DNA of 64,000 nt from Nitrospira sp. KM1 (GTDB lineage Bacteria > Nitrospirota > Nitrospiria > Nitrospirales > Nitrospiraceae). Position 1 is the stretch's first letter, and each line of letters opens with the position of its first letter. The stretch is from the NCBI RefSeq assembly GCF_011405515.1, contig NZ_AP022671.1, forward strand, positions 3,534,001-3,598,000, read 5' to 3'. The position numbers and the translations under genes were made by a program. A model generated the notes under the pieces. The model had not been told where the DNA came from and made no database searches. It saw only the letters and a list, made by a program, of their open reading frames with translations. Shown here piece after piece: positions 1 through 64,000 of this stretch.

Positions 1-14
1 GTCGGACATTGCTC

Positions 15-467
15 ATGTATGTTCGATCTGCACCTGTCGGTATGCTTGTCCTGCTCTGTTCCGCTGGTTGCAATAGCGATCTTCCCGATCCGGCCACCAC
101 GGCCGTGGACGAACTCAGAGCGAAAGTGACTCTGACGCGCGTAGCCACTCATCCATTTCTTGCACGGTTCAACCTCAAGTTAGATGTGAATGTGAATGAA
201 GCGTGCTCAGCGTCGGCCGACCTATTTCCCGACACGGGCGGCGTGAGCAGGCGAAATCTTTATGTCAGGTCCGACGGCCGGTTATACGTCATAGGGCAAT
301 TCGATGTCCGAGCGTTTGATGCAAAACAATGTCAGGTGTCTCTTGTTGAGTTCCGTTCGATTCAAGACGGGATGCGATATTTGGGGACATTCGATGTTGA
401 CCGTGAGAAGGGGTGGACATTTGTTCCTGCCTCCGTGCGGCCTGAGCGGCTGTTCGAGAAACTCTAG
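15..467 (+). CDS. putative small lipoprotein of unknown function
   Basis: I do not recognise the family. The N-terminus (MYVRSAPVGMLVLLCSAGC) is a short hydrophobic signal ending in SAGC, a plausible lipobox, so the product is probably a lipid-anchored periplasmic or outer-membrane protein of about 150 residues. The mature part has no motif I can name; it contains two further cysteines and looks like a small beta-rich domain. ATG at 15 is preferred because it gives the compact signal peptide. An in-frame TTG lies at 9 and the frame stays open to the left edge of the window, so a longer N-terminus cannot be excluded. Confidence 0.6.
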   Translation: MYVRSAPVGMLVLLCSAGCNSDLPDPATTAVDELRAKVTLTRVATHPFLARFNLKLDVNVNEACSASADLFPDTGGVSRRNLYVRSDGRLYVIGQFDVRAFDAKQCQVSLVEFRSIQDGMRYLGTFDVDREKGWTFVPASVRPERLFEKL

Positions 468-551
468 AGCAGGGATTGGGTCTGTAACGGTTCAGATCAA
501 CGAACTCGACAGGATGCCATAGACGACCAAATCACGAGACTCACAGGATCT

Positions 552-749
552 ATGAAGCAGCCGATTATCGGATATCATCAAGACGAACAGGGAGATTGGG
601 TCGCCGATTTGGCGTGCGGTCATGGCCAACATGTGCGCCATCATCCACCCATGACGAACAGGCCATGGGTACTTACGGTTTCCGGACGACAAGACCATTT
701 GGGCAGCTTTCTCGATTGCAAACGATGCGAGGAACCGAGTTCATTTTGA
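552..749 (+). CDS. DUF3565 family small protein
   Basis: This 65-residue protein matches my memory of the DUF3565 family: it opens with MKQPIIGYHQDEQGDWVADL, followed by CGHGQHVRH and NRPWV, and ends with the C-x-x-C pair CKRC. Cys/His pairs (CGHxxH and CxxC) suggest a small metal-binding fold. That is inferred from the pattern, and the function is not established. An AGGA lies just ahead of the ATG. It stands alone on the plus strand between a lipoprotein gene and a HAMP gene. Confidence 0.75.
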   Translation: MKQPIIGYHQDEQGDWVADLACGHGQHVRHHPPMTNRPWVLTVSGRQDHLGSFLDCKRCEEPSSF

Positions 750-845
750 CGATTTTCTTGGGACTCCTAGCCCGCCGGTGCTACTCTCTTCTTGCGCTGC
801 ATTCTCTAACATTCCGAGGACATCTGCCAGGTGGGGGATACTGCT

Positions 846-1478
846 ATGACCACACTTGCTATCGGGAAGGCGGGATCCGCTGAACTCAAAGATCAGCGGA
901 GGCTGCATCGAATTCAAAAGGGATATGCATTGTGGATTGGCTTGCTCTTGTTTTTGTATTCATCGTTATTCTTCACGCTCGCCTTCTTTGGCCCCCATCT
1001 ACAACCGCTCATGACGCTTTATACAACCCGATCTCTCATCGAACGGCAGGAAGCGGCAGTGGAACTCCTGACATTGAGCGAGACCGTTTGGGTAGCCGTA
1101 CCAGTTCTGTTTTTTGGAGCGGTCGTGTTCAGTCTCATCCTCACAAGGCGCGTCGCAGGCCCGTTGAGGAATCTGGAACTGAGCGTTGGAGAATGGGCTC
1201 AGGGGAATCTGACCGCTCGATTGCAGTTCAGGAAAACGGATAGGCTTGATCATTTGGCGACATCGATCAACGGAGCCATCGAAACCATTGAAGGAGCGTT
1301 CATCACCGTTTCGGGGGAGCATACTCGAGCACTCACTGCACTCGACAGAGCCCGGGCGGCCATTCAGTTGTCCCCAGCATTGTCTCAGGATCTTCTCAAA
1401 AATCTGACCGACGCCTCGGAAGCTTTAACCCGTGCTGAGGCATCGGTCGAGCGATTTCGATTCAGAAAGTCGAATTAG
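846..1478 (+). CDS. HAMP-domain membrane protein without an output domain
   Basis: About 210 residues. Two transmembrane segments (about residues 28-52 and 80-102) flank a short periplasmic loop of roughly 30 residues. A HAMP linker follows (RRVAGPLRNLELSVGEWAQG, then NLTARLQFRKTDRLDHLATS), then a C-terminal helical, coiled-coil-like tail. There is no kinase, cyclase or methyl-accepting signalling domain, so this looks like a HAMP relay or assembly protein rather than a complete receptor. ATG at 846 has a GGGGGA ribosome site; the GTG five codons upstream does not. A prepilin gene starts 9 bp downstream, so the two are probably co-transcribed and functionally linked. Confidence 0.75.
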   Translation: MTTLAIGKAGSAELKDQRRLHRIQKGYALWIGLLLFLYSSLFFTLAFFGPHLQPLMTLYTTRSLIERQEAAVELLTLSETVWVAVPVLFFGAVVFSLILTRRVAGPLRNLELSVGEWAQGNLTARLQFRKTDRLDHLATSINGAIETIEGAFITVSGEHTRALTALDRARAAIQLSPALSQDLLKNLTDASEALTRAEASVERFRFRKSN

Positions 1479-1487
1479 GGTCGTCGT

Positions 1488-2051
1488 ATGGCTGGACGCT
1501 CCACGCCCGTATCGAGGGCCGGCGGCTTCACGCTGATCGAATTGTTGACGGTGCTGGCAATTGTGTCAAGCCTCATCGCCGTCGGAGGCCTGTTCTATTC
1601 CCGTCTCATCGACAAAGCGAGAGCCGTCGAGGCGGAAATTGCACTGTCTGAGATTAATCGTCTGGAGCAGATATACTATGCGTCGAACGGGTCTTACACG
1701 ACCAACATGAACGAGCTGGGATTCAGACCCTTCCAACCGATGAAATATTATACGCTGTCTGTGCAAGTGTTGAGTCAACAGGGCACTAGCGCATTTCGTG
1801 CTTTTGCGGTGCCAGTAGCCGGTGCCGGAACTGGCCAGACATTCTCGGTGGTCCAATACGCGAATCCTGCCATGGCCGGAGGTGTCAACCCGGCCACGAT
1901 CACGTCGTCCAGCGGCATGGCATTTGGTGGAGAGGGCTGGAGTGATGAAGGGATTGTCCGAATTGAGACGGGTCCCAGTTCTAGAGGCGGAATCGAAAAG
2001 GTCGTGCAGCATCAAAGGCCGGATGCCACTCCACCACCGCAGAACAAGTAA
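1488..2051 (+). CDS. type IV prepilin-like protein (type II secretion/pilus pseudopilin)
   Basis: A classic class-III prepilin signal: a 13-residue basic leader ending in Gly-Gly, then FTLIELLTVLAIVSSLIAV. Prepilin peptidase would cut between G13 and F14, giving the N-methylated Phe+1 and the conserved Glu+5 (residue 18). The hydrophobic alpha1 helix continues into IDKARAVEAEIALSEINRLE, followed by YYASNGSYTTNMNELGF, a region typical of PilA/PilE and GspG-like proteins. At 187 residues it fits a minor pilin or pseudopilin. No other pilus or T2SS gene is nearby except the HAMP protein 9 bp upstream, so it is an orphan (pseudo)pilin. Confidence 0.85.
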   Translation: MAGRSTPVSRAGGFTLIELLTVLAIVSSLIAVGGLFYSRLIDKARAVEAEIALSEINRLEQIYYASNGSYTTNMNELGFRPFQPMKYYTLSVQVLSQQGTSAFRAFAVPVAGAGTGQTFSVVQYANPAMAGGVNPATITSSSGMAFGGEGWSDEGIVRIETGPSSRGGIEKVVQHQRPDATPPPQNK

Positions 2052-2061
2052 AGATACCCAT

Positions 2062-3168
2062 CTATTCAATTCGCATTGCAGACCCAACTGGTTCGGTGGT
2101 CAGACCTAATCCGGGCGTTGACCAGGGATGCAACGTCGCCCCGTCATAGCGGTACCCTCCGGCTATCGGATCTTCGGCAAGTAGCAGAGGCGTGTCGAGA
2201 TCAAGAATGTCGAACCCTCGCATACCCAATACCATGCTGAATGAACAGGCCATGGCGACTCTGGATTCCACCATCCCCCCGATCATGAGCTTGAGCCCAG
2301 CCTCCAATGCGAAAACTGCGATGGCACGAGCTTCGATGACGCCTGTTTTCATGATCTTGATATTCACGTAATCAGCGGCTGCCTCACGAATCACGGCCTT
2401 CAGGTCACTGAGCGATCGGACCGATTCATCGGCTGCAACCGGCACACCCGTATTCCGGCGGATGATTGCGAGCCCTTCCAGGTCGTTCCGATCCAGCGGT
2501 TGTTCGAGCAATGCGAGCATTCCTCCGAACCGCTTGACCGCCTCTGCAAAGAAGAGGCATTCATCTCGCGAAAAGCCCTGATTCCCATCGCCGATGAAAC
2601 TGATGCCAGGAAAGGCATGGTGAACGGCTTCAAGCCGTCGAACGTCCTCGATGACATCTCGCCCCACCTTCATTTTGAACAACCGGAAACCCCGTGCATA
2701 CCATTCGGCAGCCAATTCGAGCGTCTTGTCGATGCTGCAGATCGGAATAGTGATGTCCGTTTCCCGTTTGCGGACATCGGCTGCCCCCCAAAAACGCCAC
2801 ATCGACACCCCCAAAGACCGGCAATAGGCGTCGAGCATCGCGGTTTCCAATGCGCAACGTGCGGCTGGTTGGCTCTCGCCGACCGTTTTCATCCATGCGG
2901 CATGCTCCGTAAAGCCATGGACGGAGCGACCGACAAGGGCTTCGCCGAACTGTTGCAGGGCTGCCACACAGGACGCTCGGTCTTCTCCCCCGACCTCGGG
3001 GAATGGCGCTGCTTCGCCATACCCTTGCGAACTGTCTTCAAGGGTCACCCGCACGAACACATTTTCAGCGACGGATCGGGTTCCAGTAGCGACAACAAAA
3101 GGGTCCGTCAACGGCAAATTCACAGGCCAGAACTCAATTCTATGGATCTTCAGAGGCATAGAAATCAT
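2062..3168 (-). CDS. dipeptide epimerase (L-Ala-D/L-Glu epimerase type, enolase superfamily)
   Basis: A muconate-lactonizing-like member of the enolase superfamily, 368 residues. Visible signature: the K-x-K motif in FKMKVG, the metal-ligand stations FIGDGNQGF (Asp), LLEQPL (Glu) and AADES (Asp/Glu), the second catalytic lysine in NIKIMKTG, and the C-terminal GGMVESRVA. A lysine on each side of the active site with this C-terminus fits dipeptide epimerases, which interconvert L-Ala-D-Glu and L-Ala-L-Glu during murein peptide recycling. The exact substrate is an inference. The start at 3168 is supported by GGAAGG five bases upstream. It is divergent from ydbH. Confidence 0.82.
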   Translation of the reverse strand: MISMPLKIHRIEFWPVNLPLTDPFVVATGTRSVAENVFVRVTLEDSSQGYGEAAPFPEVGGEDRASCVAALQQFGEALVGRSVHGFTEHAAWMKTVGESQPAARCALETAMLDAYCRSLGVSMWRFWGAADVRKRETDITIPICSIDKTLELAAEWYARGFRLFKMKVGRDVIEDVRRLEAVHHAFPGISFIGDGNQGFSRDECLFFAEAVKRFGGMLALLEQPLDRNDLEGLAIIRRNTGVPVAADESVRSLSDLKAVIREAAADYVNIKIMKTGVIEARAIAVFALEAGLKLMIGGMVESRVAMACSFSMVLGMRGFDILDLDTPLLLAEDPIAGGYRYDGATLHPWSTPGLGLTTEPVGSAMRIE

Positions 3169-3277
3169 AGTGTCCTTCCGAGAGGCATAGTGACGGCATG
3201 GCCGCAATCGTTCAAGTCTGGCTGAGTGACAGGACTTGACTTCGTGCCGCCGTTAGTCGAGAAACACATCACGGCGT

Positions 3278-6049
3278 ATGACACGGCGTTTCCGTCCCCC
3301 AGTTCTCCTTCTCTGCTTCATCCTCGGTATGACCCTATTATGGCTGTCATTTCCGTTCGTGACGGCATTCTCTCTCACGCAATGGCTTCTGTACCGCGGC
3401 TATAGGGATGTGACGGTGCATATCGGTTACCCCGGACTGAGGAGTGTGCGGATATTCGAGATACGGTTCGCAAAAGCCCTGAATGACGAACAATATTCGA
3501 TTCATGCAAAAAATTGTAGTCTCGAGTGGAGTGTGTCCAGCCTGTTGAGCGGACAGTTTGATCGGGTTGTCCTTCCGGACGCTGCTGTCGCGCTCACGTC
3601 GGCATCACGAAGGGACATCCCTGCTACGAGGGTCGGCCAGGCACCCGCCGATGCCTCGGCGTCGACAAATATTGTGACGGTGAACGACTTGGTGGAAGGG
3701 ATTCCCACGTTGCCGTTCGTGACGCTGCAAATGGACCATATGACGGTGCTTCGCGAACAGGCGACCGGACCGCTCCGAGAACTCACCATCGAGGGCACAG
3801 TTCAACAGCATTCCGAAGGCGTGTTTGCCCAATTCTCCGTCCGAGGCAGCGGCACGCAATCGTATCTGCTGCGAGTGACGGATCTTACCACGCAGGTCAT
3901 GTCCATCCGGCTTGACCGTGGGGATCAGACTAAGACTCCCATCGTCTATTGGCGCTCAGAGGCTGTTCCCAGAGGCACGGAGACGCAACTTAAAGGACAG
4001 ATCGAAATCGATGTCGATCAGCTGGCGCCCTTCATTGATGTCGCTTTACCGATTGGCCCTGAACTCCGTCAAGTGTCTGGAAAGATTCGCGCCTCGTGGT
4101 CCGGTACGGCCTCGTCGCTTGTCTCAGTCACCTCCATCTGGCGGCATCCTGACACTCGTATTCAGGGGATGATGCAGTCCGATATCCACCTTCCAGAGAT
4201 CAAGGGGGTCGGCAAGAACCTGGCCCTCACAATGACAGGAAGGTTTTCCGGCAATTCGACACGACTCCTATGGGCCATCGATGCAGGAAAGCTCGGCGCG
4301 GCGACAGTGGATGTCCAATACGTTCCGTTTCTCCGGCAGATCCAACAATACCTGCCTACCGGAGTCCATGCCCTTCGTATTGAATGTAGACAAGGAATGA
4401 CAGGGGAGCTGTCATGGGTATCGTCGCCTGCTCATTTCCTTATCCGAGGCCCCATTACGATTTCTCATGGGAGCCGGCCGTTCGATTGGTCTGGTCAGGT
4501 TGTCGTGGCAGATATCGCTGGGATCGGCAAGACGATCGAGACTTCCAGCGGCACATTCAATCTTAGCGGCCGTTTGCCCAAGGCATTGTTGGAGGCAACG
4601 CATGCCAGAGCAGCGAACATGAAAGTGTTGGGGTCTTTCACCATCGATCGGTCTCGCATTCGTGCGTCAATTGAAAAGCCTACCTCGATCACGATTGATG
4701 GCATTCGGCATCCACGTGCAGAGGTCGATCATCTGAGGGTATTCCTTCAGCGCTCGATGCCGATCGCCTTCGACGTGCAATCGAAAGAATGGGACATCGG
4801 CTCGTCGGCAGTGACAATCCGTTTAGGTGAAATCCGAGCGGATCACCTCAGGCTATCCTCCCAACCGGTCAGGCTGGATCTGAAGTCGGCGGGTGGTTCT
4901 CGCCTTTCCTGGAGCGTGACCGGATCCGTGGCCATGTCGTCCGTCACCTTTCTGGATAAGGCTCGTGTACCGGTCACGGATTGGACCGTGCATTTCTCGG
5001 CGGACCCGGGCATCATGAAGGCTGAATTTCAAGTCCAGGCGCATAACATCCCTGTGCCGCTTACCGTTCATGCGCAATACGGATTGAGCATTGGCCGTGG
5101 GGCGTTGCGCGGAGAACTGGGGCCGGTGTCGTTTGACCATGAAGCCGTTCTGATTCGAACGATGCCCTTTTTCTCTTCTTATCCGGTGAGCCTGACCGGA
5201 GGGAAACTATTCGTCCGATTCGACGCGGATTGGAAGGAAGGCCCATCCCATCTGATTCAGTTCCAGGGCGGGAGAGCGGAGATCGTGCTGCAGGGTCTTT
5301 CCGGCAGGTTTCAGGAGGTGCTCTTTCACGGCGCGGAGACCACCGTGTCCATGGCCGCCAAGGGGTTCGACAGCCTCTCGACCTTGCGGCCAGCGCAGGT
5401 GACTGTGACGTCGATCAATCCCGGTATTGAGATGACCGGTCTTTCCATGACGGTGCAAGCTGAGTGGATGAGCCCCGCTCCACTTCCAGTGATCGAGATT
5501 CGCGATGTCAAAGTTGGCCTGCTGGGAGGTACCCTCACCAGTCAAGGTGTTCGGGCAGACCTGAACCACCCACCTCATACCGTGACATTTCTCGCCAGGC
5601 AGCTCGACTTGCAGCAAATTCTCGGGCTGGAGCAACAGCGAGGTTTGCACGGAAGTGGGTTCATCGACGGGACCGTGCCTGTGACGGTCAATTCTGGCTC
5701 GGTGACAGCGAGGGAAGCCGAATTCGAAGCGCGCCCGCCCGGTGGAGTGATCCGATATGAGCCGCCCGATGGCGGGAAGACGGTCGCGCAGGCGAATCCA
5801 GCCATGAAGTTGGTCCTTCAGGCCCTGAGCAATTTTCACTATAATGTCTTGCAGGTCGGCGCCGAGTACACGCGGGACAAGAATTTGAATATCAAGGCAC
5901 GTCTCGAAGGGCGCAATCCGGATCTGAAGATCGCTCCTCCCGTTCACTTCAACTTGACGGTTCAGGAGCATATCCCTGCACTGATCAAGAGTCTGAGGAT
6001 CGCCAGAGACATCGAAGACTCGGTCGGTGCGAACGTTGAGAGACCGTAG
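3278..6049 (+). CDS. ydbH: YdbH family envelope-spanning protein (AsmA/TamB-like)
   Basis: A 923-residue protein with one N-terminal membrane anchor (about residues 8-31) and a very long beta-rich periplasmic part. The C-terminal quarter carries the YdbH pattern: repeated GGTL/GxxFDG-like beta turns, QLDLQQILGLEQQRGLHGSG, FIDGTVPV, GGVIRYEP, then ALSNFHYNVLQVGAEY and NLNIKARLEGRNPDL. In Enterobacteria YdbH spans the periplasm with YnbE to move phospholipids to the outer membrane, redundantly with TamB and YhdP (known for the family). The following genes are ynbE and ydbL, which supports the assignment. The ynbE start is 12 bp downstream, so this is an operon. Confidence 0.88.
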   Translation: MTRRFRPPVLLLCFILGMTLLWLSFPFVTAFSLTQWLLYRGYRDVTVHIGYPGLRSVRIFEIRFAKALNDEQYSIHAKNCSLEWSVSSLLSGQFDRVVLPDAAVALTSASRRDIPATRVGQAPADASASTNIVTVNDLVEGIPTLPFVTLQMDHMTVLREQATGPLRELTIEGTVQQHSEGVFAQFSVRGSGTQSYLLRVTDLTTQVMSIRLDRGDQTKTPIVYWRSEAVPRGTETQLKGQIEIDVDQLAPFIDVALPIGPELRQVSGKIRASWSGTASSLVSVTSIWRHPDTRIQGMMQSDIHLPEIKGVGKNLALTMTGRFSGNSTRLLWAIDAGKLGAATVDVQYVPFLRQIQQYLPTGVHALRIECRQGMTGELSWVSSPAHFLIRGPITISHGSRPFDWSGQVVVADIAGIGKTIETSSGTFNLSGRLPKALLEATHARAANMKVLGSFTIDRSRIRASIEKPTSITIDGIRHPRAEVDHLRVFLQRSMPIAFDVQSKEWDIGSSAVTIRLGEIRADHLRLSSQPVRLDLKSAGGSRLSWSVTGSVAMSSVTFLDKARVPVTDWTVHFSADPGIMKAEFQVQAHNIPVPLTVHAQYGLSIGRGALRGELGPVSFDHEAVLIRTMPFFSSYPVSLTGGKLFVRFDADWKEGPSHLIQFQGGRAEIVLQGLSGRFQEVLFHGAETTVSMAAKGFDSLSTLRPAQVTVTSINPGIEMTGLSMTVQAEWMSPAPLPVIEIRDVKVGLLGGTLTSQGVRADLNHPPHTVTFLARQLDLQQILGLEQQRGLHGSGFIDGTVPVTVNSGSVTAREAEFEARPPGGVIRYEPPDGGKTVAQANPAMKLVLQALSNFHYNVLQVGAEYTRDKNLNIKARLEGRNPDLKIAPPVHFNLTVQEHIPALIKSLRIARDIEDSVGANVERP

Positions 6050-6061
6050 AGGAGAACGGTA

Positions 6062-6271
6062 ATGAGAAGACGTTGGATGCTGTCCCGGGCGATTCCATAT
6101 TCAATTGTGGCAGCCATTCTGCTGTGCTCGGCTTGTACGCCGCGAGTGGAGGTGGCGGCACCCGACAAGCCGATTACGATCAATCTGAACGTCAAAATCG
6201 ATCATGAGATTCGTGTGAAAGTCGATAAGGAGCTCGATCAAGTCTTGTCAAGCGATGGCGGACTCTTTTGA
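6062..6271 (+). CDS. ynbE: YnbE family outer-membrane lipoprotein
   Basis: A 69-residue lipoprotein: a signal peptide with a cysteine at residue 25 (ILLCSAC), then the family core TPRVEV, KPITINLNVKIDHEIRVKVD and a short acidic tail. YnbE is the outer-membrane partner that stacks by beta-augmentation onto YdbH to complete an intermembrane bridge (family knowledge). GAGGAGAAC precedes the ATG, and the gene lies between ydbH and ydbL as in Enterobacteria. The middle segment with many alternating hydrophobic residues is the expected beta strand. Confidence 0.88.
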   Translation: MRRRWMLSRAIPYSIVAAILLCSACTPRVEVAAPDKPITINLNVKIDHEIRVKVDKELDQVLSSDGGLF

Positions 6272-6291
6272 TCCGTCCACCAGGAGGGTGC

Positions 6292-6627
6292 ATGAAATTG
6301 TCAATCACGAAGCTTGTGACGGGAGTTCTTACCACTTCACTCTGGTTCGTGTCGGCTATCTATGGCATGTCTCTCGATGAAGCGAAGGACAAAGGGTTGG
6401 TAGGGGAGAAGATGGACGGATATTTGGGAGTCGTGAAATCCTCTGGATCGGATGTCCAGGCGCTTGCCGAAGCGGTCAACCGAAAAAGACATCAGGCCTA
6501 TGAAGACATTGCTAAGAGAAATCGCACTCCGATGAGTTCCGTGGAAACCTTGGCTGGCGAAAAAGCGATTCATAACACCAAACCCGGTCATTTCATTGAA
6601 GGCCCGGAGGGCTGGATCAAGAAGTAG
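6292..6627 (+). CDS. ydbL: YdbL family periplasmic protein (DUF1318)
   Basis: A 111-residue exported protein with a signal peptide ending near residue 25 (SAIYGMS), then MSLDEAKDKGLVGEKMDGYL, typical of DUF1318/YdbL, and a C-terminal ETLAGEKAIHNTKPG segment. YdbL is thought to help the YdbH-YnbE bridge, preventing wrong YnbE assembly (known in E. coli, inferred here). The ATG at 6292 has a perfect AGGAGG at 6282-6287. A longer in-frame TTG at 6268 overlaps ynbE and lacks this site. Last gene of the ydbH-ynbE-ydbL operon. Confidence 0.88.
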   Translation: MKLSITKLVTGVLTTSLWFVSAIYGMSLDEAKDKGLVGEKMDGYLGVVKSSGSDVQALAEAVNRKRHQAYEDIAKRNRTPMSSVETLAGEKAIHNTKPGHFIEGPEGWIKK

Positions 6628-6687
6628 CGAACACCGAGGTCTGACACCTCATCCGCCGAGATGAACAAAACGAACAACCGTGATAAT

Positions 6688-7332
6688 TCACGCGTAGCGA
6701 TCGTTCAGCCAGGGGAAGGCTGTATTGGAGTAGCCTCTGACTTCCCAAAACCCTTTTTCGTCTTTGTCCGAGAACGTAATCTCTTTCACCCATTTCGCCC
6801 CCTTCCATGCATACCGTTTCGGCACGATGACACGGACGGGCCCGCCATGGTCCCGTGTCAACGGTTTGCCGTTCCATTGATGAGTAAGAAGGACGTCAGT
6901 GTCGTCGCAAGCCTCCAGCGGAAGGTTGGTTGTGTAGTCGTCGTAAGACTTGAACAGGACGAACTTGGCCATCGATACAGGTTGTACCACTGACAGGATG
7001 TGCTTGAAACTCACACCTTCCCAGTCATTGTCGAAACGGCTCCATGATGTGACGCAATGAAAATCGGATCGGTCTTGGAATTGAGGTTGGGCCAGGAACT
7101 GTTCCCACGTCCACGTCACCGGATTCGCGACGAAGCCGCCGATCGTCAACCTCCACTCATGCCGAGAGATCTCCGGTTTGAATCCCAGATCGAGAACGGG
7201 GAATGTCTCCACCAGGTGTTGCCCTGGAGGCAGCCGTTCGTCTCCCTGCTCAAATACCTCTCGTTCTTCACCGCCCCGGCGTGCTTTCGCCCATTGCTCC
7301 TTCGTTCTCGTCAGACGGGAGTCTTCATTCAT
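6688..7332 (-). CDS. sulfite-oxidase-like molybdopterin oxidoreductase (cytoplasmic YuiH type)
   Basis: A single oxidoreductase molybdopterin-binding domain, 214 residues. Visible: WRLTIGGFVANPVTWTWEQF, the pyranopterin/molybdenum station DFHCVTSWSRFDNDWEGV with the metal-ligating Cys at residue 93, LLTHQWNGKPLTRDHGGPVR and the C-terminal KWVKEITF. There is no twin-arginine signal or dimerization domain, unlike MsrP/YedY or true sulfite oxidases, so it resembles the small cytoplasmic YuiH-like group. Substrate unknown. The start at 7332 has AGGAG about eight bases upstream; the longer ATG at 7419 does not. The gene is monocistronic and convergent with ydbL. Confidence 0.85.
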   Translation of the reverse strand: MNEDSRLTRTKEQWAKARRGGEEREVFEQGDERLPPGQHLVETFPVLDLGFKPEISRHEWRLTIGGFVANPVTWTWEQFLAQPQFQDRSDFHCVTSWSRFDNDWEGVSFKHILSVVQPVSMAKFVLFKSYDDYTTNLPLEACDDTDVLLTHQWNGKPLTRDHGGPVRVIVPKRYAWKGAKWVKEITFSDKDEKGFWEVRGYSNTAFPWLNDRYA

Positions 7333-7475
7333 GAGATCGTCTCCTGGTACAGAGTCGTGTAACAACGGGTTTCCAACTGTCCCAGCATTAGTTTGCCGGG
7401 TCGGAAGGGGACAAATCAACGATCGATTCGGCGATAGGTCAATAACCTGCTACACTTACAGGACTGGGAGGAAGT

Positions 7476-8024
7476 ATGGGACTAATCCATATGTCATCCG
7501 CAACAGTCTTCTTGACGTGTTTGGCAGTATCGTCCTCCTGGGGAGTGCAGGCTTCGGCCTACGGCGAAAAGTCTGCGCAGGCACTTTCTCCACGTGACCG
7601 ACCATCGGCATCGCAGCCGCCAGTGAGGCCGGAAAGCCCTGCATCCTCTGCTCGAATGCCCAAGCTGTCAGTGACCGCCCCGCAGCACATCGCCACCGGA
7701 GCACTCGCCATTCCAAAATCACCGGCCCGTCCCGTAAAGAAGGCGCGTTCATCGATGAGGTCTAAAAAGTCTATCGGCAAAGGGCACGGCAAGGCCGTGA
7801 GTCAACCGAATACGCATGATGCCTACTATGGCTTGTTGGCAGATCGCCAGCATTACGACCCGCGTCCCCGCTCACAAAGGGCCGGCTTCCCTCATCCCCG
7901 CGCTGCAGATCTCTCGTATGATTATTTTCAGGAACTCGATCGCAATCGTGACGGCCGCATCGATTCGATGGAACGTGCAGTGAGCCGCCTGGACATAGAC
8001 CGCGATCTTGAAACCAGAAGATAA
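7476..8024 (+). CDS. secreted EF-hand protein
   Basis: 182 residues. A signal-peptide-like N-terminus (hydrophobic to about residue 25) is followed by a low-complexity Ser/Pro/Ala/Lys-rich stretch and, at residues 155-166, one canonical calcium-binding loop, DRNRDGRIDSME (D1, N3, D5, G6, I8, D9, E12 all in place). A degenerate second loop LDIDRD follows at the C-terminus. It is probably a periplasmic or surface calcium-responsive protein of unknown role. GGAGG lies four bases before the ATG. An in-frame ATG at 7491 has no ribosome site at normal spacing. Confidence 0.65.
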   Translation: MGLIHMSSATVFLTCLAVSSSWGVQASAYGEKSAQALSPRDRPSASQPPVRPESPASSARMPKLSVTAPQHIATGALAIPKSPARPVKKARSSMRSKKSIGKGHGKAVSQPNTHDAYYGLLADRQHYDPRPRSQRAGFPHPRAADLSYDYFQELDRNRDGRIDSMERAVSRLDIDRDLETRR

Positions 8025-8252
8025 GAGTGCCGTCGATTTCCTCCGGTCCTAGCTCCAATTCTTCCCATGCATCATGATCCGCGACTTCTTGGTGCCTCCG
8101 GCATTGACAGTGCTATGCGGAGTCCCCATGATAGGATGGATCTGGCAAGCCGTAACAAGAGAGTGATTCGATCTCGACCCTGGGGGATCGCTTCTGAATC
8201 CCGAGAATGCACAGAGCCTGTGCCAGGATGCCGTCAGGTTTACTGATCCGGT

Positions 8253-9812
8253 ATGCCGCTAAGCGCTGATCCCAGCCCTCTGTATCCTCTCGACGAGTTC
8301 AATCAAATCCTACAGGCCAACGTGCATCCGCCTGACTGGAACAATCCTATACCGCAGGAGCGGTACAACATCGTCGTCATCGGAGCCGGAACCGCGGGGT
8401 TGATTGTCTCGGTGGTTGCCGCGGGTCTGGGAGCCAAGGTGGCGCTCATTGAACGTCACTTGATGGGCGGGGACTGTCTCAACGTTGGGTGTGTCCCGTC
8501 AAAGAGCCTTATCCGATCGGCAAGGGCCTGGGCAGATCTCCGGCAAGCACAGGAATTCGGCATCCACATTCCGGAAGGCGTAAAATTTGATTTTAATGCG
8601 GTCATGACTCGCATGAGAAGACTCCGTGCGCGCATCAGCGCGAACGACGCTGCGCGGCGTTATACGGGGCTGGGAGTCGATCTTTATATCGGCCGAGGGC
8701 GTTTCATGGACAATGAAACGATTGTGGTCGATGGGCACGCCGGCCATCGCACGTTGAAGTTTTCGAAAGCAGCACTCTGCACCGGTACTCGGCCATCGGT
8801 GCCTTCGATTCCCGGTCTGCAGGAGACCGGATATCTGACGAATGAAACGGTATTTTCTTTGAAGGAAAGACCGAGACGGCTCGCCATTATCGGTGCCGGC
8901 CCAATCGGCTGCGAACTCTCGCAAGCCTTTGCACGTTTTGGCAGCGAGGTATTTCTGATAGAGGCCTTGCACGGGATTCTGCAGCAGGAAGATCGTGATG
9001 CTGCGGATATCGTCGAGCGGCACATGGCCCGAGACGGCGTCAAATTGCTGTGTTGCAGCAAGGACGTTGCCGTCGCCAGAGCGGGGCATGAGAGGCTCCT
9101 CACTCTCAAATCCCACGGCCAAGAGTACAGACTGACTGTTGACGATATTTTGATTGGCATCGGACGAACGCCAAACATAGAAGACATTGGATTAGATCGT
9201 GTCGGGGTCGAATTGGACAAGAACGGGGTCCGAGTGAATGAACGACTTCAGACCGCAAATCCGAGGATATTTGCAGCTGGAGACGTCTGTTCACGCTATA
9301 AATTTACTCATGCGGCCGATGCCACGGCGCAGGTCGTGATTCAGAACGCTTTGTTTCCCCATCCGTTCAGCCTCGGATATGCCAGCGTGGAATCGCTCAT
9401 CATGCCCTGGTGCACCTATACCACTCCAGAGATCGCTCACGTCGGTATGTATGAGCGGGATGCGAAGGCCAAAGGTATCGAAGTGGAAACGTACACCTAT
9501 AAACTTGATGAGGTTGATAGAGCGATTCTCGATGGACAGGAGGAGGGATTCGCGAGAATACATCTGCGAAAGGGTTCGGACAAAATACTGGGTGCCACCA
9601 TAGTCGCAGATCATGCCGGCGATCTCATCAGTGAATATTCGGTTCTGATGAAAGCAGGGATCGGCGCCAAGACGATCGCAGGCACAATTCACCCGTACCC
9701 CACGCAGGCCGAAATAAATAAGAAAGTCGTGAATCTCTGGAGAAAGGCGCACTTTACCGATGGCCAGAAGCGCGTTCTCAAAAGGTGGTTTGCCTGGGCA
9801 AGAAGGGATTGA
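8253..9812 (+). CDS. FAD/NAD(P) disulfide oxidoreductase (lipoamide dehydrogenase/MerA-like)
   Basis: 519 residues. FAD Rossmann motif GAGTAG at 44-49, redox-active disulfide GGDCLNVGCVPSK (C75 and C80), NAD(P) motif IIGAGPIGCELSQ near 211, and AAGDVC before the dimerization domain. The C-terminus carries HPYPTQAE (H480, E487), the His/Glu dyad of lipoamide dehydrogenase and glutathione reductase. It lacks the C-terminal Cys-Cys pair and N-terminal heavy-metal domain of true mercuric reductase, so although such proteins are often labelled MerA I do not call it one. The substrate is unknown. A DUF3047 gene starts about 5 bp downstream. Confidence 0.85.
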   Translation: MPLSADPSPLYPLDEFNQILQANVHPPDWNNPIPQERYNIVVIGAGTAGLIVSVVAAGLGAKVALIERHLMGGDCLNVGCVPSKSLIRSARAWADLRQAQEFGIHIPEGVKFDFNAVMTRMRRLRARISANDAARRYTGLGVDLYIGRGRFMDNETIVVDGHAGHRTLKFSKAALCTGTRPSVPSIPGLQETGYLTNETVFSLKERPRRLAIIGAGPIGCELSQAFARFGSEVFLIEALHGILQQEDRDAADIVERHMARDGVKLLCCSKDVAVARAGHERLLTLKSHGQEYRLTVDDILIGIGRTPNIEDIGLDRVGVELDKNGVRVNERLQTANPRIFAAGDVCSRYKFTHAADATAQVVIQNALFPHPFSLGYASVESLIMPWCTYTTPEIAHVGMYERDAKAKGIEVETYTYKLDEVDRAILDGQEEGFARIHLRKGSDKILGATIVADHAGDLISEYSVLMKAGIGAKTIAGTIHPYPTQAEINKKVVNLWRKAHFTDGQKRVLKRWFAWARRD

Positions 9813-9816
9813 GAAA

Positions 9817-10599
9817 TTGTACAACAACTGTCTGGGGGCAAAGTCCCAGGTTGCTGCGCTCGTCATTTGTGCGGGGGTACTGTTCGGAGAGGCGAGGTCG
9901 GCCGAGCAGATTTCCGTCATCGAAGCGGGACGCTTTTCGACCGCTTCCGCCGGCCTTGCTCTGCCGGACGGCTGGAAACCCCTGACGTTCAAAAAAATCC
10001 CCCAACATACAGCCTATGAGGTGGTGGTGGATGGAGGAATAGCGGTCGTGAAGGCCACGAGTCATGCCTCGGCATCGGGCCTGATCAACTCCGTTTCAGT
10101 TGATCCCAAAGAGTATCCATTCATGCGCTGGCGATGGAAAATCGATCATGTTCTCGGGAACAGTGATGTCCACCTGAAGGAAGGCGACGATTATCCCGCC
10201 AGGCTCTATGTGACGTTCGAGTACGATCCCGATAAAGTCGGTTTGGCGCGAAAACTCAAGTATAAGGCAGGCAAAGTCATCTTTGGCGATATACCCATTG
10301 CCGCTTTGAACTACATTTGGGACACAAAGAGCACAGTGGGCACTATGGTGGACAATGCATACACGGATTTCGCCAAAATGATCGTCGTCGAGAGTGGTTC
10401 TCTGAAAACAGGAAAGTGGGTGGAAGAAGAGCGAAACGTTTTAGAGGATTATCAACTCGCGTTCGGCGGAGATCCCCCCAAGATCAATGGGGTTGCCATC
10501 ATGACGGATACCGATAACACGAGGGAAGAGGCCACTGCGTATTACGGCGACATTTCATTTGCCAAGGCAAAGAAATCATCAGCAGACAGCGCAAACTGA
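9817..10599 (+). CDS. DUF3047 exported protein
   Basis: About 260 residues: a signal peptide (VAALVICAGVLFGEARSA), then a DUF3047 domain with WKPLTFKKIPQHTAYEV, YPFMRWRWKIDH, the acidic DDYPARLYVTFEYD and GVAIMTDTDNTREEATAYYG. The family is periplasmic and of unknown function; its beta-sandwich pattern resembles carbohydrate-binding folds (inference). I place the start at TTG 9817, which has AGAAGG ten bases upstream and follows the previous stop by 4 bp. An ATG at 9760 would overlap the flavoprotein gene by 53 bp and push the signal peptide inward. Probably an operon with the flavoprotein. Confidence 0.75.
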   Translation: MYNNCLGAKSQVAALVICAGVLFGEARSAEQISVIEAGRFSTASAGLALPDGWKPLTFKKIPQHTAYEVVVDGGIAVVKATSHASASGLINSVSVDPKEYPFMRWRWKIDHVLGNSDVHLKEGDDYPARLYVTFEYDPDKVGLARKLKYKAGKVIFGDIPIAALNYIWDTKSTVGTMVDNAYTDFAKMIVVESGSLKTGKWVEEERNVLEDYQLAFGGDPPKINGVAIMTDTDNTREEATAYYGDISFAKAKKSSADSAN

Positions 10600-10600
10600 A

Positions 10601-10627
10601 GAGGCCGACCCGCTTGGGATCGGCCTC
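10601..10627. terminator. stem-loop between convergent genes
   Basis: GAGGCCGA (10601-10608) pairs with TCGGCCTC (10620-10627), and CCC/GGG inside the loop can extend the stem. It starts one base after the stop of the DUF3047 gene and 34 bp before the stop of the converging gene, the expected place for a bidirectional terminator. There is no long T run on either side, so it may be an inefficient or Rho-assisted terminator. Confidence 0.55.
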
Positions 10628-10660
10628 CTATAGGCGGGTGAGATGGAACCTAGGCGTTGA

Positions 10661-11050
10661 TTACTGGATAGAATTTGCGAAGTTGCCTCTGGTGATCTCC
10701 GCGCGGACAGTGTCGCCGACTTTTTTCTGCCCTCGCATATACTTTGTGCCCTGACCCGTGTACAGCTTCACTTGATTCCCTTCGTAATCTTCTACCATAT
10801 AGGCGGTCCCATCGATTTTCTTGATGGTGCCCCCGACGGTTTTCCAGGCTGGACCTGGCTTTTCGTCGTGATGGCCGTTCTTGGGGGCCTCCTGAGCCTG
10901 AGGCACGGACCCCATTGAAGACGCGGCTGAGGCAGCCGAAGAGTGCGACGCAGATTTCTTATTGTTCTTTGCCATGCCCGGATCAGCCGTCAGAGCTCCT
11001 GTCGCCACGATTGCGGCGATCATCGAGAACATCATTTTTGCCTTGCTCAT
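10661..11050 (-). CDS. small secreted protein of unknown function
   Basis: 129 residues with a clear signal peptide (MSKAKMMFSMIAAIVATGAL, ending near GMA), a Ser/Ala/Lys-rich linker, and a compact C-terminal domain beginning TVGGTIKKIDGTAYMVEDYE. That part reads like a small beta-barrel (OB-like) with the pattern GTIKKIDG...YMVEDYEGNQVKLY and a basic end. I recognise no named family; it resembles hypothetical periplasmic proteins of nitrite oxidizers. The start at 11050 has GGAGG eight bases upstream. The gene converges on the DUF3047 gene. Confidence 0.65.
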   Translation of the reverse strand: MSKAKMMFSMIAAIVATGALTADPGMAKNNKKSASHSSAASAASSMGSVPQAQEAPKNGHHDEKPGPAWKTVGGTIKKIDGTAYMVEDYEGNQVKLYTGQGTKYMRGQKKVGDTVRAEITRGNFANSIQ

Positions 11051-11337
11051 GGGAAAACCTCCTTGAACATGCTGGTGGTGGACACAACGCAAGGTGCCAC
11101 AGCAAAGCATGTGCCGAAGAGGCATCGGCCACATGCATACGACATTTCAGTTGGTTACAGCGCCGAGGGGGCAAGGTCTGCAAAGTTGAAGTTGACTAGT
11201 GATAAAAAACGGCAGGGTCTGTCCAAATATGGCCGACTGCAGCCGAATTAGCAGACATCTGTCTTCGATGTTGCAGTCGTTGCCACACGAACGAAGTGAC
11301 GGGAATAAAGTTTCGAGGGAACAATAGAGAAACGGTC

Positions 11338-12708
11338 ATGACTTTGATAAGAAAACTGCCACAAGCGGAGCGCGCGCTCCTGAAGCGGCTTGGCGAGGTA
11401 GCCGATGACCGCGGCATATCGCTGAGCCTGGTCGGAGGTGTCGTCCGAGACTTATTGTTGAAGAGAAAAACCTGGGATTTGGATCTGACGGCGGATGAAG
11501 ACGGCATCGCCTTCGCCAAAGCCATCGTGCATCGTTATGGAGGAAGTGTCGTACTGTTTGAACGATTCCAGACGGCGAGAATCGTTTTCCCCGACGGCAA
11601 GAAAGTGGATATCACCACTGCTCGGCGAGAGTCGTATAGAAGTCCAGCCGCATTGCCCAACGTCTCAGCAGGATCGCTGGATGATGATCTCTATCGCCGG
11701 GATTTTACAATCAATGCCATGGCGATATCGTTGAATGCCGTCACATTTGGAGACCTGTATGATCCGTTCGGTGGACGGAAAGATTTAAGGAGCGGAATCA
11801 TTCGCGTCTTGCATGCGGGAAGCTTTATCGACGACCCAACCAGGATTTTCCGAGCGATCAGATTTACGCGACGATTCGGGTTCAGACTCGAGCGCAGGTC
11901 TGCAACACTGCTTAACCGTGCTGCCGCGACCAACATGGTACAGCGGTTGTCGGGACCCCGTTTGTGCCGAGAAATCCTCTTACTTCTCGGAGACGCGAGC
12001 CCTGAGAAATCCATTGAAACATTGGACCGGCTTCACCTGATGCGCTTTCTCTCCCGTGGATTGTCCTACGGTCAAGAGGCGCGTCGAATAGTCCGGAATC
12101 TGAACAAGGCGCTACAGTGGTGGCGAAAACGATTTCCAAATCGACCAATCGATCAACCGATGGCGTATCTCGCGGCCGTGCTCACAGGTATGCACACATC
12201 GGTGGTGAAATCCGTCATACGGCGGCTGCAACTGCCTTTGGCTCAATCCGATATCCTGGAATGGTCCGGATCTGCACGTGATCGAATCATGCGGTCAGTG
12301 TCTTCGAAGAGTGACCTGCGGCCTTCTCAGGTTTATCATTTGCTGGAAAAAGCTCCAGACGAATGCATTGCGGGACTACTCGCAGGAGCCTTGGCGCACA
12401 GGCCGGGAAGCGTGGTGAGGCGTCTCGTCATCGCGAGACTGTCCCGGTTTCTGCAACGAGACAGGGATGTGACGACGAGTATTACGGGCGATGATTTGAA
12501 GCGGCTTGGATTGCCGGCTGGTCCGCGCTTCAGGATCATACTCAGGCAGATACGGGATGCGAAGATCGACGGCCGTATCGCCAACCGGCCGGCGGAGCTG
12601 GAACTGGCACGACGGCTGGTCAATCGTACGATCAGTAGAGGCGCAGTCGCGGATCGCGCTCCAGTTTTCCAAACAAGTCGTTCAACGCGGACTGGACAGC
12701 ATGGTTGA
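11338..12708 (+). CDS. cca: CCA tRNA nucleotidyltransferase / poly(A) polymerase family
   Basis: 456 residues of a class II nucleotidyltransferase. It has LVGGVVRDLLL, the metal-binding DxD in TWDLDLT, the flexible motif VDITTARRESY, RRDFTINAMAISL, the DPFGGRKDL turn, and DPTRIFRAIRFTRRFGF of the RNA-binding neck. These are the class II CCA-adding/PcnB head and neck motifs. CCA-adding versus poly(A) activity cannot be separated by eye, but CCA addition to tRNA 3' ends is the likelier job. I see no HD domain. The ATG at 11338 is preferred over a GTG at 11296. The 3' end overlaps a convergent lipoprotein gene by 77 bp. Confidence 0.85.
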   Translation: MTLIRKLPQAERALLKRLGEVADDRGISLSLVGGVVRDLLLKRKTWDLDLTADEDGIAFAKAIVHRYGGSVVLFERFQTARIVFPDGKKVDITTARRESYRSPAALPNVSAGSLDDDLYRRDFTINAMAISLNAVTFGDLYDPFGGRKDLRSGIIRVLHAGSFIDDPTRIFRAIRFTRRFGFRLERRSATLLNRAAATNMVQRLSGPRLCREILLLLGDASPEKSIETLDRLHLMRFLSRGLSYGQEARRIVRNLNKALQWWRKRFPNRPIDQPMAYLAAVLTGMHTSVVKSVIRRLQLPLAQSDILEWSGSARDRIMRSVSSKSDLRPSQVYHLLEKAPDECIAGLLAGALAHRPGSVVRRLVIARLSRFLQRDRDVTTSITGDDLKRLGLPAGPRFRIILRQIRDAKIDGRIANRPAELELARRLVNRTISRGAVADRAPVFQTSRSTRTGQHG

Positions 12709-13246
12709 TCGGCTCGCGGTCGTCAGACTTCCCACCGCGCGAGACGTCTCCAGACGACTTACCCAAGCCCAAATAGGTCAACGGTTGACCGGTCTGCGGA
12801 CTGACGAGCGCTGTTTCCACACGGGCGAGGTACACATGGTTGAACTGAAACGAGAGCCCTGGATCGATGTAGATATTGAGGCGCATGACCAAGTCCAGGT
12901 CGGTTTGGCTATCCAAGGAGAGGTAGCTAAAGGTCTGGCGGGCGGCGAGATAGTCTGACACCGATTTCTCCCAGTCCTTTTGCCCTGGGGCGACGGTATC
13001 GGTAATCCGAGTCACATGGTTGTCGATATTGGGATCGGCAATCATAGTGGAGCCAGGTTCTACCAGATATGCTTCTACCTGCGTCAATTTGATCTTGGCA
13101 GAATATGGAAGAGGGGACTTAGTAGGTACGACGGCTGCCGGTTGATAGACCAGCTTGGAGCAGGACATCGTGGACAGGATGACCGCACAAATAGCCGGCA
13201 CGACCAACCTGGACAGTACGCGACACGACACCCAAGGAGGGATCAT
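12632..13246 (-). CDS. putative lipoprotein, unknown function
   Basis: 204 residues: a signal peptide (LVVPAICAVILSTMSC) whose Cys is the probable lipidation site, followed by an alpha/beta domain with KIKLTQVEAYLVEP, DLDLVMRLNIYIDPGLSFQF and a C-terminal helix HAVQSALNDLFGKLERDPRL. The AVQSALNDLF end resembles lipoproteins of the GNA1162 and LpoB-like folds, but I cannot assign a family. The 3' end overlaps the end of cca by 77 bp tail to tail, so the last 25 codons share DNA with cca on the opposite strand. Confidence 0.6.
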   Translation of the reverse strand: MIPPWVSCRVLSRLVVPAICAVILSTMSCSKLVYQPAAVVPTKSPLPYSAKIKLTQVEAYLVEPGSTMIADPNIDNHVTRITDTVAPGQKDWEKSVSDYLAARQTFSYLSLDSQTDLDLVMRLNIYIDPGLSFQFNHVYLARVETALVSPQTGQPLTYLGLGKSSGDVSRGGKSDDREPINHAVQSALNDLFGKLERDPRLRLY

Positions 13247-13356
13247 CTCGGCACCCCTTTCGTCTTCTGGATCGTGCAAGATGGTTCACCCTACAAGGCG
13301 GCTTTCAATAGATCAAGGGGCCCTCAGCCGGCTCGCATGAGACGAAGGAGCGTGCC

Positions 13357-13899
13357 ATGGCTTCGCCGATTACCCATGCGGTGATGGCTGCGACCATTGC
13401 GGCCGGGATGCACATTCCGAAACAGGCGGTCAGATATTGGGTTCTTGCCGTCTTCTGTGCCGAATTCCCCGATATCGATGTGGTGGGGTTCTGGCTGAAC
13501 ATTCCTTACGAGCACTGGCTTGGCCATAGAGGAATCACCCACTCCATCATCTTTGCCGTGGTGTTCAGTTGGGGAGTCACGCACTGGCTGGTTCAGTGGA
13601 CAGATGCGGAGTATTCCAGGGTATGGCTGCTTCTATTTCTGTCCACGATATCGCATACGGTGCTCGATGCGATGACGGACGGTGGACTGGGGGTTGCCCT
13701 CTTTGCACCGTTAAACACAACGCGGTATTTCTTTCCTATTCATCCGGTGAGAGTCACGCCGCTTGAACCCAGCCGCGCGGTAGGGCCTGCAGGGATGGCG
13801 GCGCTGCTCAGCGAGGTCATATGGGTATGGATTCCCTGCCTGGTCTTTCTGGCAGGGCAAAGATTGGCGGGTAAGCGTGTGAGGCGATCTCTCGACTAG
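13357..13899 (+). CDS. DUF457/YdjM-like inner-membrane metal-dependent hydrolase
   Basis: 180 residues with several transmembrane helices. It has the YdjM/DUF457 layout: MASPITHAVMAATIAAG, then the metal-binding stations FPDIDVVGFW, HWLGHRGITHSIIF (H-R-G-x-T-H-S) and SHTVLDAMTDGGLG, with FFPIHPV near the C-terminus. The family is annotated as membrane-bound metal-dependent hydrolases; physiological substrates are unknown. Its TAG stop shares the palindrome CTAG (13896-13899) with the stop of the convergent next gene. Confidence 0.85.
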   Translation: MASPITHAVMAATIAAGMHIPKQAVRYWVLAVFCAEFPDIDVVGFWLNIPYEHWLGHRGITHSIIFAVVFSWGVTHWLVQWTDAEYSRVWLLLFLSTISHTVLDAMTDGGLGVALFAPLNTTRYFFPIHPVRVTPLEPSRAVGPAGMAALLSEVIWVWIPCLVFLAGQRLAGKRVRRSLD

Positions 13900-14573
13900 T
13901 TCAATGGAATCATGGTGGTAGACACTTCGGTTGGTAGCAATAACGTGACCGTGGCCCGGTTCTGATCGTCCGGTTGGATCAGTGCGAACAACGGCGTCGG
14001 CTGTGGAATTGATCCCGGCGGGATGGCAAGCAGCGCAGGGAAGTCAATCAGCGGGGACACGGTCGGCTGCGAGGCAAGCCGCAAACGGAATGCCATGAGC
14101 ACATCCCGTAATCGAGCCGACTGCTCCTCCTTGTTGAGTGTCTCGACAGGCGCGATTCCGACTTCCCATAAAGGTTTGGTGACCGTGACCTGAAACGAAA
14201 ACCCAAGTTGTTTTGCCGCAGGCGTGACATCAATGAGCGCTCCGCTATCAATGGCCCGTCTAAAGGAAATGCCGGCAGGCAGAGTGTCCCCGGGTTTCGT
14301 GTCTCCCAGTGAAGGACCTGGCAGTGGCGTATGGGAAGCTGTTTCTGCTTCAGTTGGATCGTTCGTCACCGCCTCTGGCAGTATGCCGGACGGGGCATCT
14401 TCAGCATGGCTCGCATCTGAAAGATCCGGCGGCGGCAGGGCGCTTAATAAACCATCGTACACCGCTTTGGCCCGTAAGGACCATTTCGGGTTGAACGGCC
14501 TTCCGGCGAAGGCTGCATCAGCAGCCAATCTCTCATCATGGGTCAGATATCCAGGGGACATATTGTTATCCAT
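13896..14573 (-). CDS. hypothetical protein
   Basis: 225 residues with no signal peptide or membrane segment and no family I recognise. The N-terminal half is acidic and Pro/Ser-rich (disordered linker); the C-terminal half has the pattern [20 protein letters not shown] and later [32 protein letters not shown] near residue 28 may be a short helical module. It is convergent with the DUF457 gene, with the two stops overlapping in one CTAG, and divergent from the J-domain gene. That a full-length frame with good codon texture survives here is the main support for it being real. Confidence 0.55.
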
Positions 14574-14680
14574 GTTTGTCAGCTAACATCAAAACCATCG
14601 AAGTCAAGAGACAAAAAACCATTCATGGTCACTCAGACCCGTATAGCCTTTTCAGGGCAGGTGAAGCGGCTCAGAGCTTT

Positions 14681-14689
14681 TGCTATAGT
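14681..14689 (+). promoter_or_regulatory. extended -10 promoter placing transcription start at the J-domain gene ATG
   Basis: TGCTATAGT is an extended -10 (TGn plus TATAGT, 5 of 6 consensus bases). The -35 region is weak (GTGAAG at 14661). The ATG at 14696 begins six bases after the hexamer, where RNA polymerase would be expected to start, and there is no Shine-Dalgarno sequence. The message may therefore be leaderless. Recognised by eye only. Confidence 0.4.
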
Positions 14690-14695
14690 CGGCTG

Positions 14696-15334
14696 ATGGT
14701 ACGGCTCGATTACTATTATGTTCTCGGCGTTTCACGTGGCGCCACCGACGAGGCCATCAAGAAGGCGTATCGGAAACTGGTATTCGAATATCATCCCGAC
14801 CGCAATCCCGGTAGCAAGGAAGCCGAAGCGAAGATCCGGGAAATTAATGCGGCCTACGAGATCATTGGTGATGCGGACGCTCGAAAAAACTATGATCGTC
14901 TGAATTGGGGGGATGAAGTTCGTGATGATGTGGTCGACGTCTCCGTCATTCTCGAGGAAATGGAGAAGAAGCTGTTCGACGAAGGACGAAAAGAATTATT
15001 TGCCGTCCTTATCAGGAACGTCGCGAGAATCAAGGAAGAACTCGCTTTAATCCGCGAACGGACGGTGGCCCAGCAAGGGTATGATTCGTTTAAAGAGGAG
15101 GTCGTTCAGGAACGGGGGGCGGAGGTGATGTCGGAATTGACGACGGCGGAGATGGACGGACGCCTGAAACGGCTCGTGGACGTGGCGACACAGATGATGG
15201 TCACCCAAGGGGTCGTTGGCAAGCACGACGAAAGCGGCATTGGGGCTCTACGCGGGCGTTTGCGTGAACGGTTCCGGGAAGGACGGCTCCACGGATTTGC
15301 ATCCGCGTTGGAGCTTCTGTATGAGCGGCGGTAA
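14696..15334 (+). CDS. J-domain (DnaJ-like) protein
   Basis: 212 residues. The N-terminal J domain is complete: [20 protein letters not shown], the HPD tripeptide at residues 33-35, and [20 protein letters not shown]. There is no Gly/Phe-rich linker, zinc-finger region or DnaJ C-terminal substrate domain. Instead an acidic/basic helical region of about 130 residues follows ([19 protein letters not shown] onward). It is thus a class III J protein that should stimulate Hsp70 (DnaK) ATPase for one client or location. The ATG at 14696 starts the J domain cleanly; a 40-residue extension in the same frame from 14576 looks non-coding and would sit upstream of the likely promoter. Confidence 0.85.
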
Positions 15335-15352
15335 CGCACGAGCCATCATCTA

Positions 15353-15553
15353 GCAGGCTGTTGATAAAGGCCGCCAGCGGCGTTCTCGCATCGCTCAGAG
15401 GCTCAACGTACGGGACAGAGTACGCTTCGCTTCTTCACTCGCTGCGGCCTTGCTGACGGCCTTTCTGAACAGCCTGCAGGCAGGCTCATGACGCCCGTGA
15501 CCTCAGACACGACTCCATTTCCGAGGTCATCACGTAGTTTGTCAACACACTGC
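15353..15553. mobile_element. MITE-like repeat element (201 bp), TA-flanked
   Basis: The left end GCAGGCTGTTGATAAA (from 15353) and the reverse complement of the right end, GCAGTGTGTTGACAAA (to 15553), match at 13 of 16 positions. A TA dinucleotide flanks each side (15351-15352 and 15554-15555). Inside is a stronger inverted repeat, GCAGGCTGTTGATAAAGGCC at 15353 against AGGCCTTTCTGAACAGCCTGC near 15457-15477, suggesting a nested or composite structure. The right arm holds a further hairpin, TGACCTC/GAGGTCA. No ORF worth calling. It shares its first dozen bases with the element at 43200. TA duplication points to a Tc1/mariner-IS630 type transposase acting in trans (inference). Confidence 0.7.
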
Positions 15554-16776
15554 TAAGAAGCTCTGCTCTTCGCGGCCAGCGGACCGGCCACGAACACTCC
15601 GTCTTTCATCACTCCGACGATGCGGCTGCGGTCTCGAAGGATCTCGATCTTGCGGAGCGGGTTGCCTTCCACGAGAAGCAGATCGGCCAGTTTGCCCGGC
15701 TCAACCGTTCCCACGGAGCCCTCGATGCCTATCAATCGGGCGGCCTCCGATGTAGAGGCGAGGATCGCTTCCATCGGACTCATCCCGAAAGCCACCATCC
15801 GTTCGAGCTCCTGGGCATTCTCTCCGTGATAGTTGAACGGGGTTCCGGCATCCGTGCCCATGGCAATTCTCAGCCCGCCTGTGTGCGCCTGTTGAAAACT
15901 TCGTTGATGCCGTTTGGTCATCGCTTTGGCCTTGTCGCGCACGCTGTCGGGGATGCCGCATCCCCGTCGCGTGGCCGCCGTCGTGGCAAGCGCGGACAAT
16001 GTCGGCACCACATACACTCCGTGCCGTTTCAACAGCCCGCCGGCCTCGTCGTCCAGAAGGGTGGCATGTTCGATTGAATGAACTCCTGCGGAAACCGCCT
16101 GTTTGATTCCCGCCGACCCGTGCGAATGAGCTGCGACTTTTTTCCCTGATGCACGGGCCGTCTCGACTGCAGCGGTTAGTTCTTCCATGGTCATCTGCGC
16201 TTGGTCCGGTGACGTTCCCGGTGTCAACACCCCGCCGGAGGCAATCACCTTGATCAGTCCGGCTCCAGCTGCCAGTTGTTCCCTGGCGATAGCCCGGACT
16301 TGTTCCACGCCGCTCGCTTCCCGTCCGATGAACCGCGCATGGCCGCCGACCATACAAATCGCCAGTCCGGACCCAACGATGCGGGGACCGGGCAGCAGAG
16401 ACTGGTCGATCGACCGCTGAAGCGCGAATATGGAGTGGTCGCGCGATCCCACATCCCGTACCGTGGTGAATCCTGCCTCAATGGTCTGTCGGGCATGCCG
16501 GGAGGACTTAAGCAGGGTGAGAGCAGGGCTGTCCTGTTCGAGCGCCGCGACGACGTCGGCCTCTCCCCCCAGGCATAGATGCACGTGGCAGTCGATCAGA
16601 CCCGGCAGCACCGTCAGTCCCCGCCCGTTGATACGAAGGGCCCCGTGAGGAACCGACACCTGCCGAACCGACCCCGCCGCCTGGATTTTGGCGTGTCGCA
16701 CCAATACGGTCGCCCGTTCCGTTACCTGACCGGTTCCATCAATCAGGCGTACATGGCTAATGGCAATCATCGGCAT
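15553..16776 (-). CDS. amidohydrolase family protein (imidazolonepropionase/prolidase-like)
   Basis: 407 residues. It has the amidohydrolase-superfamily beta-sandwich plus TIM-barrel signature: LPGLIDCHVHL (metal ligands H64 and H66), a lysine in LIKVIASGG, AHSHG, HSIEHATLL, and the catalytic Asp in GTDAGTPFNYHGEN, ending EPGKLADLLLVEGNPL. This subgroup includes Xaa-Pro dipeptidases and other cyclic-amide hydrolases; the substrate is not readable. The start overlaps the stop of the upstream DUF3365 gene as TAATG. Its TAG stop is completed by the first base of the adjacent TA-flanked element and would also be TAG if the element were absent. Confidence 0.85.
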   Translation of the reverse strand: MPMIAISHVRLIDGTGQVTERATVLVRHAKIQAAGSVRQVSVPHGALRINGRGLTVLPGLIDCHVHLCLGGEADVVAALEQDSPALTLLKSSRHARQTIEAGFTTVRDVGSRDHSIFALQRSIDQSLLPGPRIVGSGLAICMVGGHARFIGREASGVEQVRAIAREQLAAGAGLIKVIASGGVLTPGTSPDQAQMTMEELTAAVETARASGKKVAAHSHGSAGIKQAVSAGVHSIEHATLLDDEAGGLLKRHGVYVVPTLSALATTAATRRGCGIPDSVRDKAKAMTKRHQRSFQQAHTGGLRIAMGTDAGTPFNYHGENAQELERMVAFGMSPMEAILASTSEAARLIGIEGSVGTVEPGKLADLLLVEGNPLRKIEILRDRSRIVGVMKDGVFVAGPLAAKSRAS

Positions 16777-17375
16777 TATTGGTCGATCGGGAAGGAAATA
16801 ATGATGCCACCCATGACATCGTTGAGTTGGAAGTCTCGGCGGGGACTGTTGGGATGGGAATTATGACAATCGACGCAGGCCTGAGAGATAGCCTTATCCG
16901 AATAGATGGCCTGGAAGAGACGAACATCTCCCTTCTTGATAGTTCCGAAAAAGGGATTTTCAGGGTTTTTTTGAACTGCGGTCAATCCTTGCCGCTCCAA
17001 ATCACTGTTCGCGCCGTTCCAAACGTAAATCGGAGTCAAGCTGGCCAGCCGAAACGAGAGATTGAGATCTTTCAAGGCCACCAGCCGCCCTGACTCCAAT
17101 AGAAACTGGGCGGGCAGAGGAACGCCCCGTTCATCCCGCCAATGTTCATGGGCTTCGATCCCATCTCGCTGCAGTTTGACTACCACGTTGTCGGTGTAAT
17201 TGTTTCTATTGGCTTCGAGAACGGCGTGAATAAATTCGGCGGTCCTCTGCGGCGTGATCTTGTCGGACCTCATCCGGTCGGACAACGTCAGGGCAAAGAT
17301 CCAATAAAAAACCACCGCGACAAATGCAAATGCCGCACCGCCAAGCGTCCACAGAAGGGGCTTATTATCCGACAT
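16776..17375 (-). CDS. DUF3365 haem-binding membrane protein
   Basis: 199 residues: one N-terminal transmembrane helix (about 8-28), then a periplasmic DUF3365 domain. It has a single c-type haem motif CVDCH (C167, C170, H171) followed by NSHPNSPRRDF. The N-terminal part (SDKITPQRTAEFIHAVLEAN) resembles the sensor portion of DUF3365 proteins, which bind one haem and often act as redox or gas sensors. No output domain is fused here. It lies in an operon between an aminotransferase (19 bp away) and an amidohydrolase (TAATG overlap). The catalytic link between these three is not obvious. Confidence 0.85.
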   Translation of the reverse strand: MSDNKPLLWTLGGAAFAFVAVVFYWIFALTLSDRMRSDKITPQRTAEFIHAVLEANRNNYTDNVVVKLQRDGIEAHEHWRDERGVPLPAQFLLESGRLVALKDLNLSFRLASLTPIYVWNGANSDLERQGLTAVQKNPENPFFGTIKKGDVRLFQAIYSDKAISQACVDCHNSHPNSPRRDFQLNDVMGGIIISFPIDQ

Positions 17376-17393
17376 CGGTCTCTGCCTCCGGGA

Positions 17394-18581
17394 TCAAGAG
17401 ATACCTCGACTGAAGATACGGGCTGCCGCAGCCAGTGCGAGCCCTGGCGTATCCAACCATCCGCCTCGAATAGACAATTCCTCCAGCGCATTCAAGAACG
17501 TCAGCACGTTCGACTCGGTCGAGGACTCTCCCATCAATCCGATCCGCCAGACTTTTCCCTTGAGCGGCCCAAGGCCGCCGCCGATCTCGATGCCGTAACG
17601 AGACAGAAGGTCGTGACGAATCTCGGCTTCAGGAATAGCCGGAGGGACAAGGACGCAATGCAACGTGGTCAGCCGCTCTCGTGGTTGCGGAAGCGGATGC
17701 AATCCCAATTCGGCGAGCCCCGCCGTCAGTGCTTCACTATTGAGTCGATGTCGTGCGATGCGCTGCGTCAGACCCTCCTCATCGACCAATCGCAGCGCTT
17801 CCCGTAAGGCATACAGCATGGAAATCGGGGCGGTATGGTGATAGGCCCGTGTTCCCTCCTGCCAATAATCGGCAATCAGTCCCATATCCAGATACCAACT
17901 CTGGCAGGGCGTGCGGCGATGCCGGATGGCCGCCAGTGCCCGTGTGCTGATCGTCATGGGGGAAAGTCCCGGCGGACAACTGAGACATTTTTGGGTGCCG
18001 CTGTAGCAGATGTCGATGCCATGGCGGTCGACCTCGACAGGAAGACCCCCAAGAGAGGTCACGGCATCTACAATGAACAAGGCATCGTGTTCCCGGCACA
18101 GCATGGCGAGAGTGTCGAGCGGTTGCCACACACCGGTTGATGTTTCCGCCTGGACGACGACGACCGCCTTGACCGGTCCCGAGCGACGGAGCGCCTGCTC
18201 GACGGCATTGGGATCGATGCTTTGCCCCCAGGGGGCGTCGAGCCTGACAGCCTTTCCCCCACATCGATCCACGACAGAGGCCAAGCGCGTTCCGAACACG
18301 CCGTTGACCCCGACAATCACCGCGTCCCCCGGTTCGATTACATTGACGATCGAAGCCTCCATGCCTGCCGATCCGGTCCCCGAGACGGCAATTGTAAACG
18401 GATTGGTGGTCTGAAACACGGTTCGGAGCATTTCCTGGACGTCGTTCATCAGGCTTAGAAATGACGGATCCAAATGTCCAATGACCGGCAGTGACATCGC
18501 TCGTAAAACTCGGGGATGAACCTGGCTGGGACCAGGTCCCAGCAGAAGACGATGAGGAGGTGTAAAGTCAGGAATTCTCAT
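17394..18581 (-). CDS. class V aminotransferase (serine-pyruvate/alanine-glyoxylate type)
   Basis: 395 residues, PLP-dependent fold type I. Visible: LLLGPGPSQVHPRVLRAM at the start, SGTGSAGMEASI, QAETSTGVWQPLD, the PLP-contacting Asp in FIVDAVTSLGG, and the Schiff-base lysine K198 in SGTQKCLSCPPG. The GPGPS/HETSTG pattern is that of serine-pyruvate, serine-glyoxylate and alanine-glyoxylate aminotransferases, which join photorespiratory-type or serine metabolism. The exact amino donor is uncertain. A TATACT-like -10 lies upstream at 18606-18611. The start at 18581 is preferred over 18626 because the extra 15 codons lie in that promoter region. Confidence 0.85.
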   Translation of the reverse strand: MRIPDFTPPHRLLLGPGPSQVHPRVLRAMSLPVIGHLDPSFLSLMNDVQEMLRTVFQTTNPFTIAVSGTGSAGMEASIVNVIEPGDAVIVGVNGVFGTRLASVVDRCGGKAVRLDAPWGQSIDPNAVEQALRRSGPVKAVVVVQAETSTGVWQPLDTLAMLCREHDALFIVDAVTSLGGLPVEVDRHGIDICYSGTQKCLSCPPGLSPMTISTRALAAIRHRRTPCQSWYLDMGLIADYWQEGTRAYHHTAPISMLYALREALRLVDEEGLTQRIARHRLNSEALTAGLAELGLHPLPQPRERLTTLHCVLVPPAIPEAEIRHDLLSRYGIEIGGGLGPLKGKVWRIGLMGESSTESNVLTFLNALEELSIRGGWLDTPGLALAAAARIFSRGIS

Positions 18582-18758
18582 AGAGCTGCGGAAAGCCGAG
18601 GGCGCAGTATAGCGGAGTTGTCGCAAGTTCGGCCATGGGAATCATACGGTCTCGGTCGGGGCGGTCATTAATTCGATCGCAGGCCCGGAACCGAGCGCAA
18701 TAATCTGATCCTGGGCAGCCGTCGTTACTTTTGAGGGGTTAAGGTAAGTAAATTGCCA

Positions 18759-18767
18759 TGTTATAGT
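18759..18767 (+). promoter_or_regulatory. extended -10 promoter at the CPBP protease start
   Basis: TGTTATAGT (TGn plus TATAGT) ends eight bases before the ATG at 18776, so transcription should begin at or within a few bases of the start codon. TTGAGG at 18731 is a possible, distant -35. There is no ribosome binding sequence between. Same arrangement as the J-domain gene at 14696. Confidence 0.4.
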
Positions 18768-18775
18768 TGAACGTC

Positions 18776-20281
18776 ATGGAGAACCATCCATTGCGGTCGC
18801 CTCTTACTGAAGCTCCCCAACGATCGTCTTGGTTGTTCGCCAGCGACACGCCAGCGCCGGTCGGAACTTATACGGACCGATTTTCTCCGGGCGGCAGCCT
18901 CCTCGCGGCGTGCATCTTAGTTGCGTCCTTGGTTTCCGTGATCTGGCTATCGGCCTCCATCCCGAAACTCGATCGGATAGAAACCCCTGAATTGGCTTTG
19001 GCCCGCATGGTGGGCAGAACGATGGATGTTCAGGACGGAATCAGGCGGGCTCCGTTCTGGAAGCAACAACTGCTTGAATGGGTGTCGGGGAACAACGAGG
19101 CTGAACGCACCCAGGCCATCGAGTGGTACCGAGAACTCGCCAGATTCTCTGATGAGCCTATCGTCTCTTTGGAATTGGCTATCCTGCAGGCCGAATCCGG
19201 GCAAGTATCGCAGGCGCTCCTGTCCGCCTACGAATGGTCGAAACGGGAAGCACCGTTTCCCCGCTACGGAGAATTTATCGTGTCCGCTTATGGTGAAGGA
19301 TTGTCGCTTGATCGACCCTCGCTTCTGTCCATGCAGACTGAACTGGCGGAGCAATTGCCGGCCGGCTGGTTTTACGAGCGGATTGCTATGCAGCTCGCTG
19401 CCCGCGCGAAAGAGACAAGTCTTCTTGAAAATATTGAACGGGGAGCGACATCCCGTGCGGACAAGCTACTTCAGCGATCATGGAAACTCACCACAGTTGA
19501 ACTCGGGACCATGGGTCTCGGCACGTTGCTCGTGATCTATCTTTGGGCAATACGACGGACGCATCCGGCATGGCTCTATCTGCACACGTCCGGCGTTCCA
19601 CCTCCGTGGCCCGGTGGCGTAGGGGCCGCTGTACTTCTCCGCGGCGGGGCGATCGGAGCCATCATGACCGCGGTCCTGCTGTTGTACATGCCGCCTGAGA
19701 ATACTTCTTTACGGGCGCTCGCCATTCCGTTGACGAACGTTCCCTTGTTGTTTCTCGCCTATCGGTACCTCTTCCGTCCCTCCGGCCTTTCCTTTGATGA
19801 AGGCTTTGGGCTGGATATTCCCTGGTCGCGGCTCTGGCGCCTGGCGTTGGCCGTCATCGCGATCGTCGCCGCAGGTCTGTGGATCGAGTGGTGCATGGAT
19901 CGTCTGGCGACCGCGTGGCAGCTGACAAGTCATTGGACGGAATGGTTCGATGCCGATCTCGTCTGGGGTTCTCCGTCTCAGACGCTGATCAGTCTGATCG
20001 AATATGTTATCTTTGCCCCGATTTTTGAAGAACTCGCCTTTCGGGGATTGTTGTTTGCCATTCTCCGCCGCAAGTTCCAGTTTCTTCCTGCCGCGCTGAT
20101 CAGCGCGTTCATCTTCGGCGTCGCGCACGGCTACGGGGTTGTGGGGCTGCTCAGTGTGTGCTGCAGCGGGGTGCTGTGGGCATGGATCTATGAAAAAACG
20201 GGAAGCATCGTGCCCGGGATTCTTGCGCATGCCATCAACAACCTACTCGTGTGTCTGGCCGTAATCGGGCTGATGCGCTAG
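18776..20281 (+). CDS. CPBP family intramembrane metalloprotease
   Basis: 501 residues. One transmembrane segment near the N-terminus is followed by a soluble region of about 150 residues with helical repeats, then several membrane helices. The CPBP (Abi/CAAX) core at the C-terminus has FEELAFRGLLFAIL (the EExxxR motif), then SAFIFGVAHGYG with the metal-binding His, and a third motif HAINNLLVCL. This is the Rce1/CaaX-protease-like glutamyl protease family. The large N-terminal insert is unusual for the family and may recruit a partner. The last 39 bp overlap the convergent SDR gene. Confidence 0.82.
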   Translation: MENHPLRSPLTEAPQRSSWLFASDTPAPVGTYTDRFSPGGSLLAACILVASLVSVIWLSASIPKLDRIETPELALARMVGRTMDVQDGIRRAPFWKQQLLEWVSGNNEAERTQAIEWYRELARFSDEPIVSLELAILQAESGQVSQALLSAYEWSKREAPFPRYGEFIVSAYGEGLSLDRPSLLSMQTELAEQLPAGWFYERIAMQLAARAKETSLLENIERGATSRADKLLQRSWKLTTVELGTMGLGTLLVIYLWAIRRTHPAWLYLHTSGVPPPWPGGVGAAVLLRGGAIGAIMTAVLLLYMPPENTSLRALAIPLTNVPLLFLAYRYLFRPSGLSFDEGFGLDIPWSRLWRLALAVIAIVAAGLWIEWCMDRLATAWQLTSHWTEWFDADLVWGSPSQTLISLIEYVIFAPIFEELAFRGLLFAILRRKFQFLPAALISAFIFGVAHGYGVVGLLSVCCSGVLWAWIYEKTGSIVPGILAHAINNLLVCLAVIGLMR

Positions 20282-21070
20282 CGACCCGCGTTCGATGGCA
20301 TCCAACGCGTCGAACAGGTTCTCATGCTGTATCATCGTGCCAAGCGACTGAGCGATCTTTTTGGATGCGATCCATTTCCCCGGTTCTCTCACCTGCTCGC
20401 CGGCGCGAGGCACGACCTGCCACCGAGCGCTCGCGTAGATACAGATTTCCTCCCATGTCTTCGGCCTGCCGTCGCTGACATTGTAGACGTCGCCGCGCCT
20501 TGCCAGTTGCAAGGCGGCCAGACAGATTCGCGCCAAGTCCTCCACGTGAATCAAGTTCACGTATTTTCGTGAGCGTCCGATCCGTCCAGTCCTAAGCCAG
20601 TCGAGCGGATTCCTTCCTGGTCCGTAAATTCCTGCGATCCGAAGCACGACGGCACCGCATTCTTCGCGAAGAAATTCCTCGCCGGCCACGCGAGGCTTAC
20701 TCCGGTCGATTGGCGACAGTTCGTCGGTCCACGGCGGCGGATACGCGTCCGATTGTCCGACATCATACGCCGAGGTGCTCGCAAGGACGACCAGACGGCG
20801 CGAAGAGACTCCAAGAGCCGCAGCGCATTGCTTGACCGCTGCGAGAGGAGTCGCGGGAAAAGACCAGAGGATGTCTCCTTTGACCGGAATCCCGGCCCAT
20901 GTTCCGGGACGTTCGAGGTCAAACGTCAGGCGATGGGCGCCAGTCATCTGAGGAAAAGCTCGATCTGGCCGGCGGCTGGTCACATAGATAGCCGAATACC
21001 TCTGCGCCGCCAAGGGAAGGACATAGCCTGCGGTATATCCGGCGCCAAGCATGACGATCGTGGAAGACAT
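20243..21070 (-). CDS. SDR family NAD(P)-dependent epimerase-like protein
   Basis: 275 residues. The N-terminal nucleotide-binding motif MLGAGYTAGYV (GxGxxG) is followed by YVTSRRPDRA, a catalytic-region STSAYD, a VVLRIAGIYGPGRNP motif, VNLIHVEDLARICLAAL and DVYNVSDGRP. These mark an extended short-chain dehydrogenase close to the YeeZ/NAD-epimerase group. The usual YxxxK is not intact (AYDVGQS), so catalysis may be altered or it may act as an NAD(P)-sensor protein. Its 3' end overlaps the CPBP gene by 39 bp tail to tail. Confidence 0.78.
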   Translation of the reverse strand: MSSTIVMLGAGYTAGYVLPLAAQRYSAIYVTSRRPDRAFPQMTGAHRLTFDLERPGTWAGIPVKGDILWSFPATPLAAVKQCAAALGVSSRRLVVLASTSAYDVGQSDAYPPPWTDELSPIDRSKPRVAGEEFLREECGAVVLRIAGIYGPGRNPLDWLRTGRIGRSRKYVNLIHVEDLARICLAALQLARRGDVYNVSDGRPKTWEEICIYASARWQVVPRAGEQVREPGKWIASKKIAQSLGTMIQHENLFDALDAIERGSLAHQPDYGQTHE

Positions 21071-21181
21071 GATAACGCCAATGGTCTGATTACAGCGTAA
21101 ACGTGTAACGATGACTACTTAATGGCGGAACCTGGACGCTCAAGATTATAATGCCCTACCTTGAATCAATCGCGAGGGCCT

Positions 21182-22837
21182 ATGAACATCACGGCTCATC
21201 ATCGTCTCTTTCTCCTTTTCATCACCTGCACGTTCGGCGTCGGCTGCAGCAGCGGCGGCGGTGACGGCAATGGCGGCTCCGGCGGTGGCAGCTCACTCGC
21301 GGTCGGCACGACTGCTGCCAATTTCGGCGTGATCGGGAATACCTACACCTCGACGCTCACCGCCGTCAACGGCACGGCCCCATTCACGTGGTCGATAACC
21401 GGAGGAAGCCTGCCCGCGGGATTATCGTTGAACCCTTCGACGGGTGTCATGACAGGGATGCCTGCCGCAGCGGGCAATACAACCGTGACAATACGGGTCG
21501 TCGACAGCGCCGGCAACTCGGCGACAGGCCCGCTGCTCGTTGCTGTTTATACGAGAACCGGCCGTGTCTCCGTGGACGGAAACGGTGCCCCGGGCAATGG
21601 AATCAGTTCGAGCCCATCGTTGAATGCCGACGGGAGCCTGGTGGGATTTTCCTCGCAATCGACCAATCTCGTCCCCGGCGTCAATGGAGCGCAGGTCTAT
21701 GTGCATAATCGGCAGACTGGTCAAATGGAGTTGATCTCACGTGACAATGGCGCAGCGGTCGTCGTACAGGGCAACGGGGCAAGTAGCGCCCCTGTAATAA
21801 GTGCCAATGGACAGTTTGTCGTGTTCGTGTCCCAGGCCACCAATCTCCTGGGGCCAGGGACCCCTTCAATCTCATCTGGACAGCAGATTTACGTCAGGGA
21901 CCGTCAAAATGGCGTGACCACTCTGGTATCGGTCGACAATGCTGCGGTCCCCAATCCTGGCAACGGTCTCAGCAGCGCGCCGGCGATTAGCTCCGACGGT
22001 CGTTTTGTCGCGTTCGTATCGCAAGCGACCAACCTATTGTCGCCCGGCACATCGACGATCCCCTCAGGACAGCAGGTGTATGTCAGAGACCGCCAAAACG
22101 GCCTTACGACTCTCGTCTCCGTGGAGAATGCCACGATCTCGAATCCAGGAAACGGTGTGAGTAGCGCACCCGTTATCAGCGCAGATGGGCAGTTTGTTGC
22201 GTTTGCCTCGCTGGCCTCGAATCTCCTTCCTGCCGGCATACCAGTCGGAGTCAACCAGCAGATCTATCTTCGAGACCGGCAGGGGAATCAGACCAGTCTG
22301 GTCTCGGTCGACAATAATAGTCCTCCCAATGCCGGCAACGGCGTCAGTCACGCGCCCTCGATCAATGGTGATGGTACCATCATCGCGTTCGATTCACTGG
22401 CCACCAACCTGCTGGCGCCCGGCAATCCATCGATCACCGGGCAGCAGGTGTACATCCGGAATCGGTCATTGAACCAGACCAATTTGGTGTCCGCTGACAA
22501 CAATGTCGTGGCGCTCTCAGGAAACGGCACGAGTCAGTCTGCCTCCGTCAGCTCGGACGGCCGCTATGTCGCATTCGCTTCCGTATCGACCAATCTCCTG
22601 GCTCCAGCCGTTTCTTCAACCTCGGGCCAACAGGTGTTCGTCCGCGATCGACAGTTCAGCTTGACGACCATGGGATCCCAGGACAATTCCAGCACCACGA
22701 GTGCAGGGAACGCGCCCAGCAACAGTCCGGCCATGAATGGCAACGGCGGCTTCGTTGCCTTCGCTTCGCAGGCTTCCAATCTGGTCACTGTCCCTCCGAT
22801 ATCGCAGGCAGATCTGTACGTGAGGGCCATACCCTAG
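21182..22837 (+). CDS. lipoprotein with Ig-like domain and seven-fold propeller-type repeats
   Basis: 551 residues. A lipoprotein signal ends at C22 (TFGVGC), then a Gly/Ser-rich linker, then a He_PIG-type immunoglobulin-like domain (about residues 38-122: PFTWSITGGSLPAGLSLNP, GNTTVTIRVVDSAGNSA). Seven repeats of about 65-70 residues follow, each with a GNG-x-S-x-x-P-x-I/V-x-x-DG-x-x-V-x-F-x-S-x-x-TNL core; this fits a seven-bladed TolB/PD40-like propeller. The product is probably a surface or periplasmic adhesion or scaffold protein. The ATG has GCGAGGG upstream and a TATAAT (21147-21152) about 30 bases before it. Confidence 0.75.
   Translation: MNITAHHRLFLLFITCTFGVGCSSGGGDGNGGSGGGSSLAVGTTAANFGVIGNTYTSTLTAVNGTAPFTWSITGGSLPAGLSLNPSTGVMTGMPAAAGNTTVTIRVVDSAGNSATGPLLVAVYTRTGRVSVDGNGAPGNGISSSPSLNADGSLVGFSSQSTNLVPGVNGAQVYVHNRQTGQMELISRDNGAAVVVQGNGASSAPVISANGQFVVFVSQATNLLGPGTPSISSGQQIYVRDRQNGVTTLVSVDNAAVPNPGNGLSSAPAISSDGRFVAFVSQATNLLSPGTSTIPSGQQVYVRDRQNGLTTLVSVENATISNPGNGVSSAPVISADGQFVAFASLASNLLPAGIPVGVNQQIYLRDRQGNQTSLVSVDNNSPPNAGNGVSHAPSINGDGTIIAFDSLATNLLAPGNPSITGQQVYIRNRSLNQTNLVSADNNVVALSGNGTSQSASVSSDGRYVAFASVSTNLLAPAVSSTSGQQVFVRDRQFSLTTMGSQDNSSTTSAGNAPSNSPAMNGNGGFVAFASQASNLVTVPPISQADLYVRAIP
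21576..22785 (+). repeat. seven tandem coding repeats (about 65-70 codons)
   Basis: Seven units, each containing GNGxSSxPxIxxDG followed by VxFxSxAxNL: GNGISSSPSLNADG, GNGASSAPVISANG, GNGLSSAPAISSDG, GNGVSSAPVISADG, GNGVSHAPSINGDG, GNGTSQSASVSSDG and GNAPSNSPAMNGNG. Between them a DRQNGxTTLVSVDN strand recurs. The count matches a closed seven-bladed beta-propeller. Units 2 to 4 are the most alike, indicating recent duplication within the gene. Confidence 0.75.
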
Positions 22838-22879
22838 TATCTGGAGGTGAGGCGCTTCGCATGGTAGCATCACTGAACC

Positions 22880-25800
22880 ATGCCGCTTTCGCCGTTTCAT
22901 CCCCTCATCGCAGAGTGGTTTCGGGCTTCGGTGGGAACACCCACCGATGTACAGGCTCAGGCTTGGCCTGCCATTCGATCGGGTGCCGACGCCTTGATCG
23001 CCGCTCCAACCGGCTCCGGTAAGACCTTCGCGGCGTTCCTCTCCTGCATCGACCATCTGCTCAAACAGGCATTGGATTGTGAACTGCAAGATCAGACACA
23101 GGTCCTCTACGTTTCGCCGCTGAAAGCACTCAGTAACGATGTGCAGAAAAACCTGCAACGGCCATTGATGGAGATCGGCCAAGCGGCATTGCAGGCCGGA
23201 TTACTATTGCCCGATCTCCGCGTGCTGGTCCGCACTGGCGACACGCCCATGGCTGACCGCCAGCAGATGCTTCGCCGGCCCCCCCACATTTTGGTCACGA
23301 CTCCGGAATCGCTTTTTATCTTGTTGACCGCGGACAAGAGCCGGCGCCTGCTCCAGACTGTGCGGGCGGTAATCATCGACGAGATTCATGCGGTGGCTCC
23401 CAACAAACGAGGCGCCCATTTGGCGTTGTCGCTGGAACGGCTGGAGGCATTGACCCTGACGAAACCGCAGCGCATCGGATTGTCGGCGACGCAACGCCCG
23501 ATCGAAGCCGTCGCCCGGTTTCTCGTGGGAGCCCGGCCATTGCCCAGGGTGATTGATGTCGGCCACAAGCGGGAGATGGATCTCGCGGTGGAAACGCCGA
23601 AGGACGAACTGAGCGCCATCGCGACGAATGCCATCTGGGCCGACATTTACGATCGTCTCGCGGAGCTCGTCCGTGAGCACCGCTCGACGCTGGTGTTCGT
23701 GAACACGCGGCGCCTCGCCGAGCGGGTGTCGCATCATCTCGAGGAGCGATTGACCGACCTTGGCTCCGATGCCGTCGCGGCGCATCACGGAAGCTTGTCA
23801 CGGCAGATCCGGCTGTCGGCGGAGGAGCGCCTGAAGAGCGGGAAAACGCGCGTGGTGGTCGCTACGGCCTCGCTTGAACTTGGGATCGATATCGGCGCCG
23901 TGGATCTCGTCTGTCAGATCGGTTCCCCCAGGGCCATCTCGACGGGTCTTCAACGAATCGGGCGAGCCGGACATTGGATCAAGGCCGTTCCGAAGGGCCG
24001 GCTGTTCGCCACGACACGCGACGAGCTGTTGGAGTGCGCCGCCCTGATTCGAGCCATGCGCAGCGGCATGCTGGATCGGATTGAAGTGCCGCCCGCGCCG
24101 CTGGACATCCTGGCGCAGCAGATCGTGGCGGCCTCCGCAGCCCAAACCTGGAGCGAAGACGAGCTGTTCACCCTCGTATGCCGGGCGGCACCGTACCAAA
24201 GCGTATCGCGTGGGACGTTCGATAAGATCGTCCGCATGCTGGCCGATGGGATCGCCACGAGCCGGGGAAGGGGCCTGGCTTATATCTATCACGACCGTGT
24301 CAATCATCGGATCAAAGGGCGTCGCGGTGCGCGTCTGGCCGCGATTACCTCGGGCGGGGCGATTCCGGACACGGCCAACTATGCCGTGGTGGCGGAACCT
24401 GATGGCACGGTCGTCGGGTCGGTGGATGAGGATTTCGCGGTCGAAAGTTTGGCCGGTGACGTCATGCTGCTCGGCAACACGTCTTGGCGTATCAAAGGCG
24501 TTGGCATGGGCACGGTGAGGGTGGAGGATGCCCATGGTGCCCCGCCGAACATCCCGTTCTGGCGCGGCGAAGCCCCGTCGAGGACCATGGAATTGTCGGC
24601 TGAAGTCTCGAGACTTCGGAATGATCTGGACGGGCTCTTAAATGCTCCCGATCGAGGCATCGGCAGCGAGGATGCGTACGGCAATGCCCGGTTGCTGTCA
24701 CCGCTCGCCTGGTTGAAGACGGAGTGCGGCCTGGGGACACGGGCGGGACAACAGGCCGTCGAGTACCTCTTATCGGCCAAAGCCGTCCTCGGAACCGTTC
24801 CAACGCAGGAGACGATCATTGCGGAACGGTTTTTCGATGAAAGCGGCGGCATGCAGCTCGTCATCCATGCGCCGTTCGGCGGCAGGATCAATCGTGCCTG
24901 GGGACTGGCGCTCAGGAAGCGTTTCTGCGTGACCTTTGATTTTGAATTGCAGGCGGCCGCGACGGATAACGGCCTGGTGATCTCGCTGGGCGAGAAACAC
25001 AGTTTCCCCCTGGAATCGGTCTTTTCCTACCTGCATTCCCATTCCGTCCAGGACGTGCTGACCCAGGCTGTGCTCCAGGCACCCATGTTTGCGACCCGCT
25101 GGCGCTGGAATGTCTCGCGAGCCCTCGCGCTGCTGCGATTTTCCAAGGGGAAGAAGGTGCCGCCGCAGATTCAACGGATGAGGGCGGAGGATCTGCTGGC
25201 CGCCGTTTTTCCCGATGCCATCGCCTGCCAGGACAACATGACGGGCGATCACGCCGAACGGTCGATTCCCGATCACCCGCTGGTGCGGGAGACCTTGAGG
25301 GATTGCCTTGCCGAGGCGATGGATGTCGAAGGTCTGGTGGCGTTGCTGCGTCGGATCGAAACGGGGCAGGTCCGGTGCGTGGCACTGGATACGCCGATTC
25401 CATCCCCATTTTCGCACGAAATTCTCAACGCCAATCCCTATGCCTTTCTTGACGATGCTCCGCTGGAAGAGCGCCGGGCCCGCGCGGTTGAACTGCGGCG
25501 AATGCTGCCCGCAGATGTGGCCGGAGGGGTCGGCGCGTTGGATGACGCCGCGATCGAGGAGGTGGTGCGTGAGTCGTGGCCCGTGGTGCGCGATGCGGAC
25601 GAATTGCATGACGCGCTGCTGACGCTCATCTGGGTGCCGGCATCGGCGATGCAGGAGTGGAGCGCCTTCCTTTCTGTCTTGCGCGACGACGGGCGAGTGA
25701 GCGAAATCGGCGTCGATGTCGATGGACGGTGTGAGTCTGGATGGGTTGCGAAGGAATTGGAGTGTCAGGTCAGGGGGCTGTTCGACCAGGGCGATGAAGC

Positions 25801-27205
25801 GTCGATGGACGCAATGGACGCAGTGGTTCAGGGGTGGATGGAAAGCACCGGGCCGACCACGGCGGTGCGGTTGGCCGAACGGCTGTTTCTTCCCGTGACA
25901 GGCGTCGAGATGGCGATGATCCGGCTCGAAGCGCAAGGCCAGGTCTTGCGCGGCAGCTTCACGTCCCGGTCATCCAACGACAACAGGGATCAGATCGAAT
26001 GGTGCCACCGCCGCCTGTTAGCCCGTATTCACCGATTGACGATCGGCCGCCTGAGGAAGGAAGTCGAGCCGGTATCGGCGGCCGATTTCATGCGCTTCCT
26101 CCTTCAATGGCAGCATGTGCAAGCCGGCTCCCGCCTGCATGGAGAATCCGGTCTGCTGCAGGTCATCAGACAACTGGCCGGCTTTGAGAGCGCCGCCTCG
26201 GCATGGGACTCGCAAATCCTGCGGACGCGCATGGCGAAATATGATCCCGAGTTGCTTGACCGTCTCTGTCTGAGCGGAGCGGTGAGCTGGGGCAGACTTG
26301 CGCCGCACCCTCGCCTAACTCAGTCGGAACAAGACACTCGCCTCCGGAGAATTGTTCCCACGAGTCTGGCTCCGATCAGCATCTTTCCGCGCGAAGAGAG
26401 CGACTGGTTGTTGACCGTCATGGCCGATGACGCGTTCCATCGAGGGCCGGAACCCTTCGCCGGTCTGACAGCCGTTTCCGCAGTCATCTATCGGGGGTTA
26501 CTGGAGCGAGGGGCAAGTTTTTTTGCGGATCTGGTCCGGATGACGAATCATCTGCCCTCCGAAGTAGAGGAAGGGCTCTGGGAGCTGGTGGCCGCCGGCC
26601 TGGTTTCGGCGGACGGATTCGACAATCTGCGGGCGCTGATGGACCCGCGCCGCCGCCGTGCCGAAGGCCGCGAACGGGGCCGCCGCCCGCGTCATGCGGC
26701 TGGACGGTGGTCGGTATTGAGACGACCTGACGCTTCGGGAAACTTTCATACGCCCTCCGCGGAGAGTTCGGCTGTTTCACACATTGCTTCCCAGATGCTG
26801 CTCCGGTACGGCGTCGTCTTCCGCGATCTGCTCGCGCGGGAATCACTGGTCCCATCATGGAGAGATCTTCTGGTGCAGTACCGCCGGATGGAATTGAAGG
26901 GCGAAGTGCGCGGAGGACGCTTCGTGTCCGGATTCGTCGGTGAGCAGTTCGCACTGCCCGAGGCGGTTGAGGCGCTTCGAACCATAAGAAAGAGTGCCAC
27001 AGCGATCAACGGGGCCGAGCTGAAGATCTCCGCCTGTGATCCATTGAACCTCGCGGGTGTCGTTCTTCCGGGACCACGGGTTCCGTCCGTGCCAACCAAT
27101 TTCATCATACTCCGTGACGGTCTTCCTGTTCGGACCATTAGGGCGAAGGGAGAGCGAGCGGACAACCCGTTGATGCAGGTGGCAAGGAGCGTTCCTATCG
27201 TGTAG
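22880..27205 (+). CDS. lhr: Lhr-family superfamily 2 DNA helicase (long form)
   Basis: 1441 residues. N-terminal SF2 helicase core: LIAAPTGSGKT (motif I, K48), VSPLKALSND (Ia), IIDEIH (motif II, D167-H170), LSAT (motif III, 202-204), VFVNTRRLAERV (IV), and VVVATASLELGIDIGAVDLV with QRIGRAGH (V/VI). A winged helix, a beta-barrel and a long C-terminal extension from about residue 870 follow, giving the full Lhr (Lhr-Core plus CTD) length of about 1400-1500 residues. Lhr is a 3'-5' ssDNA translocase linked to DNA repair. A TGGTAGCAT hexamer ends nine bases before the ATG. No DNA-repair operon partner is adjacent; the LigB-type ligase lies about 5.6 kb away. Confidence 0.9.
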   Translation: MPLSPFHPLIAEWFRASVGTPTDVQAQAWPAIRSGADALIAAPTGSGKTFAAFLSCIDHLLKQALDCELQDQTQVLYVSPLKALSNDVQKNLQRPLMEIGQAALQAGLLLPDLRVLVRTGDTPMADRQQMLRRPPHILVTTPESLFILLTADKSRRLLQTVRAVIIDEIHAVAPNKRGAHLALSLERLEALTLTKPQRIGLSATQRPIEAVARFLVGARPLPRVIDVGHKREMDLAVETPKDELSAIATNAIWADIYDRLAELVREHRSTLVFVNTRRLAERVSHHLEERLTDLGSDAVAAHHGSLSRQIRLSAEERLKSGKTRVVVATASLELGIDIGAVDLVCQIGSPRAISTGLQRIGRAGHWIKAVPKGRLFATTRDELLECAALIRAMRSGMLDRIEVPPAPLDILAQQIVAASAAQTWSEDELFTLVCRAAPYQSVSRGTFDKIVRMLADGIATSRGRGLAYIYHDRVNHRIKGRRGARLAAITSGGAIPDTANYAVVAEPDGTVVGSVDEDFAVESLAGDVMLLGNTSWRIKGVGMGTVRVEDAHGAPPNIPFWRGEAPSRTMELSAEVSRLRNDLDGLLNAPDRGIGSEDAYGNARLLSPLAWLKTECGLGTRAGQQAVEYLLSAKAVLGTVPTQETIIAERFFDESGGMQLVIHAPFGGRINRAWGLALRKRFCVTFDFELQAAATDNGLVISLGEKHSFPLESVFSYLHSHSVQDVLTQAVLQAPMFATRWRWNVSRALALLRFSKGKKVPPQIQRMRAEDLLAAVFPDAIACQDNMTGDHAERSIPDHPLVRETLRDCLAEAMDVEGLVALLRRIETGQVRCVALDTPIPSPFSHEILNANPYAFLDDAPLEERRARAVELRRMLPADVAGGVGALDDAAIEEVVRESWPVVRDADELHDALLTLIWVPASAMQEWSAFLSVLRDDGRVSEIGVDVDGRCESGWVAKELECQVRGLFDQGDEASMDAMDAVVQGWMESTGPTTAVRLAERLFLPVTGVEMAMIRLEAQGQVLRGSFTSRSSNDNRDQIEWCHRRLLARIHRLTIGRLRKEVEPVSAADFMRFLLQWQHVQAGSRLHGESGLLQVIRQLAGFESAASAWDSQILRTRMAKYDPELLDRLCLSGAVSWGRLAPHPRLTQSEQDTRLRRIVPTSLAPISIFPREESDWLLTVMADDAFHRGPEPFAGLTAVSAVIYRGLLERGASFFADLVRMTNHLPSEVEEGLWELVAAGLVSADGFDNLRALMDPRRRRAEGRERGRRPRHAAGRWSVLRRPDASGNFHTPSAESSAVSHIASQMLLRYGVVFRDLLARESLVPSWRDLLVQYRRMELKGEVRGGRFVSGFVGEQFALPEAVEALRTIRKSATAINGAELKISACDPLNLAGVVLPGPRVPSVPTNFIILRDGLPVRTIRAKGERADNPLMQVARSVPIV

Positions 27206-27232
27206 GAGGTGGTGGAAGGCCTTGATCGCCGG

Positions 27233-28060
27233 TCAAGCCGGGAGAGCCAGCAGGGGAGAGCGCGCGCCGCGTACGACCCGTTCCATCGTACTGCCGCGCA
27301 GCATGTCAAGGACACTGTTGTGACCTTCAGTCATCATCACGATCAAATCGACGTCGAAATCATTGCCTGCTGCCAGAATCCAATCCGCCGGATCGCCGGT
27401 GGCGATCAGGCGCTCCCACTTCCAACCGTGACGTTCCGGTTTGTTCAGTTTCGGAAAGTCTTCATCGGATCCTATGTGAACGAGTTCAAATAGGACATCG
27501 CTGCTCCCCACCATCTCGGCAAGATCCGTTGCGGCATCAATGGCGCGTTGCGGATCGGGCTGCAGCGATACGGGAATCAGTACGCGCCGCAGCGAGGCGG
27601 TTCCATGCTCAAACGAGACAAATCCTTCCACCCCGGTCGGTACGAACAATGTGTTGGCGTGTGCGCCGCGTGCGATCGGTTCGGCAACCGCTTGATGCGT
27701 CAACCGGGAGAGCCCTTCCCGCTGATGGGTCGAAACCACCAGCAGGTCGGCCGGATGGAGTGAAAGATGATTGAGCATCGCGGCAGACGTGTCTCCCGCC
27801 ACCGCCCTGACCTTGCTGATCTGAATCCCCAGCTTGCTGACGTCCTGTTTCGCGCTGCCTTCCGCGAGAAGCCCCCATTTGACGAGAAGCGGGCGAACGC
27901 GTGGAAAGTCCTCAAAGTCCTCGCGTCCGACCGTGGGATCGACGTGCATCATCGTCAATTCCGCCTTGGCCAGACAGGTGAGTTTCAGTGCGTGAGCGAA
28001 CGCGGGCAGATCTGACGGTGAACAGTCGGTCGGATGAAAAATCCGTTTCGCAGAGTGCAT
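27233..28060 (-). CDS. universal stress protein, tandem UspA domains
   Basis: 275 residues with two UspA folds. Domain 1 opens RIFHPTDCSPSDLPAFAHAL; domain 2 (from about residue 150) has RVLIPVSLQPDPQRAI and ends TEGHNSVLDMLRGSTMERVV, RGARSPLLALP. The second half keeps the G-x(9)-GS/T nucleotide-binding end, the first is degenerate (STHQREGLSRLTHQAV), so probably one ATP site per chain. Universal stress proteins bind ATP and help survival under starvation or respiratory stress (family knowledge). A paralogue lies 0.5 kb upstream with the same domain order; a DUF3015 lipoprotein gene lies between. Confidence 0.85.
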   Translation of the reverse strand: MHSAKRIFHPTDCSPSDLPAFAHALKLTCLAKAELTMMHVDPTVGREDFEDFPRVRPLLVKWGLLAEGSAKQDVSKLGIQISKVRAVAGDTSAAMLNHLSLHPADLLVVSTHQREGLSRLTHQAVAEPIARGAHANTLFVPTGVEGFVSFEHGTASLRRVLIPVSLQPDPQRAIDAATDLAEMVGSSDVLFELVHIGSDEDFPKLNKPERHGWKWERLIATGDPADWILAAGNDFDVDLIVMMTEGHNSVLDMLRGSTMERVVRGARSPLLALPA

Positions 28061-28083
28061 GGCGGTCAGCAGCTCTCCCGTGA

Positions 28084-28470
28084 CTATTTGCCCCAGTCGC
28101 GGAACTGTCGAACACGCGATGCGGCATCTGCGGAGAGCAAGGATTCAAATCCTTGCTGTGCGTGAGCGCCAAATCGAGACTCGGCTTCGGCATCCATGCC
28201 GAGCAGAGATTCGAGAGAAGAAAGATATTCGCCGTGCCCTCTGGCAACGTCCTGCTCGAGATTGGCCCGGTTCAGCGACGTGAAGGCGATGATTTTGTGG
28301 TCGGGTTTGACGAGTCCGTCCTCGTCGAACCACGTGCGGCCTGATGTGGACACGGTGATGTTGTCCGTCGTGTCGGTGATTTCATTCGTGGTTCCTCGAA
28401 GCGTGCAGCCCGGACTCGCCAAGAGCGCCAATCCGATGACGAGTGTGGAAACGGCCTGAATCATCAGCAT
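28084..28470 (-). CDS. DUF3015-like lipoprotein
   Basis: 128 residues: a lipoprotein signal (VIGLALLASPGC) then a Thr-rich linker, NITVSTSGRTWFDEDGLVKP and ANLEQDVARGHGEYLSSLES, which match my memory of the DUF3015 family. Function unknown; it is a predicted lipid-anchored periplasmic protein. GGAGGAGG precedes the ATG at 28470. It sits between two universal stress protein genes on the same strand (stop 23 bp before the next gene), so all three may respond to the same stress. A longer ATG at 28533 lacks a ribosome site. Confidence 0.72.
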   Translation of the reverse strand: MLMIQAVSTLVIGLALLASPGCTLRGTTNEITDTTDNITVSTSGRTWFDEDGLVKPDHKIIAFTSLNRANLEQDVARGHGEYLSSLESLLGMDAEAESRFGAHAQQGFESLLSADAASRVRQFRDWGK

Positions 28471-28589
28471 GGAAACCCTCCTCCTTCTCCCGGTCTTGAG
28501 GTCGGATACACGGTCTATAGATCCACTATACAAAGGTTCCGCTGCTTCGGCTAGGTGTCCGTTCTCTCACCATCGTTCCCGTTAGGGGA

Positions 28590-29444
28590 CTACGCCTCGG
28601 CAGCATCGGCCGCGATGGCCGGCAGGGCCAGGACCGGGCAACTCGCGCCCCGAACCACGTGCTCTGTCGTGCTGCCTCCGAGCATGCTTGAAAAGGTCTT
28701 GTGTCCTTCTGTCACCATGACGATCAGATCTGCCTGACATGCGGCGCTCTGCTCGTGAATGCGCTCGACGATATCGCCGTCCGTCACGATGGTGTTCCAT
28801 GCCCATCCCGGTTGCTTCGGCGTGGCCGGCGTCGGGCATTGTTCCGACGGGCCCACGTGCAGAAAATGAAAGACGATGTGTTCGATGTTCATGGCCTTGG
28901 CAAGCAGGGCAGCTGCGTTGACGGCCTCCTGGGGATCAGGTGATTTAGCAACAGGGATGAGAATGGAACGGAGAGACACGCTGCCGTCCTCCTGAGACAC
29001 AAAACCACCGGTTGCGGCTGGAATAAAGAGGGTCCGCCGATTCGCCGCCCTGGCCAGAGGTTCGGCGACTGAGTCGCGTGACCAGCGGGCCAATCCATCG
29101 CGTTGAGAGGTGCTGAGGACGACGAGTCCTGTCGGATGATGGGCGAGATATTCGATGATACCCTGCGAAGGACTTTTTGCGACGGCCGCGACCTTCTTCA
29201 CCTTGAGACCGGTGCCCACGTCGTCGGGAGTCTTCCACCGTTGGAGAGTCGCGCGGACCTGAGGAAACTCCTGCAAGTCCAGATCCTCCTTGTTTGCCTC
29301 CGTATGCATGATGGTAAATTCCGTGCGTGCGACGAGCGCCAGCTTGAGCGCGTGCGCAAACGCCACTTCGCTCTCCTGTGAAAAATCCGTTGGATGAAAG
29401 ATACGGTGAAATCCCAGAGGAGACAGCATGATATGGTCGCTCAT
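28590..29444 (-). CDS. universal stress protein, tandem UspA domains
   Basis: 284 residues with two UspA domains, homologous to the neighbouring protein encoded at 27233-28060: domain 1 GFHRIFHPTDFSQESEVAFA, domain 2 SILIPVAKSPDPQEAV, ending TEGHKTFSSMLGGSTTEHVV and GASCPVLALP. The nucleotide-binding G(9x)GS end is present in the second domain. ATG at 29444 has GGAG ten bases upstream; the long open frame to 29696 has no start with a ribosome site. First gene of a probable usp-DUF3015-usp stress cluster on the minus strand; the intergenic spacing to DUF3015 is 119 bp. Confidence 0.85.
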   Translation of the reverse strand: MSDHIMLSPLGFHRIFHPTDFSQESEVAFAHALKLALVARTEFTIMHTEANKEDLDLQEFPQVRATLQRWKTPDDVGTGLKVKKVAAVAKSPSQGIIEYLAHHPTGLVVLSTSQRDGLARWSRDSVAEPLARAANRRTLFIPAATGGFVSQEDGSVSLRSILIPVAKSPDPQEAVNAAALLAKAMNIEHIVFHFLHVGPSEQCPTPATPKQPGWAWNTIVTDGDIVERIHEQSAACQADLIVMVTEGHKTFSSMLGGSTTEHVVRGASCPVLALPAIAADAAEA

Positions 29445-29622
29445 CGTCCGGCAGCTCCTTTGTTGTTGACCATCGCCAGTGGATTCGGGTGGGCGAGTAT
29501 AGCAGTGGTGTGTTCCGTAAAACCATCGTGGAGAACTCGTAACACTGTCGGGTGGAGCGGAAGCGGCCCTCAATCGGGTAAGATGCATACGACGGCTCGA
29601 ATTCTGCACAAAGGAGAAGGAA

Positions 29623-30078
29623 ATGCCGGGTGCCAACCGAATACTCTTACGAGTGTGGACGATGATCGTGGTGTTCGCGCTCCCAATGCCTCTCATGGCC
29701 GAAACCGTTCATCTGAAGCCCGGCCAATATGAGATCACGGTGCTCACGGAGGCGACGCCATACGGCAGCAAGGCTGCGCCTGACACCACAACCCGCTGTA
29801 TTCAAGCCGACGACCTGTCCAATCCGGACGCCGTGTTCAATTATTATTTCATGACCGGTTTCAAACCGAAACCCTCGAACAAGGTCTCGAACCTATCCAT
29901 GCAGAATGGGAAAGTCGGGTATGACGTGGAGGGACCCTACTCGAATACGCGCGTCGAGGGAACTACATCGGACACGGCCTTTTCCGCCGTTCGGAAAGCG
30001 AAGCCGAAATCGGGCAAAGGCGACCCCGTCACGATGAAGATCGAGGGCAAGCGCACGGGTGACTGCGCACACCAGTAA
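29623..30078 (+). CDS. DUF3617 family secreted protein
   Basis: 151 residues. The signal peptide ends at PLMAE, followed by HLKPGQYEITVLTEA, the conserved CIQADDLSNP after a Thr/Lys loop, and C-terminal DCAHQ. These are the features of DUF3617: a small periplasmic beta-sandwich with a PGxW/Y-x-x-T start and a C-terminal Cys pair that probably forms a disulfide. Function unknown. AGGAGAAGGA sits directly before the ATG. A TAAGAT hexamer at about 29578 may be the -10. It is divergent from the usp cluster. Confidence 0.8.
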   Translation: MPGANRILLRVWTMIVVFALPMPLMAETVHLKPGQYEITVLTEATPYGSKAAPDTTTRCIQADDLSNPDAVFNYYFMTGFKPKPSNKVSNLSMQNGKVGYDVEGPYSNTRVEGTTSDTAFSAVRKAKPKSGKGDPVTMKIEGKRTGDCAHQ

Positions 30079-30227
30079 CCCTGTCTTTTCGAAGGACATC
30101 ACGCACTGCGATCCCTCCCGGTTCTCGGTTTGTTCACCTGAATCATATTCAATGCGGACGCCTCAATGACTGGAGTGACGGAGGCCGGACGGAGACGGCC
30201 CCCGTATTGGATTTCATTCCCGGACGT

Positions 30228-32441
30228 TCAATTCGCCCAGAGGCGCCGGTACCATGTGCGTTGTTCCGGCAGTACCACGGCCGTGAGATTCATGTTTTTG
30301 CGGATGCCGCCGATATCCCGCCCGGTCAAGGTCGCCAGCGTCTGAGCTTCCCGCTCGTGGCGTTCGTGTAGGTGCTGTCGGTACGCGGTTGCAGCCGGAC
30401 ACTCATCCGCGCCCGTCCAGGGATGGCGCAACACATACCGAGCTTGAAAGTTGGATCGATCCGACGTTTCCTGAAAAATGAGATCTTCGGGAAAGTGGGC
30501 GGCATCATAGCGCACGTGCAGCCGCGTCAGGAAGACAGGCTGTACCATGGGCATGCCTTTGCCCGTTCGTCCGGTGGTGTCCTGCCAGAACACCCCGAGG
30601 CTCCGCAGTTCATCGGTGGAGAGCGGATCGGCAGCACAGGGATCGCACCAGTTCATATCCCACGCATACTCCAAGAATACGCCGCGCTTGCTCTCACGCC
30701 GTACTTGTTGGCTGAACATATCTCTGTAAAAATCCCCGAACGTGTCCTTTACAAAGAGCGGTAGTTCCTGCGCATCGGGCAAGCGCACGGTACGGTAATT
30801 TGTCGTTTCCACTCGCCCCTGTTTCGTCAGAAAGTAGGCGAAGAGTTCCTGCGGTCCGTCGGCGTTGACGGTCCCGAGGCGGATTGGCAGGACGAATTTA
30901 GGTGATTCAAAGGCGATCTGGAGCGGACGGAGATGCGTCAGGCCGAGCTTGGCCTGTTCTCCCAGATTGACTTTGGCAACGAAGAATTTCAGGTTTTGTT
31001 TCAGGTAGCTGTGTAAGACGGCTGAAGCGCCGTGAGGGATGCGATAGCCGTTTTCGGTGAGCCAGGTCTCAAGCCCCGCACTCTCCTTTCCCGACAAGAT
31101 GAGAATGTCGTATTCGCCGACGGTGTACCGGGCCTCGACCGTCACTCCGAGTGCACGATCACGCTCTCGGGTGGGGGATGCGGCAGGGGCCATGCTCTTC
31201 ATGGCATCCATCTTGCGTTCGAACAACTCATAGCGTGTGCAGGGGTTCTCGTCGAAGTATTCGACCAGCCGAGGGGCCGAATAGTCGGCCAGATGTTTGA
31301 TGACGGCTGGATTGCCCACATGAATCTGGTCCTTCTCCAAGACGCTCGGGACAGGCACGACCAGCGCGAATTCTTTCACGTCTCCACGAAAATCATTGGC
31401 CATGGTGAGCACGGTTTTGTCGTCATGGCGTGCGACGACGACCTCCGAGGCCTTGTTGAATAGCTTGGTATCGGCTTTGCCGACATAGAACCCACAAAAC
31501 GCCCAAGCAGGTGCGCTCCAGAACAGAAGACCGGAGCCGAACGTCATAAAACAGAGAATGGCTTTCGTCATAAGCACCTCCGTTGATGGTGAGGAAAGCG
31601 GGACAGCGAATGTCGGATTGATTGCGCCTGCCGATGGACGCGACCAGTCGTATCGCGAGCCAGGCAACAGACGATCAATGAACGGCACAAGAGGACAGCA
31701 GGCGATTAAGCCCCAGAGCAATCCATTGGAACGGTATAAGACAAATTGAACCGAAAGCGCGCTGACGGCCACGAGCAGTGAAAATATGATCCGGCCGGCG
31801 CGGGAATCAGGCGTCGTCTTGGGGTCGGTGATCATGAAAAACGAAAAGATGAGCAGAGTTGAGCTTTCGATCTGATGCAGCGGGATCGTGAGGGGATCGC
31901 CAAGCCACAGGGCGCGTGTTATCAGCAGTCCGGCGTAGAATCCCAGGAAAGACAGCGTCACGTCCGCCCGCACGGCTCGTGCGATCACGAGACTGCCCAT
32001 ACAGGCGATGAGAAGTCCGAGCCAGGCCACCTGCCCCCATTGGCCCGGCGAAATCCAGCCGATGCCGGCCGCGAGCACGACGATCAATGCAAAATTTGTC
32101 GGATTGAAGATGTGCTTGCCCTGCCGCCGGATGAGAAACTTGCTCGCAATAGCGACGCATGAGGCGAAGGCGACGGCAGGAAGATCGTTCGTGCGGAGGA
32201 AGATGCAAAGCCCGACGGCCGAGACGATCGCGCTCAACGGATCGAACGAGGGCAGCTTATACCATCGAGTGCCGGTATATTGCGTGAGGAGGGTGACGGT
32301 GAATGTAACGGCGATCTGAGCGATCGATACGTCGAAGTGCAGCCACAGAAGACCATACAGGAGCAGCGTCCCAAGGCTGGCGATTTGATAGATGCGGGGG
32401 TCGAAGGAAGAAAACCTGGACTTGATCTGATCGAGCGTCAT
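30228..32441 (-). CDS. in-frame fusion of an RnfD/UnbU-like membrane protein and a DUF2330 protein
   Basis: 737 residues reading through without a stop. Part 1 (residues 1 to about 290) is a polytopic RnfD/NqrB-like (UnbU) domain: IYQIASLGTLLLYGLLWL, GTRWYKLPSFDPLSAIVS, KHIFNPTNFALIVVLAA, SFFMITDPKTTPDS and IACCPLVPFIDRLLP. I see no flavinylation motif. Part 2 (about 290-737) starts with its own signal peptide, MTKAILCFMTFGSGLLFWSA then PAWAFCGFYVG, followed by a DUF2330 domain with ANDFRGDVKEFALVVPVP and LHVRYDAAHFPEDLIFQ. An internal ATG at 31571 has GGAGG five bases upstream, so DUF2330 may also be made alone. ATG 32441 is preferred over 32453 for its AGGTGCAGG. Confidence 0.72.
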   Translation of the reverse strand: MTLDQIKSRFSSFDPRIYQIASLGTLLLYGLLWLHFDVSIAQIAVTFTVTLLTQYTGTRWYKLPSFDPLSAIVSAVGLCIFLRTNDLPAVAFASCVAIASKFLIRRQGKHIFNPTNFALIVVLAAGIGWISPGQWGQVAWLGLLIACMGSLVIARAVRADVTLSFLGFYAGLLITRALWLGDPLTIPLHQIESSTLLIFSFFMITDPKTTPDSRAGRIIFSLLVAVSALSVQFVLYRSNGLLWGLIACCPLVPFIDRLLPGSRYDWSRPSAGAINPTFAVPLSSPSTEVLMTKAILCFMTFGSGLLFWSAPAWAFCGFYVGKADTKLFNKASEVVVARHDDKTVLTMANDFRGDVKEFALVVPVPSVLEKDQIHVGNPAVIKHLADYSAPRLVEYFDENPCTRYELFERKMDAMKSMAPAASPTRERDRALGVTVEARYTVGEYDILILSGKESAGLETWLTENGYRIPHGASAVLHSYLKQNLKFFVAKVNLGEQAKLGLTHLRPLQIAFESPKFVLPIRLGTVNADGPQELFAYFLTKQGRVETTNYRTVRLPDAQELPLFVKDTFGDFYRDMFSQQVRRESKRGVFLEYAWDMNWCDPCAADPLSTDELRSLGVFWQDTTGRTGKGMPMVQPVFLTRLHVRYDAAHFPEDLIFQETSDRSNFQARYVLRHPWTGADECPAATAYRQHLHERHEREAQTLATLTGRDIGGIRKNMNLTAVVLPEQRTWYRRLWAN
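31569..31581 (-). promoter_or_regulatory. internal ribosome binding site and ATG at the DUF2330 start
   Basis: On the minus strand GGAGG (31581-31577) precedes an ATG (31571-31569) by five bases, inside the RnfD-like/DUF2330 open frame. The codons after it encode a signal peptide that ends AWA-FC. The site is what a separate DUF2330 gene would need. The upstream frame has no stop before it. Confidence 0.6.
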
Positions 32442-32771
32442 CCTGCACCTCATGAATAGATGGCCTATTCACGGTATGGCGCCAGATGAGAGATCCTTTC
32501 AGGCGAAAAGTAGGTCTGGCAGAGAGCGCGACCTCTCTCACCTCCTGGAGCGACCCTTCGAGACTCGCCGCGGCGGAAACCTTCAGAAATTCCCTCGCGC
32601 TAGCATAAAAAAGATCATCATTGCCTGCTATGAAGACAAAACTCATGCGAGCTTCTGAAAGAAGGAATCCAAGGCACGATTGACCTCATATCCAAACGTG
32701 TGCGAGCGGCATCTCAATAAACATAATCTGAACGAGTTGCAGAACTGTTGATCCGATAAATAAACATTCTG
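32442..32771. other. 330-bp intergenic region upstream of the RnfD-DUF2330 gene
   Basis: Lies between the stop of the LigB-type ligase (32772) and the start of the RnfD-DUF2330 fusion, both on the minus strand. It is visibly more AT-rich than the genes around it, with short homopolymer runs near 32600-32620 and 32755-32770. I see no ORF with a ribosome site, no RNA-like fold and no repeat. It most likely carries the promoter of the fusion gene; I cannot point to a convincing -10. Confidence 0.4.
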
Positions 32772-34307
32772 CTAATTCCGCTGTGCGCGGAACAATTCCG
32801 ACACCGTCTGAATCGTGTCCGCTTGGTCGGGCGTCTTGTCCGGGCGGTAGCGTTTGACTCTGGCGAAGCGCAGCGCGAGTCCGGCCGGGTAGCGCGGCGA
32901 TTCTTGGATGTCGCTGAACGCAATTTCCACGACCATCTGGTGTTTCACGAAGACCGTGTGCTCTTCCCTGTGCGTCTCGAGCGATAGGAGTTGTTCCGTC
33001 TGCTGCCGCAGCATCTCGTCGGTCAAACCCTTGAAGGTTTTGCCAAGCATCACGAAATGCCCGCTCGATGGATCGCGCGCGCCCAGGTGCAGATTCGAGA
33101 GCCAGCCTTCGCGGCGGCCGTTGCCCCACTCGGCGGCGAGGATGACGAGGTCGAGCGAAGTCGCTTCCTTCAGCTTCAGCCAATGGTATCCGCGTTGACC
33201 CGCCACGTAAGGGGCAGTTGGAGATTTGGCCATGACGCCTTCATGCCCCGCCGCCAACGACTGAGCGAGGAATCGCCGGGCTTCTTCGGGTTGTGAAGTG
33301 ACGACGTGCGGGATCAATTCGGCTGGTGTCATGGTGGCCAAAGCGCGAAGGCGTTCTTCGTACGATTGGGTCAAGAGTGAGCTGCCGTCCAGGTATAATG
33401 CATCGAATGCAAAAGGCGAGAGTGGTATCGATTCCCGCATCGCGGCCACGTCCTTGATGCGGCCGAGGCGTCGCATCGTCGTCTGAAACGGCTGCGGACG
33501 CCCGTCAGGTCTCAACGCGATCGCTTCGCCATCGAGGACCGCTTCACGCACCGGCAGGTTCCTGGCCCATTCGACGATCTCCGGGAGCCGGCCGGTGATG
33601 TCCTGCAATTGGCGGGTGAAGACGCGCACGTCATCGCCGCCTTTGTGCACTTGGACGCGTGCTCCGTCCAGCTTGTACTCGAAAACCGCACGATCCAGCC
33701 GCTGCAGCGCTTCGTCCACGTCCTCGGCGCTGTTGGCCAACATCGGTGCAACCGGAACGAATAGACGCATCGAGAAGCGCGCGAGACCGGCGGATTGTTC
33801 TTCCAGCGCCGCCTGCGCGAGGTCTCCGATGTTCGGAGCGAACATAAACGCTTGCCGCACCTCGGCGGCAGGCAGGCCGGCCGCAGCGGCGATGGCGTCC
33901 AGCAACACCGCTTCCAGGGCACCTTGTCTCACCTCACCGATGAGCAATTGCGACAGGAACGTACGTTCCTGCGGGTTGGCCCGGCTGAATAGGTTGCTTA
34001 GCGCGAGAATTCGCCGATCCATTGAACCGGCGCCTCGCTCGGCTGCCAAGACATCCATCAACCGGTCCACGTCCGAAAGCATGAGCGGCTCGCCTGAGGC
34101 GGGCGCGTCGTGCATCGCCTTCTGAATGACGCTCCACCCGATGCCGATCTTGCCTTGAGGGAGGGAACCAGTGAGATACAGCGCGGCCAGGACGGCCTCG
34201 CGTCCATTGACTTGGCCAAGACATTCCGCCAGCAACCGGATCTTTTCAGATTTCTTGGTCGTGGCGCGGACGCGTTGGACCGTTTCGACCAGTCGGGCGA
34301 GTTGCAT
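32772..34307 (-). CDS. ATP-dependent DNA ligase, LigB type
   Basis: 511 residues. An N-terminal helical DNA-binding domain (about 1-180) is followed by the nucleotidyltransferase core: motif I FEYKLDGARVQVH with the adenylated lysine at K212, VREAVLDGEAIAL (motif III), GHEGVMAKSPTAPYVAGQRG (IV), WLKLK (V) and an OB-fold with VVEIAFSDIQESPRYPAGLA and LRFARVKRYRPD. This order and length match Mycobacterium LigB-type ligases (family knowledge), not NHEJ LigD. It should seal nicks in repair. Its start follows the pyruvate kinase stop by 63 bp, so the two may be co-transcribed. Confidence 0.9.
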   Translation of the reverse strand: MQLARLVETVQRVRATTKKSEKIRLLAECLGQVNGREAVLAALYLTGSLPQGKIGIGWSVIQKAMHDAPASGEPLMLSDVDRLMDVLAAERGAGSMDRRILALSNLFSRANPQERTFLSQLLIGEVRQGALEAVLLDAIAAAAGLPAAEVRQAFMFAPNIGDLAQAALEEQSAGLARFSMRLFVPVAPMLANSAEDVDEALQRLDRAVFEYKLDGARVQVHKGGDDVRVFTRQLQDITGRLPEIVEWARNLPVREAVLDGEAIALRPDGRPQPFQTTMRRLGRIKDVAAMRESIPLSPFAFDALYLDGSSLLTQSYEERLRALATMTPAELIPHVVTSQPEEARRFLAQSLAAGHEGVMAKSPTAPYVAGQRGYHWLKLKEATSLDLVILAAEWGNGRREGWLSNLHLGARDPSSGHFVMLGKTFKGLTDEMLRQQTEQLLSLETHREEHTVFVKHQMVVEIAFSDIQESPRYPAGLALRFARVKRYRPDKTPDQADTIQTVSELFRAQRN

Positions 34308-34370
34308 GCCTCATTATACGAGACGGTTGATGCCTACGATATTCGAGCGCGGGCCGGTTTGCCGGCGCGA

Positions 34371-35828
34371 TCAGCCCACTTCCTGCAGCTTGATCAGATT
34401 GGTGCCGCCCGGTCTGCCGATGTGGGTGCCGGATAGAATGACGATGCGTTCTCCGGTCTTGATGAGGCCTTCGGTTTTCAGGCGCCGTTCCGCTTCGAGC
34501 AGCCGCTCGTCTGTCTGTGCGATCTCCCGCATCGTATGGGGCATGACGCCCCAATAGAGCGCCATCTGGCGGCGGATCGGCTCGAACGGCGTGAAGGCAA
34601 TGATGGGGGCGGCGGGACGCTGCTTGGATATCAGACGCGCGGTCATTCCTAACTCGCTAAACGCCACGATCGCGCTGGCCGAGATTGCCGTGGCGGCCGA
34701 CGACGCTGCGGTGCAGATCGCTTCCGGGCAGGACATCGACACTACGTCGGCGTGCCGTCTCTGGAGGACTCCCGGCTCCGGCCCCTCTTCAGCCGCCCGG
34801 ATGATGCGGTCCATGACCTCGACGGTTTCGACCGGATGCTGCCCGATCGCCGTTTCAGCCGACAGCATGACGGCGTCGGTGCCGTCGAAGACCGCATTGG
34901 CGACATCCGAGGCTTCGGCCCTGGTTGGACGCAAATGCCGCGTCATCGATTCCAACATCTGTGTGGCGGTGATGACGAGACGTCGCCGCCGGTTCGCTTC
35001 TCCGATGATGCGCTTTTGAAGGCGGGGCACTGCTTCCGCGCCCATTTCGACTCCCAGATCGCCGCGGGCGATCATCACGCCTTCCGCTTCGTCCAGGATG
35101 GCGGTGAGGCAGGAAACGGCTTCGGACCGTTCGATCTTGGCGATGATGGGAATATTTCCGCCGCATTCTGCAACCAGTTTTTTCACTGCCACGATGTCCT
35201 CCGGCCCCCGGACGAATGAGAGAGCCAGGTAATCCACTTCCTGTGCGACGCCGAACCGGATGTCTTCGCGATCTTTGTCGGTCAGGGTCGGGGCGCTGAC
35301 ACGGGTGCCGGGGAGATTCATGCCCTTATGCGAAGTCAGCGTGCCGCCGACGATGACGGAGCATTCGACTGAGCCTCCGGAGATCCGATCAACTCTCAAT
35401 TCGATCAGCCCGTCGTCGATCAGAACCCGCGCCCCGGGCTGCACATCGCGGGCCAAATAGGGATAGGCGACAGGAATCTCGACGCGCGCCGAGCGAGTGG
35501 TCGACTGCGCACCCAACTGGCCGCCTGCACGAGCGAGCGGGGTCTGGAGAACCAGCGACTGGCCCTCAGCAATGCCGATTCCTCCTTCGGGAAGCGTCCC
35601 GAGGCGAATGCGAGGTCCCTGAAGATCCTGAATGATGGCGACTGCCCGTTGTTGCCGCTCGGCGGCCTGCCGGATGCTCTTGATGGCCGCCTCATGGGAT
35701 TCGTGCGTCCCGTGTGAAAAGTTAAGGCGCGCCGCATCCATGCCGCGCGCAATAAGCCGATCCAATATGGGCGAGCCATCGCTGGCGGGTCCGACGGTGC
35801 AGACGATTTTGGCTTTTCGCATCTTCAT
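34371..35828 (-). CDS. pyk: pyruvate kinase
   Basis: 485 residues: KAKIVCTVGPAS, MDAARLNFSHG, NLPGTRVSAPTLTDKDRED, FVRGPEDI, IPIIAKIERSEAVS (catalytic lysine), GVMIARGDLGVEM, RRLVITATQMLESM, PTRAEASDVANAVFDGTDAV and MLSAETAIGQHPVETV. All hallmarks of a complete type pyruvate kinase with an intact C-terminal domain. It makes pyruvate and ATP from phosphoenolpyruvate. The start is one of two ATGs (35828 or 35822); the open frame upstream to 35921 is in the promoter region. It diverges from the phosphatase-PFK fusion gene across 118 bp. Confidence 0.93.
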   Translation of the reverse strand: MKMRKAKIVCTVGPASDGSPILDRLIARGMDAARLNFSHGTHESHEAAIKSIRQAAERQQRAVAIIQDLQGPRIRLGTLPEGGIGIAEGQSLVLQTPLARAGGQLGAQSTTRSARVEIPVAYPYLARDVQPGARVLIDDGLIELRVDRISGGSVECSVIVGGTLTSHKGMNLPGTRVSAPTLTDKDREDIRFGVAQEVDYLALSFVRGPEDIVAVKKLVAECGGNIPIIAKIERSEAVSCLTAILDEAEGVMIARGDLGVEMGAEAVPRLQKRIIGEANRRRRLVITATQMLESMTRHLRPTRAEASDVANAVFDGTDAVMLSAETAIGQHPVETVEVMDRIIRAAEEGPEPGVLQRRHADVVSMSCPEAICTAASSAATAISASAIVAFSELGMTARLISKQRPAAPIIAFTPFEPIRRQMALYWGVMPHTMREIAQTDERLLEAERRLKTEGLIKTGERIVILSGTHIGRPGGTNLIKLQEVG

Positions 35829-35845
35829 TTCCCGGCGTTCGGCCC

Positions 35846-35874
35846 TTGACAAGAATTCTTGAACACTCAATGAT
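35846..35874 (+). promoter_or_regulatory. sigma-70-like promoter with a palindrome in its spacer, facing the PFK fusion gene
   Basis: TTGACA (35846-35851) and AATGAT (35869-35874) are separated by 17 bp, a good -35/-10 layout directed at the gene at 35947. The spacer contains the perfect 12-bp palindrome CAAGAATTCTTG (35850-35861), which partly overlaps the -35 box. That is where a repressor operator would act. A second TTGACA lies at 35878 but has a poor -10. The pyruvate kinase gene starts at 35828 on the other strand, so a regulator bound here could affect both. Confidence 0.45.
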
Positions 35875-35946
35875 GCGTTGACATCTCTCTTAACGGGTTG
35901 GAGATCCAGATGGTGACACAAACCGTCCGGCGGGTGAAGAGGGAAT

Positions 35947-38277
35947 ATGAAGCCGGCGAGTGATTCTCTCGACTTTGTGACGATCGACGGTCTGCTGGTC
36001 TACGGAGAGCAGTTCTCGCAACGGCAGCCGCAAGATGGCATCTTGTTGCCGGGCGTTTCCGCTCGTGAGGGGAACCGGTCTGAACGCGCCCGTTCTGCCA
36101 TGAGCAAGATCGTGGCGTTCGTGCAGGGTGCCCGAAGCGGATTTTCAGGAGCCGACGTCTACCGAAAGGCCCGGCAGGCTATTCTTGATGAAACGTGTGC
36201 AGGCGATGCGCTCGTATTTTATGCGGCTTGGAACAAGCTCCTTGCCGAAGGGCAGCTCCAGCCTCTGTTGCGCGCGCCCATTGGATCCGTGCAGAAACCT
36301 CTCCACCGCCGTCCGGTGGCCATCGTGCCGAGGTCGCAACTCACCCCGCAACTGGCCGAGGGGCGTATTGTGCTCGATCTGGGAGACGAGAGGTTCTGGC
36401 TGTTACCGCGTGATCTCGCCGGCCGCACGCTGCTGTTTACCATGCGGCACGGTATTTCACAGGTGGAAAGCAAGACTCACCGCGTCGGCCGGCGTTTGAT
36501 GAATCAATTGGACGGGCAACGGGGAGTACCGCGGGCGGACGCCGTCGGTACGGCGCTGGCGCGCATGCTGGGCGTAGTCGGCCAGCAATTGGATTTTCTC
36601 CACCTCTCCAACTATCTCGACCCCCGCACGTTTCTCCATTTCGTCAGCGTGAGTCCAAACACGCGCCAACTCTTCGACCGCGTGAGCGCCGCGTTGACGA
36701 AAGATGGGCCTCTCACACATGAGCCGGTGCAGGTGTCGGCCCTCGAGTCGTCGGATTTTGGCTGGATCACCGGCATCGAGAAAACGGTCGAGCTGCAGGA
36801 ACTGGCCAAGGCGCTGGGGGTTGAGACGGCCATTGCCAAACGGCTGATCAAGGATCCGCTGTACTGCTATCCCGGCGGGAATTCGTTTTTCGATCTTTAT
36901 GTAGATGTGATCGACGGGTTGCACAAACTGGGTGAGGCCAATCGAGGGAAGGTCGCCTGCCTCTATACCCATAGCTCCACCCTGCGCGCACTGATGATTT
37001 ATCTGGATCCCCGTCCGTTTCACGAGGCCTTCACCGAGTTCAGCGATTATAAGGAGAGTCAGGACAATGTCGTCCTCCTCACCGTGGAGAACGGCCGATT
37101 GTCCGGGTATTCCACCGCCGTCGGGTTATCAGAGCGTGAAAAGGCCACCCGTGATTCATGGACCGTCGTGGAACGTGTGCGGAAGGACCGGGTGAATTTG
37201 AAACCGGGCCAGATCAAACGGATCGTCGCCCTGGTGTCCGGAGGAGATTTTGCCGGCGCAGGCGCCGCGTTGAAAGAGCTGCGGGCAACGGGAAAGCGGT
37301 TCGGCCTCGACGTTCACTTCGTCCGGCACGGATTTCTTGGCCTGGCCAACAATTGGATCGAACCGGTGAGTGAAGACGACACGCGCGGCATGAGCAGCCA
37401 TGCGAGCAGTCCCATCGGCAGCAGCCGCTTCGAGGATTTCAAAGACGAACAGGTTCAGCAGGCCGCCATCCGCAATCTCGAACGGTTCTTGACGGATGCG
37501 GCGCTCGTCGTCTTGGGAGGGGACGGCAGCCTGCGAGGCGCCCGCGCCATTTACGAAGCCTTCGGTGTTCAGGTCGTTGGCCTTCCCGGCACCATTGATA
37601 ACAATATCGAGGGCACGACCTCGTTAGGCTTCCATTCGGCCATTGCCCTGGCTGACCAGTCGATCGAGTCTCTCAAAGCCACCAGCTCTGCCATGGGAAG
37701 TGTCTTCTTTGTCGAGGTCATGGGAGCCGGATCAGGTCACTTGGCGCTGGCCTGCGCGTACCAGGCGAGAGCGGAGGGACTGCTTGTCAACGAACATCCG
37801 GATCCGGATGCCTATATCGACGAAGCCATTCTCGGCACATTGAAGCGGACACTGGGAGTGCCAAACAAGAGTCACTTGTTCGTCGTGGCCGAGCGCACTC
37901 CGCACCGCCATCATCGCGAAGGCGGTGTGCATGGGCTTGTCGATTACGTCGCCGGTGTCATTGCCGAGTGGCCTGAACGGCACGCGCGCCCGGGACAATA
38001 CCCGTTGACGCTGGCGACCAAGGCGACGATCCTCGGGCACACGCTGCGTGGCGCGCCTCCCACGCCGGATGATAAGGCGATCGGACAGCACCTGGCCTAC
38101 GAAACCGTGCGCCGTCTCGTGGAATGCCCCGAAGATGTTGTTGGCTGCATGTTGGCGTATCGTGAACGTGGCATCATCGAACCGGTGGCCCTTCATGCGG
38201 TCACATCCAAACAATTTGATTGGGACGTATTCGCGAGAATGCACGGCAGCGAAAAAGTCGTAAAGCCGGTTTTATGA
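35947..38277 (+). CDS. FBPase-2-like histidine phosphatase fused to 6-phosphofructokinase
   Basis: 776 residues, three parts. Residues 1-155 have no family I know; about 55-110 looks like a helical, winged-helix-like module. Residues 160-395 are a histidine phosphatase: LLFTMRHG (R167, H168), DPLYCYPGGNSFFDLY resembling the bisphosphatase half of eukaryotic PFK-2/FBPase-2, and the second catalytic His at YTHSST (H342). Residues 420-776 are a PfkA-type kinase: ALVSGGDFAGA, LGGDGSLRGA (GDGS indicates ATP rather than PPi), LPGTIDNN (catalytic D551), FVVAE. Departures: MGR is MGA (592-594) and GFDTA is GFHSA. Normal bacterial PFKs are about 320-360 residues and lack the phosphatase. Confidence 0.82.
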   Translation: MKPASDSLDFVTIDGLLVYGEQFSQRQPQDGILLPGVSAREGNRSERARSAMSKIVAFVQGARSGFSGADVYRKARQAILDETCAGDALVFYAAWNKLLAEGQLQPLLRAPIGSVQKPLHRRPVAIVPRSQLTPQLAEGRIVLDLGDERFWLLPRDLAGRTLLFTMRHGISQVESKTHRVGRRLMNQLDGQRGVPRADAVGTALARMLGVVGQQLDFLHLSNYLDPRTFLHFVSVSPNTRQLFDRVSAALTKDGPLTHEPVQVSALESSDFGWITGIEKTVELQELAKALGVETAIAKRLIKDPLYCYPGGNSFFDLYVDVIDGLHKLGEANRGKVACLYTHSSTLRALMIYLDPRPFHEAFTEFSDYKESQDNVVLLTVENGRLSGYSTAVGLSEREKATRDSWTVVERVRKDRVNLKPGQIKRIVALVSGGDFAGAGAALKELRATGKRFGLDVHFVRHGFLGLANNWIEPVSEDDTRGMSSHASSPIGSSRFEDFKDEQVQQAAIRNLERFLTDAALVVLGGDGSLRGARAIYEAFGVQVVGLPGTIDNNIEGTTSLGFHSAIALADQSIESLKATSSAMGSVFFVEVMGAGSGHLALACAYQARAEGLLVNEHPDPDAYIDEAILGTLKRTLGVPNKSHLFVVAERTPHRHHREGGVHGLVDYVAGVIAEWPERHARPGQYPLTLATKATILGHTLRGAPPTPDDKAIGQHLAYETVRRLVECPEDVVGCMLAYRERGIIEPVALHAVTSKQFDWDVFARMHGSEKVVKPVL

Positions 38278-38726
38278 GCGGAACCGAGAGCAGACTCTCA
38301 TCGAGTATGACGTTGTCTGCCTAAACGCTCCCTCCGCTCTCGTATCATTCCTCATCCTTTCCCTATGCAACACCAGGCGAAGACAGCGATGTAGGGCCCA
38401 TTGTCTCTAGCGGGACGGTCTATCTGGACGCGGCAGTTGGCGAGCGGCTTGAAAATACCTGCCCATGCATGGCTGGAATGTCGAAAGCTCAATGAAATTT
38501 TTTCCGCGCTGATCTCATACCCATTGATCGGTCTTTGGTCGGTCTTTGCACATGATATGGAGTTGCGCGAGGACGTTGAATCATCCCATTGCGCAGAAAC
38601 TCGTTGAACTCACCCATGGATCCGAACGAGACGGCAACACACGACCATCTACCTCAACGCCAAGAAGGACGGAATGCCCGGCAACGCCGGCGATACCCAT
38701 CGATCGAGCGGCAACCACGAGTTTCC
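38278..38726. other. 449-bp intergenic region between pfk and the glycosyltransferases
   Basis: Near its left end GCAGAC and GTCTGC (about 38292-38322) form a six-base stem with a long loop, at best a weak terminator for the PFK fusion. The frame of the following gene is open back to 38589, but that stretch looks non-coding (Arg/Pro/Gln-rich) and I start the gene at 38727. I see no repeat, tRNA or strong promoter. TTGATC at about 38524 is a possible -35 without a good -10. Confidence 0.4.
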
Positions 38727-40052
38727 ATGAACATTGTGCATATCAGTCCGGCATATGCTCCGGTCCTCGGTGGAGCAGAGTGGCACATGAAGGTCCTCTC
38801 CGAAGGACTCGCCGCGCGCGGCCATCGCGTGTCCGTATTGACGACCAATGCGCTGAACCCAATGGATCTCCACCTTGGAGTGCATGGTGCGCTTCCGGAG
38901 CGGGAGTACATCAACGGCGTCTCGGTCATCCGCTTCGCTCCGGACGGAGGGGCCTTGGGAGCGTGCATGAGACGATGGGAACAACTCCGCGGCGGCTGGC
39001 GATCGATGCATGCCCTGTTCGGGCCGGATGGCATGGCACTGCTCCGTTCCAATCCGCAGGTTTGGCAAATCATGGTCTGGCTTCTCCGCACTCGCGCCGA
39101 CGTGGTGATGGCGATGAATTGGCACTGGTCGCCCGCCTACTATGCGTATCTGGCACGAAGGATGAAGGATTTCATCTTTGTGGGACTCCCGCAATTTCAT
39201 ACCGACGAATCGTGGAGCCGGAGAACGATTTATCGAAGAATGCTCGCTGGCAGCAGTGCCATCCTGGCGAATACCGCACACGAAGAACAATTTGTGCGCG
39301 CCCAAGGGGCATGCCGCGTGGAGGTAGCAGGAGTCGGGGTGCACCCGGAATGTTTTGCCGCCCCCGATGGAGGGTCGTTCAGGGGCCGGTACGGTATCGG
39401 CAGCGAACCGGTGGTGGGCTTCGTCGGTCGACAGCAGGTCAACAAGGGCATCGTGCACCTTGTTCACGCTATGAAGCTCGTGTGGCGCTGGAATCCCGAT
39501 GTGCGCCTCGTGCTTGCCGGGCATCTGGAGACCGCGCATCAGGAGCTGGCGGTCAGAAACGCTATTGAACAATTAACAGCTTCGGAGCGCGAGCGTCTCA
39601 TTGAAATCAGTCGTTTTGAGGATGCCGAAAAGCCCTCGTTGTACTGGGCCTTCGACGTGTTTGTGCTCCCGTCGATATCCGACTCCTTCGGGATTGCGTA
39701 TCTCGAAGCATGGTTATGCAGGAAGCCGGTCATTGGCGCGAGGTCGGGGTCCACTGCATGCGTGATTGAAGACGGAGTCGACGGTTTGCTTGTCGAGGCG
39801 GGCAATGCGGATGATCTTGCCGCACGGATCATCGCCCTGCTTTCGGATCGCAAGACGTGTAAACGGATGGGGGCGGCGGGGTACGCCAAGACCATCGCCC
39901 ATCACACATGGGAGAAGGTGATCGACCGGGTCGAGGCGGTCTATCGCGATTTAACCGTAGCACGGAAGACGAGCAGTACTGGAGATGCGGGCAAAGTGAG
40001 GGCGCAAGAGGCAACGGACTGCCGGCCCGATTCGGAAAAGGCGACCGGATGA
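38727..40052 (+). CDS. glycosyltransferase family 4
   Basis: 441 residues with a GT-B fold. The N-terminal Rossmann half starts MNIVHISPAYAPVLGGAEWH with the glycine-rich acceptor loop and LAARGHRVSVLTTNAL. The C-terminal half has VVGFVGRQQVNKGIVHLVHA, LVLAGHLE, the donor-binding VLPSISDSFGIAYLEAWLC and AARIIALLSDRKTCKRMGAA. The usual EX7E is DX7E here (DSFGIAYLE), a tolerated variant. It should transfer a sugar from a nucleotide donor to a polysaccharide or lipid acceptor at the inner face of the membrane. The stop overlaps the next glycosyltransferase start (ATGA at 40049-40052), so they are translationally coupled. Confidence 0.88.
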   Translation: MNIVHISPAYAPVLGGAEWHMKVLSEGLAARGHRVSVLTTNALNPMDLHLGVHGALPEREYINGVSVIRFAPDGGALGACMRRWEQLRGGWRSMHALFGPDGMALLRSNPQVWQIMVWLLRTRADVVMAMNWHWSPAYYAYLARRMKDFIFVGLPQFHTDESWSRRTIYRRMLAGSSAILANTAHEEQFVRAQGACRVEVAGVGVHPECFAAPDGGSFRGRYGIGSEPVVGFVGRQQVNKGIVHLVHAMKLVWRWNPDVRLVLAGHLETAHQELAVRNAIEQLTASERERLIEISRFEDAEKPSLYWAFDVFVLPSISDSFGIAYLEAWLCRKPVIGARSGSTACVIEDGVDGLLVEAGNADDLAARIIALLSDRKTCKRMGAAGYAKTIAHHTWEKVIDRVEAVYRDLTVARKTSSTGDAGKVRAQEATDCRPDSEKATG

Positions 40053-41314
40053 CGGTGATGAACAGGCAGCGCCGGATCGCCTGGATTCACAACGGTGACG
40101 CGGGTGGCTCAAAGCGGTTCGCCTACGAGATGGTGCGCCATCTGGCTGCACGTGGATACCTGATCGATGAGTACATCGTACGCGGTCGCGTCTCCAACGA
40201 GCACTATCTCTCTCTTCGTCCTTTTGTCAGAGCCTCGGTCGAAGTCACGATCAGGCGAACGGACGTCTCGTGGCTCAGGCCGTATCTCGTCAGTTCTCTC
40301 GCTGCTCTGGCGCTGACGCTTCGGTCGCGCCGGCATATCGATCCTACCTTGACCAGGCTGGCGCAAACGATCAACTCGAAAGACTACGACTACGTTCATA
40401 TCGATCAGTATCCATTCTGCCTTGCGATCGAAATCCTGCCTCGCCTGACACAACCGGCCGTCCTGTATAGCCACGAGCCGTCCATCTCACGCTATGCCGG
40501 ATTCTCAGGGGGCGACGAAACGGCCGAGGTCAGACCGATGGTGAGCGGACTCTATCCATCCATCTGCGCCAGGCTGCAGAGGATTTCTTCCCGTCTCCTC
40601 GATAGGCAGGACATCGACAGGACCAGACTCGCCCGGCTGATCCTCGTGAATTCCCATTATTCAAGAGAAATATTTTTCCAGCGCTATGGCGCTCATGCGA
40701 AGGTGTGTTACTACGGCGTGGACTGTGCAACCTTCGAGCCCCGCCCGGTGCCGATCGAACCGATTATTCTGTCGGCGGGTCGAATTGTTCGAGCCAAGCA
40801 GCACCATCTCGTGATCGAGGCGGTGGCTTCGATCAAACGGCCGCACCGGCCTCACATGGTGATTGCGACACCGGAGTGTGACGAACATCTTGCGGATTCC
40901 GAGTATCGGGACGAATTGGCCCGATCGGCAAAGAATCTCGATGTCGATCTCCGGATCCGGTATAGGCCCGGGGAGCACGAGCTGTCGCAGTTGTACCGCC
41001 AGGCCCTCGCGTTGGTGTTTGTTCCGATCATGGAACCGTTCGGGTTGGTTGCCTTGGAGGCCATGGCCTGCGGCACCCCGGTGATCGGCGTGAAGGAGGC
41101 GGGCATCAGAGAGTTCATCATTGACGGCGTCACTGGAATGCTTATCGATCGGGAAGTTCCTCAGATTGCCGCCGCTATTAGAACATTGCAGCACCACGCC
41201 CGGCTGCGATCAGAAATGGGTCGTCAGGGGGCCGAAGTGGTTCGCGCCCACTGGACCTGGGAGCGGGCGGCGGATCGTTATGAACAGATGGGACGCCGAG
41301 CCTTGGATATCTAG
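40049..41314 (+). CDS. glycosyltransferase family 4
   Basis: 421 residues, GT-B fold: RIAWIHNGDAGGSKRFAYEM near the N-terminus, YDYVHIDQYPFCLAIEILPR, then IILSAGRIVRAKQHHLVIEA, RIRYRPGEHELSQLYRQAL and the complete EX7E donor motif in EPFGLVALEAMACGTPVIGV, ending WTWERAADRYEQM. It overlaps the previous glycosyltransferase gene by an ATGA, implying a two-gene unit that adds two sugars in sequence. Unlike its neighbour it has the canonical catalytic glutamates. A cluster for one polysaccharide is possible, but there is no flippase or polymerase gene nearby. Confidence 0.88.
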   Translation: MTVMNRQRRIAWIHNGDAGGSKRFAYEMVRHLAARGYLIDEYIVRGRVSNEHYLSLRPFVRASVEVTIRRTDVSWLRPYLVSSLAALALTLRSRRHIDPTLTRLAQTINSKDYDYVHIDQYPFCLAIEILPRLTQPAVLYSHEPSISRYAGFSGGDETAEVRPMVSGLYPSICARLQRISSRLLDRQDIDRTRLARLILVNSHYSREIFFQRYGAHAKVCYYGVDCATFEPRPVPIEPIILSAGRIVRAKQHHLVIEAVASIKRPHRPHMVIATPECDEHLADSEYRDELARSAKNLDVDLRIRYRPGEHELSQLYRQALALVFVPIMEPFGLVALEAMACGTPVIGVKEAGIREFIIDGVTGMLIDREVPQIAAAIRTLQHHARLRSEMGRQGAEVVRAHWTWERAADRYEQMGRRALDI

Positions 41315-41549
41315 ATCGCACCCTTTCCCGGGGATATTGGATCACGCCTCTTCTGGCCGACATTCCAGATCTCTTCGACCAGATTCAACCAAGTGCGCTC
41401 ACGGGCGGCTATTTCTACCCTCCTGTGTATAAAGTTGCGACACCCATTGACTCGCTTTTGGCCGATGAGGGAGAGTGGAATCAGGCAGGTGTTGCCGATA
41501 GGCCGCCGATGCGGGGTCCGCCCCACATACATACAGAAGGAGGGAAAAT

Positions 41550-42020
41550 ATGGAAGCACCAAGGCCTCCATTGCCGCCGTTTGATGCGCAAACTGCCGCA
41601 CAGAAGGTTCGCATGGCCGAGGACGCTTGGAACACGCGGGATCCTCATCGCGTATCCCTGGCCTATACCCCGGATAGCGTGTGGCGCAATCGGGCAGAGT
41701 TCTTCAGCGGGAGAGAGGCGGTTGTGCAATTCTTGACGCGAAAATGGAACAAGGAAATGGACTATCGTCTCATCAAGGAACTCTGGGCCTTCCACGATAA
41801 CCGGATTGCCGTCAGGTTCGCCTATGAATGGCATGACGATTCAGGCCAATGGTTTCGGTCTTACGGCAACGAGAACTGGGAATTCGACGGACGGGGTTTT
41901 ATGCGACGCCGAATTGCGAGCATCAATGATCTTCCAATCCATGAGAGTGATCGCAAATATCATTGGGTACCGGGACGGCGCCCGGACGATCATCCGGGAT
42001 TGACCGCGCTCGGTCTGTAG
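41550..42020 (+). CDS. nuclear-transport-factor-2-like protein (DUF1348)
   Basis: 156 residues of the SnoaL/NTF2-like cone fold, DUF1348 subgroup: [99 protein letters not shown] and the tail [14 protein letters not shown]. The family is widespread and of uncertain function; an internal hydrophobic pocket is expected. GAAGGAGGG precedes the ATG. It is the first of a run of small plus-strand genes that looks accessory. Confidence 0.85.
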
Positions 42021-42324
42021 GTTTTTGCATGACTGCCGGCTGGGAGGACCGCAATTGCTGCAGGACGTGTGGTTTCTAGAAGGGCGATGCTCTCGTTATC
42101 TCGTTGAACAAGGTGCCGTCGAAGCGGGGGACGGAAGCCGCTAACGCGCCGGCACGTGAGGGACGAACGCCGGGTTATTTGCGGGATACCGCTGGAACAT
42201 ACACGTGCGCTTGGCCGTCGTCTCCAAGGTTCTGTTTGCCCACTGTCGATTTAACCTTCTTCAGGCGACTACGGTGTAGATTGTGGCCGATGGTGGCCAC
42301 TCCGAGGCATAGAGGAGGAAGATC
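42021..42324. other. 304-bp intergenic region
   Basis: Between the DUF1348 gene and the VOC gene, both on the plus strand. A good AGGAGGAAG ribosome site for the VOC gene lies at about 42311-42319. Otherwise I see no ORF with a start site, no inverted repeat of note and no RNA motif. A promoter for the VOC gene probably lies here, around the AT-rich stretch CGATTTAACCTTCTTCAG. Confidence 0.4.
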
Positions 42325-42822
42325 ATGCCGAAGTTTGACCGGATCACACCCTGTTTATGGTTTGACAATGAGGCGGAAGAGGCCGCTACGTTTTATACAG
42401 GTATATTCAAGAAGTCCAAAATCACGAACATCTCACGATATGGAGAGGCCGGTTTTGACGTTCACGGTAGGCCTGCAGGCAGTGTGATGACGGTAGCCTT
42501 TGAAATCAATGGCCAGCCGTTCACCGCTCTCAATGGGGGACCGGTCTTTAAGTTTAACGAGGCGGTCTCGTTTCAAATCTTTTGCGAGACGCAACAAGAG
42601 GTGGATCGATACTGGAAGCAACTTACCGCAGGCGGAGATCCCGAGGCGCAACAGTGTGGCTGGGTCAAGGACAAGTACGGGGTCTCTTGGCAGGTGATTC
42701 CAACGGCACTCATCGACATGCTTGGTGATCCTGACACGAAAAAGTCTCAGCGGGCCATGGAGGCCATGCTGAAAATGAAGAAGCTCGACATTGAAAAATT
42801 GAAACAGGCCTACTTGGGATAG
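42325..42822 (+). CDS. VOC superfamily protein (PhnB/3-dmu-9 methyltransferase-like)
   Basis: 165 residues, the PhnB-type single-chain glyoxalase fold: KFDRITPCLWFDNEAEEAAT, FYTGIFKKSKITNISRYGE, VMTVAFEINGQPFTALNGGP, FNEAVSFQIFCETQQEVDRY, GGDPEAQQCGWVKDKYGVSW and QVIPTALIDMLGDPD. The family is often misnamed 3-demethylubiquinone methyltransferase; real substrates are unknown. A strong AGGAGG site precedes the ATG. The GNAT gene starts 17 bp downstream, so the two are probably co-transcribed. Confidence 0.88.
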   Translation: MPKFDRITPCLWFDNEAEEAATFYTGIFKKSKITNISRYGEAGFDVHGRPAGSVMTVAFEINGQPFTALNGGPVFKFNEAVSFQIFCETQQEVDRYWKQLTAGGDPEAQQCGWVKDKYGVSWQVIPTALIDMLGDPDTKKSQRAMEAMLKMKKLDIEKLKQAYLG

Positions 42823-42839
42823 CGTAGGGTGACGGTCCT

Positions 42840-43875
42840 ATGTTCGCGCAAGCACAGCTCGCTGATCTCGATACTGTATGGGGTGTGATCGAACGATGCA
42901 GGGCCGACCTGAAGAAGCGGGGGATCTTCCGATGGGGCCACATCTATCCCACGCGCGATCTCGTCGCACAGGACATTCAAAATGGAAAATTATATGCGAT
43001 GATTGTTTCCGCTCGGGTCATCGCAGTCGTCACAGTAGATACGGCTGGAGAAGAGCAATACAAGACCGTGGAGTGGAAGACGGCCGAGCCAGCGCTGATT
43101 GTACATCGGCTTTGCGTGGAACCAACTCTGCAAGGCCGCGGCTTTGGCAGCAGAATGATGGAGTACGTGGAACGATACGCCGTACGGCATCGATGTCTAG
43201 CAGGCTGTTGAAAAATTGTTTTGGACTCCGGAAAACACAGAGCCGGGTATGATCGCTGATCGGGTCGGAAGAGCTCACAGGATGTTCAGAAAGGCTGCTG
43301 TTCTCACCCGCCCCACCCTACGCGCCAAGACGCTCCCTTCCACAGGCAAGGCCGCAGCGAGGTCCGCGACGCGAAGAATAATGAGCGTCACGTTTGCGGA
43401 CGGGCGCGAGTGCGTGAGCGTCCAGTGTCTTGAGGCGAATCGTATCCTTTCGCACCGACTGTGGGAACAGTCGTCTTCCCGGGTCTCACCCGCCCGCCCC
43501 GAGCGGCCCAAGCCGCTCTTATCCGGGCCGAACGCTGAGCCTCTGAGGTTCACGCCGTGCCGAATAAGGCACGGCACGTCTGTGAACGCCGCCGAGATGG
43601 TGAGGCGGCAGTGTCCCGCGAGAACGCAGCCTGGTGAAGACGTGTCTTGGCACGTCCGGGCGGCGGGTGACATGAGCGACTTTTTCAACATCCTGTTAAG
43701 GGTTCGGCTTGACGCCTACTCGGGCAATCCCCAGGCCCTGACCCTCTATCGTAGACGTGGCTATCGCGAAGCCGGCCAGGTAACGTTCCCGCGACGTGCG
43801 CTTCCGTTCATCTGCTTTGAATTCGAAGTGCGGCCGAATCATCGTCCGCAGGAGCGTGCCGATGGCATTCGCTAA
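42840..43875 (+). pseudogene. GNAT N-acetyltransferase gene split by a TA-flanked element
   Basis: The 5' part (42840-43199) encodes a GNAT fold including the acetyl-CoA-binding motif VEPTLQGRGFGSRMMEYVE (R/Q-G-x-G-F/S), and the frame then stops inside an inserted element. The 3' part (43699-43875) encodes RLDAYSGNPQALTLYRRRGY then REAGQVTF, the C-terminal signature of the same family. Removing 43200-43698 joins CTA to AGG in frame and yields a complete protein of about 180 residues. The element adds stop codons, so the gene is inactivated in this strain. The end (TAA at 43873-43875) overlaps the next VOC gene. Confidence 0.85.
43200..43696. mobile_element. MITE-like repeat element (497 bp) inserted in a GNAT gene
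   Basis: The left end GCAGGCTGTTGAAAAA (43200 on) and the reverse complement of the right end, ACAGGATGTTGAAAAA (to 43696), match at 14 of 16 positions. TA flanks both sides (43198-43199, 43697-43698), so a TA target duplication is supported by exact in-frame healing of the host gene. There is no transposase; open frames inside are short or have no start. It contains several hairpins, including GAGCGGC/GCCGCTC (43501-43518) and CCGTGCC/GGCACGG (43555-43574) nested inside GTTCAC/GTGAAC (43548-43587). A second TIR-like ACAGGATGTTCAGAAAGGC at about 43277 suggests a composite. Same family as 15353-15553. Confidence 0.78.
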
Positions 43876-44245
43876 GACTACCCCGATTCTCAGAATCTTC
43901 GACGAGCGCAAGGCCAAGGAATTTTATATCGCCTTCCTGGGTTTCCGGATCGATTGGGAACACCGTTTCGATGACGCGCTGCCTTTATATATGCAGATTT
44001 CAATGAGCGGATGCGTGCTTCATTTGTCGGAACATCACGGGGATTGTTGCCCGGGATCTGCGGTGCGGATAGAGACGGACCAGCTCGAGGAGTTTCACCG
44101 GCAACTGTCAGGCAAGTGTTATCCTTACGCCAAGCCGGACATTCAGCATATGCCATGGGGAAGTCGCGATCTGACCGTGGTCGATCCATTTGGAAATCGG
44201 CTGACGTTTACTGACGCCGTTTCGACTCGGGAGTCCGAGAACTAA
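43862..44245 (+). CDS. VOC family glyoxalase/bleomycin-resistance-like protein
   Basis: 127 residues, single-domain VOC fold: TPILRIFDERKAKEFYIAFL, GFRIDWEHRFDDALPLYMQI, GCVLHLSEHHGDCCPGSAVR, IETDQLEEFHRQL and MPWGSRDLTVVDPFGNRLTF. The pattern WEHRF...HLSEHHGD and SRDLTVxDPFGN resembles the BRP/dioxygenase-like (glyoxalase) group, which either bind or detoxify hydrophobic compounds. The start at 43862 overlaps the end of the GNAT reading frame. The PhnB-like gene upstream is a different VOC subgroup. Confidence 0.85.
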   Translation: MAFAKTTPILRIFDERKAKEFYIAFLGFRIDWEHRFDDALPLYMQISMSGCVLHLSEHHGDCCPGSAVRIETDQLEEFHRQLSGKCYPYAKPDIQHMPWGSRDLTVVDPFGNRLTFTDAVSTRESEN

Positions 44246-44286
44246 AGGCAGCGCTGCGGTTCCTGTAAGAACGCCATGAGAGAGCT

Positions 44287-44844
44287 ATGGGACGCGCATG
44301 GAAGTCTACCCCTCGACGGATTCACATCATCGGTGCGCCCGGCAGTGGAAAAAGCCATGCGGCCATCCAACTTTCAAAGCGAGCGGGCATACCAGCCTAC
44401 GATCTTAATGATCTGTTCTGGGACCGCAGCGTGAAACGGTATGGCGTGCGTGCTCCGGAGATTGAGCGTAATGCTTGGTTTGCCGAGCTCGTAAAGCAAG
44501 AATGTTGGATTTTCGAAGGCGTCTACCTTAGCTGGGTTCAAGCAGGATTCGACAAGGCGGATGTGATCGGCGTGCTGACTCCGTCCGCTTTGTTGCGCGA
44601 TTGGCGGATCATTAAGCGGTTCGTGTATCGCAAATTGGGTATGACGCCGGCAAAGTCGGAACGGATCATCGACCTCTGTCGACTGATTCAATGGAACCAT
44701 CAATATGAAATCGCCAATTTGAATCCTGCGCTCGAAAGCATGAAAGAGCATCGTTGGAAAACTCTCGTGTGTCTGTCCGCGGACGATCTGATCGAGCATT
44801 TGTTCGATGCCGGCGGGGCCATATGGCGGCCGTCGGCCAGGTGA
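44287..44844 (+). CDS. P-loop NTPase, adenylate-kinase-like (FlaR/topology-modulation type)
   Basis: 185 residues. The Walker A motif GAPGSGKS lies near residue 16, followed by an alpha/beta nucleotide-kinase fold with FWDRSVKRYGVRAPEIERNA (a lid-like region) and WIFEGVYLSWVQAGFDKADV (Walker-B/LID area). Such proteins are annotated as DNA topology modulation or FlaR and resemble adenylate kinases, but the substrate is unknown. The GAGAG preceding the ATG is a usable ribosome site. A methyltransferase starts 5 bp after the stop. Confidence 0.75.
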   Translation: MGRAWKSTPRRIHIIGAPGSGKSHAAIQLSKRAGIPAYDLNDLFWDRSVKRYGVRAPEIERNAWFAELVKQECWIFEGVYLSWVQAGFDKADVIGVLTPSALLRDWRIIKRFVYRKLGMTPAKSERIIDLCRLIQWNHQYEIANLNPALESMKEHRWKTLVCLSADDLIEHLFDAGGAIWRPSAR

Positions 44845-44848
44845 AGCG

Positions 44849-45595
44849 GTGATTGCCGACCTGTACGACCATCCAGATCTTTACGATGCCCTATTACCGG
44901 CAGGCAAGAATCAGGAGTTTTATCTTGATCTGGCCAGACGCCAGGATGGACCGGTATTGGAACTCGCGTGTGGAACGGGTTTGCTATCCGTGCCGATCGC
45001 GTCGGCCGGTATGCCGACATCGGGGCTCGATGTGTCCGGTCCAATGCTACAAGCGGCCAAAAGACGGGCGGTAGCCGATGGAGTGGCGATGGAGTTTATG
45101 CAGGGAGACATGCGGGACTTCACGTTTCAGCAGCGATTCGACCTTGTCTTTATCGCACGAAGCTCTCTTCAGCACATGCGTACCTCGGAAGATATGTTGT
45201 CGACGTTTGCAGCGGCGAAACGGCACCTGTCTCCTCACGGCATGTTCGTGTTCGACGTCTTCAATCCTTCCGTCAGCATATTGTCCAGGGAATCTCATCG
45301 GCGCTTCCCGGTCATGGATGTCGCAACTGATCTTCTCGGCAGACTTCGCGTGGAACGTGCTCATCGATATGATGCCGCCACACAGATCAGTCACGGCACC
45401 TGGTACATGTCCACCCAAGAGCAACAAGACGAATGGGTCGTGCCTATTACGGTCCGGTGTATCTTCCCACAGGAACTTCCGCTCTTGTTGTCGAGGGCCG
45501 GATTGGAGTTGGTCGACCGGTTCGGCGATTTATCGGGTGCAGCATTTACCTCCGAAAGTCCCAAGCAGATCTGCGTCTGCCGGGCGGTGAATTAG
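44849..45595 (+). CDS. class I SAM-dependent methyltransferase
   Basis: 248 residues from a GTG start (AGGTGAAGC upstream, 5 bp after the previous stop). Motif I is VLELACGTGLLSVPIA, then SGLDVSGPMLQAAKRRA (Asp for SAM ribose), MEFMQGDMRDFTF and LVFIARSSLQHM. The region ends with FPQELPLLLSRAGLELVDRF typical of UbiE/YrrT-like small-molecule methyltransferases. Substrate not readable. The upstream start at 44807 in the same frame would overlap the kinase gene by 38 bp and adds an unlikely Gly/Pro-rich leader. Confidence 0.85.
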   Translation: MIADLYDHPDLYDALLPAGKNQEFYLDLARRQDGPVLELACGTGLLSVPIASAGMPTSGLDVSGPMLQAAKRRAVADGVAMEFMQGDMRDFTFQQRFDLVFIARSSLQHMRTSEDMLSTFAAAKRHLSPHGMFVFDVFNPSVSILSRESHRRFPVMDVATDLLGRLRVERAHRYDAATQISHGTWYMSTQEQQDEWVVPITVRCIFPQELPLLLSRAGLELVDRFGDLSGAAFTSESPKQICVCRAVN

Positions 45596-45652
45596 CAAGG
45601 TGCAGGGCTCAAAACACAATGCGAAGCGAGAAAGTATTTTGCGATGCCAGAT

Positions 45653-45982
45653 ATGGTTGAATTGAAAACTCTCGCTCTGTTCATCGTGACTGCAGTTGCC
45701 GAGATCGTCGGCTGCTATTTGCCCTACCTATGGCTGAAGAACAATGCTCCTGCATGGTATCTTCTCCCTGCTGGTGTAAGCCTGGCGGTGTTTGCATGGC
45801 TGCTTACGCTGCATCCCGCCGCTGCGGGCCGTGTCTACGCAGCATACGGTGGTGTCTATGTCTCGGTGGCCGTACTCTGGCTCTGGCATGTCGATGGCAT
45901 CCGGCCCACTCCGTGGGATTGGCTGGGAGTAACCGTCTGTCTGTGCGGCATGGCCATTATCATGTTTGCTCCGCATCGATAA
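45653..45982 (+). CDS. ynfA: YnfA family inner-membrane protein (UPF0060)
   Basis: 109 residues with four transmembrane helices. The family core is nearly complete: [56 protein letters not shown], and C-terminal [16 protein letters not shown]. YnfA resembles small multidrug-resistance-type proteins; a transport role is suspected. The start at 45653 (MVELKT) fits the family length better than an ATG three codons upstream. Stop TAA and the next ATG overlap (TAATG at 45980-45984), coupling it to the DoxX gene. Confidence 0.88.
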
Positions 45983-46386
45983 TGCGACGGCTTCGGCCGG
46001 CTATGCGTTACGCCTATGGCGCCTTCTTTGTCGCTTCCGGATTCAATCACTTCATCAACCTGCCGTTTTATGTGAGTATCATGCCGCACTATCTCCCATG
46101 GCATGAGGTATTGGTGTATATCAGCGGCGTCGCGGAGATCGTGTTGGGTTCGGGACTGTGGGTCCCAACTTCGATGAATGTTTCCGCATGGGGGCTGATC
46201 GCTCTGTTGGTAGGCGTATTCCCGGCGAATGTGCACATGGCCCTTCATCCTGGAGACTATGCCTGGGCTCCGCCCCTTCTCCTTTGGCTGCGTCTTCCAC
46301 TTCAAGCCCTGTTGATAGCATGGGCGTATCTTTACACCAGACCATCGCTCTTGTCCGGACAGATATCTCGCCCAACTGCGCAGTAG
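45982..46386 (+). CDS. DoxX family membrane protein
   Basis: 134 residues with four membrane helices: YAYGAFFVASGFNHFINLPF, VSIMPHYLPWHEVLVYISGV, AEIVLGSGLWVPTSMNVSAW and FPANVHMALHPGD. FNHF-N-x-x-F-Y and PxYLPWHExLVYISGVAE are typical of DoxX/DoxD-like small membrane proteins. These may be linked to quinone or thiol redox stress (weak family knowledge). The start overlaps the YnfA stop as TAATG, so the pair forms a membrane-protein unit. Confidence 0.85.
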   Translation: MRRLRPAMRYAYGAFFVASGFNHFINLPFYVSIMPHYLPWHEVLVYISGVAEIVLGSGLWVPTSMNVSAWGLIALLVGVFPANVHMALHPGDYAWAPPLLLWLRLPLQALLIAWAYLYTRPSLLSGQISRPTAQ

Positions 46387-46419
46387 ACCGAGTGAATCCG
46401 CATGACACCTATCCAATAG

Positions 46420-47661
46420 ATGCACAGTCGTGGAGATCAAGAAATCGGAGGATGGGGGCCGAAAACTATCCGGGAATGGTTGTTGACTGCAGTGGCCGGG
46501 CTGATGACCCTCTGTGTGGTGATCCTCGCCTATTGCATGTTGTATCCGGTGAGATGGGATGGCCCAGGCAAACTGGGGGCGATCGCATTATGGTTCCCGC
46601 TTCACTTGCTAATGATTACCCTTGTGTCCTGCGTCTTGGCAGTCATTGCTGTCCGATCCCGTGCGCGGCTGGCCCTGTCTCTATTCGTTGCAGTGGCCGT
46701 CTTGACCTGCCTCATGTCGTTGGCGCCGGCGATCGCCATGTGGAGACAGGCGCAACGGCTGAACGTCCCGCTCTCGCTAGTCAGCTATCTGGTGCATGCA
46801 GCTAGCCTGAATTTGGGATCACCCAAAATCGAACGAACTCGAGTTTATGGCGTCTCTCAAGACGGAATGAATCTCGAACTGGATGTCTGGAGCAGCGGCC
46901 ATGCGCCGGCCGGTCCCTTGCGGCCTGCCGTGTTGATGATTCATGGAGGAGCCTGGACCCAAGGCAATCGCAGTATGTTGCCCGCATGGAACCACTGGCT
47001 CAATTCGCTCGGATATGAAGTGTTCGATGTCGACTATCGCTTAGCGCCTCCTGCGCGCTGGCAAGAGGAGGTCGGCGACATCAAAGCCGCGTTGGCTTGG
47101 GTGGCTGCCCATGCCGGCGACTATCATGTCGACTCCAGCCGGATCAGCGTCATGGGCGGGTCTGCAGGCGGAAATTTGGCCATGTTGACCGCGTATAGTT
47201 TGAACGATCGGCATCTGCCGCCGACGGGGAATGCTCGTCAGGCACCGGCACGGTGCGTCATCAATCTGTATGGACCGACCGACATGGCGTTGGGGTATCG
47301 AATCACCATGAGTCCTGATTACGTCCGGCCGAGGATGCGCTCATACATCGGCGGTACCCCGGACGAAGTTCCCGACCGATACCGGATCCTATCGCCCCTC
47401 AGTCACATCGATGCGAGCACTCCGCCTACCATTACAATTATCGGCGGCAGCGATCGCCTCGTCGCTCTGGATCATGTCAGGTTATTGGATCACGCTCTCT
47501 CGACCGCTTCCGTGCCGCATGAGACGTATGTGCTCGACGCGAATGACCATGGATTCGACGTCAACTGGGGGGGATTTGGCACGCAGATCGCCCGCGCCAA
47601 GATCCGCGAGTTTCTGACCACGTGTGACGGCGGGCCGCCGGTTTCGCTGAACGCCAATTGA
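46420..47661 (+). CDS. membrane-anchored alpha/beta hydrolase (HSL-type esterase)
   Basis: 413 residues. Three or so transmembrane helices occupy residues 17-108, followed by an HSL-family esterase domain: oxyanion-hole HGGAW (175-179), nucleophile S248 in GGSAGGN, acid D345 in GGSDRL and H377 in DANDHGFD. The complete catalytic triad implies an active carboxylesterase acting near the membrane. The membrane part is unusual for HSL esterases, which are normally soluble. It starts 33 bp after the DoxX stop and is probably part of the same plus-strand run. Confidence 0.85.
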   Translation: MHSRGDQEIGGWGPKTIREWLLTAVAGLMTLCVVILAYCMLYPVRWDGPGKLGAIALWFPLHLLMITLVSCVLAVIAVRSRARLALSLFVAVAVLTCLMSLAPAIAMWRQAQRLNVPLSLVSYLVHAASLNLGSPKIERTRVYGVSQDGMNLELDVWSSGHAPAGPLRPAVLMIHGGAWTQGNRSMLPAWNHWLNSLGYEVFDVDYRLAPPARWQEEVGDIKAALAWVAAHAGDYHVDSSRISVMGGSAGGNLAMLTAYSLNDRHLPPTGNARQAPARCVINLYGPTDMALGYRITMSPDYVRPRMRSYIGGTPDEVPDRYRILSPLSHIDASTPPTITIIGGSDRLVALDHVRLLDHALSTASVPHETYVLDANDHGFDVNWGGFGTQIARAKIREFLTTCDGGPPVSLNAN

Positions 47662-47744
47662 CAAAAATCATCGGCTCGGAAATGATACGTCCAGAAGTCT
47701 TCTTGTATGTGTGACACACTGTTGAAGGATTGCCCGCGCCACCA

Positions 47745-48038
47745 ATGATTCCCATTCATGAAATCATCGGTTTTGTGGCTGGGTTTGGAACGACGTTTGC
47801 TGCCATGCCGGACTTGATTGCCATGCTCAGGCGCCGCTCGTGCGCGGGCATGAATCCCACCATGGCCACCATCATGGGCACGTTTCAGATCGTGTGGGTG
47901 TATTATGGATATCTGATCGACTCCAAACCGGTCATGGTCTGGAACATCATCGCCGTGGCCATTAACTTTTTGACCCTCGGCGCCTACGTCTACTTTTCCT
48001 GCTCGGAAAAGCGGGATCGATCCCTCCGCGCCAACTGA
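47745..48038 (+). CDS. SemiSWEET/PQ-loop transporter
   Basis: 97 residues with three transmembrane helices: EIIGFVAGFGTTFAAMPDLI, RRSCAGMNPTMATIMGTFQI, and VMVWNIIAVAINFLTLGAY. SemiSWEETs are homodimeric sugar uniporters with a PQ loop; here the PQ is Pro-Asp (MPDL). The start at 47745 or the in-frame TTG 15 bp upstream (next to AAGGA) are both possible. It follows the esterase by about 83 bp and ends the plus-strand accessory run. Confidence 0.82.
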   Translation: MIPIHEIIGFVAGFGTTFAAMPDLIAMLRRRSCAGMNPTMATIMGTFQIVWVYYGYLIDSKPVMVWNIIAVAINFLTLGAYVYFSCSEKRDRSLRAN

Positions 48039-48080
48039 CGCCTTGTTCGGACACTCAACGACGACGCGCTATGCGATGAG

Positions 48081-48776
48081 TTATTGGTCTGAGATTTTGA
48101 CGTCGCGGAAGGTCGAAGCGATGGGACGATGGGATCCCGTCTGCGTACCGGGTCGGACGATGTGGACGGTCTTCATGCCGGCGGCGGAGGCGGCGTCGAG
48201 TTCTGCAATCACGTCGGAGAGATAGAGTACCGTTTCCGGAGGGACCGCCAACTGTTCTGCGATGCGGCTGTAGGATTGTGCATCTGCTTTCGGTCCGACA
48301 CGCGTGTCAAAAAACCTTGAGAACATATGGGTAAGGTCGCCTTGGCTCGTATGGGCGATGAACAGCCGTTGCGCCTGCTGTGATCCCGAGGAATACAGTG
48401 CGAGTTCAAGACCGTTCCCTCGCCAACTCTCGATGGTAGGCAACACGTCATCGTACAAATGTGGAACAAACGCTTTCGTAAGATAGCCCTCCTCCCAGAC
48501 CATGCCCTGAAGACCCTTCAGGCCCGTATGTTTGCGGTCTTCCTCCATCCACAAGCGCAGGACGTCGGACAGATCGTCATAGCCGGGACGTGCACCCTGT
48601 TCTTTCGCGACCGTGTCCTGGCAGAGCGCAGCCCAGTGGCGCACAGCCGGATCTTCCCGCTGCTCGTGAAGAAAGGACGACATCCGGCGCTGCGCGTATG
48701 GAAAGAGTACGTCACGTACGAAGCTGATGGGCACGATGGTGCCCTCGATGTCCATGAGCACCCGGCGAATGGTCAT
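48081..48776 (-). CDS. mtnC: acireductone synthase / enolase-phosphatase E1
   Basis: 231 residues of the HAD family: VLMDIEGTIVPISFV (catalytic Asp-x-Glu instead of the usual DxD, as in MtnC), ALYSSGSQQAQRLF, the cap FSRFFDTRVGPKADAQSYS and YLSDVIAELDAASAAGM. MtnC enolises and dephosphorylates diketo-5-methylthiopentyl-1-phosphate to acireductone in methionine salvage. Its ATG overlaps the MtnD stop (ATGA at 48776-48773), so it is last in an mtnB-mtnD-mtnC operon. Confidence 0.92.
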   Translation of the reverse strand: MTIRRVLMDIEGTIVPISFVRDVLFPYAQRRMSSFLHEQREDPAVRHWAALCQDTVAKEQGARPGYDDLSDVLRLWMEEDRKHTGLKGLQGMVWEEGYLTKAFVPHLYDDVLPTIESWRGNGLELALYSSGSQQAQRLFIAHTSQGDLTHMFSRFFDTRVGPKADAQSYSRIAEQLAVPPETVLYLSDVIAELDAASAAGMKTVHIVRPGTQTGSHRPIASTFRDVKISDQ

Positions 48777-49306
48777 GCGGTGTTCCGATACCGTTCTTCG
48801 ATGCCTGAGCCTGTGTAGTGCGGCACCCACCCGGCTTGGTCCGTAAATATCCGGATTGCCCGCACGGAAGGATTGGAGCCGAGTTCAAACCAGTGTTTGG
48901 TATTGGCCGGAACCGAAATAAGGTCGCCTGCCTGACACAGCACGGAGAACACCTCTTCCTTGTCTCGTTCGAGATGGAACCAGAACAAGCCTTCGCCCTG
49001 AACGAACATGCGGATCTCATCTTCCGTATGAGTATGTTCGCGAAGGAATTTCTCACGGATTGCCGGCAGATTCGGATTCTCCGGAGTCACGGTGACCATA
49101 TCGACCGTCCGGTAGCCTCCTGAATCCATAAAGGGTTTGAGTTTTGGCCCATAGACGGCGAGAACGTCGGCATCCGGCAGATCGGCGGAGATGGGTTCGT
49201 CGAGCAGCCACCGGTCGTAGAAGATGCCGCGATCCTTTAGAAACCTTCCGATCTCGTGGTCATTCGTGAGGTACGCCTGCTGGTCTGGTATGCGAAGAGT
49301 GGCCAT
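48773..49306 (-). CDS. mtnD: acireductone dioxygenase
   Basis: 177 residues, cupin fold: FYDRWLLDEP, REKFLREHTHTEDEIRMFVQ with the metal ligands H-x-H and Glu, GEGLFWFH, the third His in TKHWFELGSNPSVRAIRIF. ARD converts acireductone to the 2-oxo acid (Fe form) in methionine salvage. It sits between mtnB and mtnC. The start at 49306 (MATLRIPD) overlaps the end of mtnB by 47 bp; a second Met seven codons upstream also exists. Confidence 0.92.
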   Translation of the reverse strand: MATLRIPDQQAYLTNDHEIGRFLKDRGIFYDRWLLDEPISADLPDADVLAVYGPKLKPFMDSGGYRTVDMVTVTPENPNLPAIREKFLREHTHTEDEIRMFVQGEGLFWFHLERDKEEVFSVLCQAGDLISVPANTKHWFELGSNPSVRAIRIFTDQAGWVPHYTGSGIEERYRNTA

Positions 49307-49937
49307 GACTTCTTGCCTCCCGCTCACATTGTAAAAGATATTCTAATACCTCCAGATGTCGCTTGGCCGTGCCGACGTCTTTCCCCCATACATACAGTCC
49401 GTGGCCCGCCAACAGGAACCCATACGGCGGGGAAGAAGACGTAGTCAGAAGAGGCTCGATCATGGAGGCGAGCGCCGGGATATTCTGCGAATTGGGAAAT
49501 ACCGGCAGGACGACTTCGTGTTCATGCGAGGTGATGCCCTCGAGTCCTTTCAGCAGTTCCCATCCTGACAGCGACACACGACCTTCTTCCCTGGCCGCCT
49601 GCGACAGGAGCGTCGCGGCCATCGAATGCGTGTGGAAGACGGCGCCGGCATGGGTTGAGCGGTAGAGCATCAGGTGAAGGGCCGTCTCGGCGGAGGGAGT
49701 GAGTGGAGAGCCGCCGACGGCCCGCCCTGTGCTGTCAACGGCGAGGATGTGTTCGGCGCCGAGCCGCTCCTTGTCGATGCCGGAACTCGTGATCGCGCAA
49801 TAGGCGGGAGCTGCGTCAGCCGGAAGTCTGACGCTGTAATTGGTGCTTGTGCCTGGAGCCCAGCCGCAGCGATAGGTCCAGCGGGCGATCTCGGCGAGTT
49901 GATCCGCATACGAGGTTAATTCAAACGGCACCGACAT
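49260..49937 (-). CDS. mtnB: methylthioribulose-1-phosphate dehydratase
   Basis: 225 residues of the class II aldolase/AraD family: ARWTYRCGWAPGTSTNYSVR, CAITSSGIDKERLG, SAETALHLMLYRSTHAGAVF, the zinc-binding HTHSMAATLL and AGHGLYVWGKD. This is the MtnB pattern of the methionine salvage pathway. GGGGGTGA precedes the ATG. The 3' end overlaps the mtnD start by 47 bp, so translation is probably coupled. No mtnA or mtnK lies in the window; the first steps of salvage must be elsewhere. Confidence 0.92.
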   Translation of the reverse strand: MSVPFELTSYADQLAEIARWTYRCGWAPGTSTNYSVRLPADAAPAYCAITSSGIDKERLGAEHILAVDSTGRAVGGSPLTPSAETALHLMLYRSTHAGAVFHTHSMAATLLSQAAREEGRVSLSGWELLKGLEGITSHEHEVVLPVFPNSQNIPALASMIEPLLTTSSSPPYGFLLAGHGLYVWGKDVGTAKRHLEVLEYLLQCEREARSHGHSSHTRPAGVPHE

Positions 49938-50043
49938 GTCGCGTCACCCCCGGCAATTTCCGAAAATCCTGAGTTCGTCTCCGAGCGCGTGCGGGTGGCG
50001 AAGCGGCCGGCGACTCCCAGGGGGAAAACAGAAGACGTTCATG

Positions 50044-51414
50044 CTACTCCGGCGGCTGCGAAATTTCGACAGCAATCTGGGCGTTCGGTGACTGGTCGAG
50101 TGTTACGACATAGACGGCATGATCGATTGCCCCATCAGCGCCGGTCGACGTGCTCGTCTCCTGAATTTGATCGGTGGAAGGACGGGCGAGCATGACCGCC
50201 TCCTGCCTGGACATGGGGCCGAAGGGAGTCAGAGATAAACGGATGGTGATCGCGCCGTATGCATCAGGGAGACGTATGGTCTGACGGTGCCCTCCCTGCA
50301 TTCTCAAAGAAATCCTGCCTGTTTCCTTGTCGGGAAACAGCAGCTGCGGCAGGGATGTACCTTTTAACTGCCACACCTGGATATAGGCGTCCTGATTCAC
50401 CTCGATGGTTATTCTTTGCCCCGATGATTTGGCAGAAGATACTGCATCGACTTCTGCGTCCTGCCCGTCCGGCCCTTTCGTTAGAAAGCTGTAGCGGAGA
50501 CCAAGAGCCTTCGCCGACCGCGTGGCCTCCAATGTTTTATTCGAACGTGAAAGATTGTCGGATTTGGGTTCTGTAATGGCGGCGTCGGGAGCCGGCTGAG
50601 AAAACGGGCGGGTCGCGCGCGGCTCTTGCCTCGAAGGCGGCGTCCCATAGAACAGCGCTCGGGCGCTTGGAATCATCGCCGGAGAAGATGGGGCAGCTGG
50701 CTCGGCAGGTGCCGTCTTTCTCAATTCCTGTTTGGAGGCGACAGCCGGAGACATGGATTCCGCAGCGGGCGTCATATTGAGCAGCGCGTCATTCCGTTGC
50801 TCCGTCGGTGCGGCCGAGGTATCTGCCCCTTTGGCGAGCGTACGCTCTTGTTCCTGTTCTGACCGGCCGGTTTCACGGAATCGTTTGCCGTCATCGTCCG
50901 GTGACGTTCCAGGAGCGGGCGGAGCAGGCTGTTTCCGTTTCTCCCGAGGACTGGGACGCGGGGGCTGGTCTGTCTGTGTGGGAGACGATGATTTCATCCG
51001 TTCTTGGCCGGAACTCTCCGGTTGTAGAGGAACCGGTTTCCGCCGGTCGGTCGTTTCGGTCGATGGGGGTGGCGATACCGTCTGCAAACTATCTTCGAGA
51101 ATCCTGGTGCCGACCGCTACGGCGAATACGGCCGCTGCCAGGCCTCCCGCAAAGGCAAGTCCGGCCGGCCGGAAGAACCATTCCCGCCACGACGGCCTGC
51201 CGGCAGGAGGTGCTACCGGTTGACGCACCGCCTCCAGGAGCCGGCGACGGACGACCGGATCGGCCAGCAGCTCTTTGAGCGCCTGTTCATCGGCCAGTGC
51301 GTCGAAGAGCTGCTGGTCCCGAAGTGCCGCGGCAAACAACAAGCGGCGTTCCTCCGGCGTCAGTATATCGGGAGCAAAGCCCCCCAGAAGCTTTTCCAAG
51401 TCGTGCTCAGCCAT
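50044..51414 (-). CDS. DUF4384-like membrane protein, probable sigma-factor partner
   Basis: 456 residues. A cytoplasmic N-terminal part (1-80, LTPEERRLLFAAALRDQQLF) is followed by one transmembrane helix (about 84-106, PAGLAFAGGLAAAVFAVAVG), a long Pro/Ser/Thr/Glu-rich disordered region, then a C-terminal DUF4384-type beta domain (QRITIEVNQDAYIQVWQLKG and LLFPDKETGRISLRMQGGHR). A small helical N-terminal domain plus one membrane helix immediately after an ECF sigma factor (3 bp) is the usual arrangement of an anti-sigma factor; that role is inferred, not shown. It is the last gene of a five-gene minus-strand array. Confidence 0.72.
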   Translation of the reverse strand: MAEHDLEKLLGGFAPDILTPEERRLLFAAALRDQQLFDALADEQALKELLADPVVRRRLLEAVRQPVAPPAGRPSWREWFFRPAGLAFAGGLAAAVFAVAVGTRILEDSLQTVSPPPSTETTDRRKPVPLQPESSGQERMKSSSPTQTDQPPRPSPREKRKQPAPPAPGTSPDDDGKRFRETGRSEQEQERTLAKGADTSAAPTEQRNDALLNMTPAAESMSPAVASKQELRKTAPAEPAAPSSPAMIPSARALFYGTPPSRQEPRATRPFSQPAPDAAITEPKSDNLSRSNKTLEATRSAKALGLRYSFLTKGPDGQDAEVDAVSSAKSSGQRITIEVNQDAYIQVWQLKGTSLPQLLFPDKETGRISLRMQGGHRQTIRLPDAYGAITIRLSLTPFGPMSRQEAVMLARPSTDQIQETSTSTGADGAIDHAVYVVTLDQSPNAQIAVEISQPPE

Positions 51415-51417
51415 ACG

Positions 51418-51915
51418 TCATTCCCATGTTCCGCCCAGTAGGGCGAGGAGCTGCTTCCGGCACCGAAGATCCCATGTATAGATGGTATTCACCGACTTCT
51501 GCCCCATCAACCGTTGGATCTCCGGAAAGCTCTTTCCCTCGAGTTTCCATGCAAAGAGCCCGCGGCAACGCGTTCCCAGGCGGTTCACGGCCGCGAGCAG
51601 CCGCTCGATCGTTTGCTTCCGCTCAAGCTGCCGCGCAGGATCGTCCGCGCGGTCTGCCAAGGGGAGGGCTTCCACGGATTCCAGATTATACTCGCCTCGC
51701 CGGATGGCCTTGCGATGGGCATCCAGCATCTTGAAGCGCAAGACCTGAAAGGCCAGAGGCACCAGGTCGGTGAGTTCTGTGACCAGGGGATACTTTTCGT
51801 GGAGGACCGTGAGGACGTCCTGGGTCAAATCTTCGGCGCGATCTCTCGATATCCGTGATGTCGCGAAGGCAAGAATCCTTTCACGGAGGGCGGCGAGTGT
51901 CTGCTCTCGATCCAT
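51418..51915 (-). CDS. RNA polymerase sigma factor (sigma-70/ECF type)
   Basis: 165 residues. Region 2: RAEDLTQDVLTVLHEKYP (the E-D-L-x-Q-D-V signature) and VPLAFQVLRFKMLDAHRKA. Region 4: GLFAWKLEGKSFPEIQRLMG and SVNTIYTWDLRCRKQLL, a helix-turn-helix. There is no region 1.1 or 3, as in ECF factors. It would redirect RNA polymerase to a small stress regulon. The gene ends 3 bp before the DUF4384-like gene and begins 9 bp after the amidohydrolase, so it belongs to the Aas/MutS-like array. Start could also be TTG at 51924. Confidence 0.85.
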   Translation of the reverse strand: MDREQTLAALRERILAFATSRISRDRAEDLTQDVLTVLHEKYPLVTELTDLVPLAFQVLRFKMLDAHRKAIRRGEYNLESVEALPLADRADDPARQLERKQTIERLLAAVNRLGTRCRGLFAWKLEGKSFPEIQRLMGQKSVNTIYTWDLRCRKQLLALLGGTWE

Positions 51916-51924
51916 CTGGAGCAA

Positions 51925-52941
51925 CTACAAGTCGGAACGCCCGATGACGTCGCCGAATGAACGAAACCCTATGCCGAGCCCGCGGCAGACGGCCGCTTGC
52001 CGATCGAAACGGTTCTTCGTGCGGATGATCCGGCGCAGCAGTCCGAACGCCACGCGTCCCCAGGCTGCAAGATGAAAGACCGACAGTGGATAGTCCGTTC
52101 CGAACAACAGACGTTGGTGGATTCCCGGGTAACGCCGCAACAACAGCAGCATGCGCAGGCGATTGGGAAGCGTCAATGCGGAGATATCGGCATAAAAATT
52201 CGGATAGGTATCGATGAACCTGAGAAATGTCGGGAGAAACCGCTCATAGACCATGAGCCCATAACTGCAGGCGTGGGCGGCGATGACCGTCACCCCTTCG
52301 TCCAATGGAAGGCGCAGACGGTCCGGGTCGCCGACCGACTGGTCCTTGCCGATCAGGCTGAATTCATACCCAACATGACTCAACAGCGGGAGGCGGCGTT
52401 CTGCGAGCGCCCGGTAGAAATGGGTGTAGCGCCGATCGGCCGGATTGAATTGCTGCGCGTTCGGCAGCACTTTGACCAATGCGGCGCCCGCCTCGGCGCA
52501 GCGATGGACTTCGTCGACTGCGTCGCGCCGCTGCGGGTTGATCGAGACGCCGGCAAGGGTTTGGTCAGGATGCGCCCTGGCGGTCTCTAAAACGTAGTCG
52601 TTGCTGATGAGAAAATCGGTCTGCCCGACGTTCCGGCGCCCCTGCTCGTCATAGACGCCGTCCATCGCCAGCAGCACGGCTTTCCGAACGGTTTGTGATT
52701 CCCGCAGCTCCGCGAGCAGGTCGGTCAGATATTTCGCGTTGGCTTCGCGCGGCCTGTCCGGGTTCAGCCCATGCTTCCAGAGCAAAAAACGGAACAGCGG
52801 GCTCTTGAGCATTTTGGGGGAGATGTAACAGCCGTTATCATCGATGGGGAGGGCGGCCAAGTGGACGTGACAGTCGATGAGTGTTTTGTGCGGAATCGGC
52901 TGGAGCGGGGGTGAATCCGGATGCCGGTCTCCGATCGTCAT
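51925..52941 (-). CDS. amidohydrolase-2 family metal-dependent hydrolase
   Basis: 338 residues, ACMSD/uronate-like amidohydrolase fold: LIDCHVHLAALPID (metal ligands H-x-H), LLSHVGYEFSLIGKDQSVGD, VIAAHACSYGLMVYERF and LFGTDYPLSVFHLA (catalytic Asp). The family contains decarboxylases and hydrolases; the substrate cannot be read. It starts 9 bp after the acyltransferase stop and ends 9 bp before the sigma factor, so it is probably co-transcribed with both. An unrelated amidohydrolase lies at 15553-16776. Confidence 0.82.
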   Translation of the reverse strand: MTIGDRHPDSPPLQPIPHKTLIDCHVHLAALPIDDNGCYISPKMLKSPLFRFLLWKHGLNPDRPREANAKYLTDLLAELRESQTVRKAVLLAMDGVYDEQGRRNVGQTDFLISNDYVLETARAHPDQTLAGVSINPQRRDAVDEVHRCAEAGAALVKVLPNAQQFNPADRRYTHFYRALAERRLPLLSHVGYEFSLIGKDQSVGDPDRLRLPLDEGVTVIAAHACSYGLMVYERFLPTFLRFIDTYPNFYADISALTLPNRLRMLLLLRRYPGIHQRLLFGTDYPLSVFHLAAWGRVAFGLLRRIIRTKNRFDRQAAVCRGLGIGFRSFGDVIGRSDL

Positions 52942-52950
52942 CGTAGCATC

Positions 52951-55900
52951 TTAGGGCTGAGCCAGACGTTCCATAGCAATACGCTTGACGGCCCGAAGAT
53001 CGAGCTTGCCTGTGCCGAGCAGGGGAAGGGCATCGACCTTCACAAATTGACTGCGTGAGGGAATAAAAAGGTTGGGCAACCCCTGTGCGGTGACCTTGTC
53101 GAGAATCTCCGCGATACGGGCTTCGTCGAGCGTATGCAGGACCGCGAGGCGCTCTCCCTTCTTCTCATCCGGAATGCCCGTGACCGCGAAGAGCTGAACG
53201 TCGCCGGCTGCCGCCTCCTGCAGGACCTCTTCGACGCGGCCGTGTGGAACCATTTCACCGCCGATCTTGGAGAACCGCGACAGCCGGTCCGTGATGGTCA
53301 GAAAGCCGTCGTCATCCAGCGTCGCGATGTCGCCGGTGATGTACCATCCGTCGTGCATGACGGATGCGGTCAGGTCATCGCGGCCCAAGTAACCGTTCAT
53401 GACGTTCGGTCCCTTCACGAGCAGCATTCCAGGATGACCGGGAGTGAGCGGTGTGAACTGCTCGGGATCGACGACTTGGACGGACACGCCGGGAAGCGGC
53501 TGCCCGACGGTGCCGCGGCGGGACGCAGGTTGAAAAAAACCGGCGGCACGGAAATCCGGGCAGTTCACGGCGATGACGGGCGAGCATTCCGTCACGCCGT
53601 ACCCTTCGATCGGACCGATGCCGAATTGATCTTGGAAGGCTTGAGACAGCCGCGCGGGTAATTTCTCCGCTCCGGTCAGGACTACCCGCAATGAACTGAA
53701 CTGTTCCGGTGTGCAGCGACGTTGATACAGTTGCAAAAACGTCGGGGTCGTCACGAGAAACGTCACGCGATACTTCCGGATCAATTCCCCGATGGCCGTG
53801 ACGTCGAGCGGCGATGGATGGAAGATGAGTGCGGCATTGTTGTACATGGCAAACCAGAAGACGAGATACCCAAATGAATGGAAGAAGGGAAGAATGCCGA
53901 GCACACGCTCTTCCTGAATGACGTGCAGGACCTGCGAGGCACCTTGAGCATTGGCGTCGATGTTGAAGTGCGTCAACATCACGCCTTTTGGATCCCCCGT
54001 GCTTCCGCTGCTGAAAATGATGGTGGCCGGGTCATCCATGGTCAACGGCGTCGTCTGTCCGCAGACCCGTTCGATGATTCGGGCCGGCGCGCACAGGGCC
54101 AAGATGGCCGCTCCCAGCTTCGCCCCTTTCCCGATCGTCTGGGCCGCGTCTTCGAGCCAGATGATCGAGGGGCCTTCCGGCAGGTCCAGCTTGGCCTTCT
54201 CGACGAACGTCCTGCTGGTCACGATCGTGCGTAATCCCGCAAGGCGCACTGCGGCTTCCAGGCCCGCTTTCCCCACCGTATAGTTCAGATTCACGCTTGT
54301 TTTCCCGCAGAGCGGGGCGGCCACGTTGAGCAGCGCGGCGGCGACCGTCGGCGGGAGCAAAATTCCCACGCGTTCCTGCCCTTCCCAGATCGGACGAAAG
54401 GTCCGGGCCAGCACGATGGATCCTATGAGCGCTTGTAGAGAGGAGACGTGGGGGCGTCTCTGGTCGGCCATGGCCAGGCGGAAGGGATATCGGCGCATGG
54501 CACGGATGAATTCTCTATGCAGAGGACGACGGTCCTTCTTGCGGTGGGTCCATGCCTCTTCGCCCAGCTCGCGGATGGTCTGGCGAAGATCGTCCGCCGA
54601 TGTGTCCGAGGGCAGCGGCGCTCCATACGACACGGTCACGGGATAGGGAAGGCGCTCGGGGATCTTCCACAAAAAGCGGCCATGGTCGAAACTGAAGATG
54701 CTGCCCCAGACACGGTCGAGGTGAACCGGAACGATCGGTGCCGTTTTGCCCTTCATGATCCGCTCGAAGCCGCGCCGGAACGGCAGCAGCGTGCCCGTGC
54801 GTGTGATCTGGCCTTCTGGAAACACGCACACGAGGTCGCCTCTGTCGATCGCGTGTCCTGCGTCCCGGAGCGCGCGTAAGACGACCCTGAGTCCGGCCTG
54901 CGAGGAGATCGGAATGACGCCCAGCACCTTCATAAACGGCTTGTAGAGCGGGTGAGAGGCATAGGCATCGTCGACCACGAAGCGTACGGGACGGTCGAGG
55001 CTGGCAATCAACAGGAGGCCGTCGATAAACGACACATGATTGGGAACCAGCAGGGCGCCGCCCTGTGCCGGTACATGGTGATGCCCGACGATCCGTAGCC
55101 GGTAGATCGTGTTCGTGAGCACGACCAACAGGACCCGAAGGAGCGCCTCTGGCAGCAGATACAACGCCCAGCCGGTGCCGGCCACGGTGAAAATCGCCGT
55201 GGTGAAAAAGATTCCCGTGGTCGAGACCCCTCCGCTGGCGAGCGCTCCGGCCCCGAGCGAACCGATCATGATTCCCGAAAAGACGCAGATGTTTTCGAAC
55301 GCGATGACCGAACCGCGTCGTTCCGCCGGGGCGCGCCATTGAATCAGCGCGTTGAGCGGCACGAAGATCAATGCGCTTGAAAGTCCCAAGACCACCATCA
55401 GTGCGAGTGTGACGGCGAATGCCGGAGCGAAGATGCCGAGCGAAGAAAGGATGAGGGCGACGCCTGTCGCTCCCAGCGGGATCAAACCGTATTCGACACG
55501 CGATTGCGAAAGGCGACCGACGAGCCTTGCACCTAACCCGATTCCGATCGACAGCATCATCAACGGGAGGCCGGATTGCCAGTCGGAGACTCCCAGGACG
55601 GCCTTGGCATAGACCAGGATGTTTTGAGCGAACAGACTGGCAATCGTCCAAAAGAACACATTGCCCGCCACGGCCAAGCGCAGCATGCGGTCGGCGGCCA
55701 ACGCCGACCAGGCTCCGTGCAGAGTGTCGAGAAGGCCGCCCGCCGCGCGTGCCGGTGGTACGGACGGAATGGTCCAAGCCGCCGAAAAGCCGATCACCGA
55801 GATGCCTGCCAGCACCAGCGGCGCCAGCCATGTCGAATCGCCGGTCAGGGACAGGAGGATTCCCGGAGCGGCGGTGCCGGTCAGGATGGCGAGAAACGTC

Positions 55901-56358
55901 CACATCTCCAGCCGGCCGTTTCCCGCCGCCAACTTCTCGTGAGGCACGAGTTCGGCAAGAATCCCATATTTTGCCGGACTGAAGAGGGCGCTGTGGATCC
56001 CCATTCCGGCCAGTACGACCAAAGGCAGGATTCCGCCGGCCGGATTGATCCATAGGGCCGCTGTCGCGGAGGTCATCAGCAGCATTTCGACGGATTTCAT
56101 GAGAATGATCACCGTGCGCTTGCTGACACGATCGGCGAATACGCCGGCGAAGATCGAGACGAGTGCGAGCGGCAGCGTGAAGACGACGAACGCCTTGGTC
56201 GTCTGTGTTTGCGAAGCGGTTTCGAAGTCGGGCCCGGGCCCCATCGTGGAGGCGAGTTGGCGGATGGCCAACAACGCGACCATCAGTTTCCAGGCATTGT
56301 CGTTAAACGCGCCGCAGAATTGTGCGATCAACAGGCCGCGCAATCGTGAACCGTTCAT
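52951..56358 (-). CDS. aas: acyl-[ACP]-phospholipid O-acyltransferase (LplT-PlsC-acyl-ACP synthetase fusion, Aas type)
   Basis: 1135 residues, three domains. Residues 1-410: an MFS transporter like LplT (LIAQFCGAFNDNAWKLMVAL, several helices), which flips lysophospholipids. About 430-620: PlsC acyltransferase with HX4D in NHVSFIDG (about 439). About 640-1135: AMP-binding acyl-ACP synthetase with IIFSSGSTGDPKGVMLTH (about 779-796). In E. coli LplT and Aas are separate genes; here they are one polypeptide that imports, re-acylates and so repairs phospholipids. The ATG overlaps the MutS-like gene stop by 4 bp. It lies upstream of the amidohydrolase. Confidence 0.9.
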   Translation of the reverse strand: MNGSRLRGLLIAQFCGAFNDNAWKLMVALLAIRQLASTMGPGPDFETASQTQTTKAFVVFTLPLALVSIFAGVFADRVSKRTVIILMKSVEMLLMTSATAALWINPAGGILPLVVLAGMGIHSALFSPAKYGILAELVPHEKLAAGNGRLEMWTFLAILTGTAAPGILLSLTGDSTWLAPLVLAGISVIGFSAAWTIPSVPPARAAGGLLDTLHGAWSALAADRMLRLAVAGNVFFWTIASLFAQNILVYAKAVLGVSDWQSGLPLMMLSIGIGLGARLVGRLSQSRVEYGLIPLGATGVALILSSLGIFAPAFAVTLALMVVLGLSSALIFVPLNALIQWRAPAERRGSVIAFENICVFSGIMIGSLGAGALASGGVSTTGIFFTTAIFTVAGTGWALYLLPEALLRVLLVVLTNTIYRLRIVGHHHVPAQGGALLVPNHVSFIDGLLLIASLDRPVRFVVDDAYASHPLYKPFMKVLGVIPISSQAGLRVVLRALRDAGHAIDRGDLVCVFPEGQITRTGTLLPFRRGFERIMKGKTAPIVPVHLDRVWGSIFSFDHGRFLWKIPERLPYPVTVSYGAPLPSDTSADDLRQTIRELGEEAWTHRKKDRRPLHREFIRAMRRYPFRLAMADQRRPHVSSLQALIGSIVLARTFRPIWEGQERVGILLPPTVAAALLNVAAPLCGKTSVNLNYTVGKAGLEAAVRLAGLRTIVTSRTFVEKAKLDLPEGPSIIWLEDAAQTIGKGAKLGAAILALCAPARIIERVCGQTTPLTMDDPATIIFSSGSTGDPKGVMLTHFNIDANAQGASQVLHVIQEERVLGILPFFHSFGYLVFWFAMYNNAALIFHPSPLDVTAIGELIRKYRVTFLVTTPTFLQLYQRRCTPEQFSSLRVVLTGAEKLPARLSQAFQDQFGIGPIEGYGVTECSPVIAVNCPDFRAAGFFQPASRRGTVGQPLPGVSVQVVDPEQFTPLTPGHPGMLLVKGPNVMNGYLGRDDLTASVMHDGWYITGDIATLDDDGFLTITDRLSRFSKIGGEMVPHGRVEEVLQEAAAGDVQLFAVTGIPDEKKGERLAVLHTLDEARIAEILDKVTAQGLPNLFIPSRSQFVKVDALPLLGTGKLDLRAVKRIAMERLAQP

Positions 56359-58193
56359 GAATCCGCTCCGTATCCTGGAACCGGCAAGCCTTCGAGCGCC
56401 ATGATCCTCAGCGCATTGGTGGTCGGGCAGGGACCGGGACGAAGACGGTAATCGAAGGCCAGGGCCCCCGCGGCCACGGTTTCCTGAAAGTGCGCATTCG
56501 TCAGCGACGGGATTTCTTTGTCCAGATCGGTGAGCTCGAGATCATGCGTGCTGACCAGACCAAATCCGTTTCCGGTGGAGAGAGACTTGATATAGGCGCG
56601 GCTCCCGATCAGGCGTTCCCGATTGTTGGTGCCCTTGAAGATTTCGTCGATGAGGAACAGCACCGGCGAGACGTTCTCCCGGCGGGTTTCATCCAGGATG
56701 GCTTTGAGGCGTTTCACTTCAGCGTAAAAGAACGATAATCCCGCATCAAGCGAGTCGTTCACGCGTATGCAGCAGGCCGGACGGCTCCACGACCATATGA
56801 ACCGGTCGGCGCAGACCGGTGCGCCGGCCTGCGCCAGGCAGAGGTTGATGCCGATCGTTCTGAGAAACGTGCTCTTCCCCGACATATTGGAGCCGGTGAT
56901 GAGTTGAATCGTTCCCCTTCCCGAGAGTTGCACCTCGTTGGTCACACGAACGCCTGGCGCAATAAGCGGGTGCCCCAGGTGGGACGCGGACAGTCCCGGG
57001 CTTTGCGAAGAAACCGGCCAGATATAGGCCGGATGCAAGTAGGCGAACGTGGCGAGCGCAGACGCGGCTTCGATTTCGGCCAGTCGATCCAGCCACACGG
57101 GCAGCTGCCGGCGAATGTCGCGCTGGATCTGGTCGAGTTGCCTCGTAAACCACAGATCCCATGGACACAACGCATTGACGGCGAGATGGACGAGAGGGTG
57201 CGCTTTGATGCTGATCGCATGTAACGCTCGTGCCGCCCGGCGAACATATTGCGAGGGTCGCGTTCCCGGCTGCAACAGCGAAGCGCAGGCTGCAGCCAGC
57301 GCCGATCCTTTCCGGCGGGCATGGCGTTCTATAAAAGCCAGCACCGTGCCGAGCCGTTCCATCTCATGGTGCAGACCGACGGCATGCTCGAGAAGTTCCT
57401 CCCCTTGGTCCGTTTGAAAATAGATCAAGGCGTAGAGGGCGAAGGAGAACATCCAGTAACCAGGCAGCCAGTTCAGCAGCGCCGCCACACCAAGAACTGC
57501 CGTTGTGAGCGCCAGAACACTTTGCATCGCAATGATCATCGTCAATCGTGGAAACCCGACCGGATGTTCCAGAACCGCAGCCAGGCGTTTCCCATTGATC
57601 TCCTGTTCGCCTGCGAGACGGGCTTCGAGAACCAGCCGGTCGCGAAAGAGCGGGCGAGATGCCAGTTCTTTGCAGAGCACTCGGCGGACATCCCAGGCTG
57701 CCGAAGATGGCGGCTGGATCAGCAGCCAGGAAATCAGCCGTTCGCGTCCCTGGTCCGACACGGTGCTGTCGATCAGATGCAGAAGAGAATGCCGGCCGGT
57801 GAGGTCCAGATCGCCGGCAAAGAGATGGGATGTCGCCTCAACCGGGGGCCGTTCAGGGATGTTCGACCAGTCCAACTCGGTCCGGGCGAGATGCACGCGT
57901 TTGATGGATTGCCATAGGCCGAGCCGGTGAATCCGCCGTTCGAGCCTGCTATGATAGGCGGCGACGACGAAAAAAACAGCGGCGAATCCGGCAAGCGAGA
58001 GATTGCCCGCATGGTACCAATCCGATTTGTAGAAGGCGATCGTGCACACGAGGCCTGTGAGGAAGAGCCCGAAACGCCATTTCGTGTAGAGGGAGCTGGT
58101 CTTGGTTCCGTGCGTGATGAGGCCGTTGATTCTGGTGATGAGACGTTGAAGTTGTTGAGACCGGGTCGGCGAAGCCATTTCTCGTTGGACCAT
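56355..58193 (-). CDS. MutS-related membrane-anchored ATPase
   Basis: 612 residues. It keeps only the MutS core/clamp helices and the C-terminal ATPase, without mismatch-binding domain I: Walker A GSNMSGKSTFLRTIGINL (about 431), Walker B VLFLIDEIFKGTNNRERL (about 509) and VSTHDLELTDL. The N-terminal half has two predicted transmembrane hairpins: FLTGLVCTIAFYKSDW with AGFAAVFFVVAAY, and VLALTTAVLGVAALLNWLPG with WMFSFALYALIY. It therefore cannot be a standard mismatch sensor. It starts the five-gene array and overlaps aas by ATGA. An in-frame ATG at 58178 is an alternative start. Confidence 0.85.
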   Translation of the reverse strand: MVQREMASPTRSQQLQRLITRINGLITHGTKTSSLYTKWRFGLFLTGLVCTIAFYKSDWYHAGNLSLAGFAAVFFVVAAYHSRLERRIHRLGLWQSIKRVHLARTELDWSNIPERPPVEATSHLFAGDLDLTGRHSLLHLIDSTVSDQGRERLISWLLIQPPSSAAWDVRRVLCKELASRPLFRDRLVLEARLAGEQEINGKRLAAVLEHPVGFPRLTMIIAMQSVLALTTAVLGVAALLNWLPGYWMFSFALYALIYFQTDQGEELLEHAVGLHHEMERLGTVLAFIERHARRKGSALAAACASLLQPGTRPSQYVRRAARALHAISIKAHPLVHLAVNALCPWDLWFTRQLDQIQRDIRRQLPVWLDRLAEIEAASALATFAYLHPAYIWPVSSQSPGLSASHLGHPLIAPGVRVTNEVQLSGRGTIQLITGSNMSGKSTFLRTIGINLCLAQAGAPVCADRFIWSWSRPACCIRVNDSLDAGLSFFYAEVKRLKAILDETRRENVSPVLFLIDEIFKGTNNRERLIGSRAYIKSLSTGNGFGLVSTHDLELTDLDKEIPSLTNAHFQETVAAGALAFDYRLRPGPCPTTNALRIMALEGLPVPGYGADS

Positions 58194-58332
58194 ACTTGGA
58201 AGGCCGTGATGTCGTCAATGACCGTGTGAGCCGAAAGTGATCGTGCAAGAACATTTCTCGCCGGGTCTATGCTCCCAGTGATATGTTCGCCCGAAGCTCG
58301 GGCGGCCACGCGAGGATTGGGTGTGTGAACGT

Positions 58333-59190
58333 ATGTCTTCTGCTTGGATCGACGTGCAAATCAAGTCCGTGGCACAAGCCGACGAGCTGTTGGGATTGCT
58401 CGATGATCCCGATGTTCAAGGCGCATGGCAGGATGACGCGGGCATTCATGTGTATTGGCCGTTCGATCGGTGGTCGTCTCGGCATCTGGCGCGTCTTCAG
58501 CGGATTCTCAGGCAGATCAGCGGGAACGGAAGTCTGCCTGAAGTGCTGGTTGCTTCTCTGCCTCAGCAGGATTGGAACCGGCAGTGGGCAGAATCCGTCA
58601 AACCTCTGAGAATCGGTCGCCGCATTGTTATTCGTCCCAGTTGGGAACGAGTGCCGATCGATCCAGGCATGGTTGAAATCGTTCTCGACCCCAAGCAGGC
58701 CTTTGGCACGGGGCATCACCCGACGACGCGTCTGCTTCTGGAGTGGATGGAACAGCTTGCAGTCGGCGGACAATCCGTTTTCGATGTCGGAACCGGCAGC
58801 GGTATTCTGGCCATGGTGGCGTTGCGCTTGGGCGCGGCCAGGGCGGTGGCCATCGACAATGACCCGGTCGCGATCGAATGTGCGACTTCATATGGACGCG
58901 AGAATGGGTTCGGCGACGAACTGGATTTCGGATGCCGCACGCTGTCCGGCGATTGTACCTACGATCTGGTATTGGCGAATCTGGATCTCCGAACATTGGC
59001 TCAGTCGGCGGGCGACTTGGCCGGCTCGACCGGCCACAGGCTGTTGGTATCCGGGATCCTGGCCGACCAGCGGGCGGAGATCATCGATGTATTCTCACGC
59101 ACCGGATTGTATTTTTCACAACAGCGTGAACTCGATGACTGGCTGGCGATCGAATTTTTACAGGGACAGAGTTGTGAGGGACCAGCATGA
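58333..59190 (+). CDS. prmA: ribosomal protein L11 methyltransferase
   Basis: 285 residues. An N-terminal substrate-recognition domain (about 1-90, containing QDWNRQWAESVKPLRIG) is followed by the SAM-binding core: LDPKQAFGTGHHPTTRLLLE, VFDVGTGSGILAMVALRLGA, RAVAIDNDPVAIECA and LVLANLDLRTL. This is the PrmA architecture: trimethylation of ribosomal protein L11. The MOSC gene starts inside its end (ATGA at 59187-59190), giving a prmA-MOSC-methyltransferase-SUMF1 operon. ATG at 58333 is preferred over 58321. Confidence 0.88.
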   Translation: MSSAWIDVQIKSVAQADELLGLLDDPDVQGAWQDDAGIHVYWPFDRWSSRHLARLQRILRQISGNGSLPEVLVASLPQQDWNRQWAESVKPLRIGRRIVIRPSWERVPIDPGMVEIVLDPKQAFGTGHHPTTRLLLEWMEQLAVGGQSVFDVGTGSGILAMVALRLGAARAVAIDNDPVAIECATSYGRENGFGDELDFGCRTLSGDCTYDLVLANLDLRTLAQSAGDLAGSTGHRLLVSGILADQRAEIIDVFSRTGLYFSQQRELDDWLAIEFLQGQSCEGPA

Positions 59191-59726
59191 CCGCGCACGG
59201 ACAGCCGGGCCGGCCGTCCTATCCGCACGTGCATCAAGTCAACGTCTCGGATGGCGGAATACCCAAATATCCGGTGCCGGAAGCCATGGTCGGTTTCAAC
59301 GGTCTCTCGGGAGACCAACAACACAACCGAAAGCTCCATGGAGGGCCTGAGCGGGCTGTCTGTATCTATTCCCATGATCTCATCGAGCGGCTCCAGAATG
59401 AAGGACATGTCATCGAAGCCGGATCGAGCGGTGAAAACCTCACGCTGAGAGGCCTCGCCTGGGAAAAGTTGTGCCCGGGATCTCGGCTCAGGGTCGGCCC
59501 TGAGGTGTATCTTGAGATATCCAGTTATTGCGAGCCCTGTAAATTAAACAGCCGCTGGTTCCACGACGGAGACATTACGAGAATTTTGCAGGAGACCAAT
59601 CCGGGATGGAGTCGTCTGTATGCGAGGGTATTGGCCGGCGGCGTGGTTCGACCCGGAGACGCGGTCGAGCTTGAGGAGCCGGCTCATGAATCGGTCAGCG
59701 AATGCTTCGGAAAGGCCGTTCGATGA
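59187..59726 (+). CDS. MOSC-domain protein
   Basis: 179 residues of the MOSC fold (found in molybdenum cofactor sulfurases and YiiM): VHQVNVSDGGIPKYPVPEAM, NGLSGDQQHNRKLHGGPERA, GEAGSSGENLTL-like SGENLTLRGLAWEKLCPG and the conserved Cys in SSYCEPCKLNSRWF. The Cys could carry a persulfide. It overlaps prmA by 4 bp at the start and the next methyltransferase by 4 bp at the end, so four genes read in one message. The role with ribosomal methylation is not obvious. Confidence 0.88.
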   Translation: MTAHGQPGRPSYPHVHQVNVSDGGIPKYPVPEAMVGFNGLSGDQQHNRKLHGGPERAVCIYSHDLIERLQNEGHVIEAGSSGENLTLRGLAWEKLCPGSRLRVGPEVYLEISSYCEPCKLNSRWFHDGDITRILQETNPGWSRLYARVLAGGVVRPGDAVELEEPAHESVSECFGKAVR

Positions 59727-60385
59727 TGACGCGTGTGCCGGAACCCGAGCTGATGGAAGACGAGGCACAGGTGCTGGCCTATGCCAAGGCGGATTTTGCA
59801 GAAGAGAATCAAGGATTCGTCGGGCTCTTCCGTGAGTACTTTCCGGATTTTCAAGCCGGGCATGTCTATGATCTGGGGTGCGGACCAGGAGATATTCCTC
59901 TTCGGCTGGCGAAAACATTGACGGCCTGCAGGGTGACGGGCATCGATGCGTCGGCTCCCATGATCAGGCTCGCTGAACAGGCCGCTCAGTCGGAAGGTCT
60001 GCAAGACCGGGTCAAGTTCCGGTGCGAACGGTTTGAGCAGTTGGCCGGCGCCAATCTGGCTGATGCCGTCATGTCGAACAGCCTCCTGCACCATCTTCCA
60101 AATCCGTTGCAGTTCTGGAACAAGATTCGGCAGTTGGTCAAACCTGGCTCGCCTGTGTTGGTCATGGACCTGCTGAGACCGGAGTCGGAGGAGGAGGCTC
60201 GCGCGATTGTCAATCGTTATGCCGCTGGTGAGCCGGAAGTCCTCAGGCGCGATTTCTATAATTCACTGCTTGCTGCGTTTAACGAGGATGAGGTGACGTC
60301 GCAACTCGCAAGAATGAATCTGACGAGATTACTCATCGACGTGATCGACGATCGGCACTGGGTCGTCGGAGGCATCATTCACTGA
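59723..60385 (+). CDS. class I SAM-dependent methyltransferase
   Basis: 220 residues. A short N-terminal helix (MEDEAQVLAYAKADFAEENQ) is followed by motif I, VYDLGCGPGDIPLRLAKTL, TGIDASAPMIRLAEQAAQ, RCERFEQLAGANLADAVMSN and SLLHHLPNPLQFWN. It resembles UbiE/COQ5-like or sugar methyltransferases; substrate unknown. Start ATG 59723 overlaps the MOSC stop as ATGATG, with GGCC upstream. The SUMF1-like gene begins 5 bp after its stop. Confidence 0.85.
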   Translation: MMTRVPEPELMEDEAQVLAYAKADFAEENQGFVGLFREYFPDFQAGHVYDLGCGPGDIPLRLAKTLTACRVTGIDASAPMIRLAEQAAQSEGLQDRVKFRCERFEQLAGANLADAVMSNSLLHHLPNPLQFWNKIRQLVKPGSPVLVMDLLRPESEEEARAIVNRYAAGEPEVLRRDFYNSLLAAFNEDEVTSQLARMNLTRLLIDVIDDRHWVVGGIIH

Positions 60386-60390
60386 ATGTC

Positions 60391-61284
60391 ATGGTACCGA
60401 CCGTCTGTCGGACGTCCCGCCACAGCTTTTGCCGGTTCCTCCCCGGGCTCACTTGGCTGCATTGGTGCATCCTGTCCATGCTTCCACTGATTTTCATTGA
60501 CCGGGGAGTCTCCCATGCCCAGCTGGACCGTCTCAGAAAGTCGAGGCCGCCCGACGCGATGCCGGTCCCGGACGTGCCGATGGCCAGTGTCCCGGCCGGT
60601 ACGTTCCTGATGGGGGCAGACGGCTCGGAGGCGCTGGAAGACGAACGGCCCGCGCACCATGTCTGGCTGGATGGTTTCTCCATAGATCTCTACGAAGTCA
60701 GCACAGCGCAGTACTCGGCATTTTTGGCGACGACACAACGCGCTGTTCCGTGGCAATGGGAATCCGTGAATCCGTCACGGCACGGCGACAAACCCGTCAT
60801 CGGCGTCGATTGGTCGGATGCCGATGCGTATTGCCGGTGGAGAGGGAAAATGTTGCCTACCGAGGCGCAATGGGAAAAGGCAGCGAGAGGACAGGACAAC
60901 AGGCTCTATCCGTGGGGCAACCAGGTCCCGAACTCGGACCTGGCGAATTTCGCATTAGGTGCCCGATTCAGTTACGATTTGGTGCTTATCGCGGTTGGAT
61001 CATACGACAGCGGGAAGAGTCCGTACGGTGTCCATCAGATGGCCGGCAACGTGTATGAATGGGTGCAGGATTGGTATGGGGCGAATTATTATGAGTCGTC
61101 GCCTGATCGGAACCCCGCAGGGCCGGATCATGGCGAGTTCAAGGTTCTCAGAGGGGGATCGTGGTCCGATCTTCCCAAGTACCTTCTGACGTACGGTCGC
61201 TTTAAACTTCCGCCGGAGACCAGGAACAGCTATACGGGGTTCCGGTGCGCCAAAGCCTTGAACGATCCGCAGAGAGGCCCTTAA
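60391..61284 (+). CDS. formylglycine-generating enzyme (SUMF1) family protein
   Basis: 297 residues: an N-terminal membrane or signal segment (LHWCILSMLPLIFIDRGVSH), then the FGE-sulfatase domain: MASVPAGTFLMGADGSEALE, DGFSIDLYEVSTAQYSAFL, HGDKPVIGVDWSDADAYCRW, GKMLPTEAQWEKAARGQDNR, LYPWGNQVPN, YGVHQMAGNVYEWVQDWYG and RGGSWSDLPKY. Active FGEs need two cysteines in the C-terminal region; I see no such pair, so this is probably a SUMF1-like binding or secreted-protein domain rather than an active modifier. It ends 9 bp before a convergent gene. Confidence 0.83.
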   Translation: MVPTVCRTSRHSFCRFLPGLTWLHWCILSMLPLIFIDRGVSHAQLDRLRKSRPPDAMPVPDVPMASVPAGTFLMGADGSEALEDERPAHHVWLDGFSIDLYEVSTAQYSAFLATTQRAVPWQWESVNPSRHGDKPVIGVDWSDADAYCRWRGKMLPTEAQWEKAARGQDNRLYPWGNQVPNSDLANFALGARFSYDLVLIAVGSYDSGKSPYGVHQMAGNVYEWVQDWYGANYYESSPDRNPAGPDHGEFKVLRGGSWSDLPKYLLTYGRFKLPPETRNSYTGFRCAKALNDPQRGP

Positions 61285-61292
61285 GGCAGGAG

Positions 61293-62249
61293 TCAGTAAA
61301 CGCTCTTGCTCGCTTCCGCTGACAAAGAGCTCATATTGCCCGTATTGTCGTAGGCGGACAGCGCGAAGAAGTAGGTCTGGCCGGCTGGCAGATTGGAGAT
61401 TGTAAAGGAGTTGACCCGGCCAATCGTAAATGGCGAGCCGGGATAATTGTAACGTCCCGAGGCTGTTCCGACGTATACCAGGTATCCCGAAAGGTCTGAT
61501 TCGGATCCAAGAGTCCATGACAGGACCGCTTTCCCGGTAGTAGGCTTAGAAGACGAAGACGGAGCATTTGAAGTCGTCTGAGGATTTTTCGAGGATTGAT
61601 TTCCTGGCGGCGGGGATACAGGAACGACGGACGGGGCAGGTGGCTGCAGGAGCCGTACGAATGCTTGGTTGCTGAACACGTTCATGGCTGATCTCGTACC
61701 TTGATACCGGCTTCCAGTATTACTGGCGGCTGCCGCAATCGGCGGGACGGCTGCCGTGGCAAGCGATTTCGCGGCTGAAACGGCTGAGGCCATGGTGAGG
61801 CCCGGCTGGGCCGGAAGTGCCGAGGGCATGATCATCCTAGCCGGCGAAGCGGTTTGAGCCATCAGGGTCGTTGATTGTCCCGTCTGAGATGCTGAATAAG
61901 CCCCTGTGTTGGCTCCTATAACCGGCGTTTGGGCCACCGACAAAGGGAGTGGATCTATTTCAGGGCGTCTGATCAGCCTTGTCTGCAGGGACGCTGAAGT
62001 GACCACAGGCGAACTGGTTGGCAATGGAGCCTGTGGTGTCGATATACCAGACGAGCGCCGGAGTAGAGGGTGCAGTTGGGCGGATTTTCCAGTTGCAGGG
62101 TTCGGTCGAGACACCAGACTGTGCCGGCGGCCAGATTCACCGTCCTGGGCTCCGGCAGCTAAGGGGTATAGCAGGTAATTGCAGCCAGCGGCCAACAATC
62201 CAATAAATACCGCGGTACGGTAGGGGGCGCTCTGACGTGAGAGGAACAT
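61293..62249 (-). CDS. secreted protein with C-terminal fibronectin type III domain
   Basis: 318 residues: a signal peptide (VFIGLLAAGCNYLLYPLAAG, cleaved near AGA-QD), a long Ala/Pro/Ser/Thr-rich, repeat-like low-complexity region, a Pro-rich linker (PAPSVVPVSPPPGNQ) and a C-terminal Fn3 domain (AVLSWTLGSESDLSGYLVYV, FTISNLPAGQTYFFALSAYD). A surface or periplasmic adhesion role is plausible. The start at 62249 has GAGAGA upstream; the long open frame to 62420 lacks a start with ribosome site. It converges with the SUMF1-like gene. Confidence 0.7.
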   Translation of the reverse strand: MFLSRQSAPYRTAVFIGLLAAGCNYLLYPLAAGAQDGESGRRHSLVSRPNPATGKSAQLHPLLRRSSGISTPQAPLPTSSPVVTSASLQTRLIRRPEIDPLPLSVAQTPVIGANTGAYSASQTGQSTTLMAQTASPARMIMPSALPAQPGLTMASAVSAAKSLATAAVPPIAAAASNTGSRYQGTRSAMNVFSNQAFVRLLQPPAPSVVPVSPPPGNQSSKNPQTTSNAPSSSSKPTTGKAVLSWTLGSESDLSGYLVYVGTASGRYNYPGSPFTIGRVNSFTISNLPAGQTYFFALSAYDNTGNMSSLSAEASKSVY

Positions 62250-62481
62250 GGGAATCTCTCGGCGGTATTGCGTGCGTCTGTTTACGCCCAATGCGCACAG
62301 CAATGACCATGCCTGCACCATTCGACACAGGCGCAGCCAACTTTGGAAAGCTAGGAACTGGAAATAACGGATTTCTTGATTCAAATTGATTGCCTGCCGC
62401 GTGAAAACTATGAAGGGCAACTTCTAAACGGACGAGGCGATGGAGGGAACTTCATGCGGGAAGTTCGAACCCGAACGTCGC

Positions 62482-62931
62482 TCAATCGAGGAGAAGGGCC
62501 AGCAGGAAGATGAAGTTCAAGGCGCAGAGAGCCGACAAATACAGTGTTCCACTTCTGTCTCTCAGCCAGGCCGTTTTCCATCCCTCGGGATAGAGCGTTT
62601 GCCGATCCGCATAGAGTCCCTCTTCATAGAACCCGAGAGCCTGCTCTAATTGTACGAGCACCTGCTTTGCCAGGCGGTGGCGCTCCTGCTGCTGGAGGAT
62701 CAGGATGGAAAAAAGCCCGCTCCATACCAAGCTTGCCAATCCAAGGAGAAACGTTTCCGACGAGGTCAGGTGATGCTTTTGGGGACTCAATAGAAGCCCG
62801 CAGAGCATCGCGGTCAGCCCCACCGCCCCGAACGCGGTCAACTTCATCATCTGTTCACGGCGCCTGTACACTTCCTGTTTATAGATCGGATACAGGACGG
62901 TAAGAATCTGTTGTACACCTTCGATGATCAT
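62482..62931 (-). CDS. small membrane protein of unknown function
   Basis: 149 residues with three or four predicted transmembrane helices: AFGAVGLTAMLCGLLLS, FLLGLASLVWSGLFSILILQ and C-terminal LYLSALCALNFIFLLALLLD, with a charged amphipathic segment between (QQERHRLAKQVLVQLEQA). I do not recognise a family. It follows the alpha/beta hydrolase by 13 bp and would be its operon partner, the last gene of a unit that begins beyond the right edge. Confidence 0.6.
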   Translation of the reverse strand: MIIEGVQQILTVLYPIYKQEVYRRREQMMKLTAFGAVGLTAMLCGLLLSPQKHHLTSSETFLLGLASLVWSGLFSILILQQQERHRLAKQVLVQLEQALGFYEEGLYADRQTLYPEGWKTAWLRDRSGTLYLSALCALNFIFLLALLLD

Positions 62932-62944
62932 GGGGCAGCGTCTT

Positions 62945-63724
62945 TTATTTCGGCCTGTTTCCGTGTAGATGCGTATCGAGCCACGCCGTGATTGATGCCG
63001 TCATCGCGTTGAAATCCGCTGCATCTGTGAACCGGTGATTCGCATTCGGTAAGAGGTCCATACGCTTGACTCCACCGAGCGACTCGATCAGCTTTCTGCT
63101 TTGATGCAGGGGTATCAGTTCATCACGCTCGCCCTGCACGATCAAGGTCGGCACCTTGATGCCGGTGGCGGCTTTATAGGCATCGTGTTTTAGCGAGTCT
63201 TCGTAAAGATCGTACTTTAGCCGTACGCGGTCTCCCCCTCGCGCGAGAGGAGGCACCGTATCGGTGTTTTTCCATCGAACCAGTTCGTCAGGGCCAAATT
63301 CTAAGCGAAGCTCTTCCGCGAAGTCCACTACAGGGCATTTGAGGGCGAGGCAGGCCACGTCATCTCGTTGCGAGACGGTGAGGATTCCGACAAGTCCTCC
63401 GAAGCTGGAGCCTGCGAGGCCGATGCAACGATGACCCTGCTCGAGCACGTATTCCACGGCCGCCTCCGCCTGGGCTACGGCAAGCGAAACCGTAATGTTT
63501 TCCAGTAGTCCCTCGCTTTCTCCTTGTCCAAAAAAGTCGAACCGGCAGGTCGCAATTCCTCGCTCGCCCAGCAGGCGGGTCAGCGTTTTGTTCGTGGTGC
63601 TGTTCTTATCGGAAAGAAAGCCGTGGCATAAAATGACGATAGGGCTGCCGTGCTCCGATGGACGGCTGAGAACCCCTTCGATGCGGTGATGCCACCGATC
63701 ATAGAACGTAACCCTATGTTCCAT
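62945..63724 (-). CDS. alpha/beta hydrolase (serine aminopeptidase S33-like)
   Basis: 259 residues: oxyanion region ILCHGFLSDKNSTTNKTL, ATCRFDFFGQGESEG, the nucleophile elbow GSSFG (S107), the acid in LIVQGERDELIPLH and the final His in LLPNANHRFTD. This is the typical soluble alpha/beta hydrolase with a short cap; substrate unknown. The start at 63724 (MEHRVTFYD) overlaps the 3' end of the upstream gene by 11 bp; a longer frame to 63784 would overlap more. It is the middle gene of a three-gene operon. Confidence 0.85.
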   Translation of the reverse strand: MEHRVTFYDRWHHRIEGVLSRPSEHGSPIVILCHGFLSDKNSTTNKTLTRLLGERGIATCRFDFFGQGESEGLLENITVSLAVAQAEAAVEYVLEQGHRCIGLAGSSFGGLVGILTVSQRDDVACLALKCPVVDFAEELRLEFGPDELVRWKNTDTVPPLARGGDRVRLKYDLYEDSLKHDAYKAATGIKVPTLIVQGERDELIPLHQSRKLIESLGGVKRMDLLPNANHRFTDAADFNAMTASITAWLDTHLHGNRPK

Positions 63725-64000
63725 GACGGTCACTGTGGATGGATGTTGGGCGGCTGCCCGCCACTTGCGCGAGTTTCGCTGCAACGATCGTGAGACCTCC
63801 CAATAAAAGTCCCGCAGCCGACCAAGTGGCGATGCCGACCGGCAACGCTCCCAACGGCGTGCTCCATGTGAGCACGGCGGCAGTCGCCAGTGCCATGGTG
63901 CCGAAGCTGAGGCCGGCCAGCTGCAGGCCGCGCCACCGGTTCATGACGTGCTCCAGCTGTCCCAGATATGGCAGTCGCTTCTTTCTGTTGGGAACTTGTC
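63714..64000 (-). CDS. membrane protein, N-terminus beyond the window edge
   Basis: The last 76 codons (start-capable ATG at 63944) encode two membrane helices, GLQLAGLSFGTMALATAAVL and GIATWSAAGLLLGGLTIVAA, with a basic tail. The reading frame stays open upstream to the edge of the window (QVPNRKKRLPYLGQLEHV in the same frame), so the true gene may start beyond 64000. I recognise no family. Its end overlaps the following hydrolase start by 11 bp. Confidence 0.5.
   Translation of the reverse strand, partial: QVPNRKKRLPYLGQLEHVMNRWRGLQLAGLSFGTMALATAAVLTWSTPLGALPVGIATWSAAGLLLGGLTIVAAKLAQVAGSRPTSIHSDRHGT

Follow-up and report, generated by a model that had tools for sequence, protein, structure and literature searches.

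Recurrent in-frame fusion of RnfD-like and DUF2330 genes in the family of Nitrospira sp. KM1, with a probably selected internal start

Introduction

The window (the whole 64,000-nucleotide stretch of Nitrospira sp. KM1 DNA analysed here) contains a gene in which an RnfD-like membrane protein and a DUF2330 protein are joined in frame, and this locus raises the question of whether such a gene yields one protein or two: a fusion, and a free DUF2330 protein started inside the longer frame. A first-pass annotation, made from the sequence of this stretch, had proposed that the modules usually occur as independent proteins, that the cell may make both products, and that the join could reflect a recent loss of a stop codon. 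Here, we compare the junction across relatives and ask which of these proposals the comparison supports.

Results

A stop-free frame with an intact internal start

The two modules share one stop-free frame, as the first-pass annotation had read it, on the minus strand, which that annotation did not name; the plus strand there is stop-rich. The ORF (30228..32453) has 741 codons counted from its first ATG and 737 counted from the likely start at 32441 (Table 1). Pfam NQR2_RnfD_RnfE matches residues 135-263 above its cut-off of 27.7 bits, covering only profile positions 166-290 of 296, and Pfam DUF2330 matches residues 315-660 with 265.9 bits (gathering cut-off 24.7). In the window's genome (4.5 Mb, single contig), the fused ORF is the sole match to either family. 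The internal Shine-Dalgarno (SD) sequence, ATG, and signal peptide described earlier are indeed intact: the join reads ACGGAGGTGCTTATGACG, with GGAGGTG at 31581-31575 and ATG at 31571-31569, and the ATG is followed by the signal peptide MTKAILCFMTFGSGLLFWSAPAWA, then FCG, with AWA before FCG as the cleavage motif.

Table 1. Features of the fused gene, in window coordinates
Feature	Coordinates	Strand	Basis or remark
Fused ORF, 737 codons + stop	30228..32441	(-)	In-frame ATG also 4 codons upstream, at 32453
NqrB/RnfD-fold membrane domain, residues 1-266	31644..32441	(-)	Pfam PF03116, 44.5 bits; RnfD fold match; model helices
Variable 72-nt linker, whose length sets the frame	31572..31643	(-)	74-116 nt in 34 measured overlapping relatives
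Internal Shine-Dalgarno sequence GGAGGTG	31575..31581	(-)	Sequence; SD matches in fused loci; codon conservation
Internal ATG, predicted start of DUF2330 preprotein	31569..31571	(-)	ATG in 27/27 fused family loci, 35/35 overall
Signal peptide, ending A-W-A before FCG	31500..31571	(-)	AxA-type site in relatives
Mature DUF2330 domain, 423 aa	30231..31499	(-)	Pfam PF10092, ~265 bits; model pLDDT 78

Nearby on the plus strand, a gene for a DUF3617 protein (29623-30078; 30.5 bits) is convergent with the fused gene. Farther away, 35947-38277 (+) encodes a protein of 776 aa. Its residues 425-722 form a phosphofructokinase domain; the N-terminal half is long and has no Pfam match, and a TMRHG stretch in it resembles, by eye, a histidine phosphatase motif.

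Fused and separate states recur within the family

Among 175 genomes of the family, 82 have matches, and we classified the junction in 68, leaving out four in which one half is missing from the contig (G076, G088, G099, and G165) and 10 with fragments or remnants only. The junction is fused in 27 and separate in 41. Separate genes overlap by 4 nt in 34 loci (ATGA; GTGA in one) and by 1 nt in two, which gives a stop/start overlap in 36 of 41, a stop that is bypassed in the window. The remaining five are irregular: G003 and G006 scored as gaps because additional sequence separates the signal peptide from the former junction start; G065 has a 34-nt gap; and G104 and G093 have broken upstream genes. 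The modules are thus not independent proteins elsewhere, as had been supposed; their genes stand side by side as a conserved pair, in the family mostly with an ATGA overlap. Nor is the fusion peculiar to the window's genome. The alternative that all relatives carry a stop, and that its lack here is an error, fails with the 26 other fused family genomes, and the fused frame, because it recurs, is no assembly error of the window.

Both states occur in the window's own genus (fused, G000 and G001; separate, G003, G005, and G006). The three separate loci there (L124, L126, and L125, respectively) carry extra sequence between the junction ATG and the DUF2330 signal peptide, and that of G003 and G006 includes a common stretch resembling an inserted element. 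Other family genomes (L012/L020 of G023, and fragments in G069, G186, G188, G133, and G192) retain nothing but short pieces from the DUF2330 end; several of these contain stops, which looks like decay of the unit.

On a protein tree (n = 72), at least 10 changes between the fused and separate states are needed, six of them forced by strongly supported branches; these counts give no direction. Overlap is the likelier older state, since the 4-nt arrangement is shared by Acidobacteriota and the order of the Thiothrix locus (6 of 19 separate loci).

Linker indels set the frame

We measured the linker from a conserved RYxW motif to the DUF2330 start. Its length is 2 mod 3 in all 34 measured overlapping relatives (two of the 34 ATGA rows, and G093, lack the anchor) and 0 mod 3 in all 27 fused loci, the latter being required by fusion. 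Relative to the nearest measured separate row, the net linker change in fused loci ranges from -29 to +31 nt and equals 1 mod 3 at all 27, as the definition of fused implies. G123 and G102 differ from their nearest separate rows by a single base, located between the SD sequence and the ATG in G123 and before the SD sequence in G102. The window's linker lacks stretches that are present in separate members of its genus, and within a 16-member fused clade linker lengths are 87, 90, 120, or 123 nt, with the frame open in all members. The recent stop-codon loss that had been suggested is not borne out: linker lengths indicate indels, by which the upstream frame slid, and we reject a point mutation of the stop.

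Distribution beyond the family

Fusion is frequent in some groups and was not seen in others. The 295-genome sample of the window's phylum contains a further fused case, G293, from a different family. In Acidobacteriota (199 genomes), 14 genomes match and nine have both parts, four of them fused; of the 63 genomes in the order of the Thiothrix locus, 18 give matches, and the single fused one has undetermined bases close to the join. The loci read outside the family were drawn from every Acidobacteriota genome with both parts apart from G405 (eight of eight) and, for the Thiothrix order, from an author-chosen 11 of the 17 matching genomes apart from G404 (12 loci). In a cyanobacterial order (120 genomes sampled), 74 genomes match at E 1e-30, and the whole-span matches listed (n = 15) include no fusion, each having a stop; fusion is accordingly not generally required. 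An apparent "same frame" relation of cyanobacterial pairs was set aside because the ranking favors one-frame pairs. Several cyanobacterial relatives (L107, L109, and others, in G505, G450, and G488) have at least two tandem DUF2330 copies behind the RnfD-like gene.

The internal SD sequence and ATG are conserved in fused genes

An ATG with an SD match of at least 6 nt is present at the junction of 27 of 27 fused family loci. Every one of the 35 fused loci (27 in the family and eight outside: L174, L061, L177, L178, L179, L068, L069, and L090) has a junction ATG preceded by 5 nt or more of SD match. The same holds for 28 of the 474 remaining in-frame ATGs in these genes. The comparison carries a small bias, since the junction value is the best among ATGs within a 12-45 codon span.

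Codon choice points the same way. Pooled fused genes encode Glu by GAG at 461 of 927 codons and Lys by AAG at 482 of 776, yet all 16 members of the fused clade use AAG and GAG as their SD codons. Codon-invariant columns make up 27 of 397 in this clade (invariant residues with synonymous choice), the SD codons are the only adjacent codon-invariant pair of 249, and fourfold-site identity is 0.59. The Val at -2 has the highest GTT share among 31 Val columns. Within subclades the codon test is weaker (adjacent invariant pairs 36/377 in A and 14/323 in B), and it would lose force if the clade contained several independent fusions. In G123, the same eight SD bases are kept in another frame, where they encode QRRF instead of KEV. 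Predicted accessibility of the SD sequence in the mRNA exceeds the control only slightly (0.446 vs. 0.397).

Protein sequence does not explain the retention of the SD sequence and ATG in fused loci. This retention, together with invariant SD codons despite diverged silent sites, suggests that the internal start is probably selected.

All 27 fused family loci and all 41 separate ones have AxA-like residues at the -3/-1 positions of the signal peptide. Since this motif is intact in every fused family locus, the fused precursor may also be cleaved there. By analogy with NqrB/RnfD proteins, the upstream helix bundle is expected to have its C-terminus in the cytoplasm; the internal signal peptide would then run outward from it and carry DUF2330 outward in the fusion.

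The membrane part resembles RnfD in fold and is an orphan

A model of the membrane part (residues 4-275) aligns with RnfD 8rbq_D at Z 22.4 (rmsd 3.9, 251 residues aligned), with NqrB chains at Z ~20 and the next unrelated row at Z 12.6. The AlphaFold model of the whole fusion (pLDDT 54.7; blocks of the membrane part mostly 52-91) is too weak to speak to contact between the parts. The membrane part has the fold common to the RnfD/NqrB subunits of Rnf and Na+-NQR, but it lies far below the NCBIfam rnfD cut-off (TIGR01946, 207 bits; fusion 29.6 bits, N-terminal part 32). RnfD carries an S/TGAT motif for covalent flavin attachment; this motif is present in none of the 68 family RnfD-like sequences. 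The Rnf-Nqr partner family PF02508 has no match in the window's genome, whereas 4 of 14 control genomes are positive. By these score, motif, and partner tests, the membrane part is predicted to be no working RnfD.

Among 280 neighboring ORFs at 29 loci, the pair itself is present in 28 of 29, and the next cluster occurs in 10 loci, all Nitrospira; besides the pair, no neighbor common across the surveyed taxa was found. Absence of a common neighbor indicates that the RnfD-like and DUF2330 proteins form a unit of their own. Searches of the literature found no paper on DUF2330 and nothing relevant on UnbU. According to parts of PMC10666635, overlapping gene pairs are enriched in complex subunits; by analogy, a complex of a membrane protein with a secreted protein would be the likeliest function.

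A possible resemblance of the DUF2330 model to P35/P49

All 56 aligned members match Pfam DUF2330. The 56 sequences contain an invariant Cys87 followed by a variable loop, which in the model is a low-confidence segment (residues 90-120), and in 98% the second residue of the mature protein is Cys. The model of the mature domain aligns with baculovirus P35 at Z 11.1 (VIA; rmsd 4.8, 225 aligned; next unrelated 7.7), and in a Foldseek viral library its top four matches are P35/P49, with E 8.2e-5 to 9e-3 and low TM-scores of 0.24-0.35. A Foldseek search of the PDB with this model gave no match at E 0.001, a PDB sequence search gave nothing relevant, a profile search of PDB chains to E 10 gave no P35 chain, and the 19 Pfam families listed for the 56 members to E 10 do not include P35. 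P35 acts through a reactive-site loop and its amino terminus (passages of PMC3375223). No bacterial P35 relative is reported in those passages or in the titles and abstract openings of the literature searched.

By two structure programs, the DUF2330 model has a tentative fold similarity to the baculovirus caspase inhibitors, whereas DUF2330 has no sequence match to them and is a secreted bacterial protein, for which an inhibitor role would be putative. We treat the model-based likeness as a lead only. A speculative extension, which we consider a long shot, is that DUF2330 is a secreted bacterial protease inhibitor of P35/P49 fold with a bait loop, acting outside the cytoplasm and tethered to, or passed on by, a cofactor-less NqrB/RnfD scaffold, with one mRNA giving a membrane-linked and a free copy and with toggling between overlap and fusion setting their ratio.

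Discussion

We consider it fairly likely that the gene gives a fused precursor and, through the internal start, a free secreted DUF2330 protein, and that it represents the fused state of a two-gene unit. Of the readings considered, the two-product proposal of the first-pass annotation is the best, and it is backed by conservation at the nucleotide level within the fused ORF. The starting unit would be a conserved gene pair that encodes a secreted DUF2330 protein and a membrane protein of NqrB/RnfD fold, the latter an orphan. In the separate, ATGA-overlapping state of this pair, ribosomes that terminate at the end of the first gene would reinitiate on the next one. Indels in the linker (net +1 mod 3) would slide the first frame into the second and so remove the stop from the path. 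Some ribosomes would then make the fused precursor, and others would start anew at the retained SD sequence and the ATG at 31571 to make the free preprotein. In the fusion, the signal peptide would carry DUF2330 outward after the helix bundle, and signal peptidase may cut it, which would give nearly the same mature proteins as the separate genes; the two proteins may act together. Elongating ribosomes could block the internal site, which counts against a dual start, as does the barely raised SD accessibility.

An unlikely alternative to two starts is that all DUF2330 comes from the fusion, cut at its internal signal peptide by signal peptidase I, with the internal start a relic or weakly used. 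The AxA-type site of all fused family loci agrees with this, as does the frequent interchange of states, expected if the mature products are alike; yet a relic should decay, and the ATG and SD sequence persist at every fused locus, with SD codons conserved at the nucleotide level in the fused clade against a background of diverged fourfold sites. If, instead, the uncut signal peptide were a membrane anchor and the full-length protein the working form, one could understand that all 16 clade members keep an open frame despite their differing linkers. We find this improbable, as the cleavage motif is equally well kept in fused and separate genes and close relatives work with separate genes.

The position of the SD sequence, between a multi-helix domain and a signal peptide, would also suit a ribosome pause that aids membrane insertion and involves no start, but this seems very improbable to us given an ATG at start-like spacing in 35 of 35 fused loci and the use of the same SD sequence by the separate genes. 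Finally, sequencing error or a one-off recent loss of the stop is scarcely credible: 27 fused family genomes and eight fused loci outside the family, with differing linker changes, stand against it. It has no support for the window, where the fused relatives G021 and G001 refute it; G102, with its one-base linker difference, could alone be such a case.

Fusion of the pair is recurrent, probably selected, and no accident. The many changes between overlap and fusion in one family amount to a natural replicate experiment in which a coupled gene pair becomes one gene, and the internal start seems selected even after the stop is gone. Annotation as a single long protein can hide a second secreted product, and gene pairs with an internal signal peptide may fuse near-neutrally. 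The locus further joins two functionally uncharacterized families into a single unit.

Three known systems bear on the arrangement. FbcH of Bradyrhizobium is a cytochrome b/c1 precursor, a polyprotein cut at an internal signal peptide. Like FbcH, the window's gene places a polytopic membrane protein, a signal peptide, and an exported domain one after another in a single frame; it differs in having no shown redox subunits and in a conserved internal SD sequence and ATG that suggest a second route. A literature search for this precedent did not find it. The separate relatives, with their ATGA and 1-nt overlaps, resemble coupled overlapping pairs that use termination-reinitiation, as described in parts of PMC10666635. 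The fused ORF differs from these: translation bypasses the stop, the start is enclosed in a longer ORF, and ribosomes thus have no termination event at the join from which to reinitiate. In this respect it is closer to internal in-frame initiation, for example that of Cas11b (PMC11899642), where, as predicted here, a second product comes from a start inside a longer frame. In the window, that frame contains an SD sequence and start that, by the SD comparison and codon test, are conserved beyond protein coding. By comparison with the Cas11b type, the inner product here would have evolved separately and be secreted by means of its own signal peptide, and the outer frame has come about by repeated fusion.

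Follow-up and report, generated by a model that had tools for sequence, protein, structure and literature searches.

One uninterrupted open reading frame of a Nitrospira chromosome joins a histidine-phosphatase fold to a phosphofructokinase (PFK) domain of the PfkA superfamily. The window, i.e., the whole stretch of 64,000 nucleotides that was analysed, belongs to a complete 4.5-Mb genome of the Nitrospira family, and the closest named relatives by matches to the fused protein are Nitrospira sp. assemblies and N. moscoviensis. Judged by sequence, the fusion is intact and conserved, the residues of kinase chemistry are kept, the fructose 6-phosphate (F6P) phosphate site and the effector site are partly rewritten, and linkage to pyruvate kinase (pyk) is seen. 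The best explanation, to which we give somewhat less than an even chance, is a neofunctionalised, lineage-specific and probably regulated glycolytic enzyme of the ATP-type PfkA kind in Nitrospiria, with a sensor arm derived from a phosphatase. The novelty lies in the fusion architecture. Since both component domains come from known superfamilies, the fusion is not a new category. Literature searches found no description of a PFK joined to a histidine phosphatase, and a 2025 review of the PFK superfamily lists none (PMC12203962). The predicted order of the protein is as follows.

35947..38277, + strand: whole fused gene, 776 aa, ATG start, no internal stop, full-length homologues in 76 loci
35947..36321, + strand: N-terminal helical module, residues 1-125, five helices (AF2 secondary structure)
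36322..37131, + strand: predicted histidine-phosphatase-fold domain, residues 126-395 (AF2 and Foldseek, Pfam His_Phos_1 in homologues, hhalign)
37132..37209, + strand: linker, residues 396-421, low-confidence helix in the AF2 model
37210..38274, + strand: PfkA-superfamily domain, residues 422-776 (Pfam PFK, PDB PFK matches, one clade on a long stem)

The N-terminal module and the phosphatase fold

The joining of the two domains in one chain, proposed in an earlier note made from the DNA letters alone, is confirmed by the intact frame and by Foldseek and Pfam matches. The same note called the N-terminal module unknown. Residues 1-125 of the window protein and its homologues gave no Pfam match, and no family was assigned. 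They are also the least conserved part: their mean pairwise identity is 54%, while the other parts reach 74% and 78%.

In the window protein, His_Phos_1 gives a sub-threshold Pfam match at 301-360 (E 0.09), and 68 of 69 homologues match the family (best E 7.8e-8). Alignment of the phosphatase half to five bona fide histidine phosphatases with hhalign gave E 3.4e-4. The structural match sought for this part was found with an AF2 model of residues 1-426, built from a 69-sequence alignment (pLDDT 84, pTM 0.85). Foldseek matched it to 179 PDB chains at E <= 1e-3, and the top ones were histidine phosphatases, namely PFKFB3 (E 4.8e-8), dPGM/BPGM, TIGAR and PhoE (TM 0.72), at probability 1.00. An AF2 model of the whole chain, poor in its PFK part, served only for a confirmatory structure search. 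According to the model, the phosphatase half is a branch-1 histidine-phosphatase fold. Its proposed likeness to FBPase-2 stands in part: PFKFB is best by E-value in Foldseek and the only match, though a weak one (E 1.2), of a PDB profile search, but PhoE and glucosyl-3-phosphoglycerate phosphatase reach higher TM-scores. Closeness to FBPase-2 in particular is, in these model comparisons, not diagnostic. The motifs RHG and CYPGGNS and the second histidine were present as previously read.

36445..36453, + strand: RHG motif 167-169, putative phospho-accepting His168, invariant in 110 sequences
36664..36666, + strand: R240, where reference members have the second catalytic Arg (S236..R240 in register with their S58..R62)
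36748..36756, + strand: S268-S/Q269-D270, Ser268 at the general-acid Glu position, D270 invariant (sequence alignments)
36865..36885, + strand: CYPGGNS 307-313, in register with YRYPGGES of PFKFB2
36970..36972, + strand: second histidine His342, invariant in 110 sequences

The fusion shares the fold, the RHG loop and the second His with branch-1 histidine phosphatases such as PhoE/CobC, dPGM and TIGAR. It differs from them by an insertion between helix 1 and strand 2, by the attached PFK, and by a catalytic set that appears incomplete in the alignments, with Ser for the acid Glu and a second Arg that is not conserved. The residues R12, H13, G14, R62, E85 and H145 (L100 numbering), common to the five reference histidine phosphatases, correspond by profile alignment and motif spacing to R167, H168, G169, R240, S268 and H342. 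The general-acid position is occupied by Ser in 109 of 110 sequences (register from hhalign and an L..G spacing). At position 240, 61 of the 110 homologues have Arg, 26 Glu, 11 Thr and 7 Lys, and Ser also occurs; the register here comes from the S..R spacing and predicted secondary structure, and hhalign placed that stretch differently. Invariant D270, R347, R356, K369 and Q372 align as a candidate conserved pocket, and the domain is conserved like an enzyme domain (74% mean identity, one third of the columns invariant). SixA-type phosphohistidine phosphatases do not need the acid Glu, and some phosphatase activity on an easy leaving group is therefore possible. Moreover, the window protein's phosphatase could be active because R240 is present there.

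The kinase domain

Pfam PFK (PF00365) matches residues 425-722 with E 2.7e-55 and 188 bits (cut-off 30.9), and the cut-off of the NCBIfam equivalog TIGR02482 is missed by far (176 vs 371 bits). The kinase half was aligned with E. coli PfkA (L099), 20 separate PFKs of the phylum and the fused proteins. Compared to E. coli PfkA, of the same Pfam family, the fold and the GDGS and PGTID motifs are shared, and the equivalents of D103, D127, R72, G104, G124, M169, E222, H249 and R252 are kept in the fused proteins. However, identity is about 29%, the fusion has 420 extra N-terminal residues and a new His loop, Arg162, Arg171, Arg243 and Asp129 are replaced, and the effector site is altered. The following features were located by alignment.

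37519..37530, + strand: GDGS 525-528, Asp526 = D103, Gly527 = G104, ATP-type donor signature kept
37585..37605, + strand: PGTIDNN 547-553, predicted catalytic base Asp551 (= D127) and Gly548 (= G124) kept, Asn553 in place of D129
37699..37701, + strand: Ser585 at the Arg162 position, Ser/Thr in the aligned fused proteins
37720..37728, + strand: MGA 592-594, Ala at the Arg171 position
37891..37914, + strand: ERTPHRHH 649-656, putative sugar-contacting Glu649 (= E222), then a His cluster (H653, H655, H656)
38020..38049, + strand: KATILGHTLR 692-701, Lys692 at the Arg243 position, His698 = H249, Arg701 = R252

The earlier assignment to the ATP type from GDGS agrees with the alignment, in which D526, G527 and G548 are kept; the donor residues G527 and G548 mark the domain, by their identity, as an ATP-type PFK. 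D551, D526 and R494 (= D127, D103 and R72) are present in all fused sequences compared. The positions that anchor the F6P phosphate, Arg162, Arg243, His249 and Arg252, read Ser/Thr, Lys, His and Arg in the fusion, i.e., the full set is not present. In the R state of PFK, Arg162 of the neighbouring subunit reaches over and binds the phosphate of F6P (PMC12203962). Arg171 is replaced by Ala and Arg243 by Lys in all fused proteins aligned, and Asp129 by Asn in every one compared but the deep homologue L152, which keeps Asp. Two departures from the family had been pointed out before. MGA, the Arg171 replacement, is real, invariant in a 25-sequence alignment, and the one of the two that matters; GFHSA is unremarkable, as E. 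coli PfkA itself reads GFFTA. The loss of Arg162, the changes at Arg243 and Asp129, and the His cluster, which is absent from canonical PFKs, had been missed. Newly invariant residues of this half are H598, R608, H643, H653, H656 and R533.

The classical effector-site positions, in E. coli PfkA numbering, are changed as well: Lys443 stands in place of R21, Lys577 of R154, Arg608 of G185, Val of R211 and Asn of K213. Single replacements occur elsewhere. Arg171 is also lost in L117, and Gly stands at the Arg162 position in L123, L149 and L150, PFKs of some Nitrospirota whose Gly104/Lys124 together with this Gly gives a trypanosome/plant-like ATP-PFK pattern. The loss of Arg162 was considered as proof of inactivity and rejected, since some other PFK groups have Gly there. 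Among the sequences compared, the combined replacement of Arg162, Arg171 and Arg243 appears specific to the fused clade.

Distribution, neighbourhood and glycolytic context

The same domain order recurs in 76 loci from a single-sequence scan of 84,980 species genomes, a scan that finds close relatives only. A sequencing artefact or frame join is thereby ruled out. The titles of these loci read Nitrospira, Nitrospirae or Nitrospirota, with one exception mislabelled 'Nitrosospira'. Dozens of independent assemblies of the class Nitrospiria carry the whole chain, at 64-82% identity. In a sample of the phylum, it was present throughout the levels of family and order and in several further families of that class, and the other classes yielded separate PFKs only, without the N-terminal half. 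Some loci of the scan and the phylum sample may be the same species, so the counts are not independent events. The N-terminal half was matched in 91 of 136 near-complete Nitrospiria genomes, about a third being without it. All full-length matches lie in frames of 764-887 aa that include the PFK; what departs from this are short fragments of about 100-184 aa, of which at least some lie at contig ends. A tblastn search of plasmids with the N-terminal half gave no match. For what was searched, the fusion is restricted to Nitrospiria.

In the tree, 12 fused PFK domains form one clade (100/100). Its stem measures 4.8 changes per column, compared to 0.07-0.33 within the clade, and the exact sister group is uncertain because the stem is very long (the program warned of this). 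Compared over one set of families, fused PFK domains share 74% identity, more than the 68% among separate canonical PFKs. This long change followed by strong constraint looks like the pattern of neofunctionalisation. An artefact or a recent accidental fusion without function has nothing in its favour beyond the unusual domain order and is refuted by the dozens of independent assemblies and by the conservation in the fusion alignment, where 158 columns of the PFK part and 90 of the phosphatase part are invariant; its probability is practically nil.

34371..35831, - strand: pyruvate kinase, divergent neighbour (NCBIfam TIGR01064, E 7e-159)
35846..35874, + strand: sigma-70-like promoter match TTGACA-17-AATGAT between pyk and the fusion, a consensus match only

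As previously described, the gene faces pyruvate kinase, with about 115 bp between the two head-to-head genes, and this neighbour is conserved. Of the 84 loci whose upstream sequence was long enough, 36 have it within 600 bp in divergent orientation, and it lies downstream in others (co-directional in about 18, convergent in 4), i.e., it is linked in at least three arrangements. That the linkage recurs while the gene order differs points towards a role of the fusion in glycolysis, and pyruvate kinase is a neighbour of bacterial PfkA as well. It is not adjacent in a comammox-like group (L009-L035) and in distal families. In family f2 (L134-L139), the fusion adjoins a different pyruvate kinase that shares only 37-41% identity with that of the window, which suggests, at the level of sequence, a replacement at a conserved locus.

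Other neighbours were also noted. An ATP-dependent DNA ligase of the archaeal/eukaryotic type, with N, middle and C domains, adjoins pyruvate kinase (32772-34307, - strand). A 741-aa frame at 30228-32453 (- strand) joins an NQR2/RnfD-like membrane domain to DUF2330, possibly another unusual fusion, and several relatives also have a DUF2330-containing neighbour close to the fused PFK.

No other PfkA was found in the host genome, and no PfkB-type PFK among its three PF00294 members. These resemble, by reading of their sequences, HldE, an adenosine-kinase-like protein, which adjoins a purine phosphorylase, and ThiD. A class I FBPase, adjoining a class I aldolase, is encoded, as are a separate dPGM and genes of the transaldolase and glycogen-phosphorylase families; class II and class V FBPases are absent from this genome. 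The phosphatase domain was considered as a missing FBPase or phosphoglycerate mutase. Neither need exists, because the class I FBPase and the dPGM are separately encoded, so the domain need not supply a missing activity. A sedoheptulose-phosphate bypass for a missing transaldolase was likewise rejected, the transaldolase family being present.

The idea that Nitrospiraceae have no PFK besides the fusion proved wrong. Unlike the host, most other complete genomes of the family add a PPi-type PFK, some have only that type and some have none. The relatives' separate PPi-type PFKs carry D104/K124. The sets thus comprise the fusion only, the fusion with the PPi-type, the PPi-type only and none (G145, G097, G191 and others), and the differences are possibly linked to organic-carbon use. 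Nitrospira without phosphofructokinase have been reported (PMC9239080). Furthermore, the five distal families of the class that were sampled carry a separate PFK (canonical ATP-type or PPi-type) in addition to the fusion. Since these families and most complete Nitrospiraceae have another PFK, the fusion need not be the glycolytic one.

Possible roles of the fusion

In the proposed mechanism, the C-terminal domain would phosphorylate a sugar phosphate, most likely F6P, in the glycolytic direction, with Lys692, His698, Arg701 and the new His loop making up a rebuilt F6P site. The phosphatase-fold domain would mainly bind a phosphorylated metabolite via the kept RHG/His342 pocket and would set the activity of the kinase domain, replacing the altered ADP/PEP effector site. 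Glycolytic flux may run through the fusion while stored glycogen is burned, and the pyruvate kinase of the same locus may take the second irreversible step. Several points count against this mechanism: a second PFK in many relatives, about a third of the class genomes without the fusion, groups in which pyk is not adjacent, and R240 in the window protein.

A different substrate could follow from the joint loss of Arg162, Arg171 and Arg243. It is rather unlikely that the kinase acts on another ketose or ketose phosphate which the phosphatase domain also attacks or senses, although the new invariant residues H598, R608, H643, H653, H656 and R533, the very long stem and the coexisting canonical ATP-PFK or PPi-PFK, which would cover F6P in many genomes, are in keeping with it. 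The equivalents of H249, R252 and E222 are kept, however, the linkage to pyruvate kinase is conserved and the host has no other PFK. Loss of Arg162 alone does not change the substrate, since L149, L150 and L123 have Gly there, and the transaldolase-family gene leaves no obvious need for a sedoheptulose-phosphate kinase. In another scenario, the PFK domain has only a regulatory and no catalytic function, as in the C-terminal half of eukaryotic PFK, and the whole chain serves as a metabolite sensor. The regulatory half of human liver PFK reads MGG and TISNN in the alignment, and thus shares the loss of Arg171 and the Asn at D129, but it has lost the catalytic D127, whereas every fused homologue retains both this residue and the Mg-binding D103. 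This scenario is quite improbable.

The earlier note also proposed that one chain both makes and removes a sugar phosphate. Such a bifunctional enzyme would catalyse opposite reactions on one sugar (bis)phosphate, e.g., as PFK and FBPase, following the logic of PFK-2/FBPase-2 with a different kinase. The invariant RHG and His342, PFKFB3 as the best fold match, R240 in the window protein and the candidate pocket speak for it. Nonetheless, the Ser at the acid position, the loss of the second Arg in about 45% of homologues, and the separate FBPase and dPGM of the host make it unlikely, and the proposal as worded was not supported. A PFK with a sensor arm is preferred as the best reading, and the make-and-break enzyme is less likely.

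Both PFKFB and the fusion carry a sugar-phosphate kinase and a histidine phosphatase in one chain. In PFKFB, the kinase is a P-loop enzyme of another superfamily and N-terminal, whereas the PfkA kinase of the fusion (PF00365) comes second, and Pfam found no 6PF2K domain in it. The resemblance is at most a convergent architecture. The yeast PFK likewise has, in front of its PfkA-superfamily part, an additional domain derived from an enzyme, but that domain is glyoxalase-I-like and unrelated, and the yeast enzyme is a tandem duplicate (PMC12203962). It is very improbable that the fusion is an independent bacterial counterpart of PFK-2/FBPase-2, making and removing, or sensing, a regulatory sugar bisphosphate. 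If true, it would switch Nitrospira between CO2-driven gluconeogenesis and glycogen breakdown and could, for example, act on the PPi-type PFK that most relatives carry.

The bacterial PFKs of known structure represent just three phyla (PMC12203962). The natural replacements at Arg162, Arg171 and Arg243 amount to a natural experiment on substrate binding and regulation in PFK. Nitrospira, to which the comammox organisms belong, are major oxidisers of nitrite, and their glycolysis is annotated as complete (PMC8115632). This annotation leans on genes such as the fused PFK. As the enzyme assigned to the committed step has a new architecture and an apparently rewritten active site, the annotation of a complete glycolysis in these organisms is an assumption.
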